Shown: one piece after another, positions 1 through 64,000 of the stretch
Numbering within the stretch: the stretch's first letter is position 1
Layout: each line of letters opens with the position of its first letter
Origin: Thermoflexibacter ruber
GTDB taxonomy: Bacteria > Bacteroidota > Bacteroidia > Cytophagales > Thermoflexibacteraceae
Reading direction: 5' to 3'
Length of the DNA stretch: 64,000 nt
Assembly (NCBI RefSeq): GCF_900113045.1
Contig: NZ_FONY01000001.1
Coordinates: 1 to 64,000, forward strand
Notes under the pieces: model-generated
The model's input: the letters and a program-made list of their open reading frames with translations, nothing else
Database searches by the model: none
Told to the model about the DNA's origin: nothing
Made by a program: the position numbers and the translations under genes

Positions 1-247
1 GTGCCACACTCAACTTGCCTGTATAACCTTGATAATTATCTTGTAAATAGGCTTCCAAACCTACTTGCTCATATCGCTGCCGATAGTTCCTCACTGTTCC
101 TTCACTGATGCCTAAACTGGCACTAATCACCTCCATACTTTGACCCAAATGAAGCATTAAAAGCACAGTTATCTTCTTGTACGCTCTGGCATAGCGTTCA
201 TTGTGTTGTAACTCCCTTAGTAAATCATAGTCTGCTTGTGATAACAT
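1..247 (-). CDS. IS630-type transposase, N-terminal part (cut by window edge)
   Basis: The reading frame starts with ATG at 247 and runs leftwards off the window, giving 82 codons. The product begins MLSQADYDLLRELQ and contains a helix-turn-helix (VISASLGISEGTVRNYRQRY, about residues 39-58) followed by GLEAYLQDNYQGYTGKLS. This layout, an HTH that ends in a 'GLE.LL.DNY.G' linker, is typical of the N-terminal DNA-binding part of IS630/Tc1-mariner-like transposases. The DDE catalytic domain would lie outside the window. The gene is head-to-head with the Cas13b remnant that starts about 80 bp to the right, in the place where the missing N-terminal half of Cas13b should be. Family assignment comes from the HTH part only, so another HTH transposase family is possible. 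Confidence 0.72.
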   Translation of the reverse strand, partial: MLSQADYDLLRELQHNERYARAYKKITVLLMLHLGQSMEVISASLGISEGTVRNYRQRYEQVGLEAYLQDNYQGYTGKLSVA

Positions 248-326
248 TTTTACTAATTTGATTACCAAATATTGTACTTTTTTCGTAATTTTCCTAATCC
301 AAATTTCAAAACCTTTTACTTTTTAG
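1..326. mobile_element. Probable right end of an IS630-like insertion element
   Basis: This region holds the 5' part of a transposase gene plus about 80 bp of untranslated A+T-rich sequence. Cas13b-like reading starts immediately to the right of it. The exact element boundary cannot be set from this sequence. The last in-frame stop before the Cas13b-like frame is TAG at 324-326, and a 9-bp inverted repeat straddles this point. IS630 elements duplicate a TA dinucleotide on insertion and several TA steps occur here. The boundary at 326 is an inference. Confidence 0.4.
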
Positions 327-350
327 TATAAACCAATTATCACTAAAAAG
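319..350. repeat. 9-bp perfect inverted repeat at the IS/Cas13b junction
   Basis: CTTTTTAGT at 319-327 is the exact reverse complement of ACTAAAAAG at 342-350, with a 14-nt spacer. It sits at the junction between the transposase leader and the Cas13b-like frame. It could be part of an element end, a small terminator-like hairpin, or chance in A+T-rich DNA. Confidence 0.4.
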
Positions 351-2879
351 GACGCAAGTGGTCTGGCTACCAAAATAAAAAATAATGCACCTGATGCGAT
401 TATTAGTACGCACGAATTACCCGACTTATTTTTGTATCAATACCTATACAAGAAAGGACATATCAGCACCTCAGCAGAGGCTTTTATCAGTGATTACATT
501 ACTTTATATAAAAATTTTCTTACTAATTTGCCTATGCTTACGCCTCTTAATTTTGAACCATTGAGGAAAAAATACATCAAGAAAAAAGAGGAAAATATGA
601 GCCACCCCCCAGGCTATCCATATTCCAAAGAGGAATTTAAAGATTTAAAAGAGCGTCATGAAAAGTTACAAAAATTTTTAGATACCGATTACAAAGGCTT
701 GAAAGTTTGGCACTTGCCAGATGACATCAAAGAATATTTGATACAAGTAAGCACGCCAAGCTATAGGCAATTGGCTTTGATAAAAATAGATGAAATCAAA
801 GCACAAACCAAACAACTCATCAAAGATTGCAAGGCATTGGAAAAGAAAAAGCCTGAGGAGCGCACCCTAAGAGCGGGACACATTGCCCAAATTTTGGCAA
901 GGGACATGGTTTATCTGCGAAAACATCACCAACATATCAAAGATGGAAAAGTACACCATAGCAAACTCAATGATGAGGAGTACAACCGCTTGCAAAACCT
1001 GCTTGCCTACTTTCAAAAAGATGACATTCAGGCACACTTAGACCAATACAGGCTTTTAGAACTGCACCCTTTTCTCAAAGATGTAAAACTGGAAAATAGC
1101 AAAAACCTGTACGAATATTACAAAAAATACTTGGAGAAAAGGAAAGAGTATTTTATTGGTGTCTATGATAGCATAGACCTTTTTGCCCCTATTTTCAAAA
1201 AGGCAGAACAATACCTTAAAAAATTTCATGGAGTGAATAAAGATGAAAAAGACAAAAAAGTAAAAAAGTCTTTACTGGAATTAAAAAAAGCACTTTTTAA
1301 TTTTGATAGACAAGTCATTAAAATTTTTCTAAAAAACTATATCACAGATTGGAAAGGTATAAACTTGGGCAACTGTAAAAATGCAGAGGATTTTTGTTTT
1401 CATGTTTTTAGCATAGAAAAAGAATTTAAAGACAAAACATTCTTTAACATAGATGAACTTCAAAACAAGTTAGGGTATTTATTTGACTTCAAATATCAAG
1501 AAAATCAACCTGAAAAGTTAGATAAAAACTATGCTCAGATTCCTATTGCCTTGCCATCCAGCCTATTCAAAGATGCGATTATAGAAGGCATAGAAAAAGC
1601 AATGCAGAAAGAAGGCAAAAAACTCACCTTTGGCAAAGATGAAGAAGGAAATGAGAAAAGAACTGTAGTTTATGCACTTAGGGAATGGTTAGAAAATGAT
1701 ACACAGGTTTTCTATACTCACAATAGGCATTACAAAATGCCTGAAAAAAGCAAAGAAATATTTAGCAAAGAGCAAATCAAAAGAATTGAATGTCAAGTTA
1801 TTAGTTTAGAAAATCGTAAAGAATTGTATCACTATAAAGAACTTTCTCTTTACGAATGGATAGACAAACCAGAGAAATACGATAAACTAAAAGAAATTGC
1901 TCAAAAAGATGCTTTAAAGAAATTCCGCAGTTACCTTTTATCTACTGAAAAAGTCTTGCGCTTAGAACAGCACAAAGACAGAGTTTTGTGGCTTCTTGCC
2001 AAAGATTTATCTGAAAATCGTACACAAGGCACAAACTTAGATTTTAAAAACTTCAAACTAAAAGACTTAGAGAAGTTTTTAGATACGCCTATTAAAATGG
2101 AGGTAAAAGTGAATTATATAGTTGATAAAGAAGATATTGCAGTAAATAATGCCATTTCAGGAAAACCTTGTACTTCTGAAAAACAACTTATTGAAGTTGG
2201 TGCTGTTTCTGAAACACTAAAAATCAAGGACTACGGCGACCTTCGCCGCTTTGCCAAAGACCGCCGCTTGCCTAATCTTTTTCGCTATTTTTATGATGTA
2301 AAGAGCAAAGGAGAGGCTTTGTCAAAAACTGAATTAGAAAAGGCTATTACACTTTTAGAGGTTCGTAATCTTATTCAAAGAAATGAAGACGGAAGCAAAA
2401 TTTTCAAAGACAAGATTACTGTTTTAGAAAAAGCAATGGAGTTAGAGCAACTACTCCATGAAAAATATGGACAACCTGATACAGATTTTGAAAATACGCG
2501 CTTGGGAAAATATTGGAAACAAGAGCAACCTAAGGACTCTCATATTTCTCATAATACCTACATAAAATTCTTGCAAGACAAGACGTTAGGTATAGACCTC
2601 AATATCAACCCAATAGTAGGAATGGACGGCGCACAACATTTGAATAACGACAAGGAATTGGCAAAGTCAAAACGAACGCACCCTGAACAAACTTTGGAGG
2701 CTTGTTTGATTATCCTCCTCCGCAACAAACTCATTCACAACGAAGTCCCTTACACTACCTTCTTGCAAAGCAAAATGCAGGCAGACTTTACCCCTGAGCA
2801 GGTAGTACGCCAAATCATTGATGAGAGTATGCGTATCTATGACCAACTTATTGCAGAGGTAAAAAAACAAACCGCATAG
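327..2879 (+). pseudogene. cas13b: Cas13b (type VI-B CRISPR RNA-guided RNase), N-terminally truncated remnant
   Basis: The open frame runs from the TAG at 324-326 to a stop at 2877-2879. Its first possible start is TTG at 432 (815 aa); the first in-frame ATG is at 594. It matches Cas13b along its length: ISTHELPDL just before 432, an IAQILARDMVYLR segment near residue 155, NLYEYYKKYLEKRKEY near 220, LPSSLF.DAI near 376, KDRRLPNLF near 618, and a C-terminal HEPN motif R764-NKLI-H769 followed by NEVP (compare RNAFSHN.YP in known Cas13b). Full Cas13b proteins have about 1,100-1,200 residues and two HEPN domains, which together form the RNase site. Here roughly the first 400 residues, with HEPN1, are absent and a transposase lies in their place. 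No CRISPR array and no csx27 or csx28 follows. The retained frame is intact, so the break may be recent. Cas13b identity is strong; loss of function is inferred. Confidence 0.85.
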
Positions 2880-2898
2880 TTTTTACAAATTTTTTTGC

Positions 2899-2906
2899 TA
2901 ACTTTG
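2899..2906 (+). promoter_or_regulatory. Bacteroidota -7 element (TAACTTTG) before the GWxTD gene
   Basis: TAACTTTG matches the TAnnTTTG -7 consensus and lies 35 bp before the ATG at 2942, implying a leader of about 29 nt. No good -33 TTTG is seen at the right distance, so this is a partial match. It suggests that the gene has its own transcription start after the Cas13b remnant. Confidence 0.45.
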
Positions 2907-2941
2907 GCTGGCAAAGCATCAGCAACAAATCTTATTCAATC

Positions 2942-4150
2942 ATGAAGATACGTAAGCATTTCTACTTCCTTGTCTATTTCGCTCTTTCCCTTTTGGGCTA
3001 TGGTTGTGTCAGCACCTCTCCCACCGCTACCAACACTCCACAAGGCAGAATGGGCATCAACTGCAATGCTAAGGTAGTGAACAAAGGCACACTCTTAGAA
3101 ATCTTCTTGGAGTTGGACATAGAGCGGCTCTACCAAGCCGCTACCCTCCAAGGCATCAAGCTAAGCTACCTCATCAAACCTACTTTTGAGAGTTCACAAG
3201 TCTTAAAGTCAGATTCTATCCCCACTGACAATCAGTTCGTACAGAAAAGGGGCAATAGTTTTTACCTTAGCTTTGGCATCATCAAGCCCCAAGTCATGCC
3301 TTCGGTCATGATTCTGAGGGTACAAGATTTAGAAGCTAATCAACTCCTTATCAAGGAAATAGGTTTAGGTAAAGCTGACAATCCGCTGCCTTTCGTACTG
3401 AGCAAAACACAAGGGCAAGTGTTTGACAATTTCGTCAGCAACCAAGATACCCTACGTTTTGAAGGGGCGGACGTGCCTGTCTATGTCTATCGCATCAAGC
3501 AAAATTTCCTCCCTGCCCTCCCCCCTATGCAGCTCAACAACCTGAACGTAAACCCCAAGGTCAGTGTGGATTCTTTTTTTACTATTCCTACCAACGAAAA
3601 TTTCGTACTGAAAAGCAAGGGCTTGTACTTTGCCCAAGCAGATACCACCAGCAACAAAGGGCTGGGATTCAACGTCATGGATGCCTCCTACCCCAAGTTT
3701 ACCAAAATAGAAGACCTCATCGCCTCTTTGGTCTATATTTCTACCCAAGAGGAAATCAATCAACTCAACCGCACCACTAACAAGAAAAGTGCCTTAGACC
3801 AGTACTGGCTCCAACTCGGTGGAAACGAAGAGAATGCCAAACGCATGATACGGCTTTATTATCAGCGTGTAGAATACGCCAACCGCGCCTTTACTACTTA
3901 CAAAGAGGGTTGGAAAACTGATATGGGCATGATTTACATAGCCTTCGGGGCGCCGCAAATCACCACCAAAGGCAACCAACAACTTTGGACGTACCAACTC
4001 AACAATGGCAATGTCAAAGTTACCTTTGCCTTCGTACAAAAGTCCAATCAGTTCAGCGAGAAGCATTACGAACTTATCCGCAAGTCAGAGTACGGAGCGA
4101 TTTGGTACGAAACCATTGAAAAATGGAGGCTGGGTCTGGTAGCAAACTAA
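2942..4150 (+). CDS. GWxTD domain lipoprotein
   Basis: The 402-aa product opens with a lipoprotein signal (hydrophobic stretch, then LLGYGC with the lipidated Cys at 22), so it should be anchored in an envelope membrane facing the periplasm. The defining motif is G323-W-K-T-D327 followed by MGMIYIAFGAP, the hallmark of the GWxTD domain, which is found mainly in Bacteroidota and some other bacteria and has no settled biochemical function. The N-terminal 200 residues look like a beta-rich domain. The stop at 4150 is 11 bp before the likely start of the ABC ATPase gene, so the two are probably co-transcribed. The family call is firm; the role is unknown. Confidence 0.85.
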   Translation: MKIRKHFYFLVYFALSLLGYGCVSTSPTATNTPQGRMGINCNAKVVNKGTLLEIFLELDIERLYQAATLQGIKLSYLIKPTFESSQVLKSDSIPTDNQFVQKRGNSFYLSFGIIKPQVMPSVMILRVQDLEANQLLIKEIGLGKADNPLPFVLSKTQGQVFDNFVSNQDTLRFEGADVPVYVYRIKQNFLPALPPMQLNNLNVNPKVSVDSFFTIPTNENFVLKSKGLYFAQADTTSNKGLGFNVMDASYPKFTKIEDLIASLVYISTQEEINQLNRTTNKKSALDQYWLQLGGNEENAKRMIRLYYQRVEYANRAFTTYKEGWKTDMGMIYIAFGAPQITTKGNQQLWTYQLNNGNVKVTFAFVQKSNQFSEKHYELIRKSEYGAIWYETIEKWRLGLVAN

Positions 4151-4161
4151 ATACATTACTC

Positions 4162-4947
4162 ATGCACTTACTCCATACTTCGGGCTTGTCGGTAGGTTAT
4201 CGTACAAAAAAGCAAGAAAAAATCCTGCTTGATGACCTGCATTTGCACTTGGAGCAAGGCAAGCTCACAGCCCTGCTTGGCATCAACGGCACGGGAAAGT
4301 CCACCTTGCTGCGTACCTTAGCGGGTCTTCAGCCTTCCCTTAGTGGGCAAGTGTGCTTAGAAGGGAAAGACCTCGCCAAAATACCCCGAAGTGAAGTAGC
4401 ACAAAAAATTAGCCTCGTGCTAACTGATAAGCCTGAAATCAACCTGATGAAAGTCAAAGATTTAGTGAGTCTTGGTCGCTACCCTTACTTAGGCTGGGCG
4501 GGGAAACTGACCACTTTTGACAAGGAAAAAATAGACCAAGCTATGCAAATTACTCAAATTACCACTTGGGCGGAGCAGAAAGTCTATCAACTCAGCGATG
4601 GACAGCAACAAAAAGTATGGATAGCCAGAGCCTTAGCTCAGAATACCCCCTTGCTCTTTTTAGATGAGCCTACCGCCCATTTAGATGTTATCAATCGCTT
4701 AGAAATTTTGTTGCTATTAAAAAAAATCGCAGAACAGCAGCAGAAAGCTATACTTATTGCTACTCACGACCTTTCCGAAGTATTGCAAGTTGCTCATGAG
4801 ATTTGGCTCATCAACAAAGAAAAAAAACTGATTTCCGCCAACGCACTAAGCCTCATCGAGGATAATCACATAGAAAAAAACTTTACCAATGCAAGCATTT
4901 ATTTTGATAGGGAAAACAAAAGATTTAAGTTAAAGACTGATGCTTAA
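4162..4947 (+). CDS. ABC transporter ATP-binding protein, FecE/BtuD-like
   Basis: This is a 261-aa ATPase of the iron-siderophore/heme/cobalamin importer type. Visible parts are Walker A GINGTGKST (from residue 40), the signature LSDGQQQ (from 144), Walker B LLFLDEP with D168 and E169, the D-loop AHLD, and a switch His in ATHD. The signature is LSDGQ rather than LSGGQ, a variant common in this subfamily. The frame is open back to 4123, but ATG 4162 is preferred because the earlier start would lie inside the preceding gene. No permease or binding-protein gene is adjacent, so the partner must be encoded elsewhere. The substrate cannot be decided from the sequence. It ends 13 bp before a convergent gene. 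Confidence 0.85.
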   Translation: MHLLHTSGLSVGYRTKKQEKILLDDLHLHLEQGKLTALLGINGTGKSTLLRTLAGLQPSLSGQVCLEGKDLAKIPRSEVAQKISLVLTDKPEINLMKVKDLVSLGRYPYLGWAGKLTTFDKEKIDQAMQITQITTWAEQKVYQLSDGQQQKVWIARALAQNTPLLFLDEPTAHLDVINRLEILLLLKKIAEQQQKAILIATHDLSEVLQVAHEIWLINKEKKLISANALSLIEDNHIEKNFTNASIYFDRENKRFKLKTDA

Positions 4948-4960
4948 TTACATCAGCTAC

Positions 4961-6250
4961 TCATCGTATCAGTTTGAGATTGACTAACTCTACCCCTAAG
5001 TGGCTCTTTTTCGTAATTACTACTTCATACTTGCCCACTTTTAATCTATCCCCTACGTTAGGTAATTTCCCTAACTTATACAAAATCAGACCTGATACCG
5101 TATCATAATGCTTATTTTCAGGAAGTGGCTGGGGAAGTAACCTATTTACATCTACAATGGAGGCTACGGCATTTACCGTAAATTCTTTGTCATTGACCTT
5201 ATCAATAATGATTACCTTCTCCTCATCATACTCATCGTAAATTTCTCCAAAAACCTCCTCGATAATATCTTCCAGAGAAATCAGCCCCACAGTCCTCCCA
5301 AACTCGTCTGTAACAATCGCCAGATGGATTTTCTTTTTTTGAAACTCTCTGATTAAATCTTTAATCCGCTTAGACTCTGGTACATAATAAACGGGTCGCA
5401 TGATATTTTCCAAGTTCAAATCTTGCTGGCTATTAGCAAACGCCAACAGGTCTTTGGAATAGACAATACCTATGATTTTGTCTATGCTATCTCTGTATAC
5501 GGGCATTCTGGAGTAGCCTTCTTCAATCACTGTTTCAAGCACTTTTTCTTTTTCCCAGTTGATGTCTATGCCTGAAATTTTCAGTCGGGGAATCATTACT
5601 TGCTTAGCAAATCGGTTATCAAACTCAAATACCTTCTCTATTAAGTGCTGTTCGTTGGTATTGATAGTTCCGCTTCGCACACTCTCCGCAATCACGATTC
5701 TCAGTTCTTCCTCTGTATGCGCGGCATCATTGCCCGCCAAAGGCTTAATTCCAAACATCCTAATCACAAGGTTGGCTACTCCATTGAGTAAAAAGATAAC
5801 AGGATAGAAAATTGTATAAAAAGCACGTAGAGGCAGTGCCACAAAGAGCGTAGTTGCCAAAGGATAGCGAATAGAAATAGACTTAGGGGCAAGTACCCCA
5901 AAAACCACTAACAAAAAAGTCATAATCACAAAAGAAATCTCGACAGCGTGTCCTGTAATCTCGGCAGGGGGGTCGTACTCCAGCCATTCACAAATCTGCA
6001 AAATGACTTCCAAGGTAACTATATCGCCAATATAGCCAATCGCAATCATCACCATAGTAATCGCCAAGCGAGTAGCCGCCAAGTAAGCATCTAATCGTTG
6101 GAGAATATGTCGGCAAGTTTGCTTAATGATACCTTCGGACAATTTGAGTTCTAACTGGGAGGAGCGTAGCTTGACTATGGCAAACTCCGCCGCCACAAAA
6201 AACCCATTAAGGATTACTAAAAAAATAGTTAGTAAAATATCACCTGCCAT
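4961..6250 (-). CDS. Hemolysin-family / CNNM-CorC type membrane protein (DUF21-CBS-CorC_HlyC)
   Basis: The 429-aa product has three parts. A DUF21 membrane domain (about residues 1-190, several hydrophobic segments, start GDILLTIFLVILNGFFVAAEFA) is followed by a CBS-domain pair (about 210-335, with IPRLKISGI and RMPVYRDSIDKIIGIV) and a CorC_HlyC C-terminal domain (about 345-429). Proteins of this family are linked to divalent cation (Mg2+/Co2+) efflux or homeostasis. The name hemolysin is historical. GldE of gliding Bacteroidota belongs to the same superfamily and cannot be excluded, but no gld genes are nearby. Length and start fit the family. It is divergent from infB across a 260-bp gap. 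Confidence 0.85.
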   Translation of the reverse strand: MAGDILLTIFLVILNGFFVAAEFAIVKLRSSQLELKLSEGIIKQTCRHILQRLDAYLAATRLAITMVMIAIGYIGDIVTLEVILQICEWLEYDPPAEITGHAVEISFVIMTFLLVVFGVLAPKSISIRYPLATTLFVALPLRAFYTIFYPVIFLLNGVANLVIRMFGIKPLAGNDAAHTEEELRIVIAESVRSGTINTNEQHLIEKVFEFDNRFAKQVMIPRLKISGIDINWEKEKVLETVIEEGYSRMPVYRDSIDKIIGIVYSKDLLAFANSQQDLNLENIMRPVYYVPESKRIKDLIREFQKKKIHLAIVTDEFGRTVGLISLEDIIEEVFGEIYDEYDEEKVIIIDKVNDKEFTVNAVASIVDVNRLLPQPLPENKHYDTVSGLILYKLGKLPNVGDRLKVGKYEVVITKKSHLGVELVNLKLIR

Positions 6251-6421
6251 ATTGGTATATGCTAAAAAAAGGTTGATTGAAAATGCAAATTACAGGTATC
6301 CACAGTAGCACCTAATACCCTAAACAATAGTCGTAAAAAATTGTCTAATTAGCAAGTAAAGCACAGGGTTTTCTACAAACAAGGTTAATTTCCTTGAAAA
6401 TGAAACTTTAATGCAATAATA

Positions 6422-6453
6422 TTTGTCGATTTAACAAAATATAGCTAATTTTG
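6422..6453 (+). promoter_or_regulatory. Bacteroidota-type promoter of infB
   Basis: TTTG at 6422-6425 and TAATTTTG at 6446-6453 are separated by 20 bp, an exact fit to TTTG-N19-21-TAnnTTTG. Transcription would start near 6460, giving a leader of about 50 nt before the GTG at 6511. Confidence 0.7.
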
Positions 6454-6510
6454 TATTTTGTTTAGCAAACCTAATTTTTAAGCAACGTTTTTAACCCAAA
6501 AAATTATAGA

Positions 6511-9500
6511 GTGGAAGAGAAAGTCAAAAGACTAAGCCAAGCGGCTAAAGAACTTAATGTGTCGGTAGATACCATTGTGAAACACCTCTCCAGTAAGTAC
6601 CAACTGAAAGTAGAGAGTAATCCCAATGCCAAGATTACTATCGAGCAGTTTAACTTATTGTCTAAGGACTTTGAGTCATCTATCATTACCAAAAAAGAAG
6701 CCCGTAATCTTAATATTGGCAAGAGTCAAAGTGAAAATATTATTATCAAATCTACTCCCTCTATAGAAAAGAAAAAAGAAGAAGAAGAAAAAGAAATCTT
6801 TATCAAGAATGCCTTTTTCATCGACTCTAATAAAGATAAAAATCCTTTCTCTCAGAAAAAAAACGAGGAGAAGCCTAAGCCAGAGCCAGAAGTTATCAAA
6901 GCCAAACTTCCGGGGCTAAAAGTCCTTGACAAAATAGACCTGAATAGCAAAAAACAACCTATCAAAAACGAAGAGAAAATCGCTCCTATCGTAAACAAGC
7001 CTGTAGAAAACACAGTAATTGAAGCTAAGGAAGTAGAAAGCAAACAAACGGAGCAGAAAGTTGTTCAGGAAAAAACTGTCAAAACCGAAGAGGTCAATGT
7101 AGAGGGGAAAAACCTACAATCAGAAACTTCTCCACTAATCAGTGAGCAAAAAGTAAACCCACAAGAAATTCAAACTCCTATGCAGGAGGTTATAAAAACT
7201 AAAACAGATACAACTGCTGAACATACCCAACATTTAGATTTAAAAATAACCAAAGAACAACAGCAAACTTTGCTTGAAAAAGACATTGAAGTAGAGCAAA
7301 ACTTACCAATAGTTCAGCACTCCTCCAACGATGAGATGTTACAAAAAACAGCTCCAGTTTTAGAGGAAGATACGGAGTACACAGATACTACACACATGGA
7401 AAAAAATCTCGTCGTAGAAAACGACCTCAGAAAAACAACTACGGTTTCCGATATCCTTAAATCGGCAAAACTCAACAAGAAAAAAGGACAAGAGCCTATT
7501 GATGAAGATGCTCCCGTTACAGAGGAGAAAAACGAACTTATTGAGGCAAAAGCAGATGCTTTGCCCGGTCTTAAAATCTTGGGCAAAATAGAACTCCCGG
7601 ACCCAAGGATGAAGAAAAAACCTAAACCTGTTGCCTCCTCAGACGACCATCTCAGCAAAGAAAAGCGCAAACGCAAACGCAAACGCAAAGAGCGTGATAA
7701 AGGAGTGGAAGTTAAAGCACTTACCCCTGATAATCAGGTGAAAAAAGAGGATGTCAAAAAAGAAAATACCAATAATAACAGAAATAATAATAATAATAAC
7801 AATAATAAAAACAGCAGTAACAACAACAACCAAGCAAAAACAAACAGGCATAATAATAATAATAATAGCGGTAATAATAACAACAACCGTAATAAGGTTG
7901 TAAGGGAGGAGATTTCTGAAAAAGAAATCCAAGAAAAGATAAAAAATACCCTTGCTCTGCTCAATACCTCTACCAAAGGCAGTAAGCAAGCGGTAGGGCG
8001 TAAGCAAAAGAAAGAAAAACTACGTAGCAATTTTGCACGTAACCAAGAGCTATTACAGCAAGAAAAAGATAAAAAAGTCCTCCAAGTTACAGAATTTATC
8101 TCAGCTAACGATTTAGCTACCCTTTTAGGGGTTTCTGTTAATGAGGTCATCTCCAAATGCTTGTCTTTTGGAATGTTTATCGCAATCAACCAAAGATTAG
8201 ATGCAGAAGCCATTACCTTTATCGCTGACGAGTTTGGCTATGAAGTAGAATTCATCTCAGCTGAGGAGGAAACCTCTATACAGTTAGAGCAAGAAGATAA
8301 AGAGGAGGATTTAGTCTCTCGCGCACCTATCGTTACTATCATGGGACACGTTGACCATGGTAAGACCTCTCTCTTGGACTATATTCGTAAGACCAATGTT
8401 ACCCAAGGCGAAGCAGGAGGAATTACACAGCACATCGGTGCTTATGATGTAGTAACAAGCAGCGGTAAAAGAATCACTTTCTTAGACACCCCCGGACACG
8501 AAGCCTTTACTGCGATGCGTGCGCGTGGGGCAAAAGTTACAGACATTGCCGTCATCGTGATAGCAGCAGACGATAGCGTCATGCCCCAAACAGTAGAAGC
8601 CATCAATCACGCTCAGGTAGCAGGTGTCCCTATGGTGTTTGCTATCAATAAGATAGATAAGCCAGATGCCAACCCTAACAAAATCAAAGAAGCCTTAGCA
8701 AATATGAATATCTTAGTAGAGGACTGGGGCGGCAAATATCAGTGCCAAGAACTCTCTGCTAAAAAAGGCATCGGTGTAGAAGACCTATTGGAAAAAATAC
8801 TTTTAGAGGCAGAGTTTTTAGACTTAAAAGCCAATCCTAAGAAAAATGCTACAGGTACAGTCATAGAAGCCTCTTTGGACAAAGGCAAAGGATACTTAGC
8901 CACAGTGCTTGTGCAGTCAGGTACGCTAAAAATCGGCGATATGGTATTGGCTGGTTCGCATTATGGAAAAGTGAAAGCAATGTTGGACTATCGCGGCAAC
9001 AAACTCACCAAAGCCGGACCTTCTATGCCTGTTCAGATTCTTGGTTTGAATGGGGCACCGCAAGCAGGTGATAAATTTAATGTTACCACAGAACGAGAAG
9101 CCAAAGAAATAGCTACTCGCAGAGAACAACTCTTACGAGAGCAAGGTATTAGAGCTATCAAGCGTACTACCCTCAACGAGTTAGGTAGAAGAATTGCGCT
9201 TGGCTTTAAACAACTCAATATCATCGTTAAAGCAGACGTAGATGGCTCAGTAGAAGCTCTCTCTGATTCCTTACTCAAACTTTCTAAGGAAGAAGTAGAG
9301 GTACGCATCATACACAAAGGCGTAGGGCAAATCTCAGAAGCCGATGTAACTCTGGCAACTACGGCTGATGCCATCATTATTGGTTTCCAAGTAAGACCCT
9401 CTGCCAATGCTCGTAAATTGGCAGACAAAGAAAGCGTCGAAATTCGATTATACTCTATCATTTACGATGCTATCAATGATGTCAAAGATGCCTTAGAAGG

Positions 9501-9837
9501 TATGCTTGCGCCTACTATTGAGGAGGTCATACTTGGTAATGCAGAAGTAAGAGAGGTCTTTAAAATCAGCAAGGTAGGCACAGTAGCTGGCTGTTACATT
9601 ACTGAAGGAGTTATCAAACGAAACTCAAAAGTACGACTAATTAGAGACGGAATAGTGATTTATGGAGGTGGAGAAAGCAATAATGGCGAAATAAGTGCCT
9701 TAAAACGATTTAAAGATGATGTAAGCGAAGTAAAAACAGGCTTTGAGTGCGGTATTAGCTTAAAAAATTTCAATAATATTCAAATAGGTGATATTATTGA
9801 AGCCTATGAGCAAAAAGAAGTCAAGAGGAAATTATAG
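6511..9837 (+). CDS. infB: Translation initiation factor IF-2
   Basis: This 1,108-aa protein is the GTPase that delivers initiator tRNA to the ribosome. The start is GTG at 6511, giving [20 protein letters not shown], an IF2-N motif; a second IF2-N-like segment lies at about 530-585. The G domain starts with GHVDHGKT at 612-619 and has NKID at 713-716, followed by the usual domains II-IV. The 600-residue N-terminal extension is long, charged and low in complexity. It contains KLPGLKVL and ALPGLKIL repeats, a KRKRKR run encoded by four exact CGCAAA hexamers (7666-7689), and an Asn-rich stretch at residues 420-462. It stands alone here, with no nusA or rimP next to it. A convergent terminator follows. 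Confidence 0.97.
7666..7896 (+). repeat. Microsatellite-like tracts inside infB (CGCAAA)4 and (AAT/AAC)n
   Basis: Four exact tandem copies of CGCAAA occupy 7666-7689 and encode Lys-Arg repeats. From about 7768 to 7896 the reading frame is dominated by AAT and AAC codons, encoding an Asn-rich linker interrupted by a few R, K, S, H, Q and G residues. Such tracts are prone to slippage. They lie in the variable linker of IF-2 before the G domain. Confidence 0.85.
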
Positions 9838-9846
9838 TAGATATAT

Positions 9847-9877
9847 ACTTTGGTAAAGTTTGAAACTTTGCCAAAGT
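9847..9877. terminator. Bidirectional terminator between infB and the UMF1 transporter gene
   Basis: ACTTTGGTAAAGTTT (9847-9861) pairs with AAACTTTGCCAAAGT (9863-9877) along 15 positions, with one G-T wobble. A T-rich run follows on the + strand and A-rich DNA lies on the other side. It sits in the 52-bp gap between two convergent genes. Confidence 0.75.
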
Positions 9878-9889
9878 TTTATTTTTCAA

Positions 9890-11182
9890 TTAATTATCGC
9901 TTCTTGTATTTTCTATCCTATTTTTGTAAAGCAAAACAAATCCAATAACAAAAAAACTTGCCAAAGCAATAGTGCTATTTCTCATACTCCCAGAAAGATG
10001 CTCTACTAATCCATACACAAAAGTTCCTAAGACCACAGCTATTTTCTCACTTACATCATAAAAACTAAAAAAAGAAGTCGTATCAGGCGAATCTTGGGGA
10101 AGAAGTTTGGAGTAGGTAGAACGTGAAAGCGACTGTATGCCTCCCATAATCAAACCAATAATAATCGCTAAGGTATAAAAATGGTATTCACTTTGAATAA
10201 AATACGCACCTAAGCACGCACCAATCCAAATCAAAAGCATAGAAAGAATAGAAAATCGATTTCCTTTTTTTTCAGAAACCCAAGCAAAAAAATATGCTCC
10301 CGCTATGGCTAATATTTGAATAAGTAAAATAGTGATAATCAGCTTTTCACTGCTCAATCTTATTTCTTTTTCTCCAAAAGTTGCCGCCAAAAACATCACT
10401 GTTTGTACTCCCATGATGTAAAAAAAGAAAGAAAACAAGAAAACTTTGAGGGCAGGCATAGTCTGCAACATGCGAAAGACTTTATGTATTTCTTTATATC
10501 CTTGTAAAAGAAGATGTTGCAAAGAATTATCGCTGTGTGGAGTAGGCAAAAAATAAAAAGTAACTTGTGCAAAACCAATCCACCAAACACCTGTTAGCAA
10601 GAACCCATACCTCATTGCCTCTAACTCGTGAGAAAAACCAACCTGCTTGTAAAAGATAACTAAGGGAAGGATAAATAACAAAAGTATCACACTCCCAATG
10701 TACCCCCAAGCATACCCTTTGGCACTAAGATAGTCGTGTCGGTCTTTACTGGCGATGTCTGAAAGATAGGAATTATAAAAAACTAAACTCCCTGCATACC
10801 CCAAAACTGCCAGCATAGAAAAGAAAACCCCAAACTCAATGTTCTCTCCGTGAAAGAAAAACAGTGCGATGCAAGAAAGCCCCCCTACCCAAGTAAAAAA
10901 CTGCATGAAGTTTTTTTTGCGTCCACTATAGTCTGCAATGCCCGAGAGTAAAGGTAATACCAATACCAAAATAAGATAACCTACTGAAATAGAGTAAGAA
11001 TAAATGACAGTATTACTGATTTTTAAGCCTAAAAAATAGACCTCTTCCCCACTAAAAGCCTTTCGGGTAACGTTGTTATAATAAACAGGAAAGAGCGTAG
11101 AGGAGATAATGAGTGCATAAACAGAGTTAGCCCAGTCGTATAAGCACCACGCATTGAGGACTTTAGGATTATTTTTTTGCAT
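9890..11182 (-). CDS. UMF1/Atg22-like MFS transporter
   Basis: With ATG at 11182 the product has 430 aa and about 12 hydrophobic segments. It opens MQKNNPKVLNAWCLYDWANSVYALII; the motif NAW..YDWANS..Y is characteristic of the UMF1 (Atg22-like) branch of the major facilitator superfamily. GIADYSGRKK between helices 2 and 3 is the MFS loop motif. The frame is open upstream to 11281, but ATG 11182 is chosen because it overlaps the stop of the small membrane protein gene by one base (TAATG), which implies translational coupling. The substrate is unknown. Confidence 0.85.
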   Translation of the reverse strand: MQKNNPKVLNAWCLYDWANSVYALIISSTLFPVYYNNVTRKAFSGEEVYFLGLKISNTVIYSYSISVGYLILVLVLPLLSGIADYSGRKKNFMQFFTWVGGLSCIALFFFHGENIEFGVFFSMLAVLGYAGSLVFYNSYLSDIASKDRHDYLSAKGYAWGYIGSVILLLFILPLVIFYKQVGFSHELEAMRYGFLLTGVWWIGFAQVTFYFLPTPHSDNSLQHLLLQGYKEIHKVFRMLQTMPALKVFLFSFFFYIMGVQTVMFLAATFGEKEIRLSSEKLIITILLIQILAIAGAYFFAWVSEKKGNRFSILSMLLIWIGACLGAYFIQSEYHFYTLAIIIGLIMGGIQSLSRSTYSKLLPQDSPDTTSFFSFYDVSEKIAVVLGTFVYGLVEHLSGSMRNSTIALASFFVIGFVLLYKNRIENTRSDN

Positions 11183-11379
11183 TAGGCTTTTGCTGTTTCC
11201 TTCTCGCAAGTTCCTACTTCTTTGCCACATACATTGCAGGTAATCCCTTCTTTGTTGAGAAAAGGACTTTGGCTGGCACAAGTGCCTCTAAACTCGCCGT
11301 CCTTCAAGAAAATTAGTCGTACAGATAAGGCTACAAAGAACAAACCTACAAAAGCAATTCCTAAAATAACTGTTGTCAT
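11182..11379 (-). CDS. Small membrane protein with a C-terminal Cys pair
   Basis: ATG at 11379 gives a 65-aa product. It has one N-terminal transmembrane helix (VILGIAFVGLFFVALSV), then FLKDGEFRGTCASQSPFLNKEG, then a short CNVCGKEVGTC segment able to bind a metal. Similar small proteins with 'GEF.GTCAS..P.LN' are widespread in Bacteroidota and are usually annotated only as membrane or secreted proteins. A TTG at 11385 would be an alternative start two codons earlier. Its TAA stop shares a base with the ATG of the UMF1 transporter gene, so the two form a tightly coupled unit. Function unknown. Confidence 0.75.
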   Translation of the reverse strand: MTTVILGIAFVGLFFVALSVRLIFLKDGEFRGTCASQSPFLNKEGITCNVCGKEVGTCEKETAKA

Positions 11380-11448
11380 CGTCAATAATTGATTTAGAAG
11401 TGATAATAACTTGAATCTTTAACACGTACCGATGCTAAAAAGTTTTTG

Positions 11449-11456
11449 CAAAGTTA
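11449..11456 (-). promoter_or_regulatory. -7 element for the small membrane protein/UMF1 operon
   Basis: On the minus strand the sequence is TAACTTTG, a full match to TAnnTTTG, about 70 bp upstream of the ATG at 11379. No clear -33 TTTG is present, so this is a partial match. Confidence 0.35.
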
Positions 11457-11481
11457 GCAGAAAAACACTATCTAAAATAAC

Positions 11482-12558
11482 TTAACTAAAAAGTCTTAAA
11501 AAATTCTCCTTATTTGCCTGCACAGAAAAGTATTTTTCTACTGTCTGCTGTGCATTTTTGCCCAACTCTGCTCTAAGACTCTCATTTTCAATTAACAAAA
11601 CAAGTTTTTCTCGCCAAACTTCTGCTCTATCGCACAAAAAGCCATTTTTGCCGTCTTGTATAATTGTGGTATTGACCCCCACAGGAGAGGCAAGCGTAGG
11701 AATCCCCAAACTCATGTATTGCAGGGCTTTGAATCCGCACTTGCCCTTTGCCCACTCATCATCAGTCAAGGGCATTATCCCAATGTGTATTTTTGATAAA
11801 TCTTCTATTTCGCTTTCTTTCTTCCAAGAGAGAAAAATTAGGCTGTCTAATTGTATTTCAGGCTTTTGGTTAGCAATGACCAAAAAATGAATGGGGTAGT
11901 TTTTTTCTATTTCTTTGATAACTTGCTCTATTTCATGTAAATATTTTAATGTTGAGTGTGAGCCTGTCCAGCCAATCACTATTTTATCCCCTGCCTGCAC
12001 TTCTTGGCTATTGCTTTTTTGGTGGTGGCTCATATCTATTGTAGTAGGATTTAGCAATGTATTGGGGTTGAACTGCCGAGCATACGCACAAAGGTAGTCA
12101 TTGCCCGCACTGATTTTATATGCCCATCGGCAAATCCAATTTACTTTTTGGTGAAATTTCAAAAAAGCTGAAATGCGATTTTGTTTAGAAGTATTGGGCA
12201 GCCAAATAGCATCGTCAAAGTCGTAAATGATTTTTTTCTGAAACACCTTAGCCATTAAAAATTCAAAAACAGGAGGGAATAAAGGAGCAGCTTCTCTATG
12301 AATAAAAATGAAATGGTATTTTTTTAAGAAAAATAGCAAATAAAATCTTCTGAGAAATCCACGAAAAATTCCTATTACCTTTTTCGTCAAATTTCCTTTC
12401 AAGTACAAAATTTCCCATGTCTGCTCGTCTATAAAAGATTGGCTATCAAAATCAAAGCCCTTTTCTTTCAATATCTCAAAATACTGCTCAAACCGAAATC
12501 GCTGAGAAGGTGCCACCCCTAATGGATAAGGTGTGAGAAATAGTATTTTTTGCTTCAT
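11482..12558 (-). CDS. Glycosyltransferase, GT4-like
   Basis: The 358-aa protein looks like a GT-B fold enzyme. Its N-terminal half starts KILFLTPYPLGVAPSQRFRFEQY, a form common in GT4 enzymes of surface polysaccharide or glycolipid synthesis. The C-terminal half has GWTGSHSTLKYL and a nucleotide-sugar site segment KCGFKALQYMSLGIPTLASPVG. The second half of the usual E-x7-E motif is degenerate. No signal peptide is present, so it is cytoplasmic or membrane-associated. It lies 32 bp upstream of nothing on its own strand but immediately follows the GT39 gene in the same direction, which suggests a small glycan-modification cluster. Donor and acceptor cannot be named. Confidence 0.82.
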   Translation of the reverse strand: MKQKILFLTPYPLGVAPSQRFRFEQYFEILKEKGFDFDSQSFIDEQTWEILYLKGNLTKKVIGIFRGFLRRFYLLFFLKKYHFIFIHREAAPLFPPVFEFLMAKVFQKKIIYDFDDAIWLPNTSKQNRISAFLKFHQKVNWICRWAYKISAGNDYLCAYARQFNPNTLLNPTTIDMSHHQKSNSQEVQAGDKIVIGWTGSHSTLKYLHEIEQVIKEIEKNYPIHFLVIANQKPEIQLDSLIFLSWKKESEIEDLSKIHIGIMPLTDDEWAKGKCGFKALQYMSLGIPTLASPVGVNTTIIQDGKNGFLCDRAEVWREKLVLLIENESLRAELGKNAQQTVEKYFSVQANKENFLRLFS

Positions 12559-12590
12559 GGTATCAAAGTAAAATTAGGCAAAAATAGTAT

Positions 12591-14300
12591 TTAACGGCTT
12601 GCTCTCTTGTAAAATACAAAACCATTTTTTTCGTATAGTCTTTCCCACTCTACCTGATTGGGTTTTATCAAATCCAATAGTTCCTGCTCGGCAGTATTTT
12701 TAGTAAGTACGTAGAGGTCTTTGTCTATCTTATTGTAAAAGAGGTAGTTTTGCCAGCGAATATCACCGTCAAATTTAGGCTTTGTGGTCGGTTGTGTCTG
12801 GGCATAGAAGTATTGTGCGTAGCTTTTGTAGCCAATCGTCATTACATAGCAATCTTTCCCTTGCAAAGTTTTCAGAAAATCTATGGCGGCTCTTTGGGTA
12901 TAGCGTTCTACTTTGCCTATATAAAAAATCAACACTAAGGTTAGCATCACCGCCGTACCTCCAAAAAGCGTGTAAAAGCCTTTGAGAACTTCATTTTTCT
13001 TAAAAAGAAAAATGCTGATTATCAGCACAATAATGAAGTACAAACCTATCAAAGCCTCCCAGCCTGTCCAAGGCACTTCTGCATTAAAATTAGCCTGAGC
13101 GAATTGGTCGTTTTCTAAAAATGACTGAATAAATTGTGGATTTAATCCTATGAAAGGAATAGCTACGACTACCAACACCCAAATTGCACAAATAATTGAC
13201 AACACAACACTTATCCATTTTTTATACTGCATCTTGCCCTGCCAAAGCTGATACAAGGAGAGGGCAGAAAGATAGGTCAGAGGATAATAGCAAAGCGAAG
13301 AGTAATGCACGATTTTGGTTTTAACAAAGGAAAACAAAATAAGTACTACCCAAAACAAAATCTGCATAAACCTTTTGAAAAGTACTTGATAATCTTGGTC
13401 TTGCTCCTGTTTCCTAAAAGAAGCAAGGGCAAAAACAGAAGCAGGAAAGCAACCTAAAAGCAACACTACAAAGTGATACCCTATAAATCCTTCATGCCCA
13501 GCATCATGCGTAGAAAGCATCGCATACTGACGTAGCGTAAAATCTATGATAAATTTTTCTCCATGCAAAACAAATTCTACTCCATACCATACTAAGGTAA
13601 CTGCCAAAGTACCTATGCTAAAAGCTAAATACTCTTTGAAAAAGAAAGACAGGGTCAAAGGTTTGGCTATAGACAGAGGTTTCCAAAGCGTATAAAGATA
13701 ATAAATACCAATACACAAAGAAATGACCAAAAAAGCCACAGGGCCCTTCGTCATAATCGCCAAGCCAATAAAAAAAGAAGCCAAAGCCAAATCGTACCAT
13801 TTCTTTTTAGCATTGGGTTGTATTTCCTTGGCTGACCAGCCTCTATAAAATAGGAAGAAATTGTACAATCCTAAGAAAATAAACAGGTTAAAAAAGGGGT
13901 CTATGATGCCTGACTTAAAGTAAAAATGAGGTAGAATAGAACCAAAACAACTTCCAGCCCAAAGGATTCCAAAGGTTTGGTCGTAAAGTTTTTTTCCTAT
14001 GTTGAATAAAACAATCAAAGCGATAATTCCACAGACGGCGTTAGGAAAGCGAGCCGCAAACTCATTGATGCCAAAGAGGTTCATAGATAGGGCTTGAAAC
14101 CAGATAAAAAGAGGAGGCTTTTCGTTAAAAGGCAGGTAATCAATCGTCATGCGGAAATAATTACCTGTAACTAACATTTCTCTGGCAATCTCAGCAAAGT
14201 TAATCTCGTCCCAGTCAAAAAGGTGAACATTGCCTATGAAAGGAATGAAAAACAAGCCACCTAAAATACCAAAAAAGAAAGTGTATTTGTATTTTTTCAA
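12591..14300 (-). CDS. GT39-family (ArnT-like) membrane glycosyltransferase
   Basis: This is a 569-aa polytopic membrane protein. The first periplasmic loop carries the family's acidic pair (D31-E32 in LFDWDEINFAEIAREM), used to bind a polyprenyl-phosphate sugar donor. The order is N-terminal transmembrane helix, acidic loop, about ten more helices, then a soluble C-terminal domain from about residue 465 containing KDCYVMTIGYKSYAQYFYAQ. The family transfers sugars from lipid-linked donors to lipid A or proteins; the acceptor here is unknown. It is in the same orientation as the GT4 gene, 32 bp away, and may share its transcript. Confidence 0.82.
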   Translation of the reverse strand: MKKYKYTFFFGILGGLFFIPFIGNVHLFDWDEINFAEIAREMLVTGNYFRMTIDYLPFNEKPPLFIWFQALSMNLFGINEFAARFPNAVCGIIALIVLFNIGKKLYDQTFGILWAGSCFGSILPHFYFKSGIIDPFFNLFIFLGLYNFFLFYRGWSAKEIQPNAKKKWYDLALASFFIGLAIMTKGPVAFLVISLCIGIYYLYTLWKPLSIAKPLTLSFFFKEYLAFSIGTLAVTLVWYGVEFVLHGEKFIIDFTLRQYAMLSTHDAGHEGFIGYHFVVLLLGCFPASVFALASFRKQEQDQDYQVLFKRFMQILFWVVLILFSFVKTKIVHYSSLCYYPLTYLSALSLYQLWQGKMQYKKWISVVLSIICAIWVLVVVAIPFIGLNPQFIQSFLENDQFAQANFNAEVPWTGWEALIGLYFIIVLIISIFLFKKNEVLKGFYTLFGGTAVMLTLVLIFYIGKVERYTQRAAIDFLKTLQGKDCYVMTIGYKSYAQYFYAQTQPTTKPKFDGDIRWQNYLFYNKIDKDLYVLTKNTAEQELLDLIKPNQVEWERLYEKNGFVFYKRASR

Positions 14301-14355
14301 GTTTTCTAAATTATAACAGTTTTAAAATAATTATAAAATTGCGCAATATTTTTTG

Positions 14356-15858
14356 TTAAAACTGAAAATAAATAAAAGGTTGCAAGGCGGCTGTCTTTAC
14401 TTGATAAAGCAATAATACTACTCCTACTATCATAATAGCTTTGGTCAAATCGGGTAGCTTAACAAAGGTTTCTGTGAGGTCTGCCTTGAAATCACTTGGC
14501 AATAGATGCACCAAATACCCTAAGAACATCACAAAAAATATCTTGTAATATTCACTGATATTGGCTTCTATATACTCAAAGCCAAAGTTTGTGCCTATTT
14601 GCATGAGCATATCGCTAATGATTTGCATATCAGTAGCCCTGAAAAAAATCCAACAAAAACAAACAAAATGAAAGGTAATGATGCCGTTGAGAATTTTTCC
14701 GCCTAAGGTACTTGTCTTAGCAGGGAAAGCCTCCATAAATGCTTTGTGTACTGCCAAAGCTACTCCGTGCAATGCCCCCCAAATAATGAAGCGTACATGC
14801 GCTCCATGCCAAAGCCCACCTAAGAGCATAGTAAGCAATAAATTGATGTATGTTCGTAGTTTCCCTTTTCGGTTTCCCCCTAAAGAAATGTAGAGATAAT
14901 CTCTTAGCCAAGAGGAAAGAGAAATGTGCCAACGCCGCCAAAAGTCAGTGATATTCTGTGCCTTGTAAGGAGAGTTAAAATTAATATTCAATCGGAAGCC
15001 TAATAGCAAAGCAATCCCTATGGCTATATCCGTATAACCTGAAAAATCGCAGTAAATCTGAATCGCATAGCCATACACCGCCATTAAGTTTTCAAAACCA
15101 CTGTATTTGAGAGGCTCAGCAAATACTCTATCTACAAAATTGATAGAGATATAATCTGAAACAAATATTTTTTTGATGAGTCCACATAAAATCAAATAAA
15201 TAGCCTTGCCATACTCTACTTCGCTGACTTTGTAGGGTTGGTAAATCTGTGGCACAAAGTCCGAAGCCCTCACGATAGGTCCTGCGACTAACTGAGGGAA
15301 AAAACTTACATAAAATGCAAAATCCCAGATATTATGCACGGGATGCACCTGTCTGCGGTAAATATCTATCGAGTAACTAATGGTCTGGAAAGTATAAAAG
15401 GAAATTCCTACGGGCAAGACGATAGTATTGATGTCAAAATCTGTCAATGCTACTGCATTTGTCCACACTGCTAAGTAGTTAGTAACTGTTAGGGAAGTTC
15501 CCAAAAGATTGTTGATAGCATCTACAAAAAAATAAGCATATTTGAAATATGCCAAGACAGAAAGATTGATAATTACGCTGGCAGTAACCAATAATTTCCT
15601 TTTAGCAGGTTCTTCTGAGGCATGTAGCCACTTACCTATGTAGTAATCCACCAAAGTAGAGAAGATAAGCAAGGTGAAAAAATAACCTCCTGAAAGGTAG
15701 TAAAAATACATACTTATCAACATTAAGTACATATTCCTTGCGGCTATCTTTTTGTATAAGAAATGATAACAAAGAATAGCTACAGCAAAAAAACCCCAGA
15801 AAGTAGCTTGGGTAAAAATAAGAGGAGACTCTTCTCTGTAAAATAAAAAATCAAACAT
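14356..15858 (-). CDS. MBOAT O-acyltransferase, AlgI-like
   Basis: With ATG 15858 the product has 500 aa starting MFDFLFYREESPLIFTQATFW, the usual opening of AlgI/DltB-type membrane-bound O-acyltransferases. Family marks include DFWRRWHISLSSWLRDYLYISLGGNR and the active-site His in LLGGLWHGAHVRFIIWGALHG. These enzymes move acyl groups across the membrane for O-acetylation of exported polysaccharides, usually together with an AlgJ/AlgX-like secreted partner. No such partner is next to it. The frame is open to 15882, so a start nine codons earlier is possible. It follows queA in the same direction at 30 bp. Confidence 0.88.
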   Translation of the reverse strand: MFDFLFYREESPLIFTQATFWGFFAVAILCYHFLYKKIAARNMYLMLISMYFYYLSGGYFFTLLIFSTLVDYYIGKWLHASEEPAKRKLLVTASVIINLSVLAYFKYAYFFVDAINNLLGTSLTVTNYLAVWTNAVALTDFDINTIVLPVGISFYTFQTISYSIDIYRRQVHPVHNIWDFAFYVSFFPQLVAGPIVRASDFVPQIYQPYKVSEVEYGKAIYLILCGLIKKIFVSDYISINFVDRVFAEPLKYSGFENLMAVYGYAIQIYCDFSGYTDIAIGIALLLGFRLNINFNSPYKAQNITDFWRRWHISLSSWLRDYLYISLGGNRKGKLRTYINLLLTMLLGGLWHGAHVRFIIWGALHGVALAVHKAFMEAFPAKTSTLGGKILNGIITFHFVCFCWIFFRATDMQIISDMLMQIGTNFGFEYIEANISEYYKIFFVMFLGYLVHLLPSDFKADLTETFVKLPDLTKAIMIVGVVLLLYQVKTAALQPFIYFQF

Positions 15859-15888
15859 AAGACATGCTTGGCTGTAATGCACTCAACT

Positions 15889-16941
15889 TTATAAAATAAG
15901 CATGGCATCGCCATAAGTAAAAAAGCGATAACGCTCTTTGATAGCAATGTCGTATGCCTTCATAGTCAAATCATAGCCTCCAAAAGCACAAACCATCATC
16001 AATAAAGTGGACATGGGCTTGTGAAAATTGGTTACTAAGGCTTTGCAAATTTTGAAATCATAAGGAGGAAAAATAAACTTATCCGTCCAACCACTGCTAT
16101 CTTTTAATCTTCCTCCTGCTGTTACAGAAGTCTCCAAAGTACGCATAACCGTAGTGCCTATTGCACATACGCGCTTGTTTGCGTCTAAAGCCTCATTTAC
16201 TCTTTCTGCTGTTTTCAAAGGAACGTTGTAGTTTTCAGAATCAGTCTTATGCTTTGTGAGGTCTTCTACATCAACTTCTCTAAAAGTGCCTAAACCCACA
16301 TGAAGCGTAATAGGCTCTATCTCTACACCTTTGAGCTGCAACCTTCTCACTAAATGCGGGGTAAAGTGCAAGCCTGCGGTAGGCGCAGCTACAGCCCCCA
16401 CATGCTGGGCAAAGATAGTTTGGTATCTTTCTCTATCCTCTGCATCAGCAGGGCGAAGCTTTTTGATGTCATTGGGGATAGGAGGCTCGCCTAACTCATT
16501 AATCATTTTTGTAAACTCTTCATCGTTCCCATCGAACAGGAATCGGATTGTGCGTCCTCGCGAGGTTGTATTATCTATTACCTCTGCGACTAACTCTCCA
16601 TCGCCAAAATAGAGCTTGTTCCCCACTCTAATTTTGCGAGCAGGGTCGACAAGTACGTCCCACAATCTTGCATCTTTGCTCAATTCCCTGAGTAGAAATA
16701 CCTCTATTTTTGCTCCTGTCTTTTCTTTTTTCCCATACAGTCGTGCAGGAAATACTTTGGTGTTGTTGATAACCATTACATCGCCTTCATCAAAATAATC
16801 CAAAATATCTTTAAACATGCGATGCTCTATCTTGCCTGTGGAGCGATGTACCACCATCAAACGAGATTCATCTCGGTTAGGGGTAGGGTGCAAAGCAATC
16901 GCATCATCAGGCAAATCAAACTTAAACGCTGAGAGTTTCAT
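15889..16941 (-). CDS. queA: tRNA preQ1(34) S-adenosylmethionine ribosyltransferase-isomerase
   Basis: The 350-aa protein matches QueA in length and along its sequence: [24 protein letters not shown] at the start, [17 protein letters not shown], the [10 protein letters not shown] motif near residue 195, and [19 protein letters not shown] near the end. QueA adds the epoxycyclopentane unit of queuosine to tRNA using SAM as ribosyl donor. No other queuosine genes lie nearby. It is the first gene of the minus-strand run that continues into the MBOAT gene, and it has its own promoter match. Confidence 0.95.
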
Positions 16942-16972
16942 TAATAATGCTTTTTTTTAAAAAAATGGAAGG

Positions 16973-17005
16973 CAAAATTATAAAATCCGATATCCCTTTG
17001 TCAAG
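16973..17005 (-). promoter_or_regulatory. Bacteroidota-type promoter of queA
   Basis: On the minus strand, CTTG (17005-17002) and TAATTTTG (16980-16973) are separated by 21 bp. The -7 element is a full match and the -33 element differs at one position. The implied leader is about 25 nt. Confidence 0.55.
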
Positions 17006-17040
17006 AAATTAACTTCTTTTATTAAAAAAGAATTTTTGCC

Positions 17041-17886
17041 TTATTGATAAACTCTCACGTAGTCTATTTCAAAACGCTGTGGGAAAATAGTATTATCTAT
17101 GCCTCTTTGCCCCCCCCAGCTTCCTCCAATGGCTATATTGAGCAGTAAGTGAAAATTATACGTGAAAGGATAAGTTTCCTTAGTTCCGCTCACGTTATTA
17201 AATGAAAAGTACTTTTTGTCATCAACGTACCAGTCTATATAGTCTTTTGTCCACTCTATAGCATATACATGAAAAGCCTCTTGTGCATCTGGTATTCTGA
17301 TTTGCGCCCCTTTTTGAGTACCTATGCCGTGGTTGTATGCTTTGGTATGCACAGTCCCATGAATTACATTGGGGTCAAAGCCGACATGTTCCATAATATC
17401 TATCTCTCCATCATCAGGCCACCTCAAAGGTTCGGTAGAGGCAAGCATCCAAATAGCCGGCCAAGTTCCTGTGCCTTTGGGCAATTTTGCTTTAACTTCT
17501 ATGCGTCCATAAGTCCAGTCCCCTTTGCCTTTGGTAACAAGACGGGCTGAGGTATATTGGCTACCGCTAAAATCTTCCCTATGTGCCTCTATAATCAGCC
17601 TTCCATTTTCCACACGAGCATTTTTTTCCCTTTCTTTGGTGTAATACTGCCTCTCTTGGTTGCCCCAACCATGTCCTCCAACATCATAATTCCATTTTTT
17701 TGCATCTGGAAGCCCTGTATAGTCAAACTCATCAGACCATACTAACTTTCTTTCAGTAGGAGTGGTAGCAGTAGGCGGCGGAGGCGTATTTGCCGTATCA
17801 TCGCTATTGTTTGGACTCACTTTACCTTGCTTGCAAGAAAGTGCAAATAATATCAAAAAACATAAGGATAGAGAAAGATTTTTCAT
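17041..17886 (-). CDS. Glycoside hydrolase family 16 beta-glucanase lipoprotein
   Basis: The 281-aa protein has a lipoprotein signal ending in FALSC (Cys 18), then a Thr/Pro-rich linker and a GH16 domain from about residue 48. The catalytic motif is E161-I-D163-I-M-E166, with E161 as nucleophile and E166 as acid/base, in the form typical of laminarinase-like beta-1,3(4)-glucanases. The conserved TWPAIWML precedes it. It is expected at the cell surface or in the periplasm, cutting beta-glucans. It is not part of the susCD locus 27 kb away and has no carbohydrate-binding module. Confidence 0.93.
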   Translation of the reverse strand: MKNLSLSLCFLILFALSCKQGKVSPNNSDDTANTPPPPTATTPTERKLVWSDEFDYTGLPDAKKWNYDVGGHGWGNQERQYYTKEREKNARVENGRLIIEAHREDFSGSQYTSARLVTKGKGDWTYGRIEVKAKLPKGTGTWPAIWMLASTEPLRWPDDGEIDIMEHVGFDPNVIHGTVHTKAYNHGIGTQKGAQIRIPDAQEAFHVYAIEWTKDYIDWYVDDKKYFSFNNVSGTKETYPFTYNFHLLLNIAIGGSWGGQRGIDNTIFPQRFEIDYVRVYQ

Positions 17887-17937
17887 ACGTCTATAAAGGT
17901 TATATGCTATTCAATCAACAGAAAAATTATCCACCCT

Positions 17938-17969
17938 CAAAGGTAAATAAAAAAATAGATAATCACAAG
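17938..17969 (-). promoter_or_regulatory. Bacteroidota-type promoter of the GH16 gene
   Basis: On the minus strand, CTTG (17969-17966) and TACCTTTG (17945-17938) are 20 bp apart. The -7 element is a full match to TAnnTTTG and the -33 element is a three-of-four match. The leader would be about 45 nt. Confidence 0.55.
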
Positions 17970-18104
17970 ACAAGAACTATTGACTTTGGTTTTTCTTATC
18001 TTGGTTTGATACACTTTGGTTTTGCATGTTGAGTTTAAAAAGTATTTGTTATACCACCCCATTTTGCCGTCCAAAGCCAGATTTTTTAATAAACTTTCAA
18101 AATT

Positions 18105-18138
18105 TTTGGTATTTTTCTAATTTGTTTTATTACTTTTG
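18105..18138 (+). promoter_or_regulatory. Possible promoter of the lytic transglycosylase gene
   Basis: TTTG at 18105-18108 and TACTTTTG at 18131-18138 are both full matches but 22 bp apart, one more than the usual maximum. The leader to the ATG at 18278 would be about 130 nt. Confidence 0.4.
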
Positions 18139-18277
18139 GAGGGTTAAATATTGTGAAAGAAGATAAAATTTAGAAGATATACTTATATTTAACTTGCTTT
18201 TTGCGACACTGTGCCAAATCAAATTCGGAAAATTTACCCAAACTAATTAGATTGTCGTATTTAATGAATTTATACCT

Positions 18278-20194
18278 ATGTCATTAAATTTCAAGAGTCT
18301 TTTTGCAAGTAGCCTTTTAGTATTAGTGGGGCTGAGTGCATTGGGGCAAGCCATCGACCATGATGAAAAACTAAAACGAATAGCAGATTCTTTAGATGTC
18401 AAAAGAAATTATGAATTAGGCTTAACCATATTCAGGGATTACTTAGATTTCATACACCCTATCGGCGAAATCAATGGTTTTGACATGGAGGTAGCCATAG
18501 CAGATGCTCCTGAGGCTATCTGTAAAGATATAGAAACTAACCCTAATTTAGTTTATTCTCCTAATCCTGACATTATTCACTACGACGACCAAAATACTTC
18601 TTATGAGTACGTGCCTGAAATAGATTATACTTTGGTAGAGCAACGGCTTAACGCACTTAGTACTCAAACAGAGTTTCCTTTTCGGCTTACTGAAACTGTG
18701 AAAACTTTTATTAATTATTACACAAGGCAGAGAAGGAATTATACGCTTAGGCTTATGGCAAAGCGAACTTTGTACTTTCCTCTTTTTGAGAAATATTTGA
18801 AAGAATATGGCTTACCAGACCAACTTAAATACCTTTCCATTGTAGAGTCCGCCCTTGAACCCAAGGCACTTTCGCGAGCAGGGGCTTTGGGCTTGTGGCA
18901 GTTTATGTTACAAACAGGGAGAATGATGGGCTTGAGTGCCAATGCCTTCGTAGATGAGCGTATGGACCCAGAAAAAGCAACGATTGCCGCATGTAGATAC
19001 CTCAAATTCTTGTATGAAACCTTTGACCAAAATTGGGAATTAGCTTTGGCAGCCTACAATTGCGGTCCTGGAACGGTGAGTAGAGCTATTCGCAAAGCAG
19101 GAGGCATCAAGGATTTTTGGGCTATCTACAATCTTTTGCCTAAGGAAACCCGCAATTATGTACCTATTTTTACCGCAGTCGTCTATTCCCAAACCTTTGC
19201 TGAGGAGCATAACTTAATTCAAAATCAACCATTTTATCCTATAGATTCTGAGGTCATCTATATTAACCAAAACTTGAATCTCAAAGATTTTGCTAAGAAA
19301 ATTAATGTTTGTCCAGAAGACTTGGCAGAGTTGAACCCCGCCCTCAAGCGTGGAGTTATTCACTACTCTATGAGAAACTATCCCCTGAGGATTCCTGCTG
19401 ACAGAATGGATTATTTCTTGGAAAACAGGGAAAGTATTTTAGAAAATAGTGCTTCGCCTATTGTTAGAACGGAAAGTGTGCGAAAAGTATCCTACATAGA
19501 AACTGACAAGATTTATCATAAAATTAAAAAAGGAGAATCTCTGAACATGATTGCCAGCCGATATGGCGTTACTACTGCTCAACTCAAAACTTGGAATAAC
19601 CTCTCCAACAATATGATTCACGCAGGTCGTAGTTTGGTAATTAAAAGAAAAAACGCATTGGATAAGCAAGAAGTAAGTGAAAACTCCTCTGTAAAAAATG
19701 TAGCAAGCAGTACAGAAACACAAAAAAATACTAATGCCACACATCATACTATTCAAAGTGGAGAATCTCTTACACTTATTGCTAAAAAATATGGTATTTC
19801 TGTGGCTCAAATAAAACAGTGGAACAACTTAGCCTCTGAAAAAATCCACCCCAACACAAGACTAATTGTCAATGAAAGTGCAGCAAAAGTTGCTCAGAGA
19901 GAGCAAATAAAGGAAAATGTTGCGCTAAAAAACACTACCAGTCCTTCGGTAAGCAAAGTAGAGCAAGCCAGAACTAATCTGGTAGAAAAAACAATCCCTG
20001 CAAAAGATTCGGAAACTAATACTACAGCTATCAAAACTCAAACTGTTACGAAAAAGCAACATATAGTTAAACAAGGAGAAACACTTTGGAGCATCGCCAA
20101 TCATTACAATGTTCCTATCAATACTTTGAAGCAAATCAATAAAATACAACATAATAAGCTAAAAATAGGGCAAGTAATTATTCTTAGCTTGTAA
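18278..20194 (+). CDS. MltD-like lytic transglycosylase with three LysM domains
   Basis: The 638-aa exported protein has an N-terminal signal sequence (LLVLVGLSALGQA). The SLT/MltD catalytic domain spans about residues 150-330, with the catalytic Glu at E190 in SIVESALEPKALSRAGALGLWQ and the motif AAYNCGPGTVSRAIRKAGG after it. Three LysM peptidoglycan-binding modules follow at about 410-453, 489-531 and 594-637, separated by Ser/Thr/Lys-rich linkers. It should cleave peptidoglycan glycan strands to 1,6-anhydromuropeptides in the periplasm. It lacks a lipobox, unlike E. coli MltD. It stands alone and ends in a strong terminator. Confidence 0.93.
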   Translation: MSLNFKSLFASSLLVLVGLSALGQAIDHDEKLKRIADSLDVKRNYELGLTIFRDYLDFIHPIGEINGFDMEVAIADAPEAICKDIETNPNLVYSPNPDIIHYDDQNTSYEYVPEIDYTLVEQRLNALSTQTEFPFRLTETVKTFINYYTRQRRNYTLRLMAKRTLYFPLFEKYLKEYGLPDQLKYLSIVESALEPKALSRAGALGLWQFMLQTGRMMGLSANAFVDERMDPEKATIAACRYLKFLYETFDQNWELALAAYNCGPGTVSRAIRKAGGIKDFWAIYNLLPKETRNYVPIFTAVVYSQTFAEEHNLIQNQPFYPIDSEVIYINQNLNLKDFAKKINVCPEDLAELNPALKRGVIHYSMRNYPLRIPADRMDYFLENRESILENSASPIVRTESVRKVSYIETDKIYHKIKKGESLNMIASRYGVTTAQLKTWNNLSNNMIHAGRSLVIKRKNALDKQEVSENSSVKNVASSTETQKNTNATHHTIQSGESLTLIAKKYGISVAQIKQWNNLASEKIHPNTRLIVNESAAKVAQREQIKENVALKNTTSPSVSKVEQARTNLVEKTIPAKDSETNTTAIKTQTVTKKQHIVKQGETLWSIANHYNVPINTLKQINKIQHNKLKIGQVIILSL

Positions 20195-20209
20195 AATATA
20201 TAAAAGTTC

Positions 20210-20248
20210 AAAAAGCCCTGAAAATGTGAAAAATCCTCAGGGCTTTTT
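20210..20248 (+). terminator. Rho-independent terminator after the lytic transglycosylase gene
   Basis: AAAAAGCCCTGA (20210-20221) and TCAGGGCTTTTT (20237-20248) are perfect complements over 12 bp with a 15-nt loop and a T run. It lies between convergent genes and may also end the minus-strand chemotaxis-type operon. Confidence 0.85.
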
Positions 20249-20290
20249 TATTGGTGATGAAATTGTTAAGTAATTAAAAGAGCATTTTTT

Positions 20291-21076
20291 CTATACTATG
20301 GAATTAGCTACTTGTTTAGCAAAAGCTAATTCTGCCTCTCCAAAGGGTTTGAAAGAAGCAATTTCTAAAACACCTAATACATTTTCTCCTGATTTTACGG
20401 GTATGACTATCATATTATTAGGAGTAGCTTTACCCAAGCCAGAAAGTACGGTTACGTATCCTTGTGGCACAGCACTAATATTAATCTCCTTTCCACTTTT
20501 GGCTACTTGCCCTGCAATACCTTCTCCAAACTCAAAGCGGAGGTATTGACTATCAGGAAGATGGTACGCATACCCTCCCACAAACTCTATGTATTTCTTA
20601 TCTTCTATTCTTACCGTCATAAATGCCGCACCAATAGAGGCTTCTAATTCTTTGCATAGCCCCTCCAGCGCATATTTGAATTTTTCTTTGAGAGGGCGAT
20701 TGAGCTGACTAAGGTGTGAAGTCAGTGCGTTGATTCTGTCTGCATAATTATTATTTTCGCTATTTAAGCTATCTGTCCCTTTTTCTTGTCTCTGGATATA
20801 CTTTTCTACGTAAACCACATTTTCTATTTTATTTTTACGTCTATCCACAGAAAGCAATACAAAGATAAACAATGCAAGCGCAAGCTGCGCTCCTATAATC
20901 CAAAGTAAACGCACTGATATAGCTTTGATTTTTTCTATTTCTGCGGCATTCTGAATGGCTAAAGCCTCTTTCAATTCCGCAGGAAATGAAAAAAACACAT
21001 AGTATAGGATAAAAAATACTCCTATGATAAAAGCTATGATAGCCAAAATGCTTATTGGTCTGAGTGAAGATTTCAT
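20291..21076 (-). CDS. Membrane-bound GAF domain protein
   Basis: The 261-aa protein has two transmembrane helices (about residues 8-30 and 53-75), a coiled linker at 88-120, and a GAF domain at about 120-261. The GAF part contains the segment LRFEFGEGIAGQVAKSGKEINIS, then IPVKSGENVLGVLEIASF. The C-terminus ends at the last GAF helix, with no kinase or output domain, so it may be a sensory adaptor rather than an enzyme. Its ATG overlaps the stop of the cheB-like gene by four bases (ATGA). It is the third gene of the cheR-cheB-GAF set. Confidence 0.78.
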   Translation of the reverse strand: MKSSLRPISILAIIAFIIGVFFILYYVFFSFPAELKEALAIQNAAEIEKIKAISVRLLWIIGAQLALALFIFVLLSVDRRKNKIENVVYVEKYIQRQEKGTDSLNSENNNYADRINALTSHLSQLNRPLKEKFKYALEGLCKELEASIGAAFMTVRIEDKKYIEFVGGYAYHLPDSQYLRFEFGEGIAGQVAKSGKEINISAVPQGYVTVLSGLGKATPNNMIVIPVKSGENVLGVLEIASFKPFGEAELAFAKQVANSIV

Positions 21077-21669
21077 GCTGTTTTATATAATTTATCTAAC
21101 TCATACAAAAAATCAATTATCTGGGTAACATTCAGGGTATAATCTATTTTTGTTGCTGCCAATGCCGCATTGGGCATGGCATTTATCATACTTTCCTTGG
21201 GGTCTTGTACAATCGTTAGTCCATCTCTTTGCTTTATTTTCATCATGCCGTATGCGCCATCTTTGTTTGCGCCTGAGAGCAAGATACCTATGAGCTTATC
21301 TCTATATACATAAGACGCACTCTCAAAGGTTAAATCTATCGCTGGGCGAGAATTATTGACCAATTCTTCGGTAGAAAGAGCGACCGTATTGCCTAACTCT
21401 AAACACATGTGATAGTTAGCTGGTGCGAGATAGACCGCTCCTCTTTTGATAGTTTCTTTGTCGAATGGCTCAGCAATTACTTTATTACTTTTGATGGACA
21501 ATGCCTCTACGAAGCCATGTCTTACGTGCTTCAAACGATGCAAGCACAAAAACATGGGGAGAGGAAAGTCTTTAGGCACATTAGCTAAAATCTGGGTAAT
21601 TCCCTGAAAACTGCCCGCAGAACCACCTATTACAATCGCTTTATATTTATTGCTCAAATTGTATCTCAT
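21073..21669 (-). CDS. CheB-type methylesterase domain protein (no receiver domain)
   Basis: The 198-aa protein is a stand-alone CheB catalytic domain. The Ser-His-Asp triad is recognisable as S17 (IGGSAGS), H44 (CLHRLK) and D137 (LLSGANKDGAYGM). The phospho-receiver domain found in enteric CheB is missing, so activity is not controlled by CheA phosphorylation in the usual way. It lies between a cheR gene (20-bp gap) and the GAF gene (4-bp overlap). No chemoreceptor, CheA or CheW gene is in the window, so its methylated substrate is unknown. Such CheR/CheB pairs without receptors recur in Bacteroidota. Confidence 0.88.
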   Translation of the reverse strand: MRYNLSNKYKAIVIGGSAGSFQGITQILANVPKDFPLPMFLCLHRLKHVRHGFVEALSIKSNKVIAEPFDKETIKRGAVYLAPANYHMCLELGNTVALSTEELVNNSRPAIDLTFESASYVYRDKLIGILLSGANKDGAYGMMKIKQRDGLTIVQDPKESMINAMPNAALAATKIDYTLNVTQIIDFLYELDKLYKTA

Positions 21670-21689
21670 GGGTAATGGATGCAGTTTTT

Positions 21690-22526
21690 TTAATCTTTTA
21701 CTTTTTTGTAAATCTTTTCTTCGTTATTTACCACAATAAATTTATTGGCTATTTCGCACCAAATCAAAGATTCTTTTGAACCAATTGCCAAATAGCCATA
21801 CTTGAACAGACTTTCATGAAGTTTGTTCAGTACATGGTTTTGCAAAGTCTGATTGAAATAAATCATTACATTTCGGCACAGAATCAAATCAAACTTAGAA
21901 AAAACTACTCCCTGTACTAAGTCATGCTTACGATAGGATACATTTTCTAACAATGACTTGTGTATAATAGCTTCTCCGTTTGCCTCTTTGTAATAGTATT
22001 CTAAGCTACGTGTTCCTTGGTATCGAGCATAGTTCTTGCTATTGACGTCCATATTTTTGATGGGGTAAGTAGCATTTTTAGCTTTGTTGATGATAGCCGT
22101 ATCTATGTCTGTAGCAATAATTTTTGCTTTGTCCAGTACGCCCATTTCGTCTAAGACCATGCACATAGTAACTACCTCTTCCCCTGAGGAACAGCCTGCG
22201 TGCCAAATAGTGATTTTATTGTGGTTGAGTAATATATTAGGTATAATCTGCTCTTTGAGTATTTTCCAAAAAGTGGGGTCACGGAACATCTCTGTTACGT
22301 TCACTGTGATTTCAGAAACAAACTCATCAAAAAAATCAGCATTATTTTCTAATACGCTGATGAGTTTATCTACATTTTTAAACTTATACAAATCCAATAC
22401 TCGCTTAATTCTTCTTTTGAAAGAAGACATCGCATAGTCTTTAAAGTCATAGTCATATTTATCTTTGATGACTTGTGTGAGTCGACGGAGTTCCGTAATT
22501 TCTATATCGGGAGAGAGGTCGTCCAT
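21690..22526 (-). CDS. CheR-type protein-glutamate methyltransferase
   Basis: The 278-aa protein matches CheR. An N-terminal helical domain of about 80 residues is followed by a SAM-dependent methyltransferase domain with IWHAGCSSGEEVVTMCMVL (SAM motif I, near residue 110), KIIATDID, and FDLILCRNVMIYFN. It would methylate glutamates on a receptor-like protein. It is the first gene of a three-gene minus-strand operon with a cheB-like gene and a membrane GAF gene. Confidence 0.9.
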   Translation of the reverse strand: MDDLSPDIEITELRRLTQVIKDKYDYDFKDYAMSSFKRRIKRVLDLYKFKNVDKLISVLENNADFFDEFVSEITVNVTEMFRDPTFWKILKEQIIPNILLNHNKITIWHAGCSSGEEVVTMCMVLDEMGVLDKAKIIATDIDTAIINKAKNATYPIKNMDVNSKNYARYQGTRSLEYYYKEANGEAIIHKSLLENVSYRKHDLVQGVVFSKFDLILCRNVMIYFNQTLQNHVLNKLHESLFKYGYLAIGSKESLIWCEIANKFIVVNNEEKIYKKVKD

Positions 22527-22914
22527 GGCGATTACCTTGATTTTTGCATTGATTTTATATTGTTAAAATAGGTTATTTTATTTGTTTGTGTTTAGCTTAC
22601 TGACCTTTTCTTTTTGCTTATTTTAACTGCAAGATAATGATTAAATTGATATTTTATTTTTTTTAGAAATTTTTTCTTATCTTAAAAATACAAGCCTTCG
22701 TTTTATTGGTGGTGCTTTCAAATGTATGATAATTTTATGTATTAAAAAATCCGTTTTTATCGGTACAATCTGTGTCATCAGTGTTCCAAAATAGAACACC
22801 GATAATACGGATTTGGCTGATAAACACAGATTTTTATTCAAAACACTTTTCTCATCAAATTGATAACAGTAGATAAAATACCATCATACCAATTGGAATT
22901 ATCACCGTTTTATC
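22527..22914. other. Intergenic region with a palindromic dispersed repeat
   Basis: This 388-bp A+T-rich gap between the cheR-type gene and bioB carries one copy of a long imperfect inverted repeat, listed separately. No coding frame or RNA gene is seen. It must also contain the cheR promoter, but no clear TAnnTTTG element is found on the minus strand. Confidence 0.55.
22744..22836. repeat. Imperfect palindromic dispersed repeat, copy 1
   Basis: Two arms of about 38-43 nt flank a 7-nt loop. The core GTGTTC (22781-22786) pairs perfectly with GAACAC (22794-22799), and complementarity continues outwards with scattered mismatches to the AAAAAT/ATTTTT ends. It contains ATCTGTGTCATC, CGGATTTGGCTGAT and ACACAGATTTTT. 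A second copy with the same internal words and the same fold lies at about 28688-28794. Repeats of this look are scattered in intergenic DNA of many Bacteroidota genomes; I infer that this is such a family. Confidence 0.65.
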
Positions 22915-23922
22915 CTATTTATTTTGATAGGACTTTCTGGGCTTTAAGTTAAGTACTTGAAACATCTCTCTATCCTTATCATACTCTGGGTTAGGAGTAG
23001 TGAGCAGTTTTTCGCCTGCAAAAATGGAGTTTGCCCCTGCTAAGAAGCATAGAGCCTGCTCTTCCATGTTCATCATTACTCGCCCCGCTGATAGCCTGAC
23101 CATTGCCTTAGGCATGGTAATCCGTGCTGTGGCTATCATTCTAATCATTTCCCAGACCGACACTCGCTCTTGGTTTTCCAAAGGTGTTCCTTCCACTGCT
23201 ACGAGTGCATTGACAGGCACTGACTCAGGGTGTTCGGGCAGCGTTGCCAAAGTATGCAGCATACCTATCCTATCATTAAGGGATTCGCCCATGCCTATAA
23301 TGCCACCTGAGCAAACAGATATTTTGGCTTTCCTGACATTCTCGAGTGTTTCTAACCTATCTTGATAAGTTCGTGTCGTAATGATTTCATCATAGTACTC
23401 TTCGCTGGTGTCCAAGTTGTGATTGTAGGCATACAAGCCCGCCTCTTTGAGTTTTTGGGCTTGCTGAGGGGTTAGCATACCTAAGGTACAACAGACCTCT
23501 AAGCCCATTTGAGCAACGCCTTTGACCATTTCTATTACCTTGTCAAAATCTTTGTTATCTCTGACTTCTCTCCAAGCCGCTCCCATGCAAAAACGTGTAC
23601 TGCCTGCCTCTAATGCTTGCTGTGCTTTGGCTAATACTTCTTTGACGGTCATTAGTTTATGTACTTTTACCTCAGTATGATAGCGAGCCGCTTGCGGACA
23701 GTAGGCACAGTCCTCAGGGCAACCACCTGTTTTGATAGAGAGTAGGGTGCATACCTGCACTTCTTGCGGATTGTGAAATTGGCGATGCACTGAGGCGGCG
23801 CGATAGATAAGTTCTAAGATGGGCGAATGAAAAATCTCACTAATTTCCTCTTTCGTCCAATCATTTCGGATAGTATGGTCAATAATGGTTGTTCTATCTT
23901 CTAATAAATCAAAGTTAATCAT
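22915..23922 (-). CDS. bioB: Biotin synthase
   Basis: This 335-aa radical SAM enzyme inserts sulfur into dethiobiotin as the last step of biotin synthesis. The radical SAM cluster motif C68-x3-C72-x2-C75 is seen in [13 protein letters not shown]. Other BioB marks are [34 protein letters not shown], and VEGTPLE. Its length is typical. No other bio genes are adjacent. It follows sppA on the same strand with a 40-bp gap. Confidence 0.97.
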
Positions 23923-23962
23923 TTATTGCTATTTATGAAAATTGTATGTTTAAACCTTATAC

Positions 23963-25744
23963 TTACTTAATCTCCTCATAGTAGGGCAATCTTGCTTGCA
24001 GACCTTGTAGATTTTTCAGTCGTTGAATTTCTTTGTAAATAGGATATAATTCTCCTAACTCGCTTCGCAAAGATTGTTCTTTCAACGCGCTTTCACCGGT
24101 TTTAAGCAATTTATCTACAAAACTTTGCTTTTGAGGATAAAACTTGAGTGCATATTCACCGTCTTGGAGGTTGGCGGCTTTGGCGGCTATGGCTACCGCT
24201 TTCTCAAAGTTACCCAACTCATCTACTAAGCCTAAACCCTGAGCTTGCTCTCCCGTCCAAACTCGTCCTCCTGCTACTCTTTTGAGGCTGTCTAAGTGCA
24301 TATTCCTGCCTCTTGCTGCTTTGCTGGTAAAGTCTTCGTATCCACGATTGACTGCCTGCTGGAAGACCTGACGTTCTGCATCGGTCAAACTCCTATGGTA
24401 AAACCCATCTATGTCAGCAAAACTGCTTGTTTTTACTCCGTCAAAGGTAATTCCTATTTTATTATTGAGTAACTCTTGGGCATTGAACAATAGAGAAAAA
24501 ATACCAATAGAGCCAGTAATTGTATTAGGCTGGGCGACGATTTTATCACAGCCCATTGCCATATAGTACCCTCCTGAGGCGGCCACATCTCCCATAGAAG
24601 CGATGATAGGTTTTTTCCCTTTGGTAAGGATTACCTCTCTCCACATTTTGTCAGAAGCAAGTGCGCTACCACCCGGCGAGTTGATTCTTAGTACAATCGC
24701 TTTCACTCTATCGTCTTGGCGAGCTTTGCGAATCTCTGCCGCTATTTTATCTCCCCCAATACCGTCTTGACCGCCGTTACCGTCTGTAATTTCTCCCTCG
24801 CCTACAATGACTGCAATTTTATTAGCATTGTATTTGTCATTAGGATTGGGGACTTTCATATACTTTTTCAGAGTAACCAATTTCAATTTACTATTTTCTT
24901 CTATTCCACTCGCCTTTTTCAATTCTGCTTCTACTTGGTCGTAGTACATGGTGTCGGTAATAAGTTTGGCTTCTAACATTTCGCCTGCATTTCTAATTGC
25001 CATTTTATTGGCAAGGTTTTTCAAATCTTCTATGGCAATATTTCTTGACTCGCTAATTCCTTTGAGGTAAAAGTTATAAATACTATTCAAGTAAGACTCT
25101 GTTTGCAAACGGCTTGCGGGACTCATTTTGTCCAAAAGGAAAGGCTCTACGGCACTTTTGAACTCTCCTACTCTAAAAATCTCAGGTTTGATTCCTACTT
25201 TCTCAAACATTTTGGTATAAAACATTCGCTCAGCGTAAAGTCCATTAAACTCCAACACGCCTTGTGGATTCAGGATAATTTTGTCTGCTACGGAAGCCAC
25301 TAAGTAAGAACTTTCTCCATAAATATCCCCATACACATAAATAAATTTATTGGCTCCTTTGAAATCTATGAGTGCCTCTCTGATTTCTTGTAAGGAAGCA
25401 AAACCAGCGCTAATCATTCCTACTTCTAAGTAGATGCCTTTGATATTCTCATCGGATTTTGCTTTCTTGATGGCTTCTTTTAGGTCAAAAAGCCCGATTC
25501 CTCCCACGCTTGCTGTCAGTTCGGAAGGTAGGTCAAGGTCTTCAAAAGGATTTTCTTCAACTCTTTCTTTAATAGCAGTATTCAAATTGAGATGCAAGAC
25601 AGAATTTGCCTCTATACTGACTTTTTCATTACCCGCAGAGGAGGCTACTGCTCCCAAAATCCATATCATGAGGAAAAATAAAAGCCCCAAACCTATGATA
25701 GTGCCAAAGATAGCAGCAACGGTAAACTTAATAAACTGACCCAT
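23963..25744 (-). CDS. sppA: Signal peptide peptidase SppA, 67-kDa type
   Basis: The 593-aa protein has one N-terminal transmembrane helix (AAIFGTIIGLGLLFFLMIWILG) and two S49 peptidase domains (about 85-290 and 310-520). This is the long SppA form in which the catalytic Lys comes from the first domain and the catalytic Ser from the second. The Ser is S390 in GDVAASGGYYMAMGCDKI. It degrades leftover signal peptides and membrane fragments in the inner membrane. It lies between bioB and the ABC permease gene. Confidence 0.94.
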   Translation of the reverse strand: MGQFIKFTVAAIFGTIIGLGLLFFLMIWILGAVASSAGNEKVSIEANSVLHLNLNTAIKERVEENPFEDLDLPSELTASVGGIGLFDLKEAIKKAKSDENIKGIYLEVGMISAGFASLQEIREALIDFKGANKFIYVYGDIYGESSYLVASVADKIILNPQGVLEFNGLYAERMFYTKMFEKVGIKPEIFRVGEFKSAVEPFLLDKMSPASRLQTESYLNSIYNFYLKGISESRNIAIEDLKNLANKMAIRNAGEMLEAKLITDTMYYDQVEAELKKASGIEENSKLKLVTLKKYMKVPNPNDKYNANKIAVIVGEGEITDGNGGQDGIGGDKIAAEIRKARQDDRVKAIVLRINSPGGSALASDKMWREVILTKGKKPIIASMGDVAASGGYYMAMGCDKIVAQPNTITGSIGIFSLLFNAQELLNNKIGITFDGVKTSSFADIDGFYHRSLTDAERQVFQQAVNRGYEDFTSKAARGRNMHLDSLKRVAGGRVWTGEQAQGLGLVDELGNFEKAVAIAAKAANLQDGEYALKFYPQKQSFVDKLLKTGESALKEQSLRSELGELYPIYKEIQRLKNLQGLQARLPYYEEIK

Positions 25745-25839
25745 TTTGATAAAGTTAAAGATGATGATTTTGACAAAACGATGTTTACTTGGTTTTTTGC
25801 ACAGAACTGTTCTGAGATATTTCTGTTAGTATTATTTCA

Positions 25840-25869
25840 CAAATATAGTGTTTTTTGGTATAAAGCAAT
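25840..25869 (-). promoter_or_regulatory. Possible promoter of sppA
   Basis: On the minus strand, ATTG (25869-25866) and TATATTTG (25847-25840) are 18 bp apart. The -7 element is a full match; the -33 element and spacing are slightly off. Confidence 0.35.
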
Positions 25870-25875
25870 TTTTTC

Positions 25876-27444
25876 TCATTCCTTATTCCATTTGTTTAAG
25901 ATGAAAATAGCCAATAGCCCTATGCCTATAATCATAAGGGCAGTAACGCCTGCTACTGCAAAGCGTTCATCATCAGCCATTTCAAAAGTAGTAGTAGCTA
26001 AGGTATCAAAGTTGAAAGGTCGCAAAATGAGTGTTAGTGGGAGTTCTTTGAGAGTATCTACAAAAACCAAGATAAAGCAGGCTACTATGTTGCTTTTCAA
26101 CAAAGGTAGATGCAAGGTAAATAAGCTTTGGATTCTTCTCTTTCCACTGAGCAAGGCAGCATGGTCGATATTTTGACTAATTTTTTGCCAACCTGAGGCA
26201 ATGGGATTTGAGCCAACTGCTAAAAACCTGACCAAATAAGCGTACACCAAACCTAAGAGTGTAGCATTTAACCAAAATCCTTTTTTTGATGGAAGCCAGC
26301 TACTTAGCCAATTATCTATACTTATAAGTATCATCATGCTACCTATGGCGATGACTGCTCCCGGTATGGCATAGCCCAAAGTAGCTACTTGGGAGAGGAA
26401 TTTTCCCCATACATGACGACTGAGCCTCACTGCATAATTCAGTAAGATAGCCACCAAAGTAATCAGCACAGCACTCAAACTTGCTACCCATACAGAGTTG
26501 CCAATGAGGTGATACATATTGGGGAATGAAGTAGCTTCCCAGATAGTACTTGCCCAATAAAAAAGCTGTCCTACGGGAATAATAAAACCAAATAGTACGG
26601 GAACGAAACATACTACCCAAGCCAACCAGCCCTCGATACCTTTGAGATGAATCCTATGAATGGGCTTGGGAGAGAAAGCCGCATCGTGAAATCTCTGTTT
26701 TTTGCGTTGCCAAGATTCTAACCCTACCAAAAAAAATACCAAAATCATTAAGCAAGCCGACAGTTTTACCGCCGCCCCCACATCGCCAAAAGAAAACCAT
26801 GCCCGAAAAATACCTTTCGTAAAAGTATTGATATTGTAGTACTTTACTGCCCCATACTCGTTCAATACCTCCATTAGTACCAAAAAAAGTCCCCCAAAAA
26901 CAGCGGGACGTGCCAAAGGAAGAACTAAATTAAAAAATGACTGCCAGCGATTTTTCCCTAACATTTTTGCAACTTCTAATACGGATTGGGATTGCTTTTC
27001 AAATACACTACGACTTATCAAATAAATATAAGGGTACAGCACAAAAGCCACCACCGCTACTGCTCCAGACATATTCATTACAGCAGAACCAAGCATGGCT
27101 TTGTAAACCGCCGCATTAATATAAGTAGGTATTGCCAAAGGGAGAATAAGCCACCACCCCAACCAACGCCTCAAAGGAAAATCATAAGTACTTACTAACC
27201 ATGCTGAGGGAATACCAAGCAATAAGGTTAAGCAAGCTACCCCTATACTTAATACGATAGTATTTATCACATAATCAGTTAATAAATTTTCTTGGATATG
27301 CAACCAAGTATCTGAAGGCGGGTTAAAAATCTGAATAAAAATATATAGAATGGGGACACTGACCAATAAAAAAATCAGCAAAATGGTAAGAAACCAACCA
27401 TTGTCTAACTTAGTACGCCACCAGTATTTGAGCATAGTTTTCAT
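25876..27444 (-). CDS. ABC transporter permease, iron(III)/FbpB type
   Basis: The 522-aa inner-membrane protein is a fused permease with two binding-protein-dependent transport domains, about six helices each. Both carry the cytoplasmic loop that contacts the ATPase, seen in AKMLGKNRWQSFFNLVLPLARP and ALLSGKRRIQSLFTLHLPLLKS. This is the arrangement of FbpB/SfuB ferric-iron and related thiamine permeases. No periplasmic binding protein or matching ATPase is adjacent, so the complex is assembled from distant genes. The start could be three codons later at MLKYWW. The substrate is inferred only from family resemblance. Confidence 0.83.
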   Translation of the reverse strand: MKTMLKYWWRTKLDNGWFLTILLIFLLVSVPILYIFIQIFNPPSDTWLHIQENLLTDYVINTIVLSIGVACLTLLLGIPSAWLVSTYDFPLRRWLGWWLILPLAIPTYINAAVYKAMLGSAVMNMSGAVAVVAFVLYPYIYLISRSVFEKQSQSVLEVAKMLGKNRWQSFFNLVLPLARPAVFGGLFLVLMEVLNEYGAVKYYNINTFTKGIFRAWFSFGDVGAAVKLSACLMILVFFLVGLESWQRKKQRFHDAAFSPKPIHRIHLKGIEGWLAWVVCFVPVLFGFIIPVGQLFYWASTIWEATSFPNMYHLIGNSVWVASLSAVLITLVAILLNYAVRLSRHVWGKFLSQVATLGYAIPGAVIAIGSMMILISIDNWLSSWLPSKKGFWLNATLLGLVYAYLVRFLAVGSNPIASGWQKISQNIDHAALLSGKRRIQSLFTLHLPLLKSNIVACFILVFVDTLKELPLTLILRPFNFDTLATTTFEMADDERFAVAGVTALMIIGIGLLAIFILNKWNKE

Positions 27445-27463
27445 TTTGAGGAGGCAAAAATAA

Positions 27464-27501
27464 AAAAACGATAGCAGTTTTTTACATCTGCCATCGTTTT
27501 T
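27464..27501. terminator. Terminator after the YvlD-type gene
   Basis: AAAAACGATAGCAG (27464-27477) and CTGCCATCGTTTTT (27488-27501) are complementary except for one position, with a 10-nt loop. Read on the minus strand, it ends in a T run just after the YvlD-type gene and before the permease gene. It is nearly symmetrical and could act in both directions. Confidence 0.75.
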
Positions 27502-27522
27502 AAAACTTAAATAAGAAATATC

Positions 27523-27867
27523 TTAGAAAATCCAACGCAGCACCATCTGCACCAAAGCAAGCACCACACAATAGAACAAAGAAGAACTAAAGCTATCTAC
27601 TTCAAATCCTTTTACTTTTTTGTCCATCATCATGACCAAAATTGCATTGACAACTACTCCAGCCACTAAGCCCAAAATCCCTAAGGTAATCCAGTTAAGT
27701 GGAGCGAGGAAAAACATGAGCAACTTGCTCAAGAAAGTACCTGCCACAGAAAGCACCAAAGCTACCACTGCCGCCGCAGTAATGCTTTTGATTTGAATGC
27801 CAGCAATCAAGCGTCCCGCAATCAAAGCGGCAACTACGGAAATAACAAAACTCCAAATCAATGACAT
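27523..27867 (-). CDS. Small polytopic membrane protein, YvlD/phage-holin-like family
   Basis: The 114-aa protein consists of four hydrophobic segments with short loops. The pattern LAPLNWITLGILGLVAGVVVNAILVMMMDK matches the small four-helix family usually annotated as 'phage holin family' or YvlD. The holin label is historical and no phage genes are nearby. Function unknown. It is a single gene followed by a strong terminator. Confidence 0.72.
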   Translation of the reverse strand: MSLIWSFVISVVAALIAGRLIAGIQIKSITAAAVVALVLSVAGTFLSKLLMFFLAPLNWITLGILGLVAGVVVNAILVMMMDKKVKGFEVDSFSSSLFYCVVLALVQMVLRWIF

Positions 27868-28080
27868 AATTTTTAATTTTTAAAAATGATAAATAATGAT
27901 ATTAGTATGAGTACACAAAGAGTCGTTAGCACAACTTACTTACTATCAATACAATAAGTTAAATCTTTTTGTTTGTTACTCAGACAGGAAGTAAAGCTGT
28001 AATGATATATACGCTAATATATTACTTTTGTTAGAAAAAAAAGTATTTCATACACAAAATCATTATTTTCTCCTGCCCAA

Positions 28081-28623
28081 TTATCTTCTCATAGCTACCT
28101 TCAACAAGCCCGCCACGCTAATTGCATCGGTGATTTGTCCACACATCGCCATGTTAATCGCTTCCTCCAAAGGCAATTTCCTGATTTGCAGGTCTTCTGT
28201 TTCCTCAAATTGAGTTTCTCCCGCTACAAGCTCCTCCGCTAAAAATACATAGGCTACCTCGTCAGTTACTGAGTTGGACGTGTGAAGTTTCATGATTTCA
28301 GTCCATTTCAAAGCAGTAAAGCCCGTTTCCTCTTTGAGTTCTCGCTGAGCAGATTCTAAAATGTCTATACCTATTTTCCCGCCTCCCATAGGGATTTCCC
28401 AAGAGTATTCATTGAGCGTATAGCGGTACTGCCCAATCAGATAGGTATTTCCTTCGCTATCAATAGGAATAATACCGATGGCAATATTTTTAAAACTCAC
28501 TACCCCATAGATGCCCTTTCCTCCTTTGGGATTGATGACTTGGTCTTCGCGAATACTTATCCAAGCATTATCGTAAATAGGGCGAGTAGCAAGTGTAGTC
28601 CACGGATTTTTTTCCAATTCCAT
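28081..28623 (-). CDS. NUDIX hydrolase, ADP-ribose pyrophosphatase-like
   Basis: The 180-aa cytoplasmic protein resembles ADP-sugar pyrophosphatases of the NudF type: WTTLATRPIYDNAWI at the start, LIGQYRYTLNEYSWEIPMGGG before the motif, and the Nudix core R94-E-L-K-E-E-T-G101. The Glu normally found eight residues before this Arg is Ile86, so the first half of the Nudix box is degenerate; the metal-binding REL.EE.G part is intact. It probably cleaves a nucleoside diphosphate derivative, with the substrate uncertain. It is a single gene. Confidence 0.85.
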   Translation of the reverse strand: MELEKNPWTTLATRPIYDNAWISIREDQVINPKGGKGIYGVVSFKNIAIGIIPIDSEGNTYLIGQYRYTLNEYSWEIPMGGGKIGIDILESAQRELKEETGFTALKWTEIMKLHTSNSVTDEVAYVFLAEELVAGETQFEETEDLQIRKLPLEEAINMAMCGQITDAISVAGLLKVAMRR

Positions 28624-28687
28624 AAGTTAAAAGTGTTTGAAGTTCGTTTTTGATTGATGTTTTCAAATCTATGACAAATAATTCTTT

Positions 28688-28794
28688 TGAAAAAATCTGT
28701 ATTATATCTGTTCAATTAGTATTATCTTTGCGCTGTTTTGGAATACAGATGATACAAATTTTGACAGATTTAGCACAGATGCTTTTATAAAAAA
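28688..28794. repeat. Imperfect palindromic dispersed repeat, copy 2
   Basis: The left arm (about 28688-28732) contains AAAATCTGT, ATATCTGT and GTATTATCT. The right arm (about 28741-28794) contains ATACAGATGATAC, GACAGATTTAG and CACAGATGC. The arms are imperfect reverse complements, and the right arm closely resembles the right arm of copy 1 at 22794-22831. Both copies lie between genes. Confidence 0.6.
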
Positions 28795-28890
28795 TACTTG
28801 TATTTGCCAAAGGTAGCAAAGTTTACTTAAAAAATAAATGACTTCCCAATTGCACCTGTATTGATATTCTTTCACTAACATAAATGCTAC

Positions 28891-29004
28891 GAAGTACCTG
28901 CTTTGACTTACAATGCAAAAAAGCCAGAAACTCGTCAAAAGCGAATAGAAGAAACGGTAGCACTCGCAGAAAAAAATATCAAAGCAAATTATGGCAAGCG
29001 GTAA
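28891..29004 (+). pseudogene. C-terminal fragment of a YdeI/OmpD-associated family protein
   Basis: A 37-codon in-frame stretch ends at TAA 29002-29004 and reads NAKKPETRQKRIEETVALAE in its middle. The 'A.KPETRQ.RIE.TV' pattern is the usual C-terminal end of YdeI/OmpD-associated (DUF1905-type) proteins. The frame is closed by a TAA at 28876-28878 and no start or upstream domain is present, so only the tail of the gene remains. It is next to repeat copy 2, which suggests a past deletion. Confidence 0.5.
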
Positions 29005-29046
29005 GGCATCACTTGGTCTGCGAACAATCACGGTTTGAAGTGCTAT

Positions 29047-29077
29047 TTTGAAATTTCATACTTTTTATTTACATTTG
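29047..29077 (+). promoter_or_regulatory. Bacteroidota-type promoter of the LolD-like gene
   Basis: TTTG at 29047-29050 and TACATTTG at 29070-29077 are 19 bp apart, an exact fit to the consensus. Transcription from near 29084 would give a leader of about 125 nt that includes a weak hairpin. Confidence 0.65.
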
Positions 29078-29210
29078 TGCTTGTATGATATTAAAAATAA
29101 CACCTTGAAAATTCTCAAAACTTTTGGGTGTTGAGCTAAGTATAGCAACAATTGTAACGATAGCCAATCTATGCAAAAAGTCTATCAAAATTAAAACTTA
29201 AACTTCTTGT

Positions 29211-29957
29211 ATGTCAAAACAAATTATTTCTACTGAAAATATTTCCAAACGCTACATCATGGGTAGCGAAATCATAGATGCCCTCAAATCTATCACTATC
29301 AGCATCAACAAAGGTGAATATGTTGCTTTTATGGGCCCTTCTGGCTCTGGCAAATCTACATTGATGAACATTGTCGGCTGTTTGGATACGCCTACAGGTG
29401 GTACTTACATACTCAACGGCAAGGACGTAAGCAATATGAGCGAGAATGAATTAGCCGAAATAAGGAATAAAGAGATTGGCTTCGTATTTCAAACTTTTAA
29501 TCTATTACCACGTTCTACCTCATTGGAGAATGTCGCTCTCCCCTTGATTTATGCGGGTATTAGCAAAAGTGAGAGGGAAGAGAAAGCCATGCAAGCACTT
29601 ATCAATGTAGGGTTAGGTGATAGAGCAAAGCACAAGCCAAATGAACTCTCAGGGGGACAAAGGCAGAGGGTAGCCATAGCAAGAGCCTTGGTGAACGACC
29701 CAAGTATTATTTTGGCTGACGAACCCACAGGGAACTTAGATACAAAGACTTCCTATGAAATCATGGAACTCTTTGACCAACTGCACCGCAAAGGCAATAC
29801 TATCATTATGGTAACTCACGAAGACGACATTGCCCACTACGCCCACCGCATAGTGAGATTGAGGGACGGACTGATAGAATCTGACCTTAGAAACAACAAT
29901 ATTACTAATCCGAAAGAAGAAAAAGCAAAATTGGAACTGAGGAAGGCTTCTTACTGA
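29211..29957 (+). CDS. ABC transporter ATP-binding protein, LolD/MacB-like
   Basis: The 248-aa ATPase has Walker [10 protein letters not shown] (from residue 42), a Q-loop FQTFNLLP, the signature LSGGQRQR (from 146), Walker B followed by DEPTGNLD, and a switch His in VTHEDD. The combination FQ.FNLLP and [12 protein letters not shown] is typical of the MacB/LolD/FtsE group, which works with MacB-like membrane proteins in lipoprotein release or efflux. No FtsX/MacB-like permease gene lies next to it. The 30 residues after the ATPase core are charged and poorly conserved. It is a single gene with its own promoter, convergent with the next gene. Confidence 0.88.
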
Positions 29958-29968
29958 AAGAGAAATCT

Positions 29969-31645
29969 TTATACTTTTACCCCTACTACTAATATGTCAT
30001 CTATCTGTCTATGAGGCTCTTCTAACCAATCTTGCATGGTTTTCTCTAAAATTGCCTTTTGTACTTCCATAGGCTTTTGGTGGATACTTAGAAGCAACTC
30101 TCTGAGTTTTCGAGTGCCAAATTTTCCATTTTCTCCTACTCCAAATTGGTCTTGGTAGCCATCGGTAAAAAGATAAAATGTGGTGGGTTCATCTATAAAG
30201 AGTGTGTGCTTGACAAATCGCTTTTCAGTATGTCGCGGGTGATAGCCCCCTATGGGGATATTGTCCCCTCTGATGTATTTTATTTCGTTGTTTTGAATTA
30301 GTACTATGGGGTTTCCCGCCCCTGCAAATTCTAACTTTGGCTTGCCCAGTATCTCTTTATATTCTTCTGGGAATTGGTCTATGGTACAAATGGCGATATC
30401 CATTCCATCTTGCACTAAGGTAGTTCCTTGCCTGAGTACTCGCTGTACATCTTTGCGAAGCTCCTCCAAAATAAGTTCAGGCGAAGTAATATTACGAGTA
30501 TTAACGATTTCATTGAGCAAATCATTCCCTATGAGGCTCATAAAGGCACCAGGTATGCCATGCCCCGTACAATCCACCACCGCTACAATAGCTTTGTAGT
30601 GCTTACGTGTTACCCAGTAAAAATCCCCGCTCACTATATCCAAAGGCTTATACATAATGAAGTAATCACTTAGCACTCGGTCTATTTCCTCTGTCGTAGG
30701 TAAAATGGCTTGTTGAATACGCTTGGCATAATTAATACTTGCCAAAATATCCTCATTTTTTCGTTCAATAATTTTGTTCTTTCGCTCCAATTCTTCTTGG
30801 GATTTGGAAATAGCTTCATTAGCCAATCGCAAGTCCTCACTTTGCTTAATGAGTTCCTCCTGCTGCTTCTTAAATTGAGTTAAAACGAGGTTTAACTGTT
30901 CGTTTCTTCTCTCTATCAGTTTGTTGGCTTCTTGAAGTTGGTCATTTGCCAATTTCCGTTCCGTAATATCATTAATCGTAGCAATAAAAGAGGACTTTTC
31001 GTAGGCATTGGAAGTAGTAAGGTCTATCCAACGACTATTCCCATAGCCGTCTATTACTTGGATATCAGCCCTAAACGTAATGGTTTTTTTCATTTTCATT
31101 TTCCGCATTTGGGCTAATTTCTTTTCCACTTGTGGTCTGAAATCTGGGTGTACGATGTTAATGAGTGGTGTAGTAAAAAGTTTGAACATATCATAACCCA
31201 AAATTTTGGTACATTCAGGATTAGCATAGACAATACTTTGCCCATCGTGTATAAAAATACCCGCCGTATTGTACTCTATCAATTTCCTAAATCTTTCTTC
31301 ACCTACCTGAAGAACCTCATTCATAGAGGAGAGTTCCTCTGCCTTGCGCCGCAATTCTTTTTCTAAATCCTGTTGCCCTGTTAAACTTTTTTTGAGTTCC
31401 TCGTTAGTCTGAGTAATTTTATTCAGGAAACCCTCTAATTTCTTAGTAGCTTTATTAAAAATAATAAATACTTGAAAGGCAAGGAGAAATAAAATAAGTA
31501 AATGGATAGTAATAGCAACAGACTGAGTATAAAAAGTATAATTGCGTGCTACTTGGTCAAAAATAACCAAGACCGCAATCAAACCTATACTACCCAAATA
31601 TACAATTGTCAGTTTGCGTATAGACTTATTGATTTTGAAAGTCAT
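29969..31645 (-). CDS. PAS–SpoIIE (PP2C-type) phosphatase, membrane-bound
   Basis: The 558-aa protein has two transmembrane helices (about 12-30 and 44-62), a coiled coil (65-112), a PAS domain (115-230, with AGIFIHDGQSIVYANPECTKILGY), a second coiled coil (232-300) and a C-terminal SpoIIE Ser/Thr phosphatase domain (320-558). Metal-site motifs are SGDFYW (339-344) and DCTGHGIPGAFMS (358-370), with FTDGYQDQFG near the end. It likely converts a PAS-sensed signal into dephosphorylation of an anti-sigma-factor-antagonist-type protein. It is divergent from a TPR–SpoIIE gene that shares its catalytic domain type. Confidence 0.9.
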   Translation of the reverse strand: MTFKINKSIRKLTIVYLGSIGLIAVLVIFDQVARNYTFYTQSVAITIHLLILFLLAFQVFIIFNKATKKLEGFLNKITQTNEELKKSLTGQQDLEKELRRKAEELSSMNEVLQVGEERFRKLIEYNTAGIFIHDGQSIVYANPECTKILGYDMFKLFTTPLINIVHPDFRPQVEKKLAQMRKMKMKKTITFRADIQVIDGYGNSRWIDLTTSNAYEKSSFIATINDITERKLANDQLQEANKLIERRNEQLNLVLTQFKKQQEELIKQSEDLRLANEAISKSQEELERKNKIIERKNEDILASINYAKRIQQAILPTTEEIDRVLSDYFIMYKPLDIVSGDFYWVTRKHYKAIVAVVDCTGHGIPGAFMSLIGNDLLNEIVNTRNITSPELILEELRKDVQRVLRQGTTLVQDGMDIAICTIDQFPEEYKEILGKPKLEFAGAGNPIVLIQNNEIKYIRGDNIPIGGYHPRHTEKRFVKHTLFIDEPTTFYLFTDGYQDQFGVGENGKFGTRKLRELLLSIHQKPMEVQKAILEKTMQDWLEEPHRQIDDILVVGVKV

Positions 31646-31837
31646 GCAATAAATAAAAGAAAAAGCAAGTTGGTGTTTTTTTAGATATATTCCTTTTAAA
31701 ATAGCAAAAAGTAAGCAAATAGGGTAAATCCGAGATGAAATATAGGAAAAACTTTAAAAAAACAATACAAATCTACTATTCTCTTTTGGCTGATACAAAA
31801 TTTATGAGCCTTCTATTTATTTTTAAAACATAAATCC

Positions 31838-31845
31838 TAATTTTG
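31838..31845 (+). promoter_or_regulatory. -7 element before the TPR–SpoIIE gene at 31876
   Basis: TAATTTTG matches TAnnTTTG and lies 30 bp before the ATG. The best -33 candidate, TTTA at 31816-31819, is 18 bp away, so it is only a partial match. The leader would be about 24 nt. Confidence 0.4.
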
Positions 31846-31875
31846 TCAAATCTATACTTTATCCAATGAACTACT

Positions 31876-34002
31876 ATGCGTTTATTGCTACTTGCTTTAT
31901 TTTTGTCCTACTCGTCGTTTAGCCTTGCCCAGCAAACACAAAACATTGTTGATAGCCTTATCCAAATCCTACCTAACGTTCAGGATACCAATAAAGTCAA
32001 TGTGCTAAATAATCTCAGCTACGCCATTGCCAATATTAATCCTGAACAATCCAGAGAATATGCTACCCAAGCTATCGCCTTAGCGACACAGATTAACTAT
32101 CAGCACGGTTACGCAAGCGGTATAGACATTATGGGAACTTACTACGAAAGACTCGGGGACTATGCCAAAGCCTTAGAGTACAAATTTCAAGCATTGCGTA
32201 TTCATGAGCAAATCAATGACATAGGAGGCATCGCTAAAAGTCTGAACAATATTGGGGTGATTTATTATCGGCAGAAAAACTTTGAACGCTCCTTAGAATA
32301 CTATGAAAAAGCCTTAGCCATCATGCAAAAGCAGAATAAACCTTATGCCGTTGCGGTGTATTTACTCAATATTGGGGAGATATATCAGGAAAAAGGAGAT
32401 TATGCCAAAGCTATAGAATACCAAGAAAAATCTATGGAAATCAGCAAGAAAATAGCCAATATGGAAGACTGTATTGCGTTTTCTTTGGGAATCATTGGGA
32501 AGTGCTATGCCGCACAAGGCAAATACACCAAAGCCTTGGAAAATATGCGGCAAACTATGCAGATTTTTGAAAGTATTAATGACAAAATTAGCTTGGCAGA
32601 ATACCTTGTAGAAAGTGGCAATGTATATATTGCTATGAAAAACTATACAGAAGCATCTAAAAACTTTCAAAGGGCTATCCAAATTAGCACAGACATTGGC
32701 GATAGCAACTGGCTCAAATACGCACATTTAGGCTTAGCGAAAACTTATGCCGCTCAGAAAAATTTTGAAAAAGCCTACCTACACCAAGTCCAATACGATT
32801 CTCTCAAAGACATAGTTTTCAATGAAAACAATGCTAAACGCATAGAGCAAATGCAAACCCTTTACGAATCAGAAAAGAAACAAGCAGAAATAGAGATGCT
32901 CAAAAAAGACAAGCTCATCAAAGAAGAAGAAAATAGAATATCAAGACTGGTGAATTATTCTTTTTTAGGCACATTTCTATTCATCAGTGCTTTGACTTTT
33001 GCCCTCTATCGGAATAATCGCAATAAGCAAAAAGCCAACCAGTTACTTACTCATAAAAACAATGAAATTAATCTTAAAAATGCAGAGTTAGAACAACAAA
33101 AAGAGGAAATTCTTACCCAAAGGGATTTGCTGGAAAATCAAAATGTAGTGCTTCAAACCCAACAAAAAGAATTACAAGAAAGAAATGCAGAAATAGAAAA
33201 GCAACGCAACGACATTACCGCTTCTATCTCTTACGCCAAGCGTATCCAGACCGCTATACTACCCGAGATGAACAAGGTAAAGCAGTTCTTGCCTTCCTCT
33301 TTTGTCCTCTATAAGCCCAGAGATATTGTCAGCGGCGATTTTTACTACTTTGCCACTCTCCAAGAGGCGGAGGCACTTCACCATGACGGCACACGCCAAT
33401 TAAGTGAAAAAATTATCTTGGCAGCTGTGGACTGCACAGGTCACGGAGTGCCAGGCGCATTTATGAGCATGATAGGTGATGCCATGCTCAATCAAATCGT
33501 GAATATCCAAAGAATTAGCTCGCCAGATAGGATTCTCAACGAACTCCATAAAGGCATCAGGCTTATGCTCAAGCAACAAGAAGGAGAAAATCGCGACGGC
33601 ATGGATATTTCTATTTGTACCATAGATTTGCAGGCTAAGGTAATGGAGTTTGCTGGGGCGAGAAATGCCATGTATCTCATTCAAAACCAAGAATTAAAAG
33701 AAATTAAAGCAGATAGATTTTCTATTGGGGGGTATCAGCAAGAAAAGGAACGTGTTTTCAATAAAAGCATCATCAAATTAGATGTACCTACTACTTTTTA
33801 TCTCTCCACAGACGGATACAAAGACCAGTTTGGGAGCGAGGAGGGAAAAAAGTTTTCTGCACGCCGTTTCAAAGAGCTACTTTTGCAGATTCATCATTTA
33901 GATTCCCAAGAGCAACACAGAATCCTTGAAAGCACCTTCGAGGAATGGAAAGGAAGGGAGCTACAGATAGATGATGTATTGGTGATAGGAGTATCTATTT
34001 GA
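31876..34002 (+). CDS. TPR–SpoIIE phosphatase, signal-anchored
   Basis: The 708-aa protein has a signal peptide (LLLLALFLSYSSFSLAQQ), about six tetratricopeptide repeats (residues 50-310, for example YAKALEYKFQALRIHEQI), a transmembrane helix at about 357-377, a coiled coil (385-455) and a cytoplasmic SpoIIE phosphatase domain (465-708). Catalytic motifs include SGDFYY, DCTGHGVPGAFMS from D519, and STDGYKDQFG. The TPRs should lie outside the inner membrane and pass a signal through the helix to the phosphatase. The target is unknown. Another protein of the same layout is encoded at 56371. Confidence 0.9.
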   Translation: MRLLLLALFLSYSSFSLAQQTQNIVDSLIQILPNVQDTNKVNVLNNLSYAIANINPEQSREYATQAIALATQINYQHGYASGIDIMGTYYERLGDYAKALEYKFQALRIHEQINDIGGIAKSLNNIGVIYYRQKNFERSLEYYEKALAIMQKQNKPYAVAVYLLNIGEIYQEKGDYAKAIEYQEKSMEISKKIANMEDCIAFSLGIIGKCYAAQGKYTKALENMRQTMQIFESINDKISLAEYLVESGNVYIAMKNYTEASKNFQRAIQISTDIGDSNWLKYAHLGLAKTYAAQKNFEKAYLHQVQYDSLKDIVFNENNAKRIEQMQTLYESEKKQAEIEMLKKDKLIKEEENRISRLVNYSFLGTFLFISALTFALYRNNRNKQKANQLLTHKNNEINLKNAELEQQKEEILTQRDLLENQNVVLQTQQKELQERNAEIEKQRNDITASISYAKRIQTAILPEMNKVKQFLPSSFVLYKPRDIVSGDFYYFATLQEAEALHHDGTRQLSEKIILAAVDCTGHGVPGAFMSMIGDAMLNQIVNIQRISSPDRILNELHKGIRLMLKQQEGENRDGMDISICTIDLQAKVMEFAGARNAMYLIQNQELKEIKADRFSIGGYQQEKERVFNKSIIKLDVPTTFYLSTDGYKDQFGSEEGKKFSARRFKELLLQIHHLDSQEQHRILESTFEEWKGRELQIDDVLVIGVSI

Positions 34003-34021
34003 CTCTGAACGATTTTAATTT

Positions 34022-35008
34022 TCATCTATTTGCATATAATTCCAACAACTCTATCGCCGCTTTTACAGAGTGCTGTTTGCCTTCTTTTATGCTATCTTCC
34101 TTTTCTTTTATTAATTTCTTGATAAGAAAATGATTATAAAATTGATTTTCTAAGCTCTGTTTGATGACTTCGTGCATCCAAGCGATATTTTGGGCTTGTC
34201 TTTTTTGTTGGAAAGAATGATTGCTTTGTAAAAGGCATTGATATTGCATAATTAACTCCCAAATTTCTTGCAAACCCTTGTTTTCCAAAGCAGAGCAAGT
34301 CAAAACTTGGGCTTGCCAACCTGTTTCCGAAGGAGGGAACAGATGCAAGGCAGACTGATACTCAGCTTTGGCTAAGTGTGCTTTGGGTGCATTATCGCCA
34401 TCAGCCTTAGTAATGACCACAGCATCAGCCATTTCCATGATTCCCTTTTTAATTCCTTGTAGCTCATCTCCTGCCCCTGCCAACATCAAAAGCAGGAAAA
34501 AATCTACCATATTGCTTACTGCGGTTTCTGACTGCCCTACGCCTACGGTTTCTATCAAAATCACCTCAAATCCTGCCGCTTCGCAAAGCAACATACTTTC
34601 TCGCGTTTTTCGGCTTACTCCCCCCAAAGAACTTCCCGCAGGAGAGGGTCTGATAAAAGCCAAAGGATTTCGTCCCAAAGTTTCCATGCGTGTTTTATCT
34701 CCCATGATGCTCCCTCCTGTTCGCTGACTGCTCGGGTCTATGGCTAAAACCGCCAATTTTTTGCCTAAACTTGTTACCAAATTACCAAAAGCCTCAATAA
34801 AAGTGCTTTTCCCTACGCCTGGCACCCCTGTAATGCCTATGCGAATAGAATTACCCGTCAGAGGTAAAAGGGCTTCAATCAGTTCAGAAGCAAGGGCATT
34901 GTCAGAAGCTAATTCGCTCTCTACCAAAGTAATGGCTCTACTTAGCACAAAGCGGTTCTGAGATTTGATACCTTCAATGTATTCTTCTATGGAAAGGCGT
35001 TTACGCAT
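34022..35008 (-). CDS. meaB: Methylmalonyl-CoA mutase-associated GTPase MeaB
   Basis: The 328-aa protein has the G3E-type P-loop G61-VPGVGKST69, followed by LAVLAIDPSSQRTGGSIMGDKTRM, EVILIETVGVGQSE and ADAVVITKADGDN, all characteristic of MeaB/ArgK. MeaB protects and loads adenosylcobalamin-dependent methylmalonyl-CoA mutase. No mutase gene is in the window. Its ATG overlaps the end of the PLP decarboxylase gene by eight bases, so the two are probably co-translated. Confidence 0.93.
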   Translation of the reverse strand: MRKRLSIEEYIEGIKSQNRFVLSRAITLVESELASDNALASELIEALLPLTGNSIRIGITGVPGVGKSTFIEAFGNLVTSLGKKLAVLAIDPSSQRTGGSIMGDKTRMETLGRNPLAFIRPSPAGSSLGGVSRKTRESMLLCEAAGFEVILIETVGVGQSETAVSNMVDFFLLLMLAGAGDELQGIKKGIMEMADAVVITKADGDNAPKAHLAKAEYQSALHLFPPSETGWQAQVLTCSALENKGLQEIWELIMQYQCLLQSNHSFQQKRQAQNIAWMHEVIKQSLENQFYNHFLIKKLIKEKEDSIKEGKQHSVKAAIELLELYANR

Positions 35009-36452
35009 GGATTGCTACTTTTTGCCCAATTTCTCTCAGTACCTCAAATAGGTAATCAATGTCTTCGTAAGTACGGCGATGATTGATACAACACACCCTC
35101 AAAGCTGTTTTTCCTTTGATTTGTGTACCAGCCAAAAATACTCTCCCATCTTTTTCTATTTCTCTTAAAATTTGCTGATTGAGGTGATTGTAAAAAACTA
35201 TATCCTCTTTTTTCTTCTCCTTATTCCCCACATACCTAAAACAAACGATAGACATAGGCACAGGAGCAAGCAGTTCAAAATCAGCGCTTTCTTCTATCTT
35301 GCTGGCTAAGTATTTGGCTTTCAAAATATCCTGCTCTATAGCTTCGGTCAATTGCTTTACTCCATAAGTTTTTAATGTCATCCAAATTTTCAAAGCCTTG
35401 AAGTCTTTGGTGAGTTGGAGGTTGTATTCCATGAGGTCGGTGCGGCTATCATTGCCTATATCAAGCTGTAAGTAGCTGGGAATGAGGCTATAAGTCTGTT
35501 TGAGATGATTCCTATTTTTTACATACACACAAGCTGATTCAAAAGGAACGTACAGCCATTTGTGCGGGTTAATTATCATAGAATCCGCTTTTTCCATTCC
35601 TTTAAATTGGTATTTGTAGCTTTCCAAAGCCGCTACAAAGCCACCATAAGCGGCATCTATGTGAAACCACAAATCGTATTTTTCACACAAATTTGCTAAA
35701 GCCTCTAAGTCATCGGAAGCTCCTGTATTGGTCGTACCCACGATGCCTACTACACAAATAGGCAATAGCCCAGCTTGCTTGTCCGCCACAATCTGCTTTT
35801 CCAAAGCATTTGTATCTATTTCAAAATCTTGATTTACAGGAATTTTTCTAAGGTATTTTTTCCCCAGCCCAAGCATATCTACTGCCTTGTCCACGCTGGA
35901 ATGTCCTTCTTCTGAAACGTAAATAGTCATTGGCGGGCAAGCATACAATCCTTCTTCTGCTATATTTATGGGGGATTTGATTTTGCGAGCAACTGCTAAG
36001 GCTAAGAAATTTGCAAAAGCCCCTCCGCTTGTCAGTACTCCTCCTGCATCAGAAGAGTATCCCACCATTTCTGCTATCCACCGCAAGACGATTTTTTCTA
36101 TTTCTGTATTGGCAGGTGCGCTATGCCACTTCAAATTGTTCTGATTCAGTCCATTGCGTAGCATTTCTGCTAAAATAGCCGCTTGATTTCCGCCTCCTGT
36201 GATATAACCGTAGTAATGCGGGTAAATATTTTTGTTTGAATATTGAAAAACCTTATGGGCAATGGTTTGGAGCAAATCGGCTGGGTTTTGAGAAGTCATG
36301 GGCAGAGCTTCATCAAAAACAGCTTGGATTTCCTCTGGCGAGGCATTAGGGTAGGTCTTGCCTTTGCCAATATGGGCATACCAAGTTAAGAGAATATCTG
36401 AGGCTTGCTGGAGAAGTTGTTGGAACTGCTCTGGCGCAAAGTCTAAGGACAT
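35001..36452 (-). CDS. PLP-dependent group II decarboxylase
   Basis: The 483-aa enzyme is a fold-type I PLP protein of the aromatic-L-amino-acid/glutamate decarboxylase group. Visible are GGVLTSGGAFANFLAL (138-153), H264-I-D266-AAYGG and the cofactor lysine K298 in NPHKW. The N-terminal part (YPHYYGYITGGGNQAAILAEML) fits DDC-like decarboxylases. The substrate, perhaps an aromatic or acidic amino acid, cannot be read from the sequence. It overlaps the meaB start by eight bases, but no functional link between the two is obvious. Confidence 0.87.
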   Translation of the reverse strand: MSLDFAPEQFQQLLQQASDILLTWYAHIGKGKTYPNASPEEIQAVFDEALPMTSQNPADLLQTIAHKVFQYSNKNIYPHYYGYITGGGNQAAILAEMLRNGLNQNNLKWHSAPANTEIEKIVLRWIAEMVGYSSDAGGVLTSGGAFANFLALAVARKIKSPINIAEEGLYACPPMTIYVSEEGHSSVDKAVDMLGLGKKYLRKIPVNQDFEIDTNALEKQIVADKQAGLLPICVVGIVGTTNTGASDDLEALANLCEKYDLWFHIDAAYGGFVAALESYKYQFKGMEKADSMIINPHKWLYVPFESACVYVKNRNHLKQTYSLIPSYLQLDIGNDSRTDLMEYNLQLTKDFKALKIWMTLKTYGVKQLTEAIEQDILKAKYLASKIEESADFELLAPVPMSIVCFRYVGNKEKKKEDIVFYNHLNQQILREIEKDGRVFLAGTQIKGKTALRVCCINHRRTYEDIDYLFEVLREIGQKVAIHA

Positions 36453-36500
36453 GATAGTTTGGATAGTTATGAATTGTAAAATCTTTGAAAAATAAATTTC

Positions 36501-38207
36501 TTAATACCCTATTGCCGCACCGTCGGAGCGGTTCAAGTCTGACGCTCCTTCGTACATTCCATTGGGCAGTCGCAAGATAGCATCGACTTTGCCTAAGCCC
36601 CCAATATCTTGGATTATGTGTCCCATGCTTTGTAAGCGACTTTTTGTACTGTCAGGAATAGCCTCTTTTTCCATGAGAATCACGTCGGGTTGCCACTGGT
36701 GATGAAAACGCTTAGCATTGACTGCCTCTTGCATGGTCATTCCATGCTCTAAGACATTCAAAATCACTTGGAAAACTGTAGTGATGATGGTCGTTCCTCC
36801 CGGGGAGCCAACCACCATGAGCAGTTTTCCATTCTTTTCTACTATGCTTGGGGTCATAGAACTTAACATTCTTTTGTTAGGAGCGATGGCATTGGCTTCG
36901 CCTCCTATAGCCCCAAACTGATTAGGAACTCCTGCTTTTACGCTAAAATCGTCCATTTCATTGTTGAGGAAAAAACCTCCACCCTCCACCATGACTTTTG
37001 AGCCGAAGTAACTATTGAGCGTAGTCGTAATAGAAAAAGCATTGCCTTCCTTGTCAGTTACGGAAAAGTGCGTGGTTTCCACGCTCTCAATCGAGCTTAC
37101 GTTGCCTTCTTTGATTTCTGCCGAAGGAGTTTTTTGTGTAGGTTTGATGCTGGCGTTTCGTTTTTTATTGTACTCAGGGTTCAGAAGCATTTCTTGGGGA
37201 ACTTTGTAAAAATCAGGGTCGCCTAAGTGCGTAGCACGGTCAGCATATACCCTACGTTCCAATTCGGTCATGATGTGAATAGTTTGCGAATTGAGCAGTC
37301 CCCATTTTTTAATTGGGTAGTTCTCAGCCCCTTGCATCAATTGGAGTAGCGCAATTCCCCCACTTGAAGGCGGTGGCATAGAAATAATCTTGCAGTTTTT
37401 GTACTGTGTAGTTACAGGAGTACGCCAAACGGCTTTGTAGTTTTCTAAATCTTGTTTGGTGATGATTCCCCCACCTTTTTCCATTTCTTTGGCAAAAAGT
37501 TCGGCTGTTTCTCCTTTGTAAAAGCCATCTCTGCCCTTATCTCTGATGCGTTCTAAAGTTTTTGCCAAGTCTTTGTAATAAATCTTATCACCTTCTTGCC
37601 AAGGTCGGTCATCTCTGACTACGTGAATTTTGTAGCGGTTGGTTTTGAGGAACTGTTCTTTGGAGCGATTGAGGTATTCAGCTTCTCGCTTAGTCAATAA
37701 AAAACCATTGTTTGCCAAATCAATCGCAGGTTGGATAAGGTCTTTCCAAGCCATTTTGCCTAATTTTTGGTGCATTTGGTACATGGCATCTACTGAACCC
37801 GGCACCCCTACGGCTAAGTGTCCTATCAAACTCAAGTCTTTGATAACATTGCCATCTTTGTCCAAAAACATATCTCTATGGGCTTTGGAAGGGGCTTTCT
37901 CTCTGCCGTCTATGCTTCCTATTTCTCCATTTTTCAAGCGATAAACTACAAAAGCACTTCCTGCAATATTTCCCGCCACAGGATAGACGACTGCCAAAGC
38001 AAAAAAAGTGGCTACCGTAGCATCAGCCGCATTCCCTCCCCTTTTCAAAATTTCTACACCTACCTGTGAGGCAAGAGGATGGGCGGAGGACACCATGCCG
38101 TTCTTTGCCAAAGTACCTCGATTTTCCGACTTTTTAGGAAGTGGTTGGCAAGAAAAAATAAGTACAAGTGTGGCAAGAAAATAGATGTATTTTTTTATCA
38201 TAGTCAA
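36501..38207 (-). CDS. ggt: Gamma-glutamyltransferase, lipoprotein form
   Basis: The 568-aa protein has a lipoprotein signal (YIYFLATLVLIFSC), so it is anchored in the envelope. GGT proenzymes cleave themselves before a catalytic Thr; here that is T378 in VETTHFSVTDKEGNA, which defines large and small subunits of usual size. Further GGT marks are GGNAADATVATFFAL, LNNEMDDFSV and GSPGGTTIITTV. It hydrolyses or transfers the gamma-glutamyl group of glutathione and related peptides. ATG at 38201 is an equally likely start. It is a single gene between two minus-strand genes. Confidence 0.94.
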   Translation of the reverse strand: MTMIKKYIYFLATLVLIFSCQPLPKKSENRGTLAKNGMVSSAHPLASQVGVEILKRGGNAADATVATFFALAVVYPVAGNIAGSAFVVYRLKNGEIGSIDGREKAPSKAHRDMFLDKDGNVIKDLSLIGHLAVGVPGSVDAMYQMHQKLGKMAWKDLIQPAIDLANNGFLLTKREAEYLNRSKEQFLKTNRYKIHVVRDDRPWQEGDKIYYKDLAKTLERIRDKGRDGFYKGETAELFAKEMEKGGGIITKQDLENYKAVWRTPVTTQYKNCKIISMPPPSSGGIALLQLMQGAENYPIKKWGLLNSQTIHIMTELERRVYADRATHLGDPDFYKVPQEMLLNPEYNKKRNASIKPTQKTPSAEIKEGNVSSIESVETTHFSVTDKEGNAFSITTTLNSYFGSKVMVEGGGFFLNNEMDDFSVKAGVPNQFGAIGGEANAIAPNKRMLSSMTPSIVEKNGKLLMVVGSPGGTTIITTVFQVILNVLEHGMTMQEAVNAKRFHHQWQPDVILMEKEAIPDSTKSRLQSMGHIIQDIGGLGKVDAILRLPNGMYEGASDLNRSDGAAIGY

Positions 38208-38269
38208 GCAAGATTAGAGCGTGAAAAGAAAATAAAAATAGAACCAAAGTTTTTTAGCAAAGCTGAGTA

Positions 38270-38277
38270 CAAAGTTA
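38270..38277 (-). promoter_or_regulatory. -7 element for ggt
   Basis: The minus strand reads TAACTTTG, a full match to TAnnTTTG, about 63 bp upstream of the ggt start. No clear -33 element is present, and the neighbouring terminator hairpin starts within 4 bp. Confidence 0.3.
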
Positions 38278-38280
38278 AAT

Positions 38281-38312
38281 AAGCAAAGAGTAGATAGAAT
38301 TCCTCTTTGCTT
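38281..38312 (-). terminator. Terminator after the Gfo/Idh/MocA gene
   Basis: AAGCAAAGAG (38281-38290) and CTCTTTGCTT (38303-38312) are perfect 10-bp complements with a 12-nt loop. Read on the minus strand, it lies just after the oxidoreductase gene and is followed by a T-rich stretch. Confidence 0.65.
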
Positions 38313-38323
38313 TATCTAACAGA

Positions 38324-39478
38324 TTAATATTTTTTAAAAGGATACCATTTTTGAGGGCTTTTGTTTGCCTCTACTACTGTTTCTATGAACGCCATTCCTC
38401 TAACACCGTCTTCTACTGTAGGGAAATCCATATAGAGTGGGTTAGGTGTTTCCCCCTTCAATCTGCTTCTCAGAGTTCTGGCAAAATTGCGGTATATGCT
38501 AGCAAAAGCCTCTAAGTACCCCTCTGGGTGTCCAGGAGGAGGTACTCTGATATGAGCCTTTGTAGCATCATACAAATTTCCTACGCCAGCTCTATATACT
38601 TCTTTTGGCTTACCTAAGTGTTTTACTATTAGTGTGTTAGGCTCCTCTTGTCGCCATTCTAAGCCTCCTTTTTCGCCGTAGATGCGGATATTGAGGTTGT
38701 TTTCATCACCTACGCATATCTGGCTGGCATGCAAGATTCCCTTTGCCCCATTATCAAAATGCAAAAGTACGTTGCCGTCATCATCAAGTTGCCTGCCCTC
38801 CACAAAAATAGTCAAGTCTGCACACAACTCTACGATTTTTAAGCCTGTGATATACTCTGCCAAATTCTCGGCGTGTGTACCTATATCACCCATGCAACCT
38901 GCTGCTCCAGAGCGATTAGGGTCAGTACGCCAAGCCGCTTGTTTGTTGTCCACGGGAGTAGCCAGCCAGCCTTGTGGGTATTCTACGATTACTTTGCGAA
39001 TTTTGCCCAACTCTCCATTTCTGACCATAGCTCTTGCTTGCTTGACCATTGGGTAGCCTGTATAGTTATGGGTAAGTGCAAATAAAAGCCCTGTTTTATT
39101 GACCAAATCTCTGAGTTCAAGGGCTTCCTGCATATTAAAAGCCAGAGGCTTGTCGCAAACTACATGAAATCCATTTTCTAATGCCATCTTGGCAGGCGGA
39201 AAGTGTACGTGATTAGGCGTAACAATAGAAATAAAATCCATTCGCTCCCCTTCAGGAAGTTCTTTTTCTTTGAGAATCATCTCCTCGAAAGAGCCATATA
39301 CGCGATTAGCAGGTAGCATAAGTTCCTCCCCAGAGGCTTTTGACCGAGCAGGGTCGCTGCTGAATGCCCCACACACCAATTCTATTTCTCCATCGATTGC
39401 GGCAGCAATGCGGTGAATTGCACCTATGAATGCCCCTTGTCCACCACCGACCATGCCCATTCTCATTTTCCTATTCAT
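38324..39478 (-). CDS. Gfo/Idh/MocA family oxidoreductase
   Basis: The 384-aa protein has an N-terminal Rossmann fold (MGMVGGGQGAFIGAIHR; then DFISIVTPNHVHFPPAKMAL and GFHVVCDKPLAF with the conserved Lys of the EKP/DKP motif) and a C-terminal dimer/substrate domain with GDIGTHAENLAEYITG. This group oxidises or reduces sugars and inositols with NAD(P). The substrate is unknown. There is no signal peptide, so it is cytoplasmic. It is a single gene with a terminator behind it. Confidence 0.9.
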   Translation of the reverse strand: MNRKMRMGMVGGGQGAFIGAIHRIAAAIDGEIELVCGAFSSDPARSKASGEELMLPANRVYGSFEEMILKEKELPEGERMDFISIVTPNHVHFPPAKMALENGFHVVCDKPLAFNMQEALELRDLVNKTGLLFALTHNYTGYPMVKQARAMVRNGELGKIRKVIVEYPQGWLATPVDNKQAAWRTDPNRSGAAGCMGDIGTHAENLAEYITGLKIVELCADLTIFVEGRQLDDDGNVLLHFDNGAKGILHASQICVGDENNLNIRIYGEKGGLEWRQEEPNTLIVKHLGKPKEVYRAGVGNLYDATKAHIRVPPPGHPEGYLEAFASIYRNFARTLRSRLKGETPNPLYMDFPTVEDGVRGMAFIETVVEANKSPQKWYPFKKY

Positions 39479-39788
39479 AATCTTTTACTGTTTAAGGTTG
39501 TGATAAATTGTTAGTGATGAGTAATAGGTTGTATTAATTAATAATCCAAAATTAGAGTTTTCTTAGAAAAATACTAAGGATTGTAATTTTTTTTGAGGAA
39601 TAAAAAAAAGTAAAATGCTTAACTTTGCCGTAAAATTTGCATAGAGAAAAACTAACTCGCGAACTTTTTACCTAAGAGCCTAAATATACATCTTACATAA
39701 ATTTTCACTTTTTTGATAAGAAGGCTAATTTCTTTGCATTTGGTTTTCTTGATTGTTTTAATTGAAAAATTTAAAAAAATTTAATCCT
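39479..39788. other. Divergent intergenic region before the M28 peptidase gene
   Basis: This 310-bp A+T-rich gap carries TAATTTTG on the minus strand (39554-39547) for the oxidoreductase gene and TAACTTTG on the + strand (39620-39627) for the peptidase gene. Neither has a well-placed -33 element. No RNA gene, repeat or coding frame is seen. Confidence 0.45.
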
Positions 39789-40757
39789 ATGAAGCAGGCT
39801 TTACATTGTTTTTTCTTATTTATTGCATTTACACTTTTATTAGCGAATCCATTATCTGCACAAGGAAAGTTCAATGCACTTCAACTTTTGACAGACATCA
39901 AAGTACTCTCCTCTGATGAGTTTCAAGGAAGAAAAGTAGGCAGTTCAGGTAGTAAAAAAGCACAAGAATATATTATTAAGCGATTCTTGGAGTACAAACT
40001 CATGCCTTTTGACGGTTATTTTGAGCAAAATTTTGCTTTTACTCCTGCTTTTTCTATCAATTCTACGCCTAATACTAAAATCAATGGCACCAACCTCATT
40101 GGCTATATTGAGGGAAAACTGAACAAGGATATGTACATCGTGCTTACGGCTCACTATGACCACTTGGGGATTCGCAATAACGAAATTTACAATGGAGCAG
40201 ATGATAATGCCTCTGGGGTAGCTGGCTTATTTGCCATTGCTGAGTATTTCCAGAAAAATAAGCCCGACCACTCTATTATTTTTGTGGCGGTAGATGCAGA
40301 AGAGATGGGACTGAAAGGGGCATATCATTTTGTAGATAACCCGCCTGTTCCCAAAGAAAAGATAGTGATGAACATTAATATTGATATGATAAGCCGTAAC
40401 GAAAAAAACGAAATTTATGCTTGCGGGACTTATCACTACCCTTTCTTAAAAAACTACATGAGTAAAAACACGGTCAAACACGAGGTTACTTTAAAATATG
40501 GACATGATGTGCCTGAATCTATCAGTGGAGGTGCGCAGGATTGGACTTTTGCCTCTGACCATGGACCTTTTCATAAGGCTAGTATTCCTTTTATCTATTT
40601 TGGAGTAGAAGACCACCCCGACTATCACCGACCTACTGACCGATTTGATACTATCAACCAGGTATTTTTTATCAAAGCAACCGAATTGATATTGGATTAC
40701 GTTATACTTTTTGATAAATATTTGAAAGCAGTTAAAAACGATAAGGTAGGAAAATAG
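39789..40757 (+). CDS. M28 family zinc peptidase, secreted
   Basis: ATG at 39789 gives a 322-aa protein with a signal peptide (ALHCFFLFIAFTLLLANPLSAQG). The frame is open back to TTG 39762, but the later ATG places the signal correctly. M28 metal-ligand motifs are present: LTAHYDHLG, GADDNASGVAG, VAVDAEEMGLKGA, NINIDMISRN and, near the end, GVEDHPDYHRPTD. It is probably a periplasmic aminopeptidase. It sits 64 bp before the PPIase gene in the same direction, in line with a role in envelope protein turnover. Confidence 0.9.
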   Translation: MKQALHCFFLFIAFTLLLANPLSAQGKFNALQLLTDIKVLSSDEFQGRKVGSSGSKKAQEYIIKRFLEYKLMPFDGYFEQNFAFTPAFSINSTPNTKINGTNLIGYIEGKLNKDMYIVLTAHYDHLGIRNNEIYNGADDNASGVAGLFAIAEYFQKNKPDHSIIFVAVDAEEMGLKGAYHFVDNPPVPKEKIVMNINIDMISRNEKNEIYACGTYHYPFLKNYMSKNTVKHEVTLKYGHDVPESISGGAQDWTFASDHGPFHKASIPFIYFGVEDHPDYHRPTDRFDTINQVFFIKATELILDYVILFDKYLKAVKNDKVGK

Positions 40758-40821
40758 TTTTAAGATTACATAGTAGTATAGTATAAGCATAGAACATTTG
40801 ATTCACTAAATTGAAAATAAA

Positions 40822-43143
40822 ATGATAGATAGTTATAATCGCTTTCTAACCAAGCAATTAGCATATTTATTTTTCATAAGTTTTATTTTTACATGGGCTT
40901 GCCAAACTGCCAAGCCTACTACCCAAGCTACCAATTTTACTACTGATGCCCCCGTTGAAGTCAAGGAAACCCCTTTGATTACAGTAGGCAAAAGTGTAGT
41001 TTCTGTAGGAGAGTTCAAATATGTATATGAAAAAAATAACCCCAAAGATGCCAACATCTATTCTGCGGAAAGCATCAAAGAATACTTAGACCTTTTCACT
41101 AACTTCAAACTCAAAGTAGAAGAGGCTAAAAACTTGGGTATGGATACTACTAAGGAGTTCATCAATGAATTTACAGAATACAAAAAACAGTTAGCCAAAC
41201 CATACCTCACGGAAAACAAAGTAACCGATGACTTGGTCAAAGAGGCTTATGAAAGACTAAAAGAAGAAGTACATGCCTCTCACATCTTGATTAAAGTAGA
41301 ACCTGAAGCAGTCCCTTCCGATACATTGGAGGCTTTCAACAAAATACAAGCTATCCGCCAAAGGTTACTTGCAGGGGAAAATTTTGAAAAATTGGCAATG
41401 GAACTCTCAGAAGACCCCTCTGCAAAGCAAAATAAAGGCGATTTAGGCTATTTTACTGCCTTGCAAATGGTGTATCAGTTTGAAGATATGGCTTATAAAA
41501 CCCCTGTAAATCAGATTTCACCTATTTTTCGTACTCGTTTTGGCTATCATGTAATTAAAGTACACGAACGTCGCCCCTCTAATGGAGAGGTGAAGATTGC
41601 CCATATTTTTATCCGAACCGATACAGATTCGGTACAAGCAGCAAATAAAATTATGGAAATAGATAAACGCTTGCAGCAAGGGGAATCTTGGGAAAAACTG
41701 TGCCTTCAATACTCCGAAGATACACGAAGTAAGCCTAACAATGGTATCTTAGACCAATGGTTCTCCTCAGGCATGTTAGTCAAACCTCTGGAAGAAGCCT
41801 CTTTTGGACTCAGAGAAGTAGGACAGATTTCTAAGCCCGTAAGAAGCCCTTATGGTTGGCACATCATCAAACTTATTGAAAGGAAAGGGCTTGCCCCTTT
41901 TTCTGAAATAGAAAATATCTTAAAACAGCGAGTTTCCAAAGATTCACGCTCAGAACTAAATCGTACCTTTTTGGTAAAAAAATTAAGAAAAGAAAATAGA
42001 TTTGAGGAGAATGAGAAAAATAAAGCCTACGCATTTAGTAAAGCAGATAATTCTTTGATAAATGCAATTTGGAACTTCCAACGCTCTGACGAAAATCTCT
42101 CCAAAGTACTTTTCACCATCAATAGAAAACCTTATCGCATCAAAGATTTTTTTGCTTTTGTAGAAAAAGAACAGCAAAACAAGCCCTCACTATCTCCAAT
42201 GCAATACATGGAACTACTCTATAATCAGTTTGTTGAAACAAGTTTATTGACGGAGGAAGAGGAAAACTTAGAAATCAAATATCCGGAGTTTCGCTATTTG
42301 GTCAATGAGTACAAAGAAGGAATGTTACTTTTTAAAATTATGGAAGACCGCGTTTGGGGAAAAGGCATTTCTGACAATCAAGGCTTAGAAAAGTATTTCC
42401 AAGAAAATCGCGAAAAATACAAATGGGATACCAGAGTCAGGGCTGCAATCTATACGTCAGAAAGAAAATCAGTGATAGACTCCTTGAAAATAGAGTTGAA
42501 AAAAGACTACATAGAAGATGTCAGACAGAAATTTGATGAAACTATTTTTCCCAAAAAAGGGATAACGCTGACCTCTCCTCAGTGGGGTGCACTCACCAAA
42601 ATCATAGATTTTATGAAAAAAGATACGGCGGCTGTATTAGAAATTAGAGGGTATTACACACAAGGCGAATCCAACGGCATAGTCCAAGAGCGTATAGACC
42701 TCATCAAATCTTATTTTACAAGTGTAGGTATTCCAGCGAATAAGATAGCACAAAAGAATTTAGGACTAAGTCAAAATAAAAATGGTGGTTTGCAGTACAT
42801 CATGTATTCCAGTGCTAAAACAATGCTCTTGTATAAATTTAACCAGTACAACCCTCTTACGCTCCAATACAACGAGGGAGTTTTCCAAAAAGGAGATAAT
42901 AAAGCATTAGATTTGGTCAAGTGGGAAGTAGGTGAGCATACGGCTTCTGAGGATAACAAATACTACCTTATCATTATCAAAGAAATACAAGCACCTCGTA
43001 ACAAAGAACTTAGCGAAACAAGAGGAGCGGTAATTTCTGATTATCAGCAGTTTTTAGAAAAAGAACTTATCGCTGAGTTGAGAGCTAAATACAAAGTAAG
43101 TATAGATGAGGGAGAGGTAAAGAAACTTCTCAAAAGGCAATAG
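40822..43143 (+). CDS. Parvulin-type peptidyl-prolyl isomerase lipoprotein
   Basis: The 773-aa protein has a lipobox ending at Cys 27 (FIFTWAC), a SurA-like N-terminal helical part, and two parvulin (rotamase) domains at about 150-250 and 257-355. Both show HASHILIK/KIAHIFIR starts and FGYHVIKV/YGWHIIKL ends. A long C-terminal region (360-773) follows; at about 595-665 it resembles part of an OmpA-like peptidoglycan-binding domain (TAAVLEIRGYYTQGESNGIV, then RIDLIKSYFTSVGIPANKI). It probably helps fold outer-membrane or periplasmic proteins. Single-copy context; it ends at a perfect hairpin. Confidence 0.88.
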   Translation: MIDSYNRFLTKQLAYLFFISFIFTWACQTAKPTTQATNFTTDAPVEVKETPLITVGKSVVSVGEFKYVYEKNNPKDANIYSAESIKEYLDLFTNFKLKVEEAKNLGMDTTKEFINEFTEYKKQLAKPYLTENKVTDDLVKEAYERLKEEVHASHILIKVEPEAVPSDTLEAFNKIQAIRQRLLAGENFEKLAMELSEDPSAKQNKGDLGYFTALQMVYQFEDMAYKTPVNQISPIFRTRFGYHVIKVHERRPSNGEVKIAHIFIRTDTDSVQAANKIMEIDKRLQQGESWEKLCLQYSEDTRSKPNNGILDQWFSSGMLVKPLEEASFGLREVGQISKPVRSPYGWHIIKLIERKGLAPFSEIENILKQRVSKDSRSELNRTFLVKKLRKENRFEENEKNKAYAFSKADNSLINAIWNFQRSDENLSKVLFTINRKPYRIKDFFAFVEKEQQNKPSLSPMQYMELLYNQFVETSLLTEEEENLEIKYPEFRYLVNEYKEGMLLFKIMEDRVWGKGISDNQGLEKYFQENREKYKWDTRVRAAIYTSERKSVIDSLKIELKKDYIEDVRQKFDETIFPKKGITLTSPQWGALTKIIDFMKKDTAAVLEIRGYYTQGESNGIVQERIDLIKSYFTSVGIPANKIAQKNLGLSQNKNGGLQYIMYSSAKTMLLYKFNQYNPLTLQYNEGVFQKGDNKALDLVKWEVGEHTASEDNKYYLIIIKEIQAPRNKELSETRGAVISDYQQFLEKELIAELRAKYKVSIDEGEVKKLLKRQ

Positions 43144-43200
43144 TTCCCGCAAATGTATTAGACAAAGGAAAAATATCTATAACTTATTCATAATCTATAC

Positions 43201-43239
43201 TTTAATCCCTAAAGACTTCATCAATATTTAGGGATTAAA
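43201..43239. terminator. Bidirectional hairpin between the PPIase and M48 genes
   Basis: TTTAATCCCTAAA (43201-43213) and TTTAGGGATTAAA (43227-43239) are perfect 13-bp complements with a 13-nt loop, between convergent genes. The T run is short on the + strand, so termination efficiency is uncertain. Confidence 0.65.
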
Positions 43240-43249
43240 TGTAAATAAA

Positions 43250-44071
43250 TTAGTTCCTCATAGGAGATTTTTCATAGTAAGACATGGCTTCTGGCATCAT
43301 TGCTTCCAAATCTCTAATCCTTCTATCGTGTGAAGGGTGAGTAGAAAGAAACTCTGGGGGTTGCTGTCCATTGCTGGCACCAGCCATACGTTGCCAAAAG
43401 GCAGGGGCTTCTCTGGGATCATATCCTGCCATAGAGGAGAAAATCAATCCAATCTTATCTGCTTCGGACTCATGCTGACGAGAGAAACTAAGCAAACCTA
43501 AGTTAGTAACTACCCCTGCGGATTGGAGCAAAATCTGATTGACTAAAGAAGGATTCTTGCTTTGTACAATCGCTCCACCAACAGTAAGCAAGCCATTAGC
43601 AAGTAGCGTTTGGCTCATTCTTTCGTTTCCATGCTCAGCTATGGCATGGGCTATTTCATGCCCCATTACGATAGCTAAACCATTTTCATCTCTACAAATA
43701 GACATGATGCCCGTATAGACTACTACTTTTCCACCGGGCATGCAAAAGGCATTGACCTGTCTGTCTTCCACCACATTGAACTCCCATCGGAAGTCTTGGA
43801 TTCTGTCTGACATTCCTTTTTCTGCCATGTAGGCTTCCACTGCTCTTTGAATGCGTGTGCCTACGCCCCGCACCATGTTTACTTGTGCCTGATTGGTGGA
43901 AAGTCGGTTTTGAGAAAGGAATTGGTTGTACTGGCTAAAACTCATCGCAAGAAGCTCTGAATCTGGCATAAATTTGAGCTGCCTACGCCCTGTTACAGGG
44001 ACAGTATTACAATAGCTAAAAGTGAACGCTATTAAAGCAAGAAATATAAATTTTTTCAAAAATTGTTTCAT
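43250..44071 (-). CDS. M48 family metalloprotease lipoprotein
   Basis: ATG at 44071 gives 273 aa with a lipobox at Cys 21 (IAFTFSYC). An earlier ATG at 44089 would add six residues. The zinc motif is H138-E139-I-A-H142, with a third ligand in ESEADKIGL about 55 residues later. The sequence NTVPVTGRRQLKFMP and DPREAPAFWQRM...STHPSHDRRI fits the YcaL/LoiP-type (BepA-related) envelope proteases, which degrade misassembled outer-membrane proteins. It is a single gene facing the PPIase gene. Confidence 0.92.
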   Translation of the reverse strand: MKQFLKKFIFLALIAFTFSYCNTVPVTGRRQLKFMPDSELLAMSFSQYNQFLSQNRLSTNQAQVNMVRGVGTRIQRAVEAYMAEKGMSDRIQDFRWEFNVVEDRQVNAFCMPGGKVVVYTGIMSICRDENGLAIVMGHEIAHAIAEHGNERMSQTLLANGLLTVGGAIVQSKNPSLVNQILLQSAGVVTNLGLLSFSRQHESEADKIGLIFSSMAGYDPREAPAFWQRMAGASNGQQPPEFLSTHPSHDRRIRDLEAMMPEAMSYYEKSPMRN

Positions 44072-44286
44072 AGTTTTTTTGGGTAGCATTGGTAATGAAT
44101 AATGAAAACAAATAAAAATAGTAATTTTTAGGTAAAGATTTATATAAAGACAAATAAAATTTTTGGTGGTGAGTTAGATTTGCTAAAAATAATTTTATTG
44201 TACCTAAGTTCAGTTTTCCAATGAGGTAATCTTTACCTGATAAGACAAAGATAGGGATTTAAAAATTCCGAGTGATACTATTAAAT

Positions 44287-44332
44287 AAAAAGCAAAAAGC
44301 ACCCCCCAAAGAGTAAGGTACTTTTTGCTTTT
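44287..44332 (-). terminator. Terminator of the susCD operon
   Basis: AAAAAGCAAAAAGCACC (44287-44303) pairs with GGTACTTTTTGCTTTT (44317-44332) with one mismatch and a 13-nt loop. On the minus strand it lies 25 bp past the susD stop and ends in a T run. Confidence 0.8.
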
Positions 44333-44356
44333 AAACCTCTAAATGACTAAGATTGC

Positions 44357-46234
44357 TTAATATCCTGGATTCTGTATCAATTTAGCATTACGATTAATCT
44401 CATCGCGACTGAGTGGTCTGAAATACATTTTGTCCACCCACCTTCTTCTTTCTATTTCCGTGTTGTCCACTACTGTATAGGTATAATCATACACATTCCT
44501 ATCGTGTCTATAGGGTACATGTGGTGTAGCACCAGGTTTAAGCCTTGCCCTCACGTTCATTACTTTTATTCCTCTGCCTACGGTTTCCGCTGGGATAAGC
44601 CACCTACGTACATCATGATAGCGATGTTCCTCATAAGCCAGTTCTATACGCCTTTCATTGCGGTATCTTTGCTTCAAAGCCTCTCCAGCATCTGTTACTG
44701 CGGGCATACCTGCTCTGAACCTGATTTTGTTAAGCCAATTTCTTGCTTCGCCTTCTTCTCCTAATTCTATCAAAGCTTCTACATAGTTGAGAACCATCTC
44801 AGTAGTACGAATAAAAGGCCAAGGAATAACTTGGGCATTAGATTGGTTATCAGGAAGGGCAGGATTAGGGTCTATAAATTTTCTTACATAGTAGCTCGTT
44901 CTACTTCCGTTCCAGTTTTCTATGGGAGATTCACGGGTATCCACCCCGTTAATAATACCACCTTGACCGTTATCATAGTATCCTGATTGGATTTGATTCA
45001 TAGGGTCTAAAGCAGCTACGCTACCCGGTCTTGGTTTCCAAGGAGCCCCGTCATACATAATAGAAACATAAAATCTTGGGTCTCTGTTTAGATATGGGGC
45101 TTGGCTGTGTGCAGGGTTATTCCAATTGAACTTAGTCCCGTCCATCATTTCATAGTCATCTACTAACTGTTGTATAGGCGTATTTCCTCCCCAGTTGTTG
45201 TAACCATTCGGACCGTTGTTGATACCATGTTGCGTACCACCGAGGGGCCACTGACTTTCTGGAGTAAATAAAGCCGAAAGTGTTCTTTGGAATATTAACT
45301 CTGCGGCACCTGCGGGGTCTGCCACTGCACTTTTGCCTCCCATAGCTATAGCATTATAGTTGGCTCTACCTTCGGTAGGAGAAACAGGAGCATTCAAGTT
45401 GAGTTTGTATCCGCTATGTATATCTAAAACTGCTTTTGCGGCATCTCTTGCGGCTTGCCACCTTGCTCTCCTATCACCACTTGTGTAAGCCAACAGTTCC
45501 ATATTAGCAAAATTAGCTATACCTGGTGCCTTAGCTCTTAGACTTGCCGCATCGTGCATATCGCTTGCTGCATAAAGCAAGATACGTGCTTTTAAAGCCA
45601 ATGCTGCTACGCGAGAGGCTCTCCCGGGAGTTTCTGGCTTACCTGTTAGTAATTGAGCCGCTTTGTCTAAGTCGCTAATCATGAATTTCACACATTCATC
45701 ATAAGTATTGCGCGCGACTGCATAATCTTCGTTTAAGCCGTAAGCCTTCTCAATGATAGGTACGCCACCATAAAAACGCACTAATTGTTGATAGTAATAA
45801 GCTCTCAGAAAGTGAACCTCACCCAATAATCTATCTTTCAGTGTTTGATTAGTGAAAGTTGCTTTAGGTAAGTTTTCAATCGCAATATTACACTGCCTAA
45901 TCGCTCTATACATAGCGTTCCAGCTATATGTATCGCTTGTCCATGCTATATTTGAGGGGCTTTCGTTTCCCTCCGTAAAAGTATTGATGTTTCTACCTGC
46001 ATGGGTAAACATTGCTTCATCTGTATATGCTGCCAAAGCCTGCTCCTCAAAGCCTCCATATCCTAAAAAAGCATAGGCTCCATTTACAAAGGCTTCAGAA
46101 AGCGCACCATCACCCCAAGTAGCACTGCTTGATATCCTGTCCTGAGGTTGTGTTTCCAAGAAGTCAGTTTTACAAGATAGCGTAATCAAAGTAGTTAGGC
46201 ATATAATGCCAAGTGTTTTTTTGATTTTTTTCAT
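44357..46234 (-). CDS. SusD/RagB family outer-membrane lipoprotein
   Basis: The 625-aa protein has a lipobox (CLTTLITLSC, Cys near 21) and a SusD-type helical body: FLETQPQDRISSSATWG near the N-terminus, FLRAYYYQQLVRFYGGVPII near 150, and the C-terminal RYRNERRIELAYEEHRYHDVRRW. SusD-like proteins bind oligosaccharides or other nutrients at the cell surface and close the lid on a SusC channel. It lies 12 bp after the SusC-type gene and shares its terminator. The substrate cannot be deduced, since no hydrolase or regulator gene is in the locus. Confidence 0.93.
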   Translation of the reverse strand: MKKIKKTLGIICLTTLITLSCKTDFLETQPQDRISSSATWGDGALSEAFVNGAYAFLGYGGFEEQALAAYTDEAMFTHAGRNINTFTEGNESPSNIAWTSDTYSWNAMYRAIRQCNIAIENLPKATFTNQTLKDRLLGEVHFLRAYYYQQLVRFYGGVPIIEKAYGLNEDYAVARNTYDECVKFMISDLDKAAQLLTGKPETPGRASRVAALALKARILLYAASDMHDAASLRAKAPGIANFANMELLAYTSGDRRARWQAARDAAKAVLDIHSGYKLNLNAPVSPTEGRANYNAIAMGGKSAVADPAGAAELIFQRTLSALFTPESQWPLGGTQHGINNGPNGYNNWGGNTPIQQLVDDYEMMDGTKFNWNNPAHSQAPYLNRDPRFYVSIMYDGAPWKPRPGSVAALDPMNQIQSGYYDNGQGGIINGVDTRESPIENWNGSRTSYYVRKFIDPNPALPDNQSNAQVIPWPFIRTTEMVLNYVEALIELGEEGEARNWLNKIRFRAGMPAVTDAGEALKQRYRNERRIELAYEEHRYHDVRRWLIPAETVGRGIKVMNVRARLKPGATPHVPYRHDRNVYDYTYTVVDNTEIERRRWVDKMYFRPLSRDEINRNAKLIQNPGY

Positions 46235-46246
46235 ATTTAAAAGAAT

Positions 46247-49200
46247 TTAGAAAGTTACGGTTAAGCCTGTATTGATGATACGAGATAAAGGATAAGATAC
46301 CCCTCCAGAAGCCTCTGCCTCTGGGTCAAATATTTTGTTCTTTGCAATGGTAAACACGTTCAATCCATTTACAAAAAATCTTACATTAGACAAATGGACT
46401 TTATCCACTACTGCTCTGGGCAGTGAGTAACCTAACTCAATATTTTTCAAACGCAGATAGTTTTTACTAAACAAATAATAAGTATTATTGCCAAAATTAC
46501 CACCTGTAAAATAAGTATCGCCACGACTTGCCAATCTTGGGTGCTGTCCGTTGGGGTTGTCAATAGACCAACGATTGACGTAAAAGTAGTTCAAGAAGTT
46601 ACCTATGTCCCCTGATTCTGTTTGAATCCTTAATGCCGCTCCTGTTGCTCCTTGGAAAAGCATATTCAGGTCAAAGCCTTTATAGCGAATATCTACTGTT
46701 GCACCAAAGTTAAAAGTAGGGGTAATATTTTTGTTTAGTCTTACCATATCATCAGCATTGATTTTGCCATCTCCATTGTAATCTACGAATTTCATGTCAC
46801 CCGGCAGTAAGCGAGAAGTTACGGCACTATAATCGATTCTGTTAGCATCTATTTCCGCTTGGTCGCGAAATACTCCGTCAGATTGATAAACTAAAAAAGC
46901 ACCAATGGGTTTTCCTTCTTGTCTTTGCCAATCAGGTGCGCCCGGAACTTCGTCCATGAACACGACTTTATTTCTTGCAAAGCCACCATTCACTCCTACT
47001 CTGAATTGTAAATCCTCGAGTGCTTTTCCATTATAGCCTACATTGAACTCAAAACCTCGGTTATCTACTATCCCTGCATTGACAGGAGGCAGTAAAGAGC
47101 TAATACCAGAAGAAGCAGGCGTAGAACCTGTTTGTTGAATCAAGATTTGCGACCTTCTGTTGTAGAAGTATTCAAAAGTAAAATCAATTCTGTTTCCAAA
47201 CAAAGTACCGTCTAATCCTACATTGTAGTTGTTTGCTCTTTCCCAAGTAAAGTTAGGGTTTGCTAAGATTACTTCTCGTAGAGTAGTTGCTAACTCATTG
47301 TTGATGGGGTATTGCCCAAAAGTATAAGTAGATAAGAAAGCATATTCTTGGAGTTGTCCATTAAAAACTACTTGGTCATTACCCATTTGCCCATAAGAAG
47401 CCCTAAGCTTCAAATAGTCAATTCCGGGTACTTTGAACCACTCCTCACTGGTCATATTCCAGCCAAGCAAGACTCCAGGGAAGAAACCAAACCTGCCAGA
47501 TTGGGGGAAGATGTAAGAGCCATCGTATCGCCAAACGTATTCTGCCAAATATTTGTCTTTGTAGTTGTATTGGACTCTGCCGTAATACCCCAAACGCGCT
47601 CTGTTATAGGCACTTCCACTATTGTCTTGTAAAAGTGCACCTCCTGCAAACAATTGGTCAATGGCAGGAGAAATATAATTCCTTCTATAAGCATAGAAAA
47701 AATCTCCCCTAAAAGTTTCCTTTGTTACCCCAGCAAGCACGCTTAAATTGTGGTTATCGCCTAATTTAGTATCATAGGTTAAGATACCTGTCATGTTGGT
47801 ATTCAATATATTCCCATTGCTCTGACGTAATCTTGGGTCGGTAAAAGTAGAGCGGATAGAGCCTACCAATTTAGGAGTTACGCCATCTGCCTCAAATGTA
47901 ATCTTATCCCAAGAGTAGAGCATCCAGGGAGTTTGCCATATCTTATTATTGTCCGCTGTTTTATCTACAGAACCAGAGAGGTTGAGTTTCAGTCCTTTTA
48001 TCCAAGGGTTGGTAATCGTTACTCCACCATTTGCTTGTACAAAATCTCTGGGGTTTTGTTGGTATCCTGTGGCATTGGTAGTAATTACATACGGATTTTG
48101 ACCATTCTCGATATCAGGACCTGGTAAGCCATTAGGCCAAACCTCTGGTTCAGTAGGACGACCACGCATCAGCATTCTGAAAATAGCCCCTGCACTTTCA
48201 GTAGGGTATCTCCTATCTTCCCTACGCACCATGATACCTAAGTTGGCATTGATATACTCATTGACTTTGCTATCTACGTTTAACCTAAAGTTATATTGTT
48301 GATATTTAGTCGCTGAGTTCTTATAAATCGCATCTTGGAATACATAACCTAACGAAGCCATGTACCTTACATTTTCCGTTCCCCCAGAAAGTTGTAGATT
48401 GTGTCTTGATTGGGGCGCCCATGTCTTAAAGGCATCTCTAAACCAGTCTGTATTGGGGTATCTCCAAGGGTCAGAGCCGTCTGCGTGTTTTCGTACTGCT
48501 TCTGGGCTGTAGTTAGCACTTAACGCTCTTATCCCAGGAGTGGGAGATTGGTATGTTCCTGTTTGTTGAATACTTGCCCAAGCTGCGCCCCATTCATTGA
48601 CAGGAATAGTATTATAGATAGGTAATTCGTTCATAATATTGGCATACTCAAAGGCACTTGCCATTTTCGGAATGGTGGTAGGTTGCGACCAGCCTTGGTT
48701 AAAGTCATATACCACTGTTGGTTTCCCTGTTTTCCCTCTTTTGGTAGTAACGATAATTGCACCATTTGCGGCGCGCGCGCCGTAAATCGCCGCCGAAGCA
48801 TCTTTGAGTACAGAGATGGATTCTATATCTCTGGGATTCAGACGACCTAAGCCCCCATCGCGGTCAGGGATACCGTCAATCACTATCAAAGGGCTACTAT
48901 TCCCAAGCGTATTAGTCCCTCTGATAGAAACACGCGCACCATCTTGTCCAGGTTCTCCACTGGTTTGGATAACAACTAAGCCGGGTAAGCGACCTGCCAA
49001 AGAGTTAGATAAGTCCACTGCTGGCGACTGGATTATTTTTTCCCCTTGCACTGCCGCTACCGCACCTGTAACTGTAACCTTCTTTTGCTCTCCATAAGCT
49101 ACTACTACTACCTCATCTAAGAAACTCGAGGCAGTAGCTAAAGAAACATTAATAGTAGTTTGATTTCCCACTGTGATTTCTTGTGTCTGATACCCTACAA

Positions 49201-49450
49201 AAGAGAATATCAATATATCAGAGCCACCGTCTGGTAGAGAAATAGCATAATTCCCATCTACATCTGTCGAAGTACCCGTCTGAGTACCTTTGACCACTAC
49301 GGTTACTCCCGGTAGGGCGGCACCGCCTTCGGCATCGGTAACTTTTCCACTTACTTTTTTTTGGGCAAAAGCAAAGGAGCTACACAGAAGAAAGAAAAGG
49401 AGAATGGGGACAAAACTGCCCGTTGAAGATTTGTTGTTTTTCATTTTCAT
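46247..49450 (-). CDS. SusC/RagA family TonB-dependent outer-membrane transporter
   Basis: ATG at 49450 gives about 1,067 aa with a signal peptide (FVPILLFFLLCSSFAFAQ). The frame is open back to 49495, but that start would add a non-signal extension. The order is a carboxypeptidase-D-like domain (VSGKVTDAEGGAALPGVTVVVKG), a plug domain with the SusC signature (LNPRDIESISVLKDASAAIYGARAANGAIIVTTKRG), and a 22-strand-type barrel ending in a C-terminal aromatic strand (GLTVTF). It imports its ligand through the outer membrane with energy from TonB. The susD-type gene follows directly. Confidence 0.94.
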   Translation of the reverse strand: MKMKNNKSSTGSFVPILLFFLLCSSFAFAQKKVSGKVTDAEGGAALPGVTVVVKGTQTGTSTDVDGNYAISLPDGGSDILIFSFVGYQTQEITVGNQTTINVSLATASSFLDEVVVVAYGEQKKVTVTGAVAAVQGEKIIQSPAVDLSNSLAGRLPGLVVIQTSGEPGQDGARVSIRGTNTLGNSSPLIVIDGIPDRDGGLGRLNPRDIESISVLKDASAAIYGARAANGAIIVTTKRGKTGKPTVVYDFNQGWSQPTTIPKMASAFEYANIMNELPIYNTIPVNEWGAAWASIQQTGTYQSPTPGIRALSANYSPEAVRKHADGSDPWRYPNTDWFRDAFKTWAPQSRHNLQLSGGTENVRYMASLGYVFQDAIYKNSATKYQQYNFRLNVDSKVNEYINANLGIMVRREDRRYPTESAGAIFRMLMRGRPTEPEVWPNGLPGPDIENGQNPYVITTNATGYQQNPRDFVQANGGVTITNPWIKGLKLNLSGSVDKTADNNKIWQTPWMLYSWDKITFEADGVTPKLVGSIRSTFTDPRLRQSNGNILNTNMTGILTYDTKLGDNHNLSVLAGVTKETFRGDFFYAYRRNYISPAIDQLFAGGALLQDNSGSAYNRARLGYYGRVQYNYKDKYLAEYVWRYDGSYIFPQSGRFGFFPGVLLGWNMTSEEWFKVPGIDYLKLRASYGQMGNDQVVFNGQLQEYAFLSTYTFGQYPINNELATTLREVILANPNFTWERANNYNVGLDGTLFGNRIDFTFEYFYNRRSQILIQQTGSTPASSGISSLLPPVNAGIVDNRGFEFNVGYNGKALEDLQFRVGVNGGFARNKVVFMDEVPGAPDWQRQEGKPIGAFLVYQSDGVFRDQAEIDANRIDYSAVTSRLLPGDMKFVDYNGDGKINADDMVRLNKNITPTFNFGATVDIRYKGFDLNMLFQGATGAALRIQTESGDIGNFLNYFYVNRWSIDNPNGQHPRLASRGDTYFTGGNFGNNTYYLFSKNYLRLKNIELGYSLPRAVVDKVHLSNVRFFVNGLNVFTIAKNKIFDPEAEASGGVSYPLSRIINTGLTVTF

Positions 49451-49904
49451 TAAATTTAAAATAGAAATAAAGTGAAGTTGTAAGGTATAAATCACTAATT
49501 TTCAGTTGATATGCAAATCGTTGTGTTAGCCTCGAGTTCGATAACCTAATCGCAAAGGATTGTTCTTTGATTACAAATAACTGAAGCTATGCTTGATGTA
49601 AGTATTTCCTAAATAAAGACTTGCTTACGCTATGCAAAATTTTTGATACAAGAAAGCAAAACATTCTGTGAGGTAGAGTGTTTAGAATAAAACAGAGCAT
49701 AAATAAAAATGCGTGGGACTATTTTTTATGCAATGTAAAATTTTCCTCATAGGCAAAAATATTGATAAAAGTAAGTTTTGTCATATATTTAGACATGCAA
49801 GATATATATAATATTGCATTAAAGCAAGATAAAGTTATAACAAAAATTAGCTTTTTTAATAAATTTTATAAAATAATTTAGGCTAAGTTGGAAAGTTGGT
49901 GTAC
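49451..49904. other. Leader region of the susCD operon
   Basis: This 454-bp A+T-rich gap between the VWA gene and susC carries no coding frame. On the minus strand TATTTTTG at 49761-49754 matches TAnnTTTG but lacks a good -33 element and would give a leader near 300 nt. No anti-sigma/ECF gene pair, which often controls such operons, is nearby. Confidence 0.4.
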
Positions 49905-51023
49905 CTACCCTCTAAAATACTTGAAAGTCTTAAATCGTCTTTTGCTTTGGCGATAATCCTCAAAAACTAAGCTGCCTAAGCCCTCCAAAGAACTGAAATA
50001 AGCATTGCCTCCATTGACTTGGGTAAACTCTCTGACAAATTGTTGGAGATAAGGGTCAGAGGCAATCATAAAAGTAGTGATAGGGATTTTTATCCGCTTG
50101 CACTGTGCGGCTAAGTTGAGGGTTTTATTGAGTATCTTACTGTCTAAGCCAAAACTATTCTTATAGTACCGCAATCCTTCTTTGAGGCAGGTAGGTTTAC
50201 CGTCTGTAATCATAAAAATTTGCTTATTGGCATTTTTCCTGCGTCTGAGCAAGTCCATAGCCAACTCCAGACCTGCTACTGTATTGGTATGGTAAGGTCC
50301 TACTTGCAAATAAGGCAAGTCTTTGATTTCTATTTGCCAAGCATCATTCCCAAATACTATGATGTCTAAGGTATCTTTTTTGTAGCGAGTAGTGATGAGT
50401 TCAGCCAATGCCATGGCTACCTTCTTGGCGGGGGTAATGCGGTCTTCTCCATAGAGAATCATAGAGTGAGAAATATCAATCATTAAAACAGTAGAAGTTT
50501 GTGTTTTGTAGTCTTTCTCCATGATTTGCAAGTCTTCTTCTGTAAGCATAAAATCGCTTACGCCATGATTAATCTGTGCGTTTTTGATAGACTCAGTCAT
50601 AGAAATTTGGTCGAGGTCATCGCCAAATCTATAAGCCCTCATGTCAGCATTAGGCTCATCGCCCACGCCTGAGTTGGTTGTATTGTGCTTGCCTTGCTTG
50701 CCTCTTTTTAGCTTACCAAAAATCTCCTCCAAAGCACTTTTGCGTATCGTTTGCTCTGTTTTTGGGGTAATCTGAATCTCGCCACGCTCCGAATTTTCCT
50801 CTATGTAGCCTTTTTCTTTTAGGTCTTCATAAAAATCACCGATTCCGTACTGCTCGTTGGTCAGACCGTAGCGGCGGTCAAGTTCAGTAAGTATGCGCAT
50901 TGCTTCTGCTGCATCGCCAGAGGTCATATTGAGCAACTGCATAAAAATTTTCATCAAGCTATCAAAAGTAGCTTGTGCATTGCTTTTGGGCGGTTCGTAA
51001 TCAGAAAATCGGTAGCCAAGCAT
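49905..51023 (-). CDS. VWA domain protein
   Basis: The 372-aa protein has an N-terminal charged region (1-170) with a low-complexity linker (KLKRGKQGKHNTTNSGVGDE) and a C-terminal von Willebrand factor A domain (about 175-372). The metal-ion-dependent adhesion site is D183-I-S185-H-S187, followed by a later Thr/Asp pair in MITDGKPTC. It has no signal peptide or transmembrane helix, so it is cytoplasmic, like the VWA partners of MoxR-type AAA ATPases and of chelatase-like systems. No MoxR ATPase gene is adjacent. Function unknown. Confidence 0.83.
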   Translation of the reverse strand: MLGYRFSDYEPPKSNAQATFDSLMKIFMQLLNMTSGDAAEAMRILTELDRRYGLTNEQYGIGDFYEDLKEKGYIEENSERGEIQITPKTEQTIRKSALEEIFGKLKRGKQGKHNTTNSGVGDEPNADMRAYRFGDDLDQISMTESIKNAQINHGVSDFMLTEEDLQIMEKDYKTQTSTVLMIDISHSMILYGEDRITPAKKVAMALAELITTRYKKDTLDIIVFGNDAWQIEIKDLPYLQVGPYHTNTVAGLELAMDLLRRRKNANKQIFMITDGKPTCLKEGLRYYKNSFGLDSKILNKTLNLAAQCKRIKIPITTFMIASDPYLQQFVREFTQVNGGNAYFSSLEGLGSLVFEDYRQSKRRFKTFKYFRG

Positions 51024-51104
51024 AATTTTTTTATTTACATTTTGTCATATTTTTTAGAAAACTATTGATACAACAATAAAGTTTTAGACTAAATTCCTTA
51101 TTCT

Positions 51105-51788
51105 TCATTCTTCTGCTAATTTTTGCTTACTCATTGCTACAATTTGCTTTACCTGTTCCTCAAAAGTAATAGCCGTAGTATCTATGAGTTGGGCATCTTC
51201 CGCTTGTCGAAGTGGGCTATCTTGGCGAGAGGTGTCTATCAAATCTCTTTTTTTCAAATTCTCTATTATTTCTTCTAAATCAACTAATTCTCCTTTTTCT
51301 AATAACTCGTCTTGGCGGCGTTTGGCTCGTACTGTCATCTCTGCGGTCATGAAGATTTTGAGTTCTGCTTCGGGAAAGACCACCGTCCCAATGTCCCGAC
51401 CGTCCATGACTATTCCCTTTTTTTTGCCCATTTTTTGCTGTTGGGCTACTAAAAACCTTCGCACTTGGGAGATAGCACTGACTTCGCTTACTTTGTCAGA
51501 AACTGTCATTTGGCGAATCTCTTGCTCTACATTGATGCCGTTCAGGTAAGTATCCGATTTTTGTGTTTTAGGATTGTGGCGAAACTCGATTTCTATTTCT
51601 TTGAGGGCATTTTCTATTTCATTGGGATTGGTCAAACTTACAAAATTTTGCAAAAAGTAAAGGGTTACAGCACGGTACATTGCCCCTGTATCTATGTAGC
51701 TATATCCTAAAATAGAGGCTACTGCCTTTGCTGTAGAGCTTTTTCCACAAGCGGAGTAACCGTCTATTGCTATGATAATCTTTTTCAT
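51105..51788 (-). CDS. cmk: Cytidylate kinase
   Basis: This 227-aa enzyme phosphorylates CMP and dCMP. It shows the P-loop GYSACGKSST (10-19), YIDTGAMYRAVTLYFL, the NMP-binding region, GRDIGTVVFPEAELKIFMTAE and a C-terminal RDLIDTSRQDSPLRQAEDAQLIDTT. Length is normal. It is upstream of the VWA gene on the same strand with an 81-bp gap and has its own promoter match. Confidence 0.96.
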   Translation of the reverse strand: MKKIIIAIDGYSACGKSSTAKAVASILGYSYIDTGAMYRAVTLYFLQNFVSLTNPNEIENALKEIEIEFRHNPKTQKSDTYLNGINVEQEIRQMTVSDKVSEVSAISQVRRFLVAQQQKMGKKKGIVMDGRDIGTVVFPEAELKIFMTAEMTVRAKRRQDELLEKGELVDLEEIIENLKKRDLIDTSRQDSPLRQAEDAQLIDTTAITFEEQVKQIVAMSKQKLAEE

Positions 51789-51806
51789 TTATTTATTTTT
51801 ACTAAG

Positions 51807-51838
51807 CAAATTTATTTTACTTTGCCCTAAAGCACAAG
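51807..51838 (-). promoter_or_regulatory. Bacteroidota-type promoter of cmk
   Basis: On the minus strand, CTTG (51838-51835) and TAAATTTG (51814-51807) are 20 bp apart. The -7 element is a full match and the -33 matches three of four positions. The leader would be only about 12 nt. Confidence 0.5.
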
Positions 51839-51888
51839 GACAAATGAGTAAATTTAGGAGATATTTCAGGTAAGGTAAATATCTAATC

Positions 51889-52710
51889 TCAATAGGACTC
51901 ACTTTCATTAGGGAAATCTTGGGCTTTTACGTCTTTGACATAATTGCTTATGGCTTCACTCATTACCGTATGCAAATCAGCATAACGCCGTAAAAATCTG
52001 GGTTTAAACTCTTGGTTAATGCCGAGCATATCATGTAATACCAATACTTGTCCGTCTGTACCAGCCCCTGCCCCTATGCCGATAGTAGGGATAGTCAGTT
52101 GCTTAGAAACTTTTTCTGCCAAATTAGCAGGAATTTTCTCTAAGACGATACCAAAGCACCCCAATTTTTGCAAAAGTAGGGCATCTTCTAATAATTTTTG
52201 GGCTTCAGCTTCTTCTTTGGCACGCACAGAGTATGTACCAAACTTAAAAATAGACTGTGGCGTAAGTCCTAAATGTCCCATGACAGGAATACCCGCACTC
52301 AATACTCTTTCTACTGAGTCTTTAATTTCTGCCCCTCCTTCCATTTTTACGGAATGCGCTCCTGCTTCTTTCATGATACGTATGGCAGACTGTAAGGCTC
52401 TTTTAGAGTTGCCTTGATAAGTGCCAAAGGGCAAATCAACCACTACAAAAGCACGACTGACGGCTTTGATGACAGAGGAGGCATGGTAAATCATCTGCTC
52501 CAAACTCATGGGCAAAGTAGTTTCATTTCCCGCCATGACATTGGAGGCAGAATCACCGACCAAAATCACATCTATACCTGCCGAGTCGACTATGCGCGCC
52601 ATGGAGTAGTCATAAGCAGTAAGCATGGCTATTTTTTCTCCACGCAATTTCATTTCTTGAAGCTGGTGTGTGGTAACTTTCTTTATATTGGGACCTTGGT
52701 GAACTGACAT
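51889..52710 (-). CDS. panB: 3-methyl-2-oxobutanoate hydroxymethyltransferase
   Basis: This 273-aa enzyme makes ketopantoate in the pathway to pantothenate and CoA. Family marks are [26 protein letters not shown] (metal-binding Asp), [32 protein letters not shown] and [22 protein letters not shown]. Length and start are typical. No panC or panD is nearby. It lies upstream of cmk on the same strand with a 100-bp gap. Confidence 0.96.
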
Positions 52711-53078
52711 ATTTAAGCAAAATAGATTGGTTGTTTAAATCTCGAATAAAATGTGAATTACTTACTTATGTAATTTTTTATTTTTAGTTATTTGTTGCTA
52801 AGCAGGGTTTATCAAGTAACAGCCTAAGAAACAAGGAATAAGCTAATATTCTTGTATGTGTTGTTTAAGTATCAGCTATTAACTAAGCAAAGATGTATAA
52901 TAATATAAGATTTTTTCCTATTTCTTTTCAATTTTTCATCAAATCATTCTCCTATACAGTGCTAAAACTATTTGAGCGGTATAATAAGTATTTTCAATAT
53001 ACGTTTAAACTAACACGATACACCCCTTTCTTATACTTTCACATTCACATTCATTAATGATAAACTCACATAATCTAA
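52711..53078. other. Intergenic region upstream of a small membrane protein gene
   Basis: This 368-bp A+T-rich gap lies between divergent genes. No clear TAnnTTTG element with a -33 partner, no RNA gene, repeat or coding frame is seen. A short run of CACATTC-like units at 53040-53053 is the only local repetition. Confidence 0.45.
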
Positions 53079-53324
53079 ATGAGAATATCCACATTTATAT
53101 TTCTGGGGAGTACGCTTTTAACAGGAGCGTTGTTATTGGTAGTTACTATACTGTTGTGCTTTATGTTCTTGCAAGATAGCCCTTACTATCCTCTCACCTT
53201 GCTCTCTGCTTTAGAAGAATTTATTTTGAGCATTGGCTATAAGTTCACACTTGTTGTAAGTGGCATTGGTGTACTATTCCTTTTGCAAGTCAGGCTGTTG
53301 CAGAGAAACTGGGAGTATATTTAG
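53079..53324 (+). CDS. Small two-helix membrane protein
   Basis: The 81-aa product has two hydrophobic segments (about residues 5-30 and 54-72) joined by an acidic loop with ALEEFILSIGYK, and ends LLQRNWEYI. It starts with ATG and is in a gap that would otherwise be empty. It overlaps the end of the convergent rnr gene by four bases. I do not recognise a family. Hydrophobic content and start position favour a real gene, but it could be a chance frame. Confidence 0.5.
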   Translation: MRISTFIFLGSTLLTGALLLVVTILLCFMFLQDSPYYPLTLLSALEEFILSIGYKFTLVVSGIGVLFLLQVRLLQRNWEYI

Positions 53325-55522
53325 GCTAAAAGCAAGTCTATGACTCTTTTTTCTAAATCGGTGGCTTTGATGCGGACTTTTACTTTGTCCCCTAAGCGAT
53401 ATACTTTTTTGTAACGCGAACCAATCACCGAGTAGCTTTTCTCATCATATTCGTAATAATCTCCCTGTATATCAGCTAACCTGACCATACCCTCGCATTT
53501 GGTTTCTGTAATTTCTACATAAATTCCCCATTCTGTAACTCCAGAGATAATACCTTCAAAAACCTGCAAAGGGTGGCTTTGAGAAGCAATAATTTGCATT
53601 AGTTCCACTTGCTTGTATTTGATAGAGGCTCTCTCGGCATCTGCCGCTTTTTTTTCTCTATCTGAGCTATGCTTGCATTTTTGTTCTAATTCTATTTGGT
53701 TTACGGGTTCTCCTCCTGCTAAATAATGTTCCAATAATCTATGTACCAATATGTCAGGATAACGACGAATAGGCGAGGTAAAATGTGTATAGTGTTTAAA
53801 AGCAAGCCCGTAATGAGGCAGAGGTTCTGTTGTATATTTTGCCTTTGCCATAGTGCGAATAGCCAAGCTTTGCAATACGTTTTGCTCTACTTTACCCTCA
53901 GAAGCTATTGCCATCTGATTGAGCGACTTAGCTATATTTTTGCCTTCTGTTTCTAAGTGATACCCAAACTGCTTGGCAAAAACTTTCAAATTTTCTAATT
54001 TTTCTGCATCAGGGGCATCGTGAGTTCGGAAAACCATAGTATTTTTGATTTTCCCTTTGCGTAGCTTATATACAAACTCTGCCACACGTTTGTTTGCCAA
54101 AAGCATAAACTCCTCAATCAACTTGTGGGCTTCTTTGCGAACTTTGGGAACAACCTCCAAAGGTCTGCCCTTCTCATCTAATTTGAATTTCACCTCTACT
54201 GTTTCAAAGGAAATGGCTCCACTTCTATAGCGGTTTTTCTGCAAAATAAGGGCTAACTTATTCAAAGTCTGTATCTCTACTGCAAAATCTCCCTTCCCTG
54301 TTTCTATGACCTCTTGGGCTTCTTCGTAGGTAAAACGGCGTTGGGAGTTGATAATTGTTTTCCCAAACCACTCCTCGACCAATTTGCCTTGTGGGGTTAG
54401 CTCAAAAACCGCAGAGAAAGTCAGTTTGTCCTCATGAGGTCTAAGTGAACAGATGTGATTAGAAAGTTTTTCAGGCAACATGGGTACTACTCTATCTACC
54501 AGATACACCGAAGTTCCGCGCTCTAAGGCTTCCCTATCTAAAATTGTATCAGGTTTTACGTAGTGTGTAACATCAGCAATATGCACCCCTACCTCCCAAT
54601 TCCCATTTTCTAACTGTCTAATGGACAGGGCATCATCAAAATCTTTAGCATCAAAGGGGTCTATAGTAAACGTAGGGATTTTCCTAAAATCACGCCTTTT
54701 ATGAATCTCCTCGGATGGGATTTCCTCGCTGATTTTATTTGCCATTTTCACAATGCTTTGCGGGAAATCCAAAGGCAAGCCATACTCCGCCATAATAGAG
54801 TGCATTTCAGTTTCATGCTCGCCTGCTTTGCCTAAGATTTTGGTAATTTTTCCAATAGGATTTTTGCCCTTCTCGTCCCACTCTGTGATTTGAGCAATGA
54901 CTTTGTCACCGTGCTTCGCTCCTTTGGTGTCTTGCAGATTGATAAAAATATCATAAAACATCTTCTTGTGGTCTGGCACAACAAAAGCAAAACGCGCAGA
55001 AAGTTCTACCCTGCCCACAAACTCTGTTCTTGCTCGTTTAAGTATTTCTACTACTTCGCCTTCAGGTCTATTACTTTTCTTGAACTTATGAACGATTACC
55101 TTGACCGTATCTCCGTCCAAAGCTGTGTTCAGGTGTTTGCTACCCACCCAAATATCTCTTTCCTGCCCCTCTACCATGATGTATGCAAAATCTCTGCTTA
55201 CATAATCTACTACCCCTTCTAATACATCTTCGCTATCTAATCTAATCTGATAGTTGTTATTGACCCTGCTGATACTTCCTTTTTTGGTCAGTTCTTCTAA
55301 CAAAAACTCTATTAATTCCTTGATTTTTATATGCTTGGCTTGTAACTTTTTGTGAATCTGTTTGAGAGAAAGTTGTTTTTGAGGAGAGGAGTGCAAAAGG
55401 GAAAGCAATACATCTTTGACTTTATCTGTTTGAAATTCAACAAATTCTGAGCTTTTCTTTTTTCTTTTTCTTACTCGTTTGCGTTTAGGTTTGGTTGTGT
55501 TGTTTTTTTCGTTTTTAGACAT
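53321..55522 (-). CDS. rnr: Ribonuclease R
   Basis: ATG at 55522 gives a 733-aa exoribonuclease; the frame is open back to 55567 but that extension is hydrophobic and unlikely. The product starts with a very basic segment (KPKRKRVRKRKKK), then a winged-helix region, cold-shock domains (90-250), an RNB catalytic domain with DPFDAKDFDDALSI (metal-binding Asp cluster), and a C-terminal S1 domain (VTEWGIYVEITETKCEGMVRL). RNase R degrades structured RNA 3' to 5'. The basic Lys-rich tail found at the C-terminus of E. coli RNase R is absent; its basic part is at the N-terminus here. Confidence 0.95.
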   Translation of the reverse strand: MSKNEKNNTTKPKRKRVRKRKKKSSEFVEFQTDKVKDVLLSLLHSSPQKQLSLKQIHKKLQAKHIKIKELIEFLLEELTKKGSISRVNNNYQIRLDSEDVLEGVVDYVSRDFAYIMVEGQERDIWVGSKHLNTALDGDTVKVIVHKFKKSNRPEGEVVEILKRARTEFVGRVELSARFAFVVPDHKKMFYDIFINLQDTKGAKHGDKVIAQITEWDEKGKNPIGKITKILGKAGEHETEMHSIMAEYGLPLDFPQSIVKMANKISEEIPSEEIHKRRDFRKIPTFTIDPFDAKDFDDALSIRQLENGNWEVGVHIADVTHYVKPDTILDREALERGTSVYLVDRVVPMLPEKLSNHICSLRPHEDKLTFSAVFELTPQGKLVEEWFGKTIINSQRRFTYEEAQEVIETGKGDFAVEIQTLNKLALILQKNRYRSGAISFETVEVKFKLDEKGRPLEVVPKVRKEAHKLIEEFMLLANKRVAEFVYKLRKGKIKNTMVFRTHDAPDAEKLENLKVFAKQFGYHLETEGKNIAKSLNQMAIASEGKVEQNVLQSLAIRTMAKAKYTTEPLPHYGLAFKHYTHFTSPIRRYPDILVHRLLEHYLAGGEPVNQIELEQKCKHSSDREKKAADAERASIKYKQVELMQIIASQSHPLQVFEGIISGVTEWGIYVEITETKCEGMVRLADIQGDYYEYDEKSYSVIGSRYKKVYRLGDKVKVRIKATDLEKRVIDLLLA

Positions 55523-55703
55523 AAAAATATAAAAATAGTGTACAATTATGTTTGGTAACAAAAGCAAGCAGTAGAAAGTTTCAACTCTTTCATAACCTAC
55601 TAAAAATTATACAGAAACTTAGGCTACTTTGTTTAAAATTTATATTTTTGAAAGAAAATAATTAAATTACTGAGATTATTACTACCATACTTTGAAAAAA
55701 CTT

Positions 55704-56234
55704 ATGCGGCACGATGTAAGTAAATACGATGACATGTTTTTCCAAGCCGACCAAATGATAAAAGACAATCAAATTACACAAGCGGTCAAGACTTTGGAAG
55801 AGATTATTGAGGAGAATCCTGAATATGGAAGGGCATATAACCACTTAGGCTGGATATACGAAACTAAGTACAGAAGTTACGAAGACGCAGAGGAGTGCTA
55901 CAAAAAAGCACTGCAATATGCCCCTGAATACACTCCTGTCTATTTGAACTATGCTTATCTGCTCTCGAATCAAAGCAGATTTTCTGAATTAGAACCTTTA
56001 TTGGATAAAGCCTTGCGCGTGCCGGGAGCTTACAAACCAAGTATTTATAATGAATACGGAATTATGTACGAACTTATGGAAAAGTTTGACTTAGCTGTAG
56101 AGTATTACAAGAAAGCTATTTTTAGCTCTACGGACAATGCTAATATCAAAACTTATCAAGACTCTATAGAACGTGCTAATCAGAAAAAAAGAATGTTAGA
56201 GCCTCCTTATCATGGAGGTCGGGCTGGAGAATAA
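55704..56234 (+). CDS. TPR protein
   Basis: ATG at 55704 gives a 176-aa cytoplasmic protein; TTG at 55692 would add four residues. It consists of about four tetratricopeptide repeats, for example QAVKTLEEIIEENPEYGRAY, EDAEECYKKALQYAPEYTPV and DLAVEYYKKAIFSSTDNANI. No signal or other domain is seen. It is presumably a protein-protein interaction adaptor. It is transcribed away from rnr and precedes a TPR–SpoIIE gene at 136 bp, with no clear operon link. Confidence 0.8.
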   Translation: MRHDVSKYDDMFFQADQMIKDNQITQAVKTLEEIIEENPEYGRAYNHLGWIYETKYRSYEDAEECYKKALQYAPEYTPVYLNYAYLLSNQSRFSELEPLLDKALRVPGAYKPSIYNEYGIMYELMEKFDLAVEYYKKAIFSSTDNANIKTYQDSIERANQKKRMLEPPYHGGRAGE

Positions 56235-56370
56235 AAAAGAATTTTCTATTGTTATGCTAAAATCTTATTATTTTCATCAAATTTGTCCAAAGTAAAAAAA
56301 GGACTATAATTTAGTTTACCCTTGAAAAGTCTTTAAGCCAAACAATAATCATTTTAGTACCATAAACCTA

Positions 56371-58305
56371 ATGCAAAGGTTCGTTATCATCATTTTATTG
56401 CTTTTATGTCATCTATCAGCAAAGCCTCAGAATAAAGCGGTGATAGATAGCTTATCCGACTTACTCAAGTCTGCAAAAGATACCAGCAAAGTACTTGTTT
56501 TGAACCAATTAGCATGGAATTACAGAAACTCAGACCTCTCTCAAGCGGTTGCCTATGGAGAGCAATCTATAGCACTTGCTCAGTCAATTAAGTACCACAG
56601 AGGCTTGGCAGAGGCTTACAACATGCTCGGAGTAGTACAGCGCAATATCGGTAATTATTCTAAGGCTACTGACTTTTACTTCAAGGCTTTACAAGTAGCT
56701 GAGCAGTACAACATCACACAGCAAATTTCGTATTCTAACCTCAATCTGGGGGATATTTTCAAATACCAAAAAAATTATGAGCAGGCTGTTCTTTACATAA
56801 ACAAAGCCATTCAATCCTTTGAAAATATCAAAGACCAGAGAGGAATCGGTTATGGATACATTCGCTTAGGCGAGGTATATCAGGAGCAGGGTTTGTACCA
56901 AGAAGCCCTCAAAGCCTATGAAAAATCCTTAGAGGTACGAATAAGCCTAAAAGATAAGTCCGCTATAGAGTCCACTACCAATCGCTTAGGTAACTTGTAT
57001 GAATTGATGAATGATTATCCACAGGCTATCAAATACTTGACCCAATCTTTGGAAATAGGTTCAGAAATCAATGACCTGAAAAGCATTGCAGGTACGCAAG
57101 CAGACTTAAGCAGATTGTATTTCAAACAAGGGGACGATGACAAAGCGATAGAGTATGCAGAACAAAGCCTTGAATTAGGGCAAAAATTGGATACACGTGA
57201 AAGTATCAAAAGAGCCAGTCAAGTATTGGCAGAAATTTATGCTAAAAAAGAAAACTACAAAAAAGCCTATTATTACCAAAGCATACTGATGGAGATGAAG
57301 GACTCTCTCTTTAATCAGGAAAGTTTTATTAGAATCAATAACTTACAAAAAAACTATGAAACCCAACGAAAGCAAGCAGAAATAGACTTACTCAACAAAG
57401 ACAAACAAATACAAAATCTAATTTTGAATATACTAATAGGCGGGCTACTGTTGTTTTTATTTCTTGTGTTTGCTTTGTATAGAATTAACCGACATCGCAA
57501 AAATGTAAATCAAATTCTCAACAACCAAAATAAAATCATAGAAAAACGCAATGAGGACATTACAGCAAGCATTAACTACGCAAAAAGAATCCAAGATGCT
57601 TACCTGCCCTCTTCGGAGCGAATAGCCAAATATTTACCAGAGCATTTTATTTTTTTCAAACCCAGAGATATAGTAAGTGGGGATTTTTATTGGTTTGCTG
57701 AGGTAGAAAAGAAAATAGTTTTAGCAGCAGTGGATTGCACAGGGCATGGGGTGCCGGGAGCATTCATGTCTTTGATAGGCAATAATTTGCTCAATCAAAT
57801 CGTGCTGAACATGGGCGTAACTATGCCAGAGGTGATTCTCTCAGCCATGAATGCAGGGGTAAATGAAGTACTCCAACAAAAGCAAACACAAAACAGAGAT
57901 AGCATGGACGCAGCCCTCTGTGTAATAGACCTGAAAAACAAAGTATTAGAATTTGCTGGGGCAAAATCTCCCCTGTTATACATACAGAATAATCAACTGT
58001 ATTTTATCAAAGGAAATAAAAGCACAGTAGGCGACATAGACCGAGAAGAGGTAAAAATTTTTGTCAAACATACGATTGATATTTCCATTCCTACTACATT
58101 TTATATTTTTTCTGACGGCTTCCCTGACCAGTTTGGAGGTAGCGAAAATAAAAAGTTTCTTACTAAAAACTTGAAAGAACTACTTTTCAGTATTCACCAA
58201 CGCCCAATGAAGGAACAGGAAATACTCGTGCAGGCTACTTTCAGAGATTGGATAGGCGACTACTCTCAAATAGATGATGTTACAGTTATTGGAGTAAAAG
58301 TCTAA
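56371..58305 (+). CDS. TPR–SpoIIE phosphatase, signal-anchored
   Basis: The 644-aa protein repeats the layout of the protein encoded at 31876: signal peptide (FVIIILLLLCHLSAKPQ), about six TPRs (45-310), a transmembrane helix near 350-372, a short coiled coil (375-400), and a SpoIIE Ser/Thr phosphatase domain (405-644). The catalytic region has SGDFYW, DCTGHGVPGAFMS from D455, and FSDGFPDQFGG. The coiled coil is about 50 residues shorter than in the paralogue. It should sense something outside the inner membrane and dephosphorylate an unknown cytoplasmic partner. Confidence 0.9.
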   Translation: MQRFVIIILLLLCHLSAKPQNKAVIDSLSDLLKSAKDTSKVLVLNQLAWNYRNSDLSQAVAYGEQSIALAQSIKYHRGLAEAYNMLGVVQRNIGNYSKATDFYFKALQVAEQYNITQQISYSNLNLGDIFKYQKNYEQAVLYINKAIQSFENIKDQRGIGYGYIRLGEVYQEQGLYQEALKAYEKSLEVRISLKDKSAIESTTNRLGNLYELMNDYPQAIKYLTQSLEIGSEINDLKSIAGTQADLSRLYFKQGDDDKAIEYAEQSLELGQKLDTRESIKRASQVLAEIYAKKENYKKAYYYQSILMEMKDSLFNQESFIRINNLQKNYETQRKQAEIDLLNKDKQIQNLILNILIGGLLLFLFLVFALYRINRHRKNVNQILNNQNKIIEKRNEDITASINYAKRIQDAYLPSSERIAKYLPEHFIFFKPRDIVSGDFYWFAEVEKKIVLAAVDCTGHGVPGAFMSLIGNNLLNQIVLNMGVTMPEVILSAMNAGVNEVLQQKQTQNRDSMDAALCVIDLKNKVLEFAGAKSPLLYIQNNQLYFIKGNKSTVGDIDREEVKIFVKHTIDISIPTTFYIFSDGFPDQFGGSENKKFLTKNLKELLFSIHQRPMKEQEILVQATFRDWIGDYSQIDDVTVIGVKV

Positions 58306-58393
58306 TAATCAATATTTTACTAATCTTTGTTGTAAATTCATTTCTTTTTTAAGTTACTTTTACAAATAAAATTTACAAAAAATTCTTTTCAAA

Positions 58394-58425
58394 TTTGGTA
58401 GTTATAGAAAAACCTACTACCTTTG
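58394..58425 (+). promoter_or_regulatory. Bacteroidota-type promoter of the tRNA-Glu gene
   Basis: TTTG at 58394-58397 and TACCTTTG at 58418-58425 are 20 bp apart, an exact fit to the consensus. It is 19 bp upstream of the mature tRNA 5' end, as expected for a tRNA promoter. Confidence 0.75.
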
Positions 58426-58443
58426 CACCACCAAAAACAAAAC

Positions 58444-58515
58444 GCACCGTTCGTCTAGGGGTTAGGACGCATCCCTTTCACGGATGAAACACGGGTTCGA
58501 TTCCCGTACGGTGTA
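58444..58515 (+). tRNA. tRNA-Glu (anticodon TTC)
   Basis: The 72-nt gene folds into a full cloverleaf. The acceptor stem is GCACCGT/ACGGTGT with one G-T pair at the end. The anticodon stem is CATCC/GGATG with loop CTTTCAC and anticodon TTC at 58477-58479. The T arm is ACGGG/CCCGT around TTCGATT. The discriminator is A58515 and the CCA end is not encoded. It is a single tRNA gene with its own promoter and terminator. Confidence 0.96.
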
Positions 58516-58541
58516 CGAAAATAAGGCTTATTAAGCAATCA

Positions 58542-58579
58542 AAAAAGTATTAGCATCTCTTTTAGTGCTAATACTTTTT
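58542..58579. terminator. Terminator after tRNA-Glu
   Basis: AAAAAGTATTAGCA (58542-58555) and TGCTAATACTTTTT (58566-58579) are perfect 14-bp complements with a 10-nt loop. It lies between the tRNA gene and a convergent gene and is symmetrical enough to serve both. Confidence 0.85.
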
Positions 58580-58613
58580 GTTTTAAAATAGTCCGCATAT
58601 CAGCTAATCTCAC

Positions 58614-59072
58614 TTATTCTAATACAATCGCAAAACTTGCTGAGTAAATCCACATATAGATTTGTACTTTGTTAGAAGGCCATCCGTTTTGAGAAAGATA
58701 TGACAGGGTAGAACCTACTACACATATCTGATCTCCACTTCCATCTTCCACCGTGTATTTGAACCAATCATTCTGGGCATCATAATCAGTGTATCTCACA
58801 GTAAACTCTCTATATCTACCATTAATCCATGATTCCACCCAAAAACGAGGATTACTATTGCCAAGGGCGGTTATTCTAAAAACAGGCTCATTGCCTTCTT
58901 GAAAAAGACTCCATTCAGTAGGCCAACCACTCCATTTTTCTAAGCTACTGTTCCAATATTGAACTTTGGCTCTTGACATTTTTAATCTTGGCGGTAACAC
59001 ATTCGCCTCAACATAAGAAGCACTTATAAGCGATAACACAAGTACGCAAACAAACAAATATTTAGCTTTCAT
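58614..59072 (-). CDS. Secreted Trp/Tyr-rich hypothetical protein
   Basis: The 152-aa product has a clear signal peptide (YLFVCVLVLSLISASYVEA, cleavage near 23) and a mature part rich in aromatic residues: VQYWNSSLEKWSGWPTEWSL, NPRFWVESWINGRYREFTVRY and NGWPSNKVQIYMWIYSAS. It has no cysteine motif or transmembrane helix beyond the signal, and it looks like a single small beta domain. I do not recognise the family. It is a single gene convergent with the tRNA, with A+T-rich DNA behind it, and may be a lineage-specific protein. Confidence 0.7.
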   Translation of the reverse strand: MKAKYLFVCVLVLSLISASYVEANVLPPRLKMSRAKVQYWNSSLEKWSGWPTEWSLFQEGNEPVFRITALGNSNPRFWVESWINGRYREFTVRYTDYDAQNDWFKYTVEDGSGDQICVVGSTLSYLSQNGWPSNKVQIYMWIYSASFAIVLE

Positions 59073-59405
59073 AATAAAATAATTTTAGTGAATTGTTTTA
59101 ATAATTTTAGATTGATTTACAAGAGAATAAACGCAACCATGTCAGCCATGATTAGGGAATTAGTAGGGAATATCAGGAAAGTTATAGAATGAAATACAAA
59201 TATTTAAAAATATAAGTACTTGATTGCTAATTATCTGTATGCTTTTATGCTATTAGTAGTTAAAGCTGAGGAGAGAAATTCAGGAGTATTAATGCTGATA
59301 GGATAATAGAAAATACGTTATCAAATAACTAATTATCAATTAGTTAAAACAATAGTTATTCAAAATTCAGTAGAAAATCCTCTACCAATATCAAATTTTT
59401 TTTTA
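59073..59405. other. Intergenic region with a short palindrome
   Basis: This 333-bp A+T-rich gap has no coding frame. Its only structure is TAACTAATT (59326-59334), a 3-nt spacer, and AATTAGTTA (59338-59346), a perfect 9-bp inverted repeat 60 bp after the nucleosidase gene on the minus strand. It may be an operator-like or terminator-like site. Confidence 0.4.
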
Positions 59406-60146
59406 CTATAGTTCTTCTATAGACTTCCCTACTAAATAATCAATAACACCCATCATTTTCTTTTTGAGGTTATTAGAGGCAATCGCCAAGTTCTTAATGA
59501 ACTCTTGCTCAACTGCTTGCTCGTTATCAATCAAGTCGGTAATGGACTTAACGGCTATGAAAGGAATCCGATATAAGTGAGCCACCCAAGCAATAGCGGC
59601 GGCTTCCATCTCTTTGACTACGGGAGTTTCTACGTTGATGATGGCTAAGTCCGTGGGGGTAATGTCTAAAGAGTTGCCCGTAGAAACATTGGCTAACTTC
59701 ATTCCTAATTTTTGGGCTAAGCGGGAAGCATTTAGGCAAGGATAGTTGCCCATGCCATATTTATCAAACCCCGGCAGAGGAATACGTCGGTCGTGGTAGC
59801 GAATATATTTATGGCTTACATACACATCTCCTATTTCGCTCCCTCTTTGAGCAAAGCCTCCTGCCGTCCCCGCATTGATAATTAGGTCTGGTCGGAAATG
59901 TTGTACTGCTAAAAATGCAGACAAAGTAGCAGGTTGGGTAGCTACACAATCCAACTGGAAATCTCTATCCGTGCCATTTAAGATAATGGTAATGTCTATG
60001 CCTTCTTTGTCGATGTGATAGGCTTCCATAGGTAGCTCCTCATCAAAAATTTTAGGCAGTTTGTAAAAATTATATTCTTCTATCAAAGGCTTTGCCTCTT
60101 GCTTCATCGCCATGATGATAGCTACTTTTTCAATAGGTTTTGTCAT
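59406..60146 (-). CDS. MTA/SAH nucleosidase-like nucleoside phosphorylase-family protein
   Basis: ATG at 60146 gives 246 aa. The frame is open back to 60254, but that extension is a hydrophobic stretch lacking coding character. The protein belongs to the PNP/MTAN superfamily: VAIIMAMKQEAKPLIEEY at the start, LIINAGTAGGFAQ (the phosphate/ribose-site loop), EMEAAAIAWVAHLY with the ribose-binding Glu, and VKSITDLID with the catalytic Asp. It resembles 5'-methylthioadenosine nucleosidases, including plant-type ones. It likely recycles methylthioadenosine or S-adenosylhomocysteine. Exact substrate is inferred. It is divergent from the YhhN gene. Confidence 0.85.
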   Translation of the reverse strand: MTKPIEKVAIIMAMKQEAKPLIEEYNFYKLPKIFDEELPMEAYHIDKEGIDITIILNGTDRDFQLDCVATQPATLSAFLAVQHFRPDLIINAGTAGGFAQRGSEIGDVYVSHKYIRYHDRRIPLPGFDKYGMGNYPCLNASRLAQKLGMKLANVSTGNSLDITPTDLAIINVETPVVKEMEAAAIAWVAHLYRIPFIAVKSITDLIDNEQAVEQEFIKNLAIASNNLKKKMMGVIDYLVGKSIEEL

Positions 60147-60266
60147 AGTTTGGGATAATAAAAAGTCAAGACAACAAAGAGGGATTGGATTTGAAAAGTA
60201 AAAAAAATAGTTTTTCAAATATAGATAAATTGTGTAAACTGCAAAAACTTTCACTTATTTTTGACT

Positions 60267-60923
60267 ATGCAAAAGATTTTTAAAATAGCTTTTATCATTA
60301 TTTTTATCGGACAGATAGCTGGGAGGTGGTTCTCTTCTCCTTTGTTGGACTATATTTTTAAGCCTTTGATAATGCCCTGCTTAGCTCTATACCTTTATTT
60401 TTCTGTGCAGGGAAGACTAAGTAAGTTTATTAAATTTATCATCATAGGATTTGTATTTTCTTGGCTGGGAGATATTGCCCTGATGCTTGAAAAATTCAAC
60501 AGTCAGTTATTTTTATTAGGTTTAGCCTTCTTTTTGGTCGCACATATCTTTTATATAATTGCGTTCAATACTCATATTCAAAAGCCCTTTTTCCAAGAAA
60601 AGCCTCTTTTATTTGTACCACTTTTTTTGTACGGAATAGGCTTTTTTTATTTCCTTTACCCTAATTTACAAGGCTTTACCATTCCTGTACTCCTATATAC
60701 CATAGTCATTACCGCTATGGCAATTTTTGCTCTGAACAGAAAGAATAATGTTTCTCTTCTGAGTTTCAAGCTAATTTTTAGAGGAGCGTTATTTTTTGTG
60801 CTTTCCGATAGTCTAATCGCACTCAACAAGTTCATGTTACAAATTCCCTACAATGGCTTATGGGTAATGCTGACCTACATGGTAGCCCAATACCTCATCG
60901 CAGAAGGAAGTAAGCAAAATTGA
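60267..60923 (+). CDS. YhhN family (TMEM86-like) membrane protein
   Basis: ATG at 60267 gives 218 aa; TTG 60261 is a less likely start. The protein has about eight hydrophobic segments and the family features FVFSWLGDIALML near residue 70 and a late FVLSDSLIALNKF. YhhN proteins are related to human TMEM86B lysoplasmalogenase, but bacterial members are mostly uncharacterised. It would be in the inner membrane. It is a single gene, transcribed away from the nucleosidase gene. Confidence 0.82.
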   Translation: MQKIFKIAFIIIFIGQIAGRWFSSPLLDYIFKPLIMPCLALYLYFSVQGRLSKFIKFIIIGFVFSWLGDIALMLEKFNSQLFLLGLAFFLVAHIFYIIAFNTHIQKPFFQEKPLLFVPLFLYGIGFFYFLYPNLQGFTIPVLLYTIVITAMAIFALNRKNNVSLLSFKLIFRGALFFVLSDSLIALNKFMLQIPYNGLWVMLTYMVAQYLIAEGSKQN

Positions 60924-60956
60924 GATAGATTACTTAGCTAATTTTAAAAAGATTAG

Positions 60957-60964
60957 TAACTTTG
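60957..60964 (+). promoter_or_regulatory. -7 element before the TIGR01777 gene
   Basis: TAACTTTG matches TAnnTTTG and lies 54 bp before the ATG at 61019. No good -33 TTTG is found at 19-21 bp, so this is a partial match. Confidence 0.35.
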
Positions 60965-61018
60965 TTAGAAAATAAAGCAGTCTATCGTCTTTCATAAAAC
61001 ACTCAAATTATATCACTC

Positions 61019-61939
61019 ATGGCTAAAAACGTACTCATTACAGGGGGGACAGGTTTAGTGGGACAGAGGCTAAGTGAAATATTACTTGATAAAGGCTATT
61101 CCATAAGTTATTTGACCCGCAATAAGAAAAATGCTACTCATCTCCATTCCCCCCAAATCAAACTTTATGAGTGGAATATTAAGAAAAATGAGATAGAGCA
61201 AGAAGCTATACAACAAGCAGATTATATCATTCACTTGGCGGGGGCGGGTGTAGCTGATGAGAAATGGACACCACTCCGCAAAAAGGAAATCTTGGAAAGT
61301 AGAACGCTGTCCACCCAACTTTTAATAGATAAAATCAACAACGCTCCTAATCAAGTTCAGGCATTTGTAAGTGCAAGTGCCATAGGTTACTATGGACTAG
61401 ACACGGGCAACGCTTGGCAGTACGAAAATATAGAAAGCCAAGCCAAAGACTTTTTGGCAGAGGTAGTAAAGGCATGGGAAAGCACTATTTTTAAAACGCA
61501 AAAAGTCCGTACCGTTGCTATACGCATAGGGGTAGTACTGAGCCAAAAAGGAGGAGCATTAGAGAAAATGGCACAACCAGTTCGCTTTTACACAGGGGCA
61601 GCACTGGGCAGTGGCTTACAGTACATTTCTTGGATTCACATTGATGATTTGTGTGAGATATTTGTGAAAGCCTTAGAAGATAGTCAGATGAGCGGCATCT
61701 ATAATGGAGTAGCTCCTAACCCCGTTACCAATGAAGTGCTAACCAAAACTATCGGGAAGGTTCTAAACCGACCTATTTTGCCTCTCAATGTACCCGCTTT
61801 TGCACTAAAACTTGCACTTGGCGAAATGGCGGGAATCGTCTTAGGAGGGAATCGGGTTTCCTCTGAAAAAATAGAAAAAGCAGGTTATCAATTCAAATTT
61901 ACTAAGATAGAAGAAGCTATTACAGACTTATTGGCATAA
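61019..61939 (+). CDS. TIGR01777-family epimerase-like oxidoreductase
   Basis: The 306-aa protein is an extended short-chain dehydrogenase-like protein. The nucleotide-binding motif is ITGGTGLVGQRL near the N-terminus, followed by YIIHLAGAGVADEKWTPLRKKEILESR and SASAIGYYG, a pattern that defines the TIGR01777 (YfcH/SDR39U1) group. Members are often called epimerases, but their reaction is not established. It is the first gene of a tightly packed set: four bases separate it from the DUF5698 gene, which in turn overlaps the EI24-like gene. Confidence 0.9.
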   Translation: MAKNVLITGGTGLVGQRLSEILLDKGYSISYLTRNKKNATHLHSPQIKLYEWNIKKNEIEQEAIQQADYIIHLAGAGVADEKWTPLRKKEILESRTLSTQLLIDKINNAPNQVQAFVSASAIGYYGLDTGNAWQYENIESQAKDFLAEVVKAWESTIFKTQKVRTVAIRIGVVLSQKGGALEKMAQPVRFYTGAALGSGLQYISWIHIDDLCEIFVKALEDSQMSGIYNGVAPNPVTNEVLTKTIGKVLNRPILPLNVPAFALKLALGEMAGIVLGGNRVSSEKIEKAGYQFKFTKIEEAITDLLA

Positions 61940-61943
61940 AATT

Positions 61944-62498
61944 ATGGAAGATTTATTTATTGGTTATTTCGGCATTGAGCCTTCACTTTATTATTGGCTT
62001 GTCCTACCTATTGTTATTTTCTGTGCCAGAGTAACCGATGTTTCTCTCTCTACTCTTCGCGTAATGTTTGTAGCTGGCGGCAGACGGAAAATTGCCCCGC
62101 TTTTGGGTTTTTTTGAAGCCATGATTTGGATACTGATGATAGGGCAAATTATGAAAAATTTAGGCAATGTGCTAACATATTTTGGCTATGCGGGCGGTTT
62201 TGCTACAGGAACTTTTGTAGGAATGTATATTGAAAACAAATTGGCATTGGGCAAGGTAATTGTAAGAATTATTACTAAAAACGAAGCCGTAGAGTTAGTT
62301 AAAATGCTGACTGTGTCTAAGTTTGGCTTTACCAATATCAAAGCAGAGGGCAAATATGGAGATGTAAACGTAATTTTTTCTGTCCTGAAACGCCAAGATT
62401 TGCCTGAGTTTGTTGCTTTGATAGACAAACACCACCCCAACGCTTTTTACACAATCGAGAATGTTCGCTATGTACGAGATTTAAAAAATTTGATATGA
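61944..62498 (+). CDS. DUF2179/DUF5698 (UPF0316) membrane protein
   Basis: The 184-aa protein has three transmembrane helices in the first 110 residues (including YYWLVLPIVIFCARVTDVSLSTLRVMFVAGGRR, the family's opening) and a soluble C-terminal domain of about 75 residues with IRIITKNEAVELVKML and NVIFSVLKRQDLPEFV. This is the UPF0316 family, of unknown function. It lies in the middle of a three-gene set and its stop overlaps the next ATG (ATGA). Confidence 0.88.
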   Translation: MEDLFIGYFGIEPSLYYWLVLPIVIFCARVTDVSLSTLRVMFVAGGRRKIAPLLGFFEAMIWILMIGQIMKNLGNVLTYFGYAGGFATGTFVGMYIENKLALGKVIVRIITKNEAVELVKMLTVSKFGFTNIKAEGKYGDVNVIFSVLKRQDLPEFVALIDKHHPNAFYTIENVRYVRDLKNLI

Positions 62499-63250
62499 GG
62501 CAGTTCTTCAGAGAATTTTGGCTGGGTATCTCGACTTATTCCTCAGCGATTGACTTTATCAAAAAACATAAGCTAAGAACTTATTTTTTGCTTCCTGCTA
62601 TTTTCAGTGTCTTGATTTTCATTGGATTAGCCTTTGTGGCTTACTTTTATATAGAAGAACTGATGACTTACTTAGACCGTCTGCTCAACAAGACCTCTCT
62701 GGAAGGTTTTTGGTACAAAATAGCCCAATGGATAGTCAATACCTTAGTTTGGTTATTTGCAGGACTTGCCTACCTCAAACTTTATCGCTACCTCATGCTT
62801 ATCTTGCTTTCTCCTTTTCTGGGCTTGATAGCCAATAAAGTGCAAGACATTTTACACCAACAAGAAGCCCCTTTTGACCTTCCTCAGCTACTCAAAGATG
62901 TACTCAGAGGAGTGTTGATTAGCTTACGAAATTTGGTTTGGGAACTACTTTTTACCTCTATTCTCATGTTTTTGAGTCTTGTTGTTCCTTTCCTGTCCCC
63001 TTTTACCATAGTACTGATTTTACTAATAGAAAGCTATTATATAGGCTTTTCTATGATAGACTACCGCAACGAGTACAAAAAGATTCCCTTTCGCCAAAGT
63101 ATTCTCATCGTAAGGAAGCACAGAGGTTTTGCCATCGCTAATGGATTGGTTTTCAACTTACTCATTCTTATTCCTGTGGTAGGTGTGCTTTTCGCTCCTG
63201 CCCTGAGTGCGGTAGCCGCAGGCATAGGGATAGAGAAAATAGAACATTAA
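62495..63250 (+). CDS. EI24/CysZ-like membrane protein
   Basis: The 251-aa protein has about four to six long hydrophobic segments, begins FREFWLGISTYSSAIDFIKKHKLRTYFLLPAIFSVL, and contains YYIGFSMIDYRNEYKKIPFRQS, which fits the EI24 domain family that includes the sulfate permease CysZ. The family is broad and sulfate transport is not implied. Its ATG overlaps the stop of the DUF5698 gene by four bases, so the two are translationally coupled. Confidence 0.82.
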   Translation: MRQFFREFWLGISTYSSAIDFIKKHKLRTYFLLPAIFSVLIFIGLAFVAYFYIEELMTYLDRLLNKTSLEGFWYKIAQWIVNTLVWLFAGLAYLKLYRYLMLILLSPFLGLIANKVQDILHQQEAPFDLPQLLKDVLRGVLISLRNLVWELLFTSILMFLSLVVPFLSPFTIVLILLIESYYIGFSMIDYRNEYKKIPFRQSILIVRKHRGFAIANGLVFNLLILIPVVGVLFAPALSAVAAGIGIEKIEH

Positions 63251-63285
63251 AAATCGTTAAGAAAATACTTTTGCCAAACGATTTA

Positions 63286-63317
63286 TTTCTAAAATCCGTT
63301 TTGTTAAGATAAATTTG
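63286..63317 (+). promoter_or_regulatory. Bacteroidota-type promoter before the last gene
   Basis: TTTC at 63286-63289 and TAAATTTG at 63310-63317 are 20 bp apart. The -7 element is a full match and the -33 matches three of four positions. The leader to ATG 63348 would be about 24 nt. Confidence 0.5.
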
Positions 63318-63347
63318 AACCTGCATTTTTTAGAGCCAATACAAGTT

Positions 63348-64000
63348 ATGAGAAAAAATATTTTTCTGTATCTCCTTCTTATACTCACTTTCAATGACTT
63401 ACACGCTCAGCGATTGCCTGAAATGGACAGTGTAGATATGTTATTGACCAATATGGCTATTCAGATAGAATGTACGGCAGGCGTAAATGACTTATACAAT
63501 TTTAAATTCAGTCGCGCAGAAAGCCAATTTGGCTGGCTCAGACGTAAGTACCCAGAACATCCGCTTCCCTACTTCCTTATGGGTTTGAGCAACTGGTGGA
63601 AGATAGTACCTAACATAGACAATGAAAAATACGATGCTAAGTTTTTAGCTTATATGGACTCCTCTATCGCCAAAGCTGAGGCTTTATACGAAAAAAATAA
63701 TAAAAACCCCGAAGCCGCTTTTTTCCTTGCTGCCGCTTATGGATTCAAAGGAAGGCTTTTTTCTGAAAGAAAGCAGTGGACAAAAGCTACTTTTGCAGGA
63801 AAAAATGCCATTAAATACATGGAAAAAGCCATAGATAAAAGCGAACTAAGCATTGAGTTTCTGTTTGGCGATGCCCTTTACAACTACTTTGCAGAATGGA
63901 TACCTCAGAATTATAAGTTTTTAAAACCCGTGTTATGGTTTTTTAGGAAAGGAGATAGAAAAAAAGGATTGCAACAGTTAGAAAAAGTTGCCAGTGATGC
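63348..64000 (+). CDS. Secreted TPR-like protein, cut by the window edge
   Basis: From ATG 63348 the frame stays open to the end of the window, giving 217 codons so far. It starts with a signal peptide (FLYLLLILTFNDLHAQ) and continues with helical repeat sequence: NDLYNFKFSRAESQFGWLRR, KYPEHPLPYFLMGLSNWW, NPEAAFFLAAAYGFKGRLFS and KNAIKYMEKAIDK. This pattern is TPR-like and typical of periplasmic TPR proteins in Bacteroidota. The C-terminal part is outside the window, so other domains cannot be excluded. Confidence 0.75.
   Translation, partial: MRKNIFLYLLLILTFNDLHAQRLPEMDSVDMLLTNMAIQIECTAGVNDLYNFKFSRAESQFGWLRRKYPEHPLPYFLMGLSNWWKIVPNIDNEKYDAKFLAYMDSSIAKAEALYEKNNKNPEAAFFLAAAYGFKGRLFSERKQWTKATFAGKNAIKYMEKAIDKSELSIEFLFGDALYNYFAEWIPQNYKFLKPVLWFFRKGDRKKGLQQLEKVASD

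Follow-up and report, generated by a model that had tools for sequence, protein, structure and literature searches.

A cas13b gene of Thermoflexibacter ruber, very probably broken by an IS630-family insertion and divided between two contig ends

We are highly confident that the cas13b gene of Thermoflexibacter ruber was originally complete and was broken by a simple insertion of an IS630-family element, the two halves of the gene now being seen on either side of an assembly gap. The stretch of DNA analysed (the window, 64,000 nucleotides) has base 1 of contig C75 as its first position, in an assembly of 123 contigs, and the absence of HEPN1 from the window is an effect of this contig boundary. 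The gene shows the sequence match to Cas13b and two R-x4-H motifs, one near each end, and it lacks a single continuous frame; judged from its sequence, the locus is a disrupted gene and not a working Cas13b member. One of the two options offered in an earlier note on this DNA, a gene freshly broken by a transposon, is borne out, the gene being interrupted by an IS630-like element on whose far side the other half is found.

The C-terminal half is located at window positions 327-2879 (+), where the ORF scan gave an 850-codon open frame without an internal stop; the 2.5 kb of stop-free frame described earlier is thus real, since 200 mononucleotide shuffles of window 1-4500 produced no open frame longer than 168 codons. 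Its assignment to Cas13b was also correct: NF038190 (NCBIfam, an NCBI equivalog model with a curated cut-off of 150 bits) matches it with 234.6 bits (E 2e-69, profile 436-1065), the PADLOC Cas13b model matches it with 192.5 bits, and PDB entry 6DTD (PbuCas13b) is matched at 616-726, so the proposed family comparison places the protein inside Cas13b, by HMM and above the cut-off. Codon 327-329 consists of IS sequence and target duplication, and the Cas13b portion begins at 330. This disrupted C-terminal part of cas13b (330..2879, +, 849 codons, assigned by NF038190, PADLOC and identity to the Cas13b of the same-genus genome G123) spans the end of the lid/linker region, the helical domains and HEPN2. 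The C-terminal HEPN motif that had been read in the frame was recovered by the motif scan as RNKLIH (R-x4-H; 2721..2738, +, C-half residue 798), and the longer string RNKLIHNEVP is common to the C half and the G123 Cas13b. Starting at the earliest in-frame ATG, at 534, would cost 68 residues; upstream of that ATG the frame offers only TTG start codons, at 432 and 528, and a pattern scan for a Bacteroidota-type promoter (TTTG...TAnnTTTG) between the IS end and the C-half starts found none. The downstream gene (2942..4150, +) codes for a GWxTD-domain lipoprotein-like product (TIGR04514, 90.6 bits; no PADLOC match). The window also holds two 93-nt segments (33409-33501 and 57712-57804), 24 kb apart and 76% identical, which encode similar protein stretches and belong to paralogues, possibly SpoIIE-type phosphatases.

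When the T. ruber genome was searched with NF038190, exactly two Cas13b loci were obtained, one on C75 covering profile 426-1065 and one at the end of contig C52 (366-1874, minus, profile 3-429, 296 bits). The frame on C52 (C52:351-1889, minus) encodes the N half of the protein, 513 aa matching profile 3-427 with 298 bits against the cut-off of 150; it starts with MTHEPTQKALFGAFLN, has the HEPN1 motif RNFYSH intact at residue 111 according to the motif scan, and matches 6DTD at 37-148 and 224-476. The Cas13b profile stops at 427-429 on the N half and restarts at 426-436 on the C half, neither half contains a stop or a frameshift, and the N-half frame runs straight into the opposite IS end. Seeking the N-terminal half beyond the element, as the earlier note had proposed, was the decisive check, and its presence on C52 indicates a simple disruption. 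The statement in the earlier note that the N-terminal part is missing holds for the C75 frame and fails for the gene, whose HEPN1 half lies at C52:351-1889 (minus); what was taken for about 400 absent residues amounts to 513 residues located on C52.

At the insertion point the cas13b flanks are ...GACTTATTA before the IS and TAAACCAATT... after it. When a single TA is counted, the frames fuse as AGA CTT ATT followed by AAA CCA ATT (R L I, then K P I I T), and residue 513 of the N half is followed directly, without loss, by the residue that opens the C half. The TA target-site duplication is at window positions 329..330, and its second copy adjoins the opposite IS end on C52. Across the genome, GTATA was constant at all 14 different junctions of the IS end present in the window and at 15/15 of the opposite end while the remaining bases varied, a pattern that we read from the bases as an IS630 element whose own end is TA and next to which a duplicated TA lies. 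Two other placements, an IS boundary at 326 and a 4-bp TATA duplication, were rejected, as they either introduce a stop or depart from the Cas13b frame; only the TA at 329..330 restores it.

In the window the IS630-like element is represented by one end, cut by the contig edge (1..328, -), which carries the 89 first transposase codons (2-268, minus). This N-terminal fragment reads leftward off the contig and corresponds to the helix-turn-helix part (HTH_29/HTH_23, NF033545 positions 2-53), and the IS end on the C52 side encodes the C-terminal DDE part of the transposase (ICDNARYY...NLIERLW). The IS terminus is TACT...AGTA. A 331-base stretch covering this IS end recurs at the ends of 12 further contigs, with 100% identity in as much of it as each contig retains, and no match to the IS end was found in plasmids. 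Only partial transposase pieces were assembled, and against the IS630 family cut-off of 100 the N piece reaches 25-28 bits and the C piece 79 bits. We counted about 13-15 copies of the element, nearly all 99-100% identical and every one broken at contig ends; these copies are a recent burst, which explains many of the breaks in the assembly.

We propose that a type VI-B effector gene of about 1,362 codons was hit by the IS630-family element at a TA dinucleotide, the element inserting in the orientation opposite to cas13b. As the IS is multi-copy and near-identical, the assembly would have broken inside it, and the halves of the gene would thereby have been placed at the start of C75, that is, of the window, and at the start of C52. 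The insertion appears to be recent, because the IS copies are near-identical and neither half has decayed. The RNase site of Cas13b is formed by both HEPN motifs together, and the insertion would abolish RNA-guided RNA cleavage because each HEPN motif now lies in a frame of its own and no good start is available to the C half. The adjacency of C52 and C75 through one IS copy is inferred, as none of the reads or contigs crosses the element. Recombination between identical copies could have since separated the halves, in which case the gene would be broken regardless, and part of the population could still carry an intact cas13b.

Matches to the Cas13b family were present in 7 of the 390 genomes of the order, above the cut-off in 4, the T. 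ruber genome included. Outside the genus, G103 (a 1,170-codon frame) and G093 (1,317 codons) have full-length Cas13b, and the search for equally truncated copies, which the earlier note had suggested, found none among the 390 genomes. In G123 the contig that carries cas13b is 5.3 kb long and ends within the gene; the encoded Cas13b is 44% identical to the C half over residues 17-840 and 49% identical to the N half over residues 305-497, and its frame is uninterrupted over the insertion point. We considered G123 as a truncated Cas13b and rejected it, since the gene ends at the contig end; the rest of this gene (its N half) was sought on the other contigs of G123 with no match. A single-protein contig search with the C half gave no relative, and the relatives described here were obtained by whole-genome searches.

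The other option of the earlier note was a retained single-HEPN protein derived from Cas13b, which would bind RNA or pair with another HEPN protein. It draws on the long stop-free frame, but the recency of the insertion fully accounts for an intact frame; moreover, the truncation point is the IS junction with its TA duplication, the rest of the gene is elsewhere in the genome, both halves of the split gene are intact frames, the same-genus G123 is continuous over the site, and no equally truncated copy was found among the 390 genomes of the order, so we regard this reading as extremely improbable. We also give almost no credence to an assembly artefact, under which the organism would carry an unbroken gene to which IS ends had been wrongly joined. 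Repeated IS at contig ends are indeed places prone to mis-joins; however, each half independently abuts the proper IS end, opposite to that of the other half, and both do so at one and the same position, with the TA duplication and an exact frame fit, and a target-site duplication is not expected from mis-assembly.

A naturally split Cas13b, with both halves expressed and coming together again on the crRNA as an enzyme that works or binds crRNA, would fit the intact N and C frames; the C half would then be transcribed from an internal promoter or one carried by the IS, and translated from an alternative start. Engineered split PspCas13b reassembles spontaneously at N550/C551 (PMC10803366), and split RfxCas13d fragments are able to reassemble with guide RNA (PMC10881482). 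Because split PspCas13b self-assembles at some sites, we keep a natural two-piece enzyme at a very small probability, not at zero. Against it, the C half has no ATG before 534, only the TTG codons at 432 and 528, and no Bacteroidota-type promoter pattern; some engineered sites, such as N351/C352, fail to self-assemble (PMC10803366), and the split was seen in no relative. If true, an IS-made two-piece Cas13b would be the natural counterpart of engineered split-Cas13. The reading that we prefer is that of a gene disrupted by the IS630-family element.

The description of the gene as an orphan with no CRISPR array arose because a contig edge bounds the window. Repeat searches found no CRISPR-like repeats beside the C half or in the window, to which extent the claim stands, and no CRISPR-like array on C75 or on C52 outside a run of N. 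This run, either an assembly gap or a withheld stretch, comprises 2,698 bases (C52:2057-4754) and lies 168 bp from the cas13b start codon on its upstream side, so for that side of the gene the absence of an array is not assertable. A terminator-like inverted repeat lies between the cas13b start and the N run, and rpoB lies beyond. In G093 the CRISPR array begins a similar distance upstream of cas13b, likewise past a terminator-like hairpin; G103 carries its array 3' of cas13b. Because the G093 array occupies the corresponding place, we presume by analogy that the array of the T. ruber cas13b probably sits within the N run of C52. The visible neighbours of cas13b are the GWxTD lipoprotein gene and an ABC ATPase gene downstream and rpoB upstream; csx27/csx28, which had been suggested as a check, are absent among them, and one could lie within the 2,698 N. 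A csx27 or csx28 neighbour is not present in all type VI-B loci.

As a separate observation, rpoB (C52:5076-8951, upstream of cas13b) and rpoC (C77:86983-91320, alone) are not adjacent in this genome. The rpoB and rpoC matches were on different contigs in 13/13 genomes of the family, and of 80 further rpoB loci, almost all in Bacteroidota, 71 have rpoC within 500 nt, so an operon that is nearly universal seems to have been split throughout this family. The rpoB gene is at most 83% identical to named records, which gives only a rough placement of the taxon, in Bacteroidota close to Cyclobacteriaceae and Fulvivirga.

Elsewhere in the T. ruber genome, a cas9-cas1 locus (C120:1-5019) contains a cas9-like frame at 1612-5019 (minus), assigned from its N-terminal sequence and not by HMM, and cas1 at 541-1608 (minus); a further small frame nearer the start of C120 could be cas2. 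No repeats were found in the first 10 kb of C120, and an array may lie past the contig edge. The VI-B array of Flavobacterium columnare acquires spacers with the II-C Cas1 (PMC8092290), and by analogy the C120 locus could have supplied spacer acquisition to the VI-B system of T. ruber.

An IS-disrupted Cas13b is ordinary, and the apparent novelty of the window is due to the contig edge. A false lead is thereby removed, since a mobile element together with a contig boundary explains the seeming single-HEPN Cas13b, and the lesson is that contig ends should be inspected before a truncated effector is called a new protein type. The locus contributes a Cas13b of Cytophagales type, with about 44% identity to the closest of the relatives compared, and would be a clear case of type VI-B effector loss through IS insertion while the cas9-cas1 locus remains open-framed.

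Compared with known systems, the gene resembles Cas13b (NF038190; PbuCas13b 6DTD, BzoCas13b 6AAY, PspCas13b 8WF8) in having both HEPN motifs and in that its halves jointly cover the whole profile, with the matched stretches in the same order; it differs in the absence of csx27/csx28 among the visible neighbours and, relative to PbuCas13b, in being interrupted by the IS just after the position equivalent to about residue 476. The element resembles the IS630 family (Tc1/mariner relatives) in its TA target duplication, its helix-turn-helix N-terminus and its C-terminal DDE part with DN and E motifs, and differs in that a whole copy was not assembled here, so that the match is below the family cut-off. 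With the II-C and VI-B systems of Flavobacterium columnare (PMC8092290), T. ruber shares a VI-B effector without its own cas1 and a separate cas9-cas1 locus in the genome, whereas in T. ruber the VI-B effector is broken.
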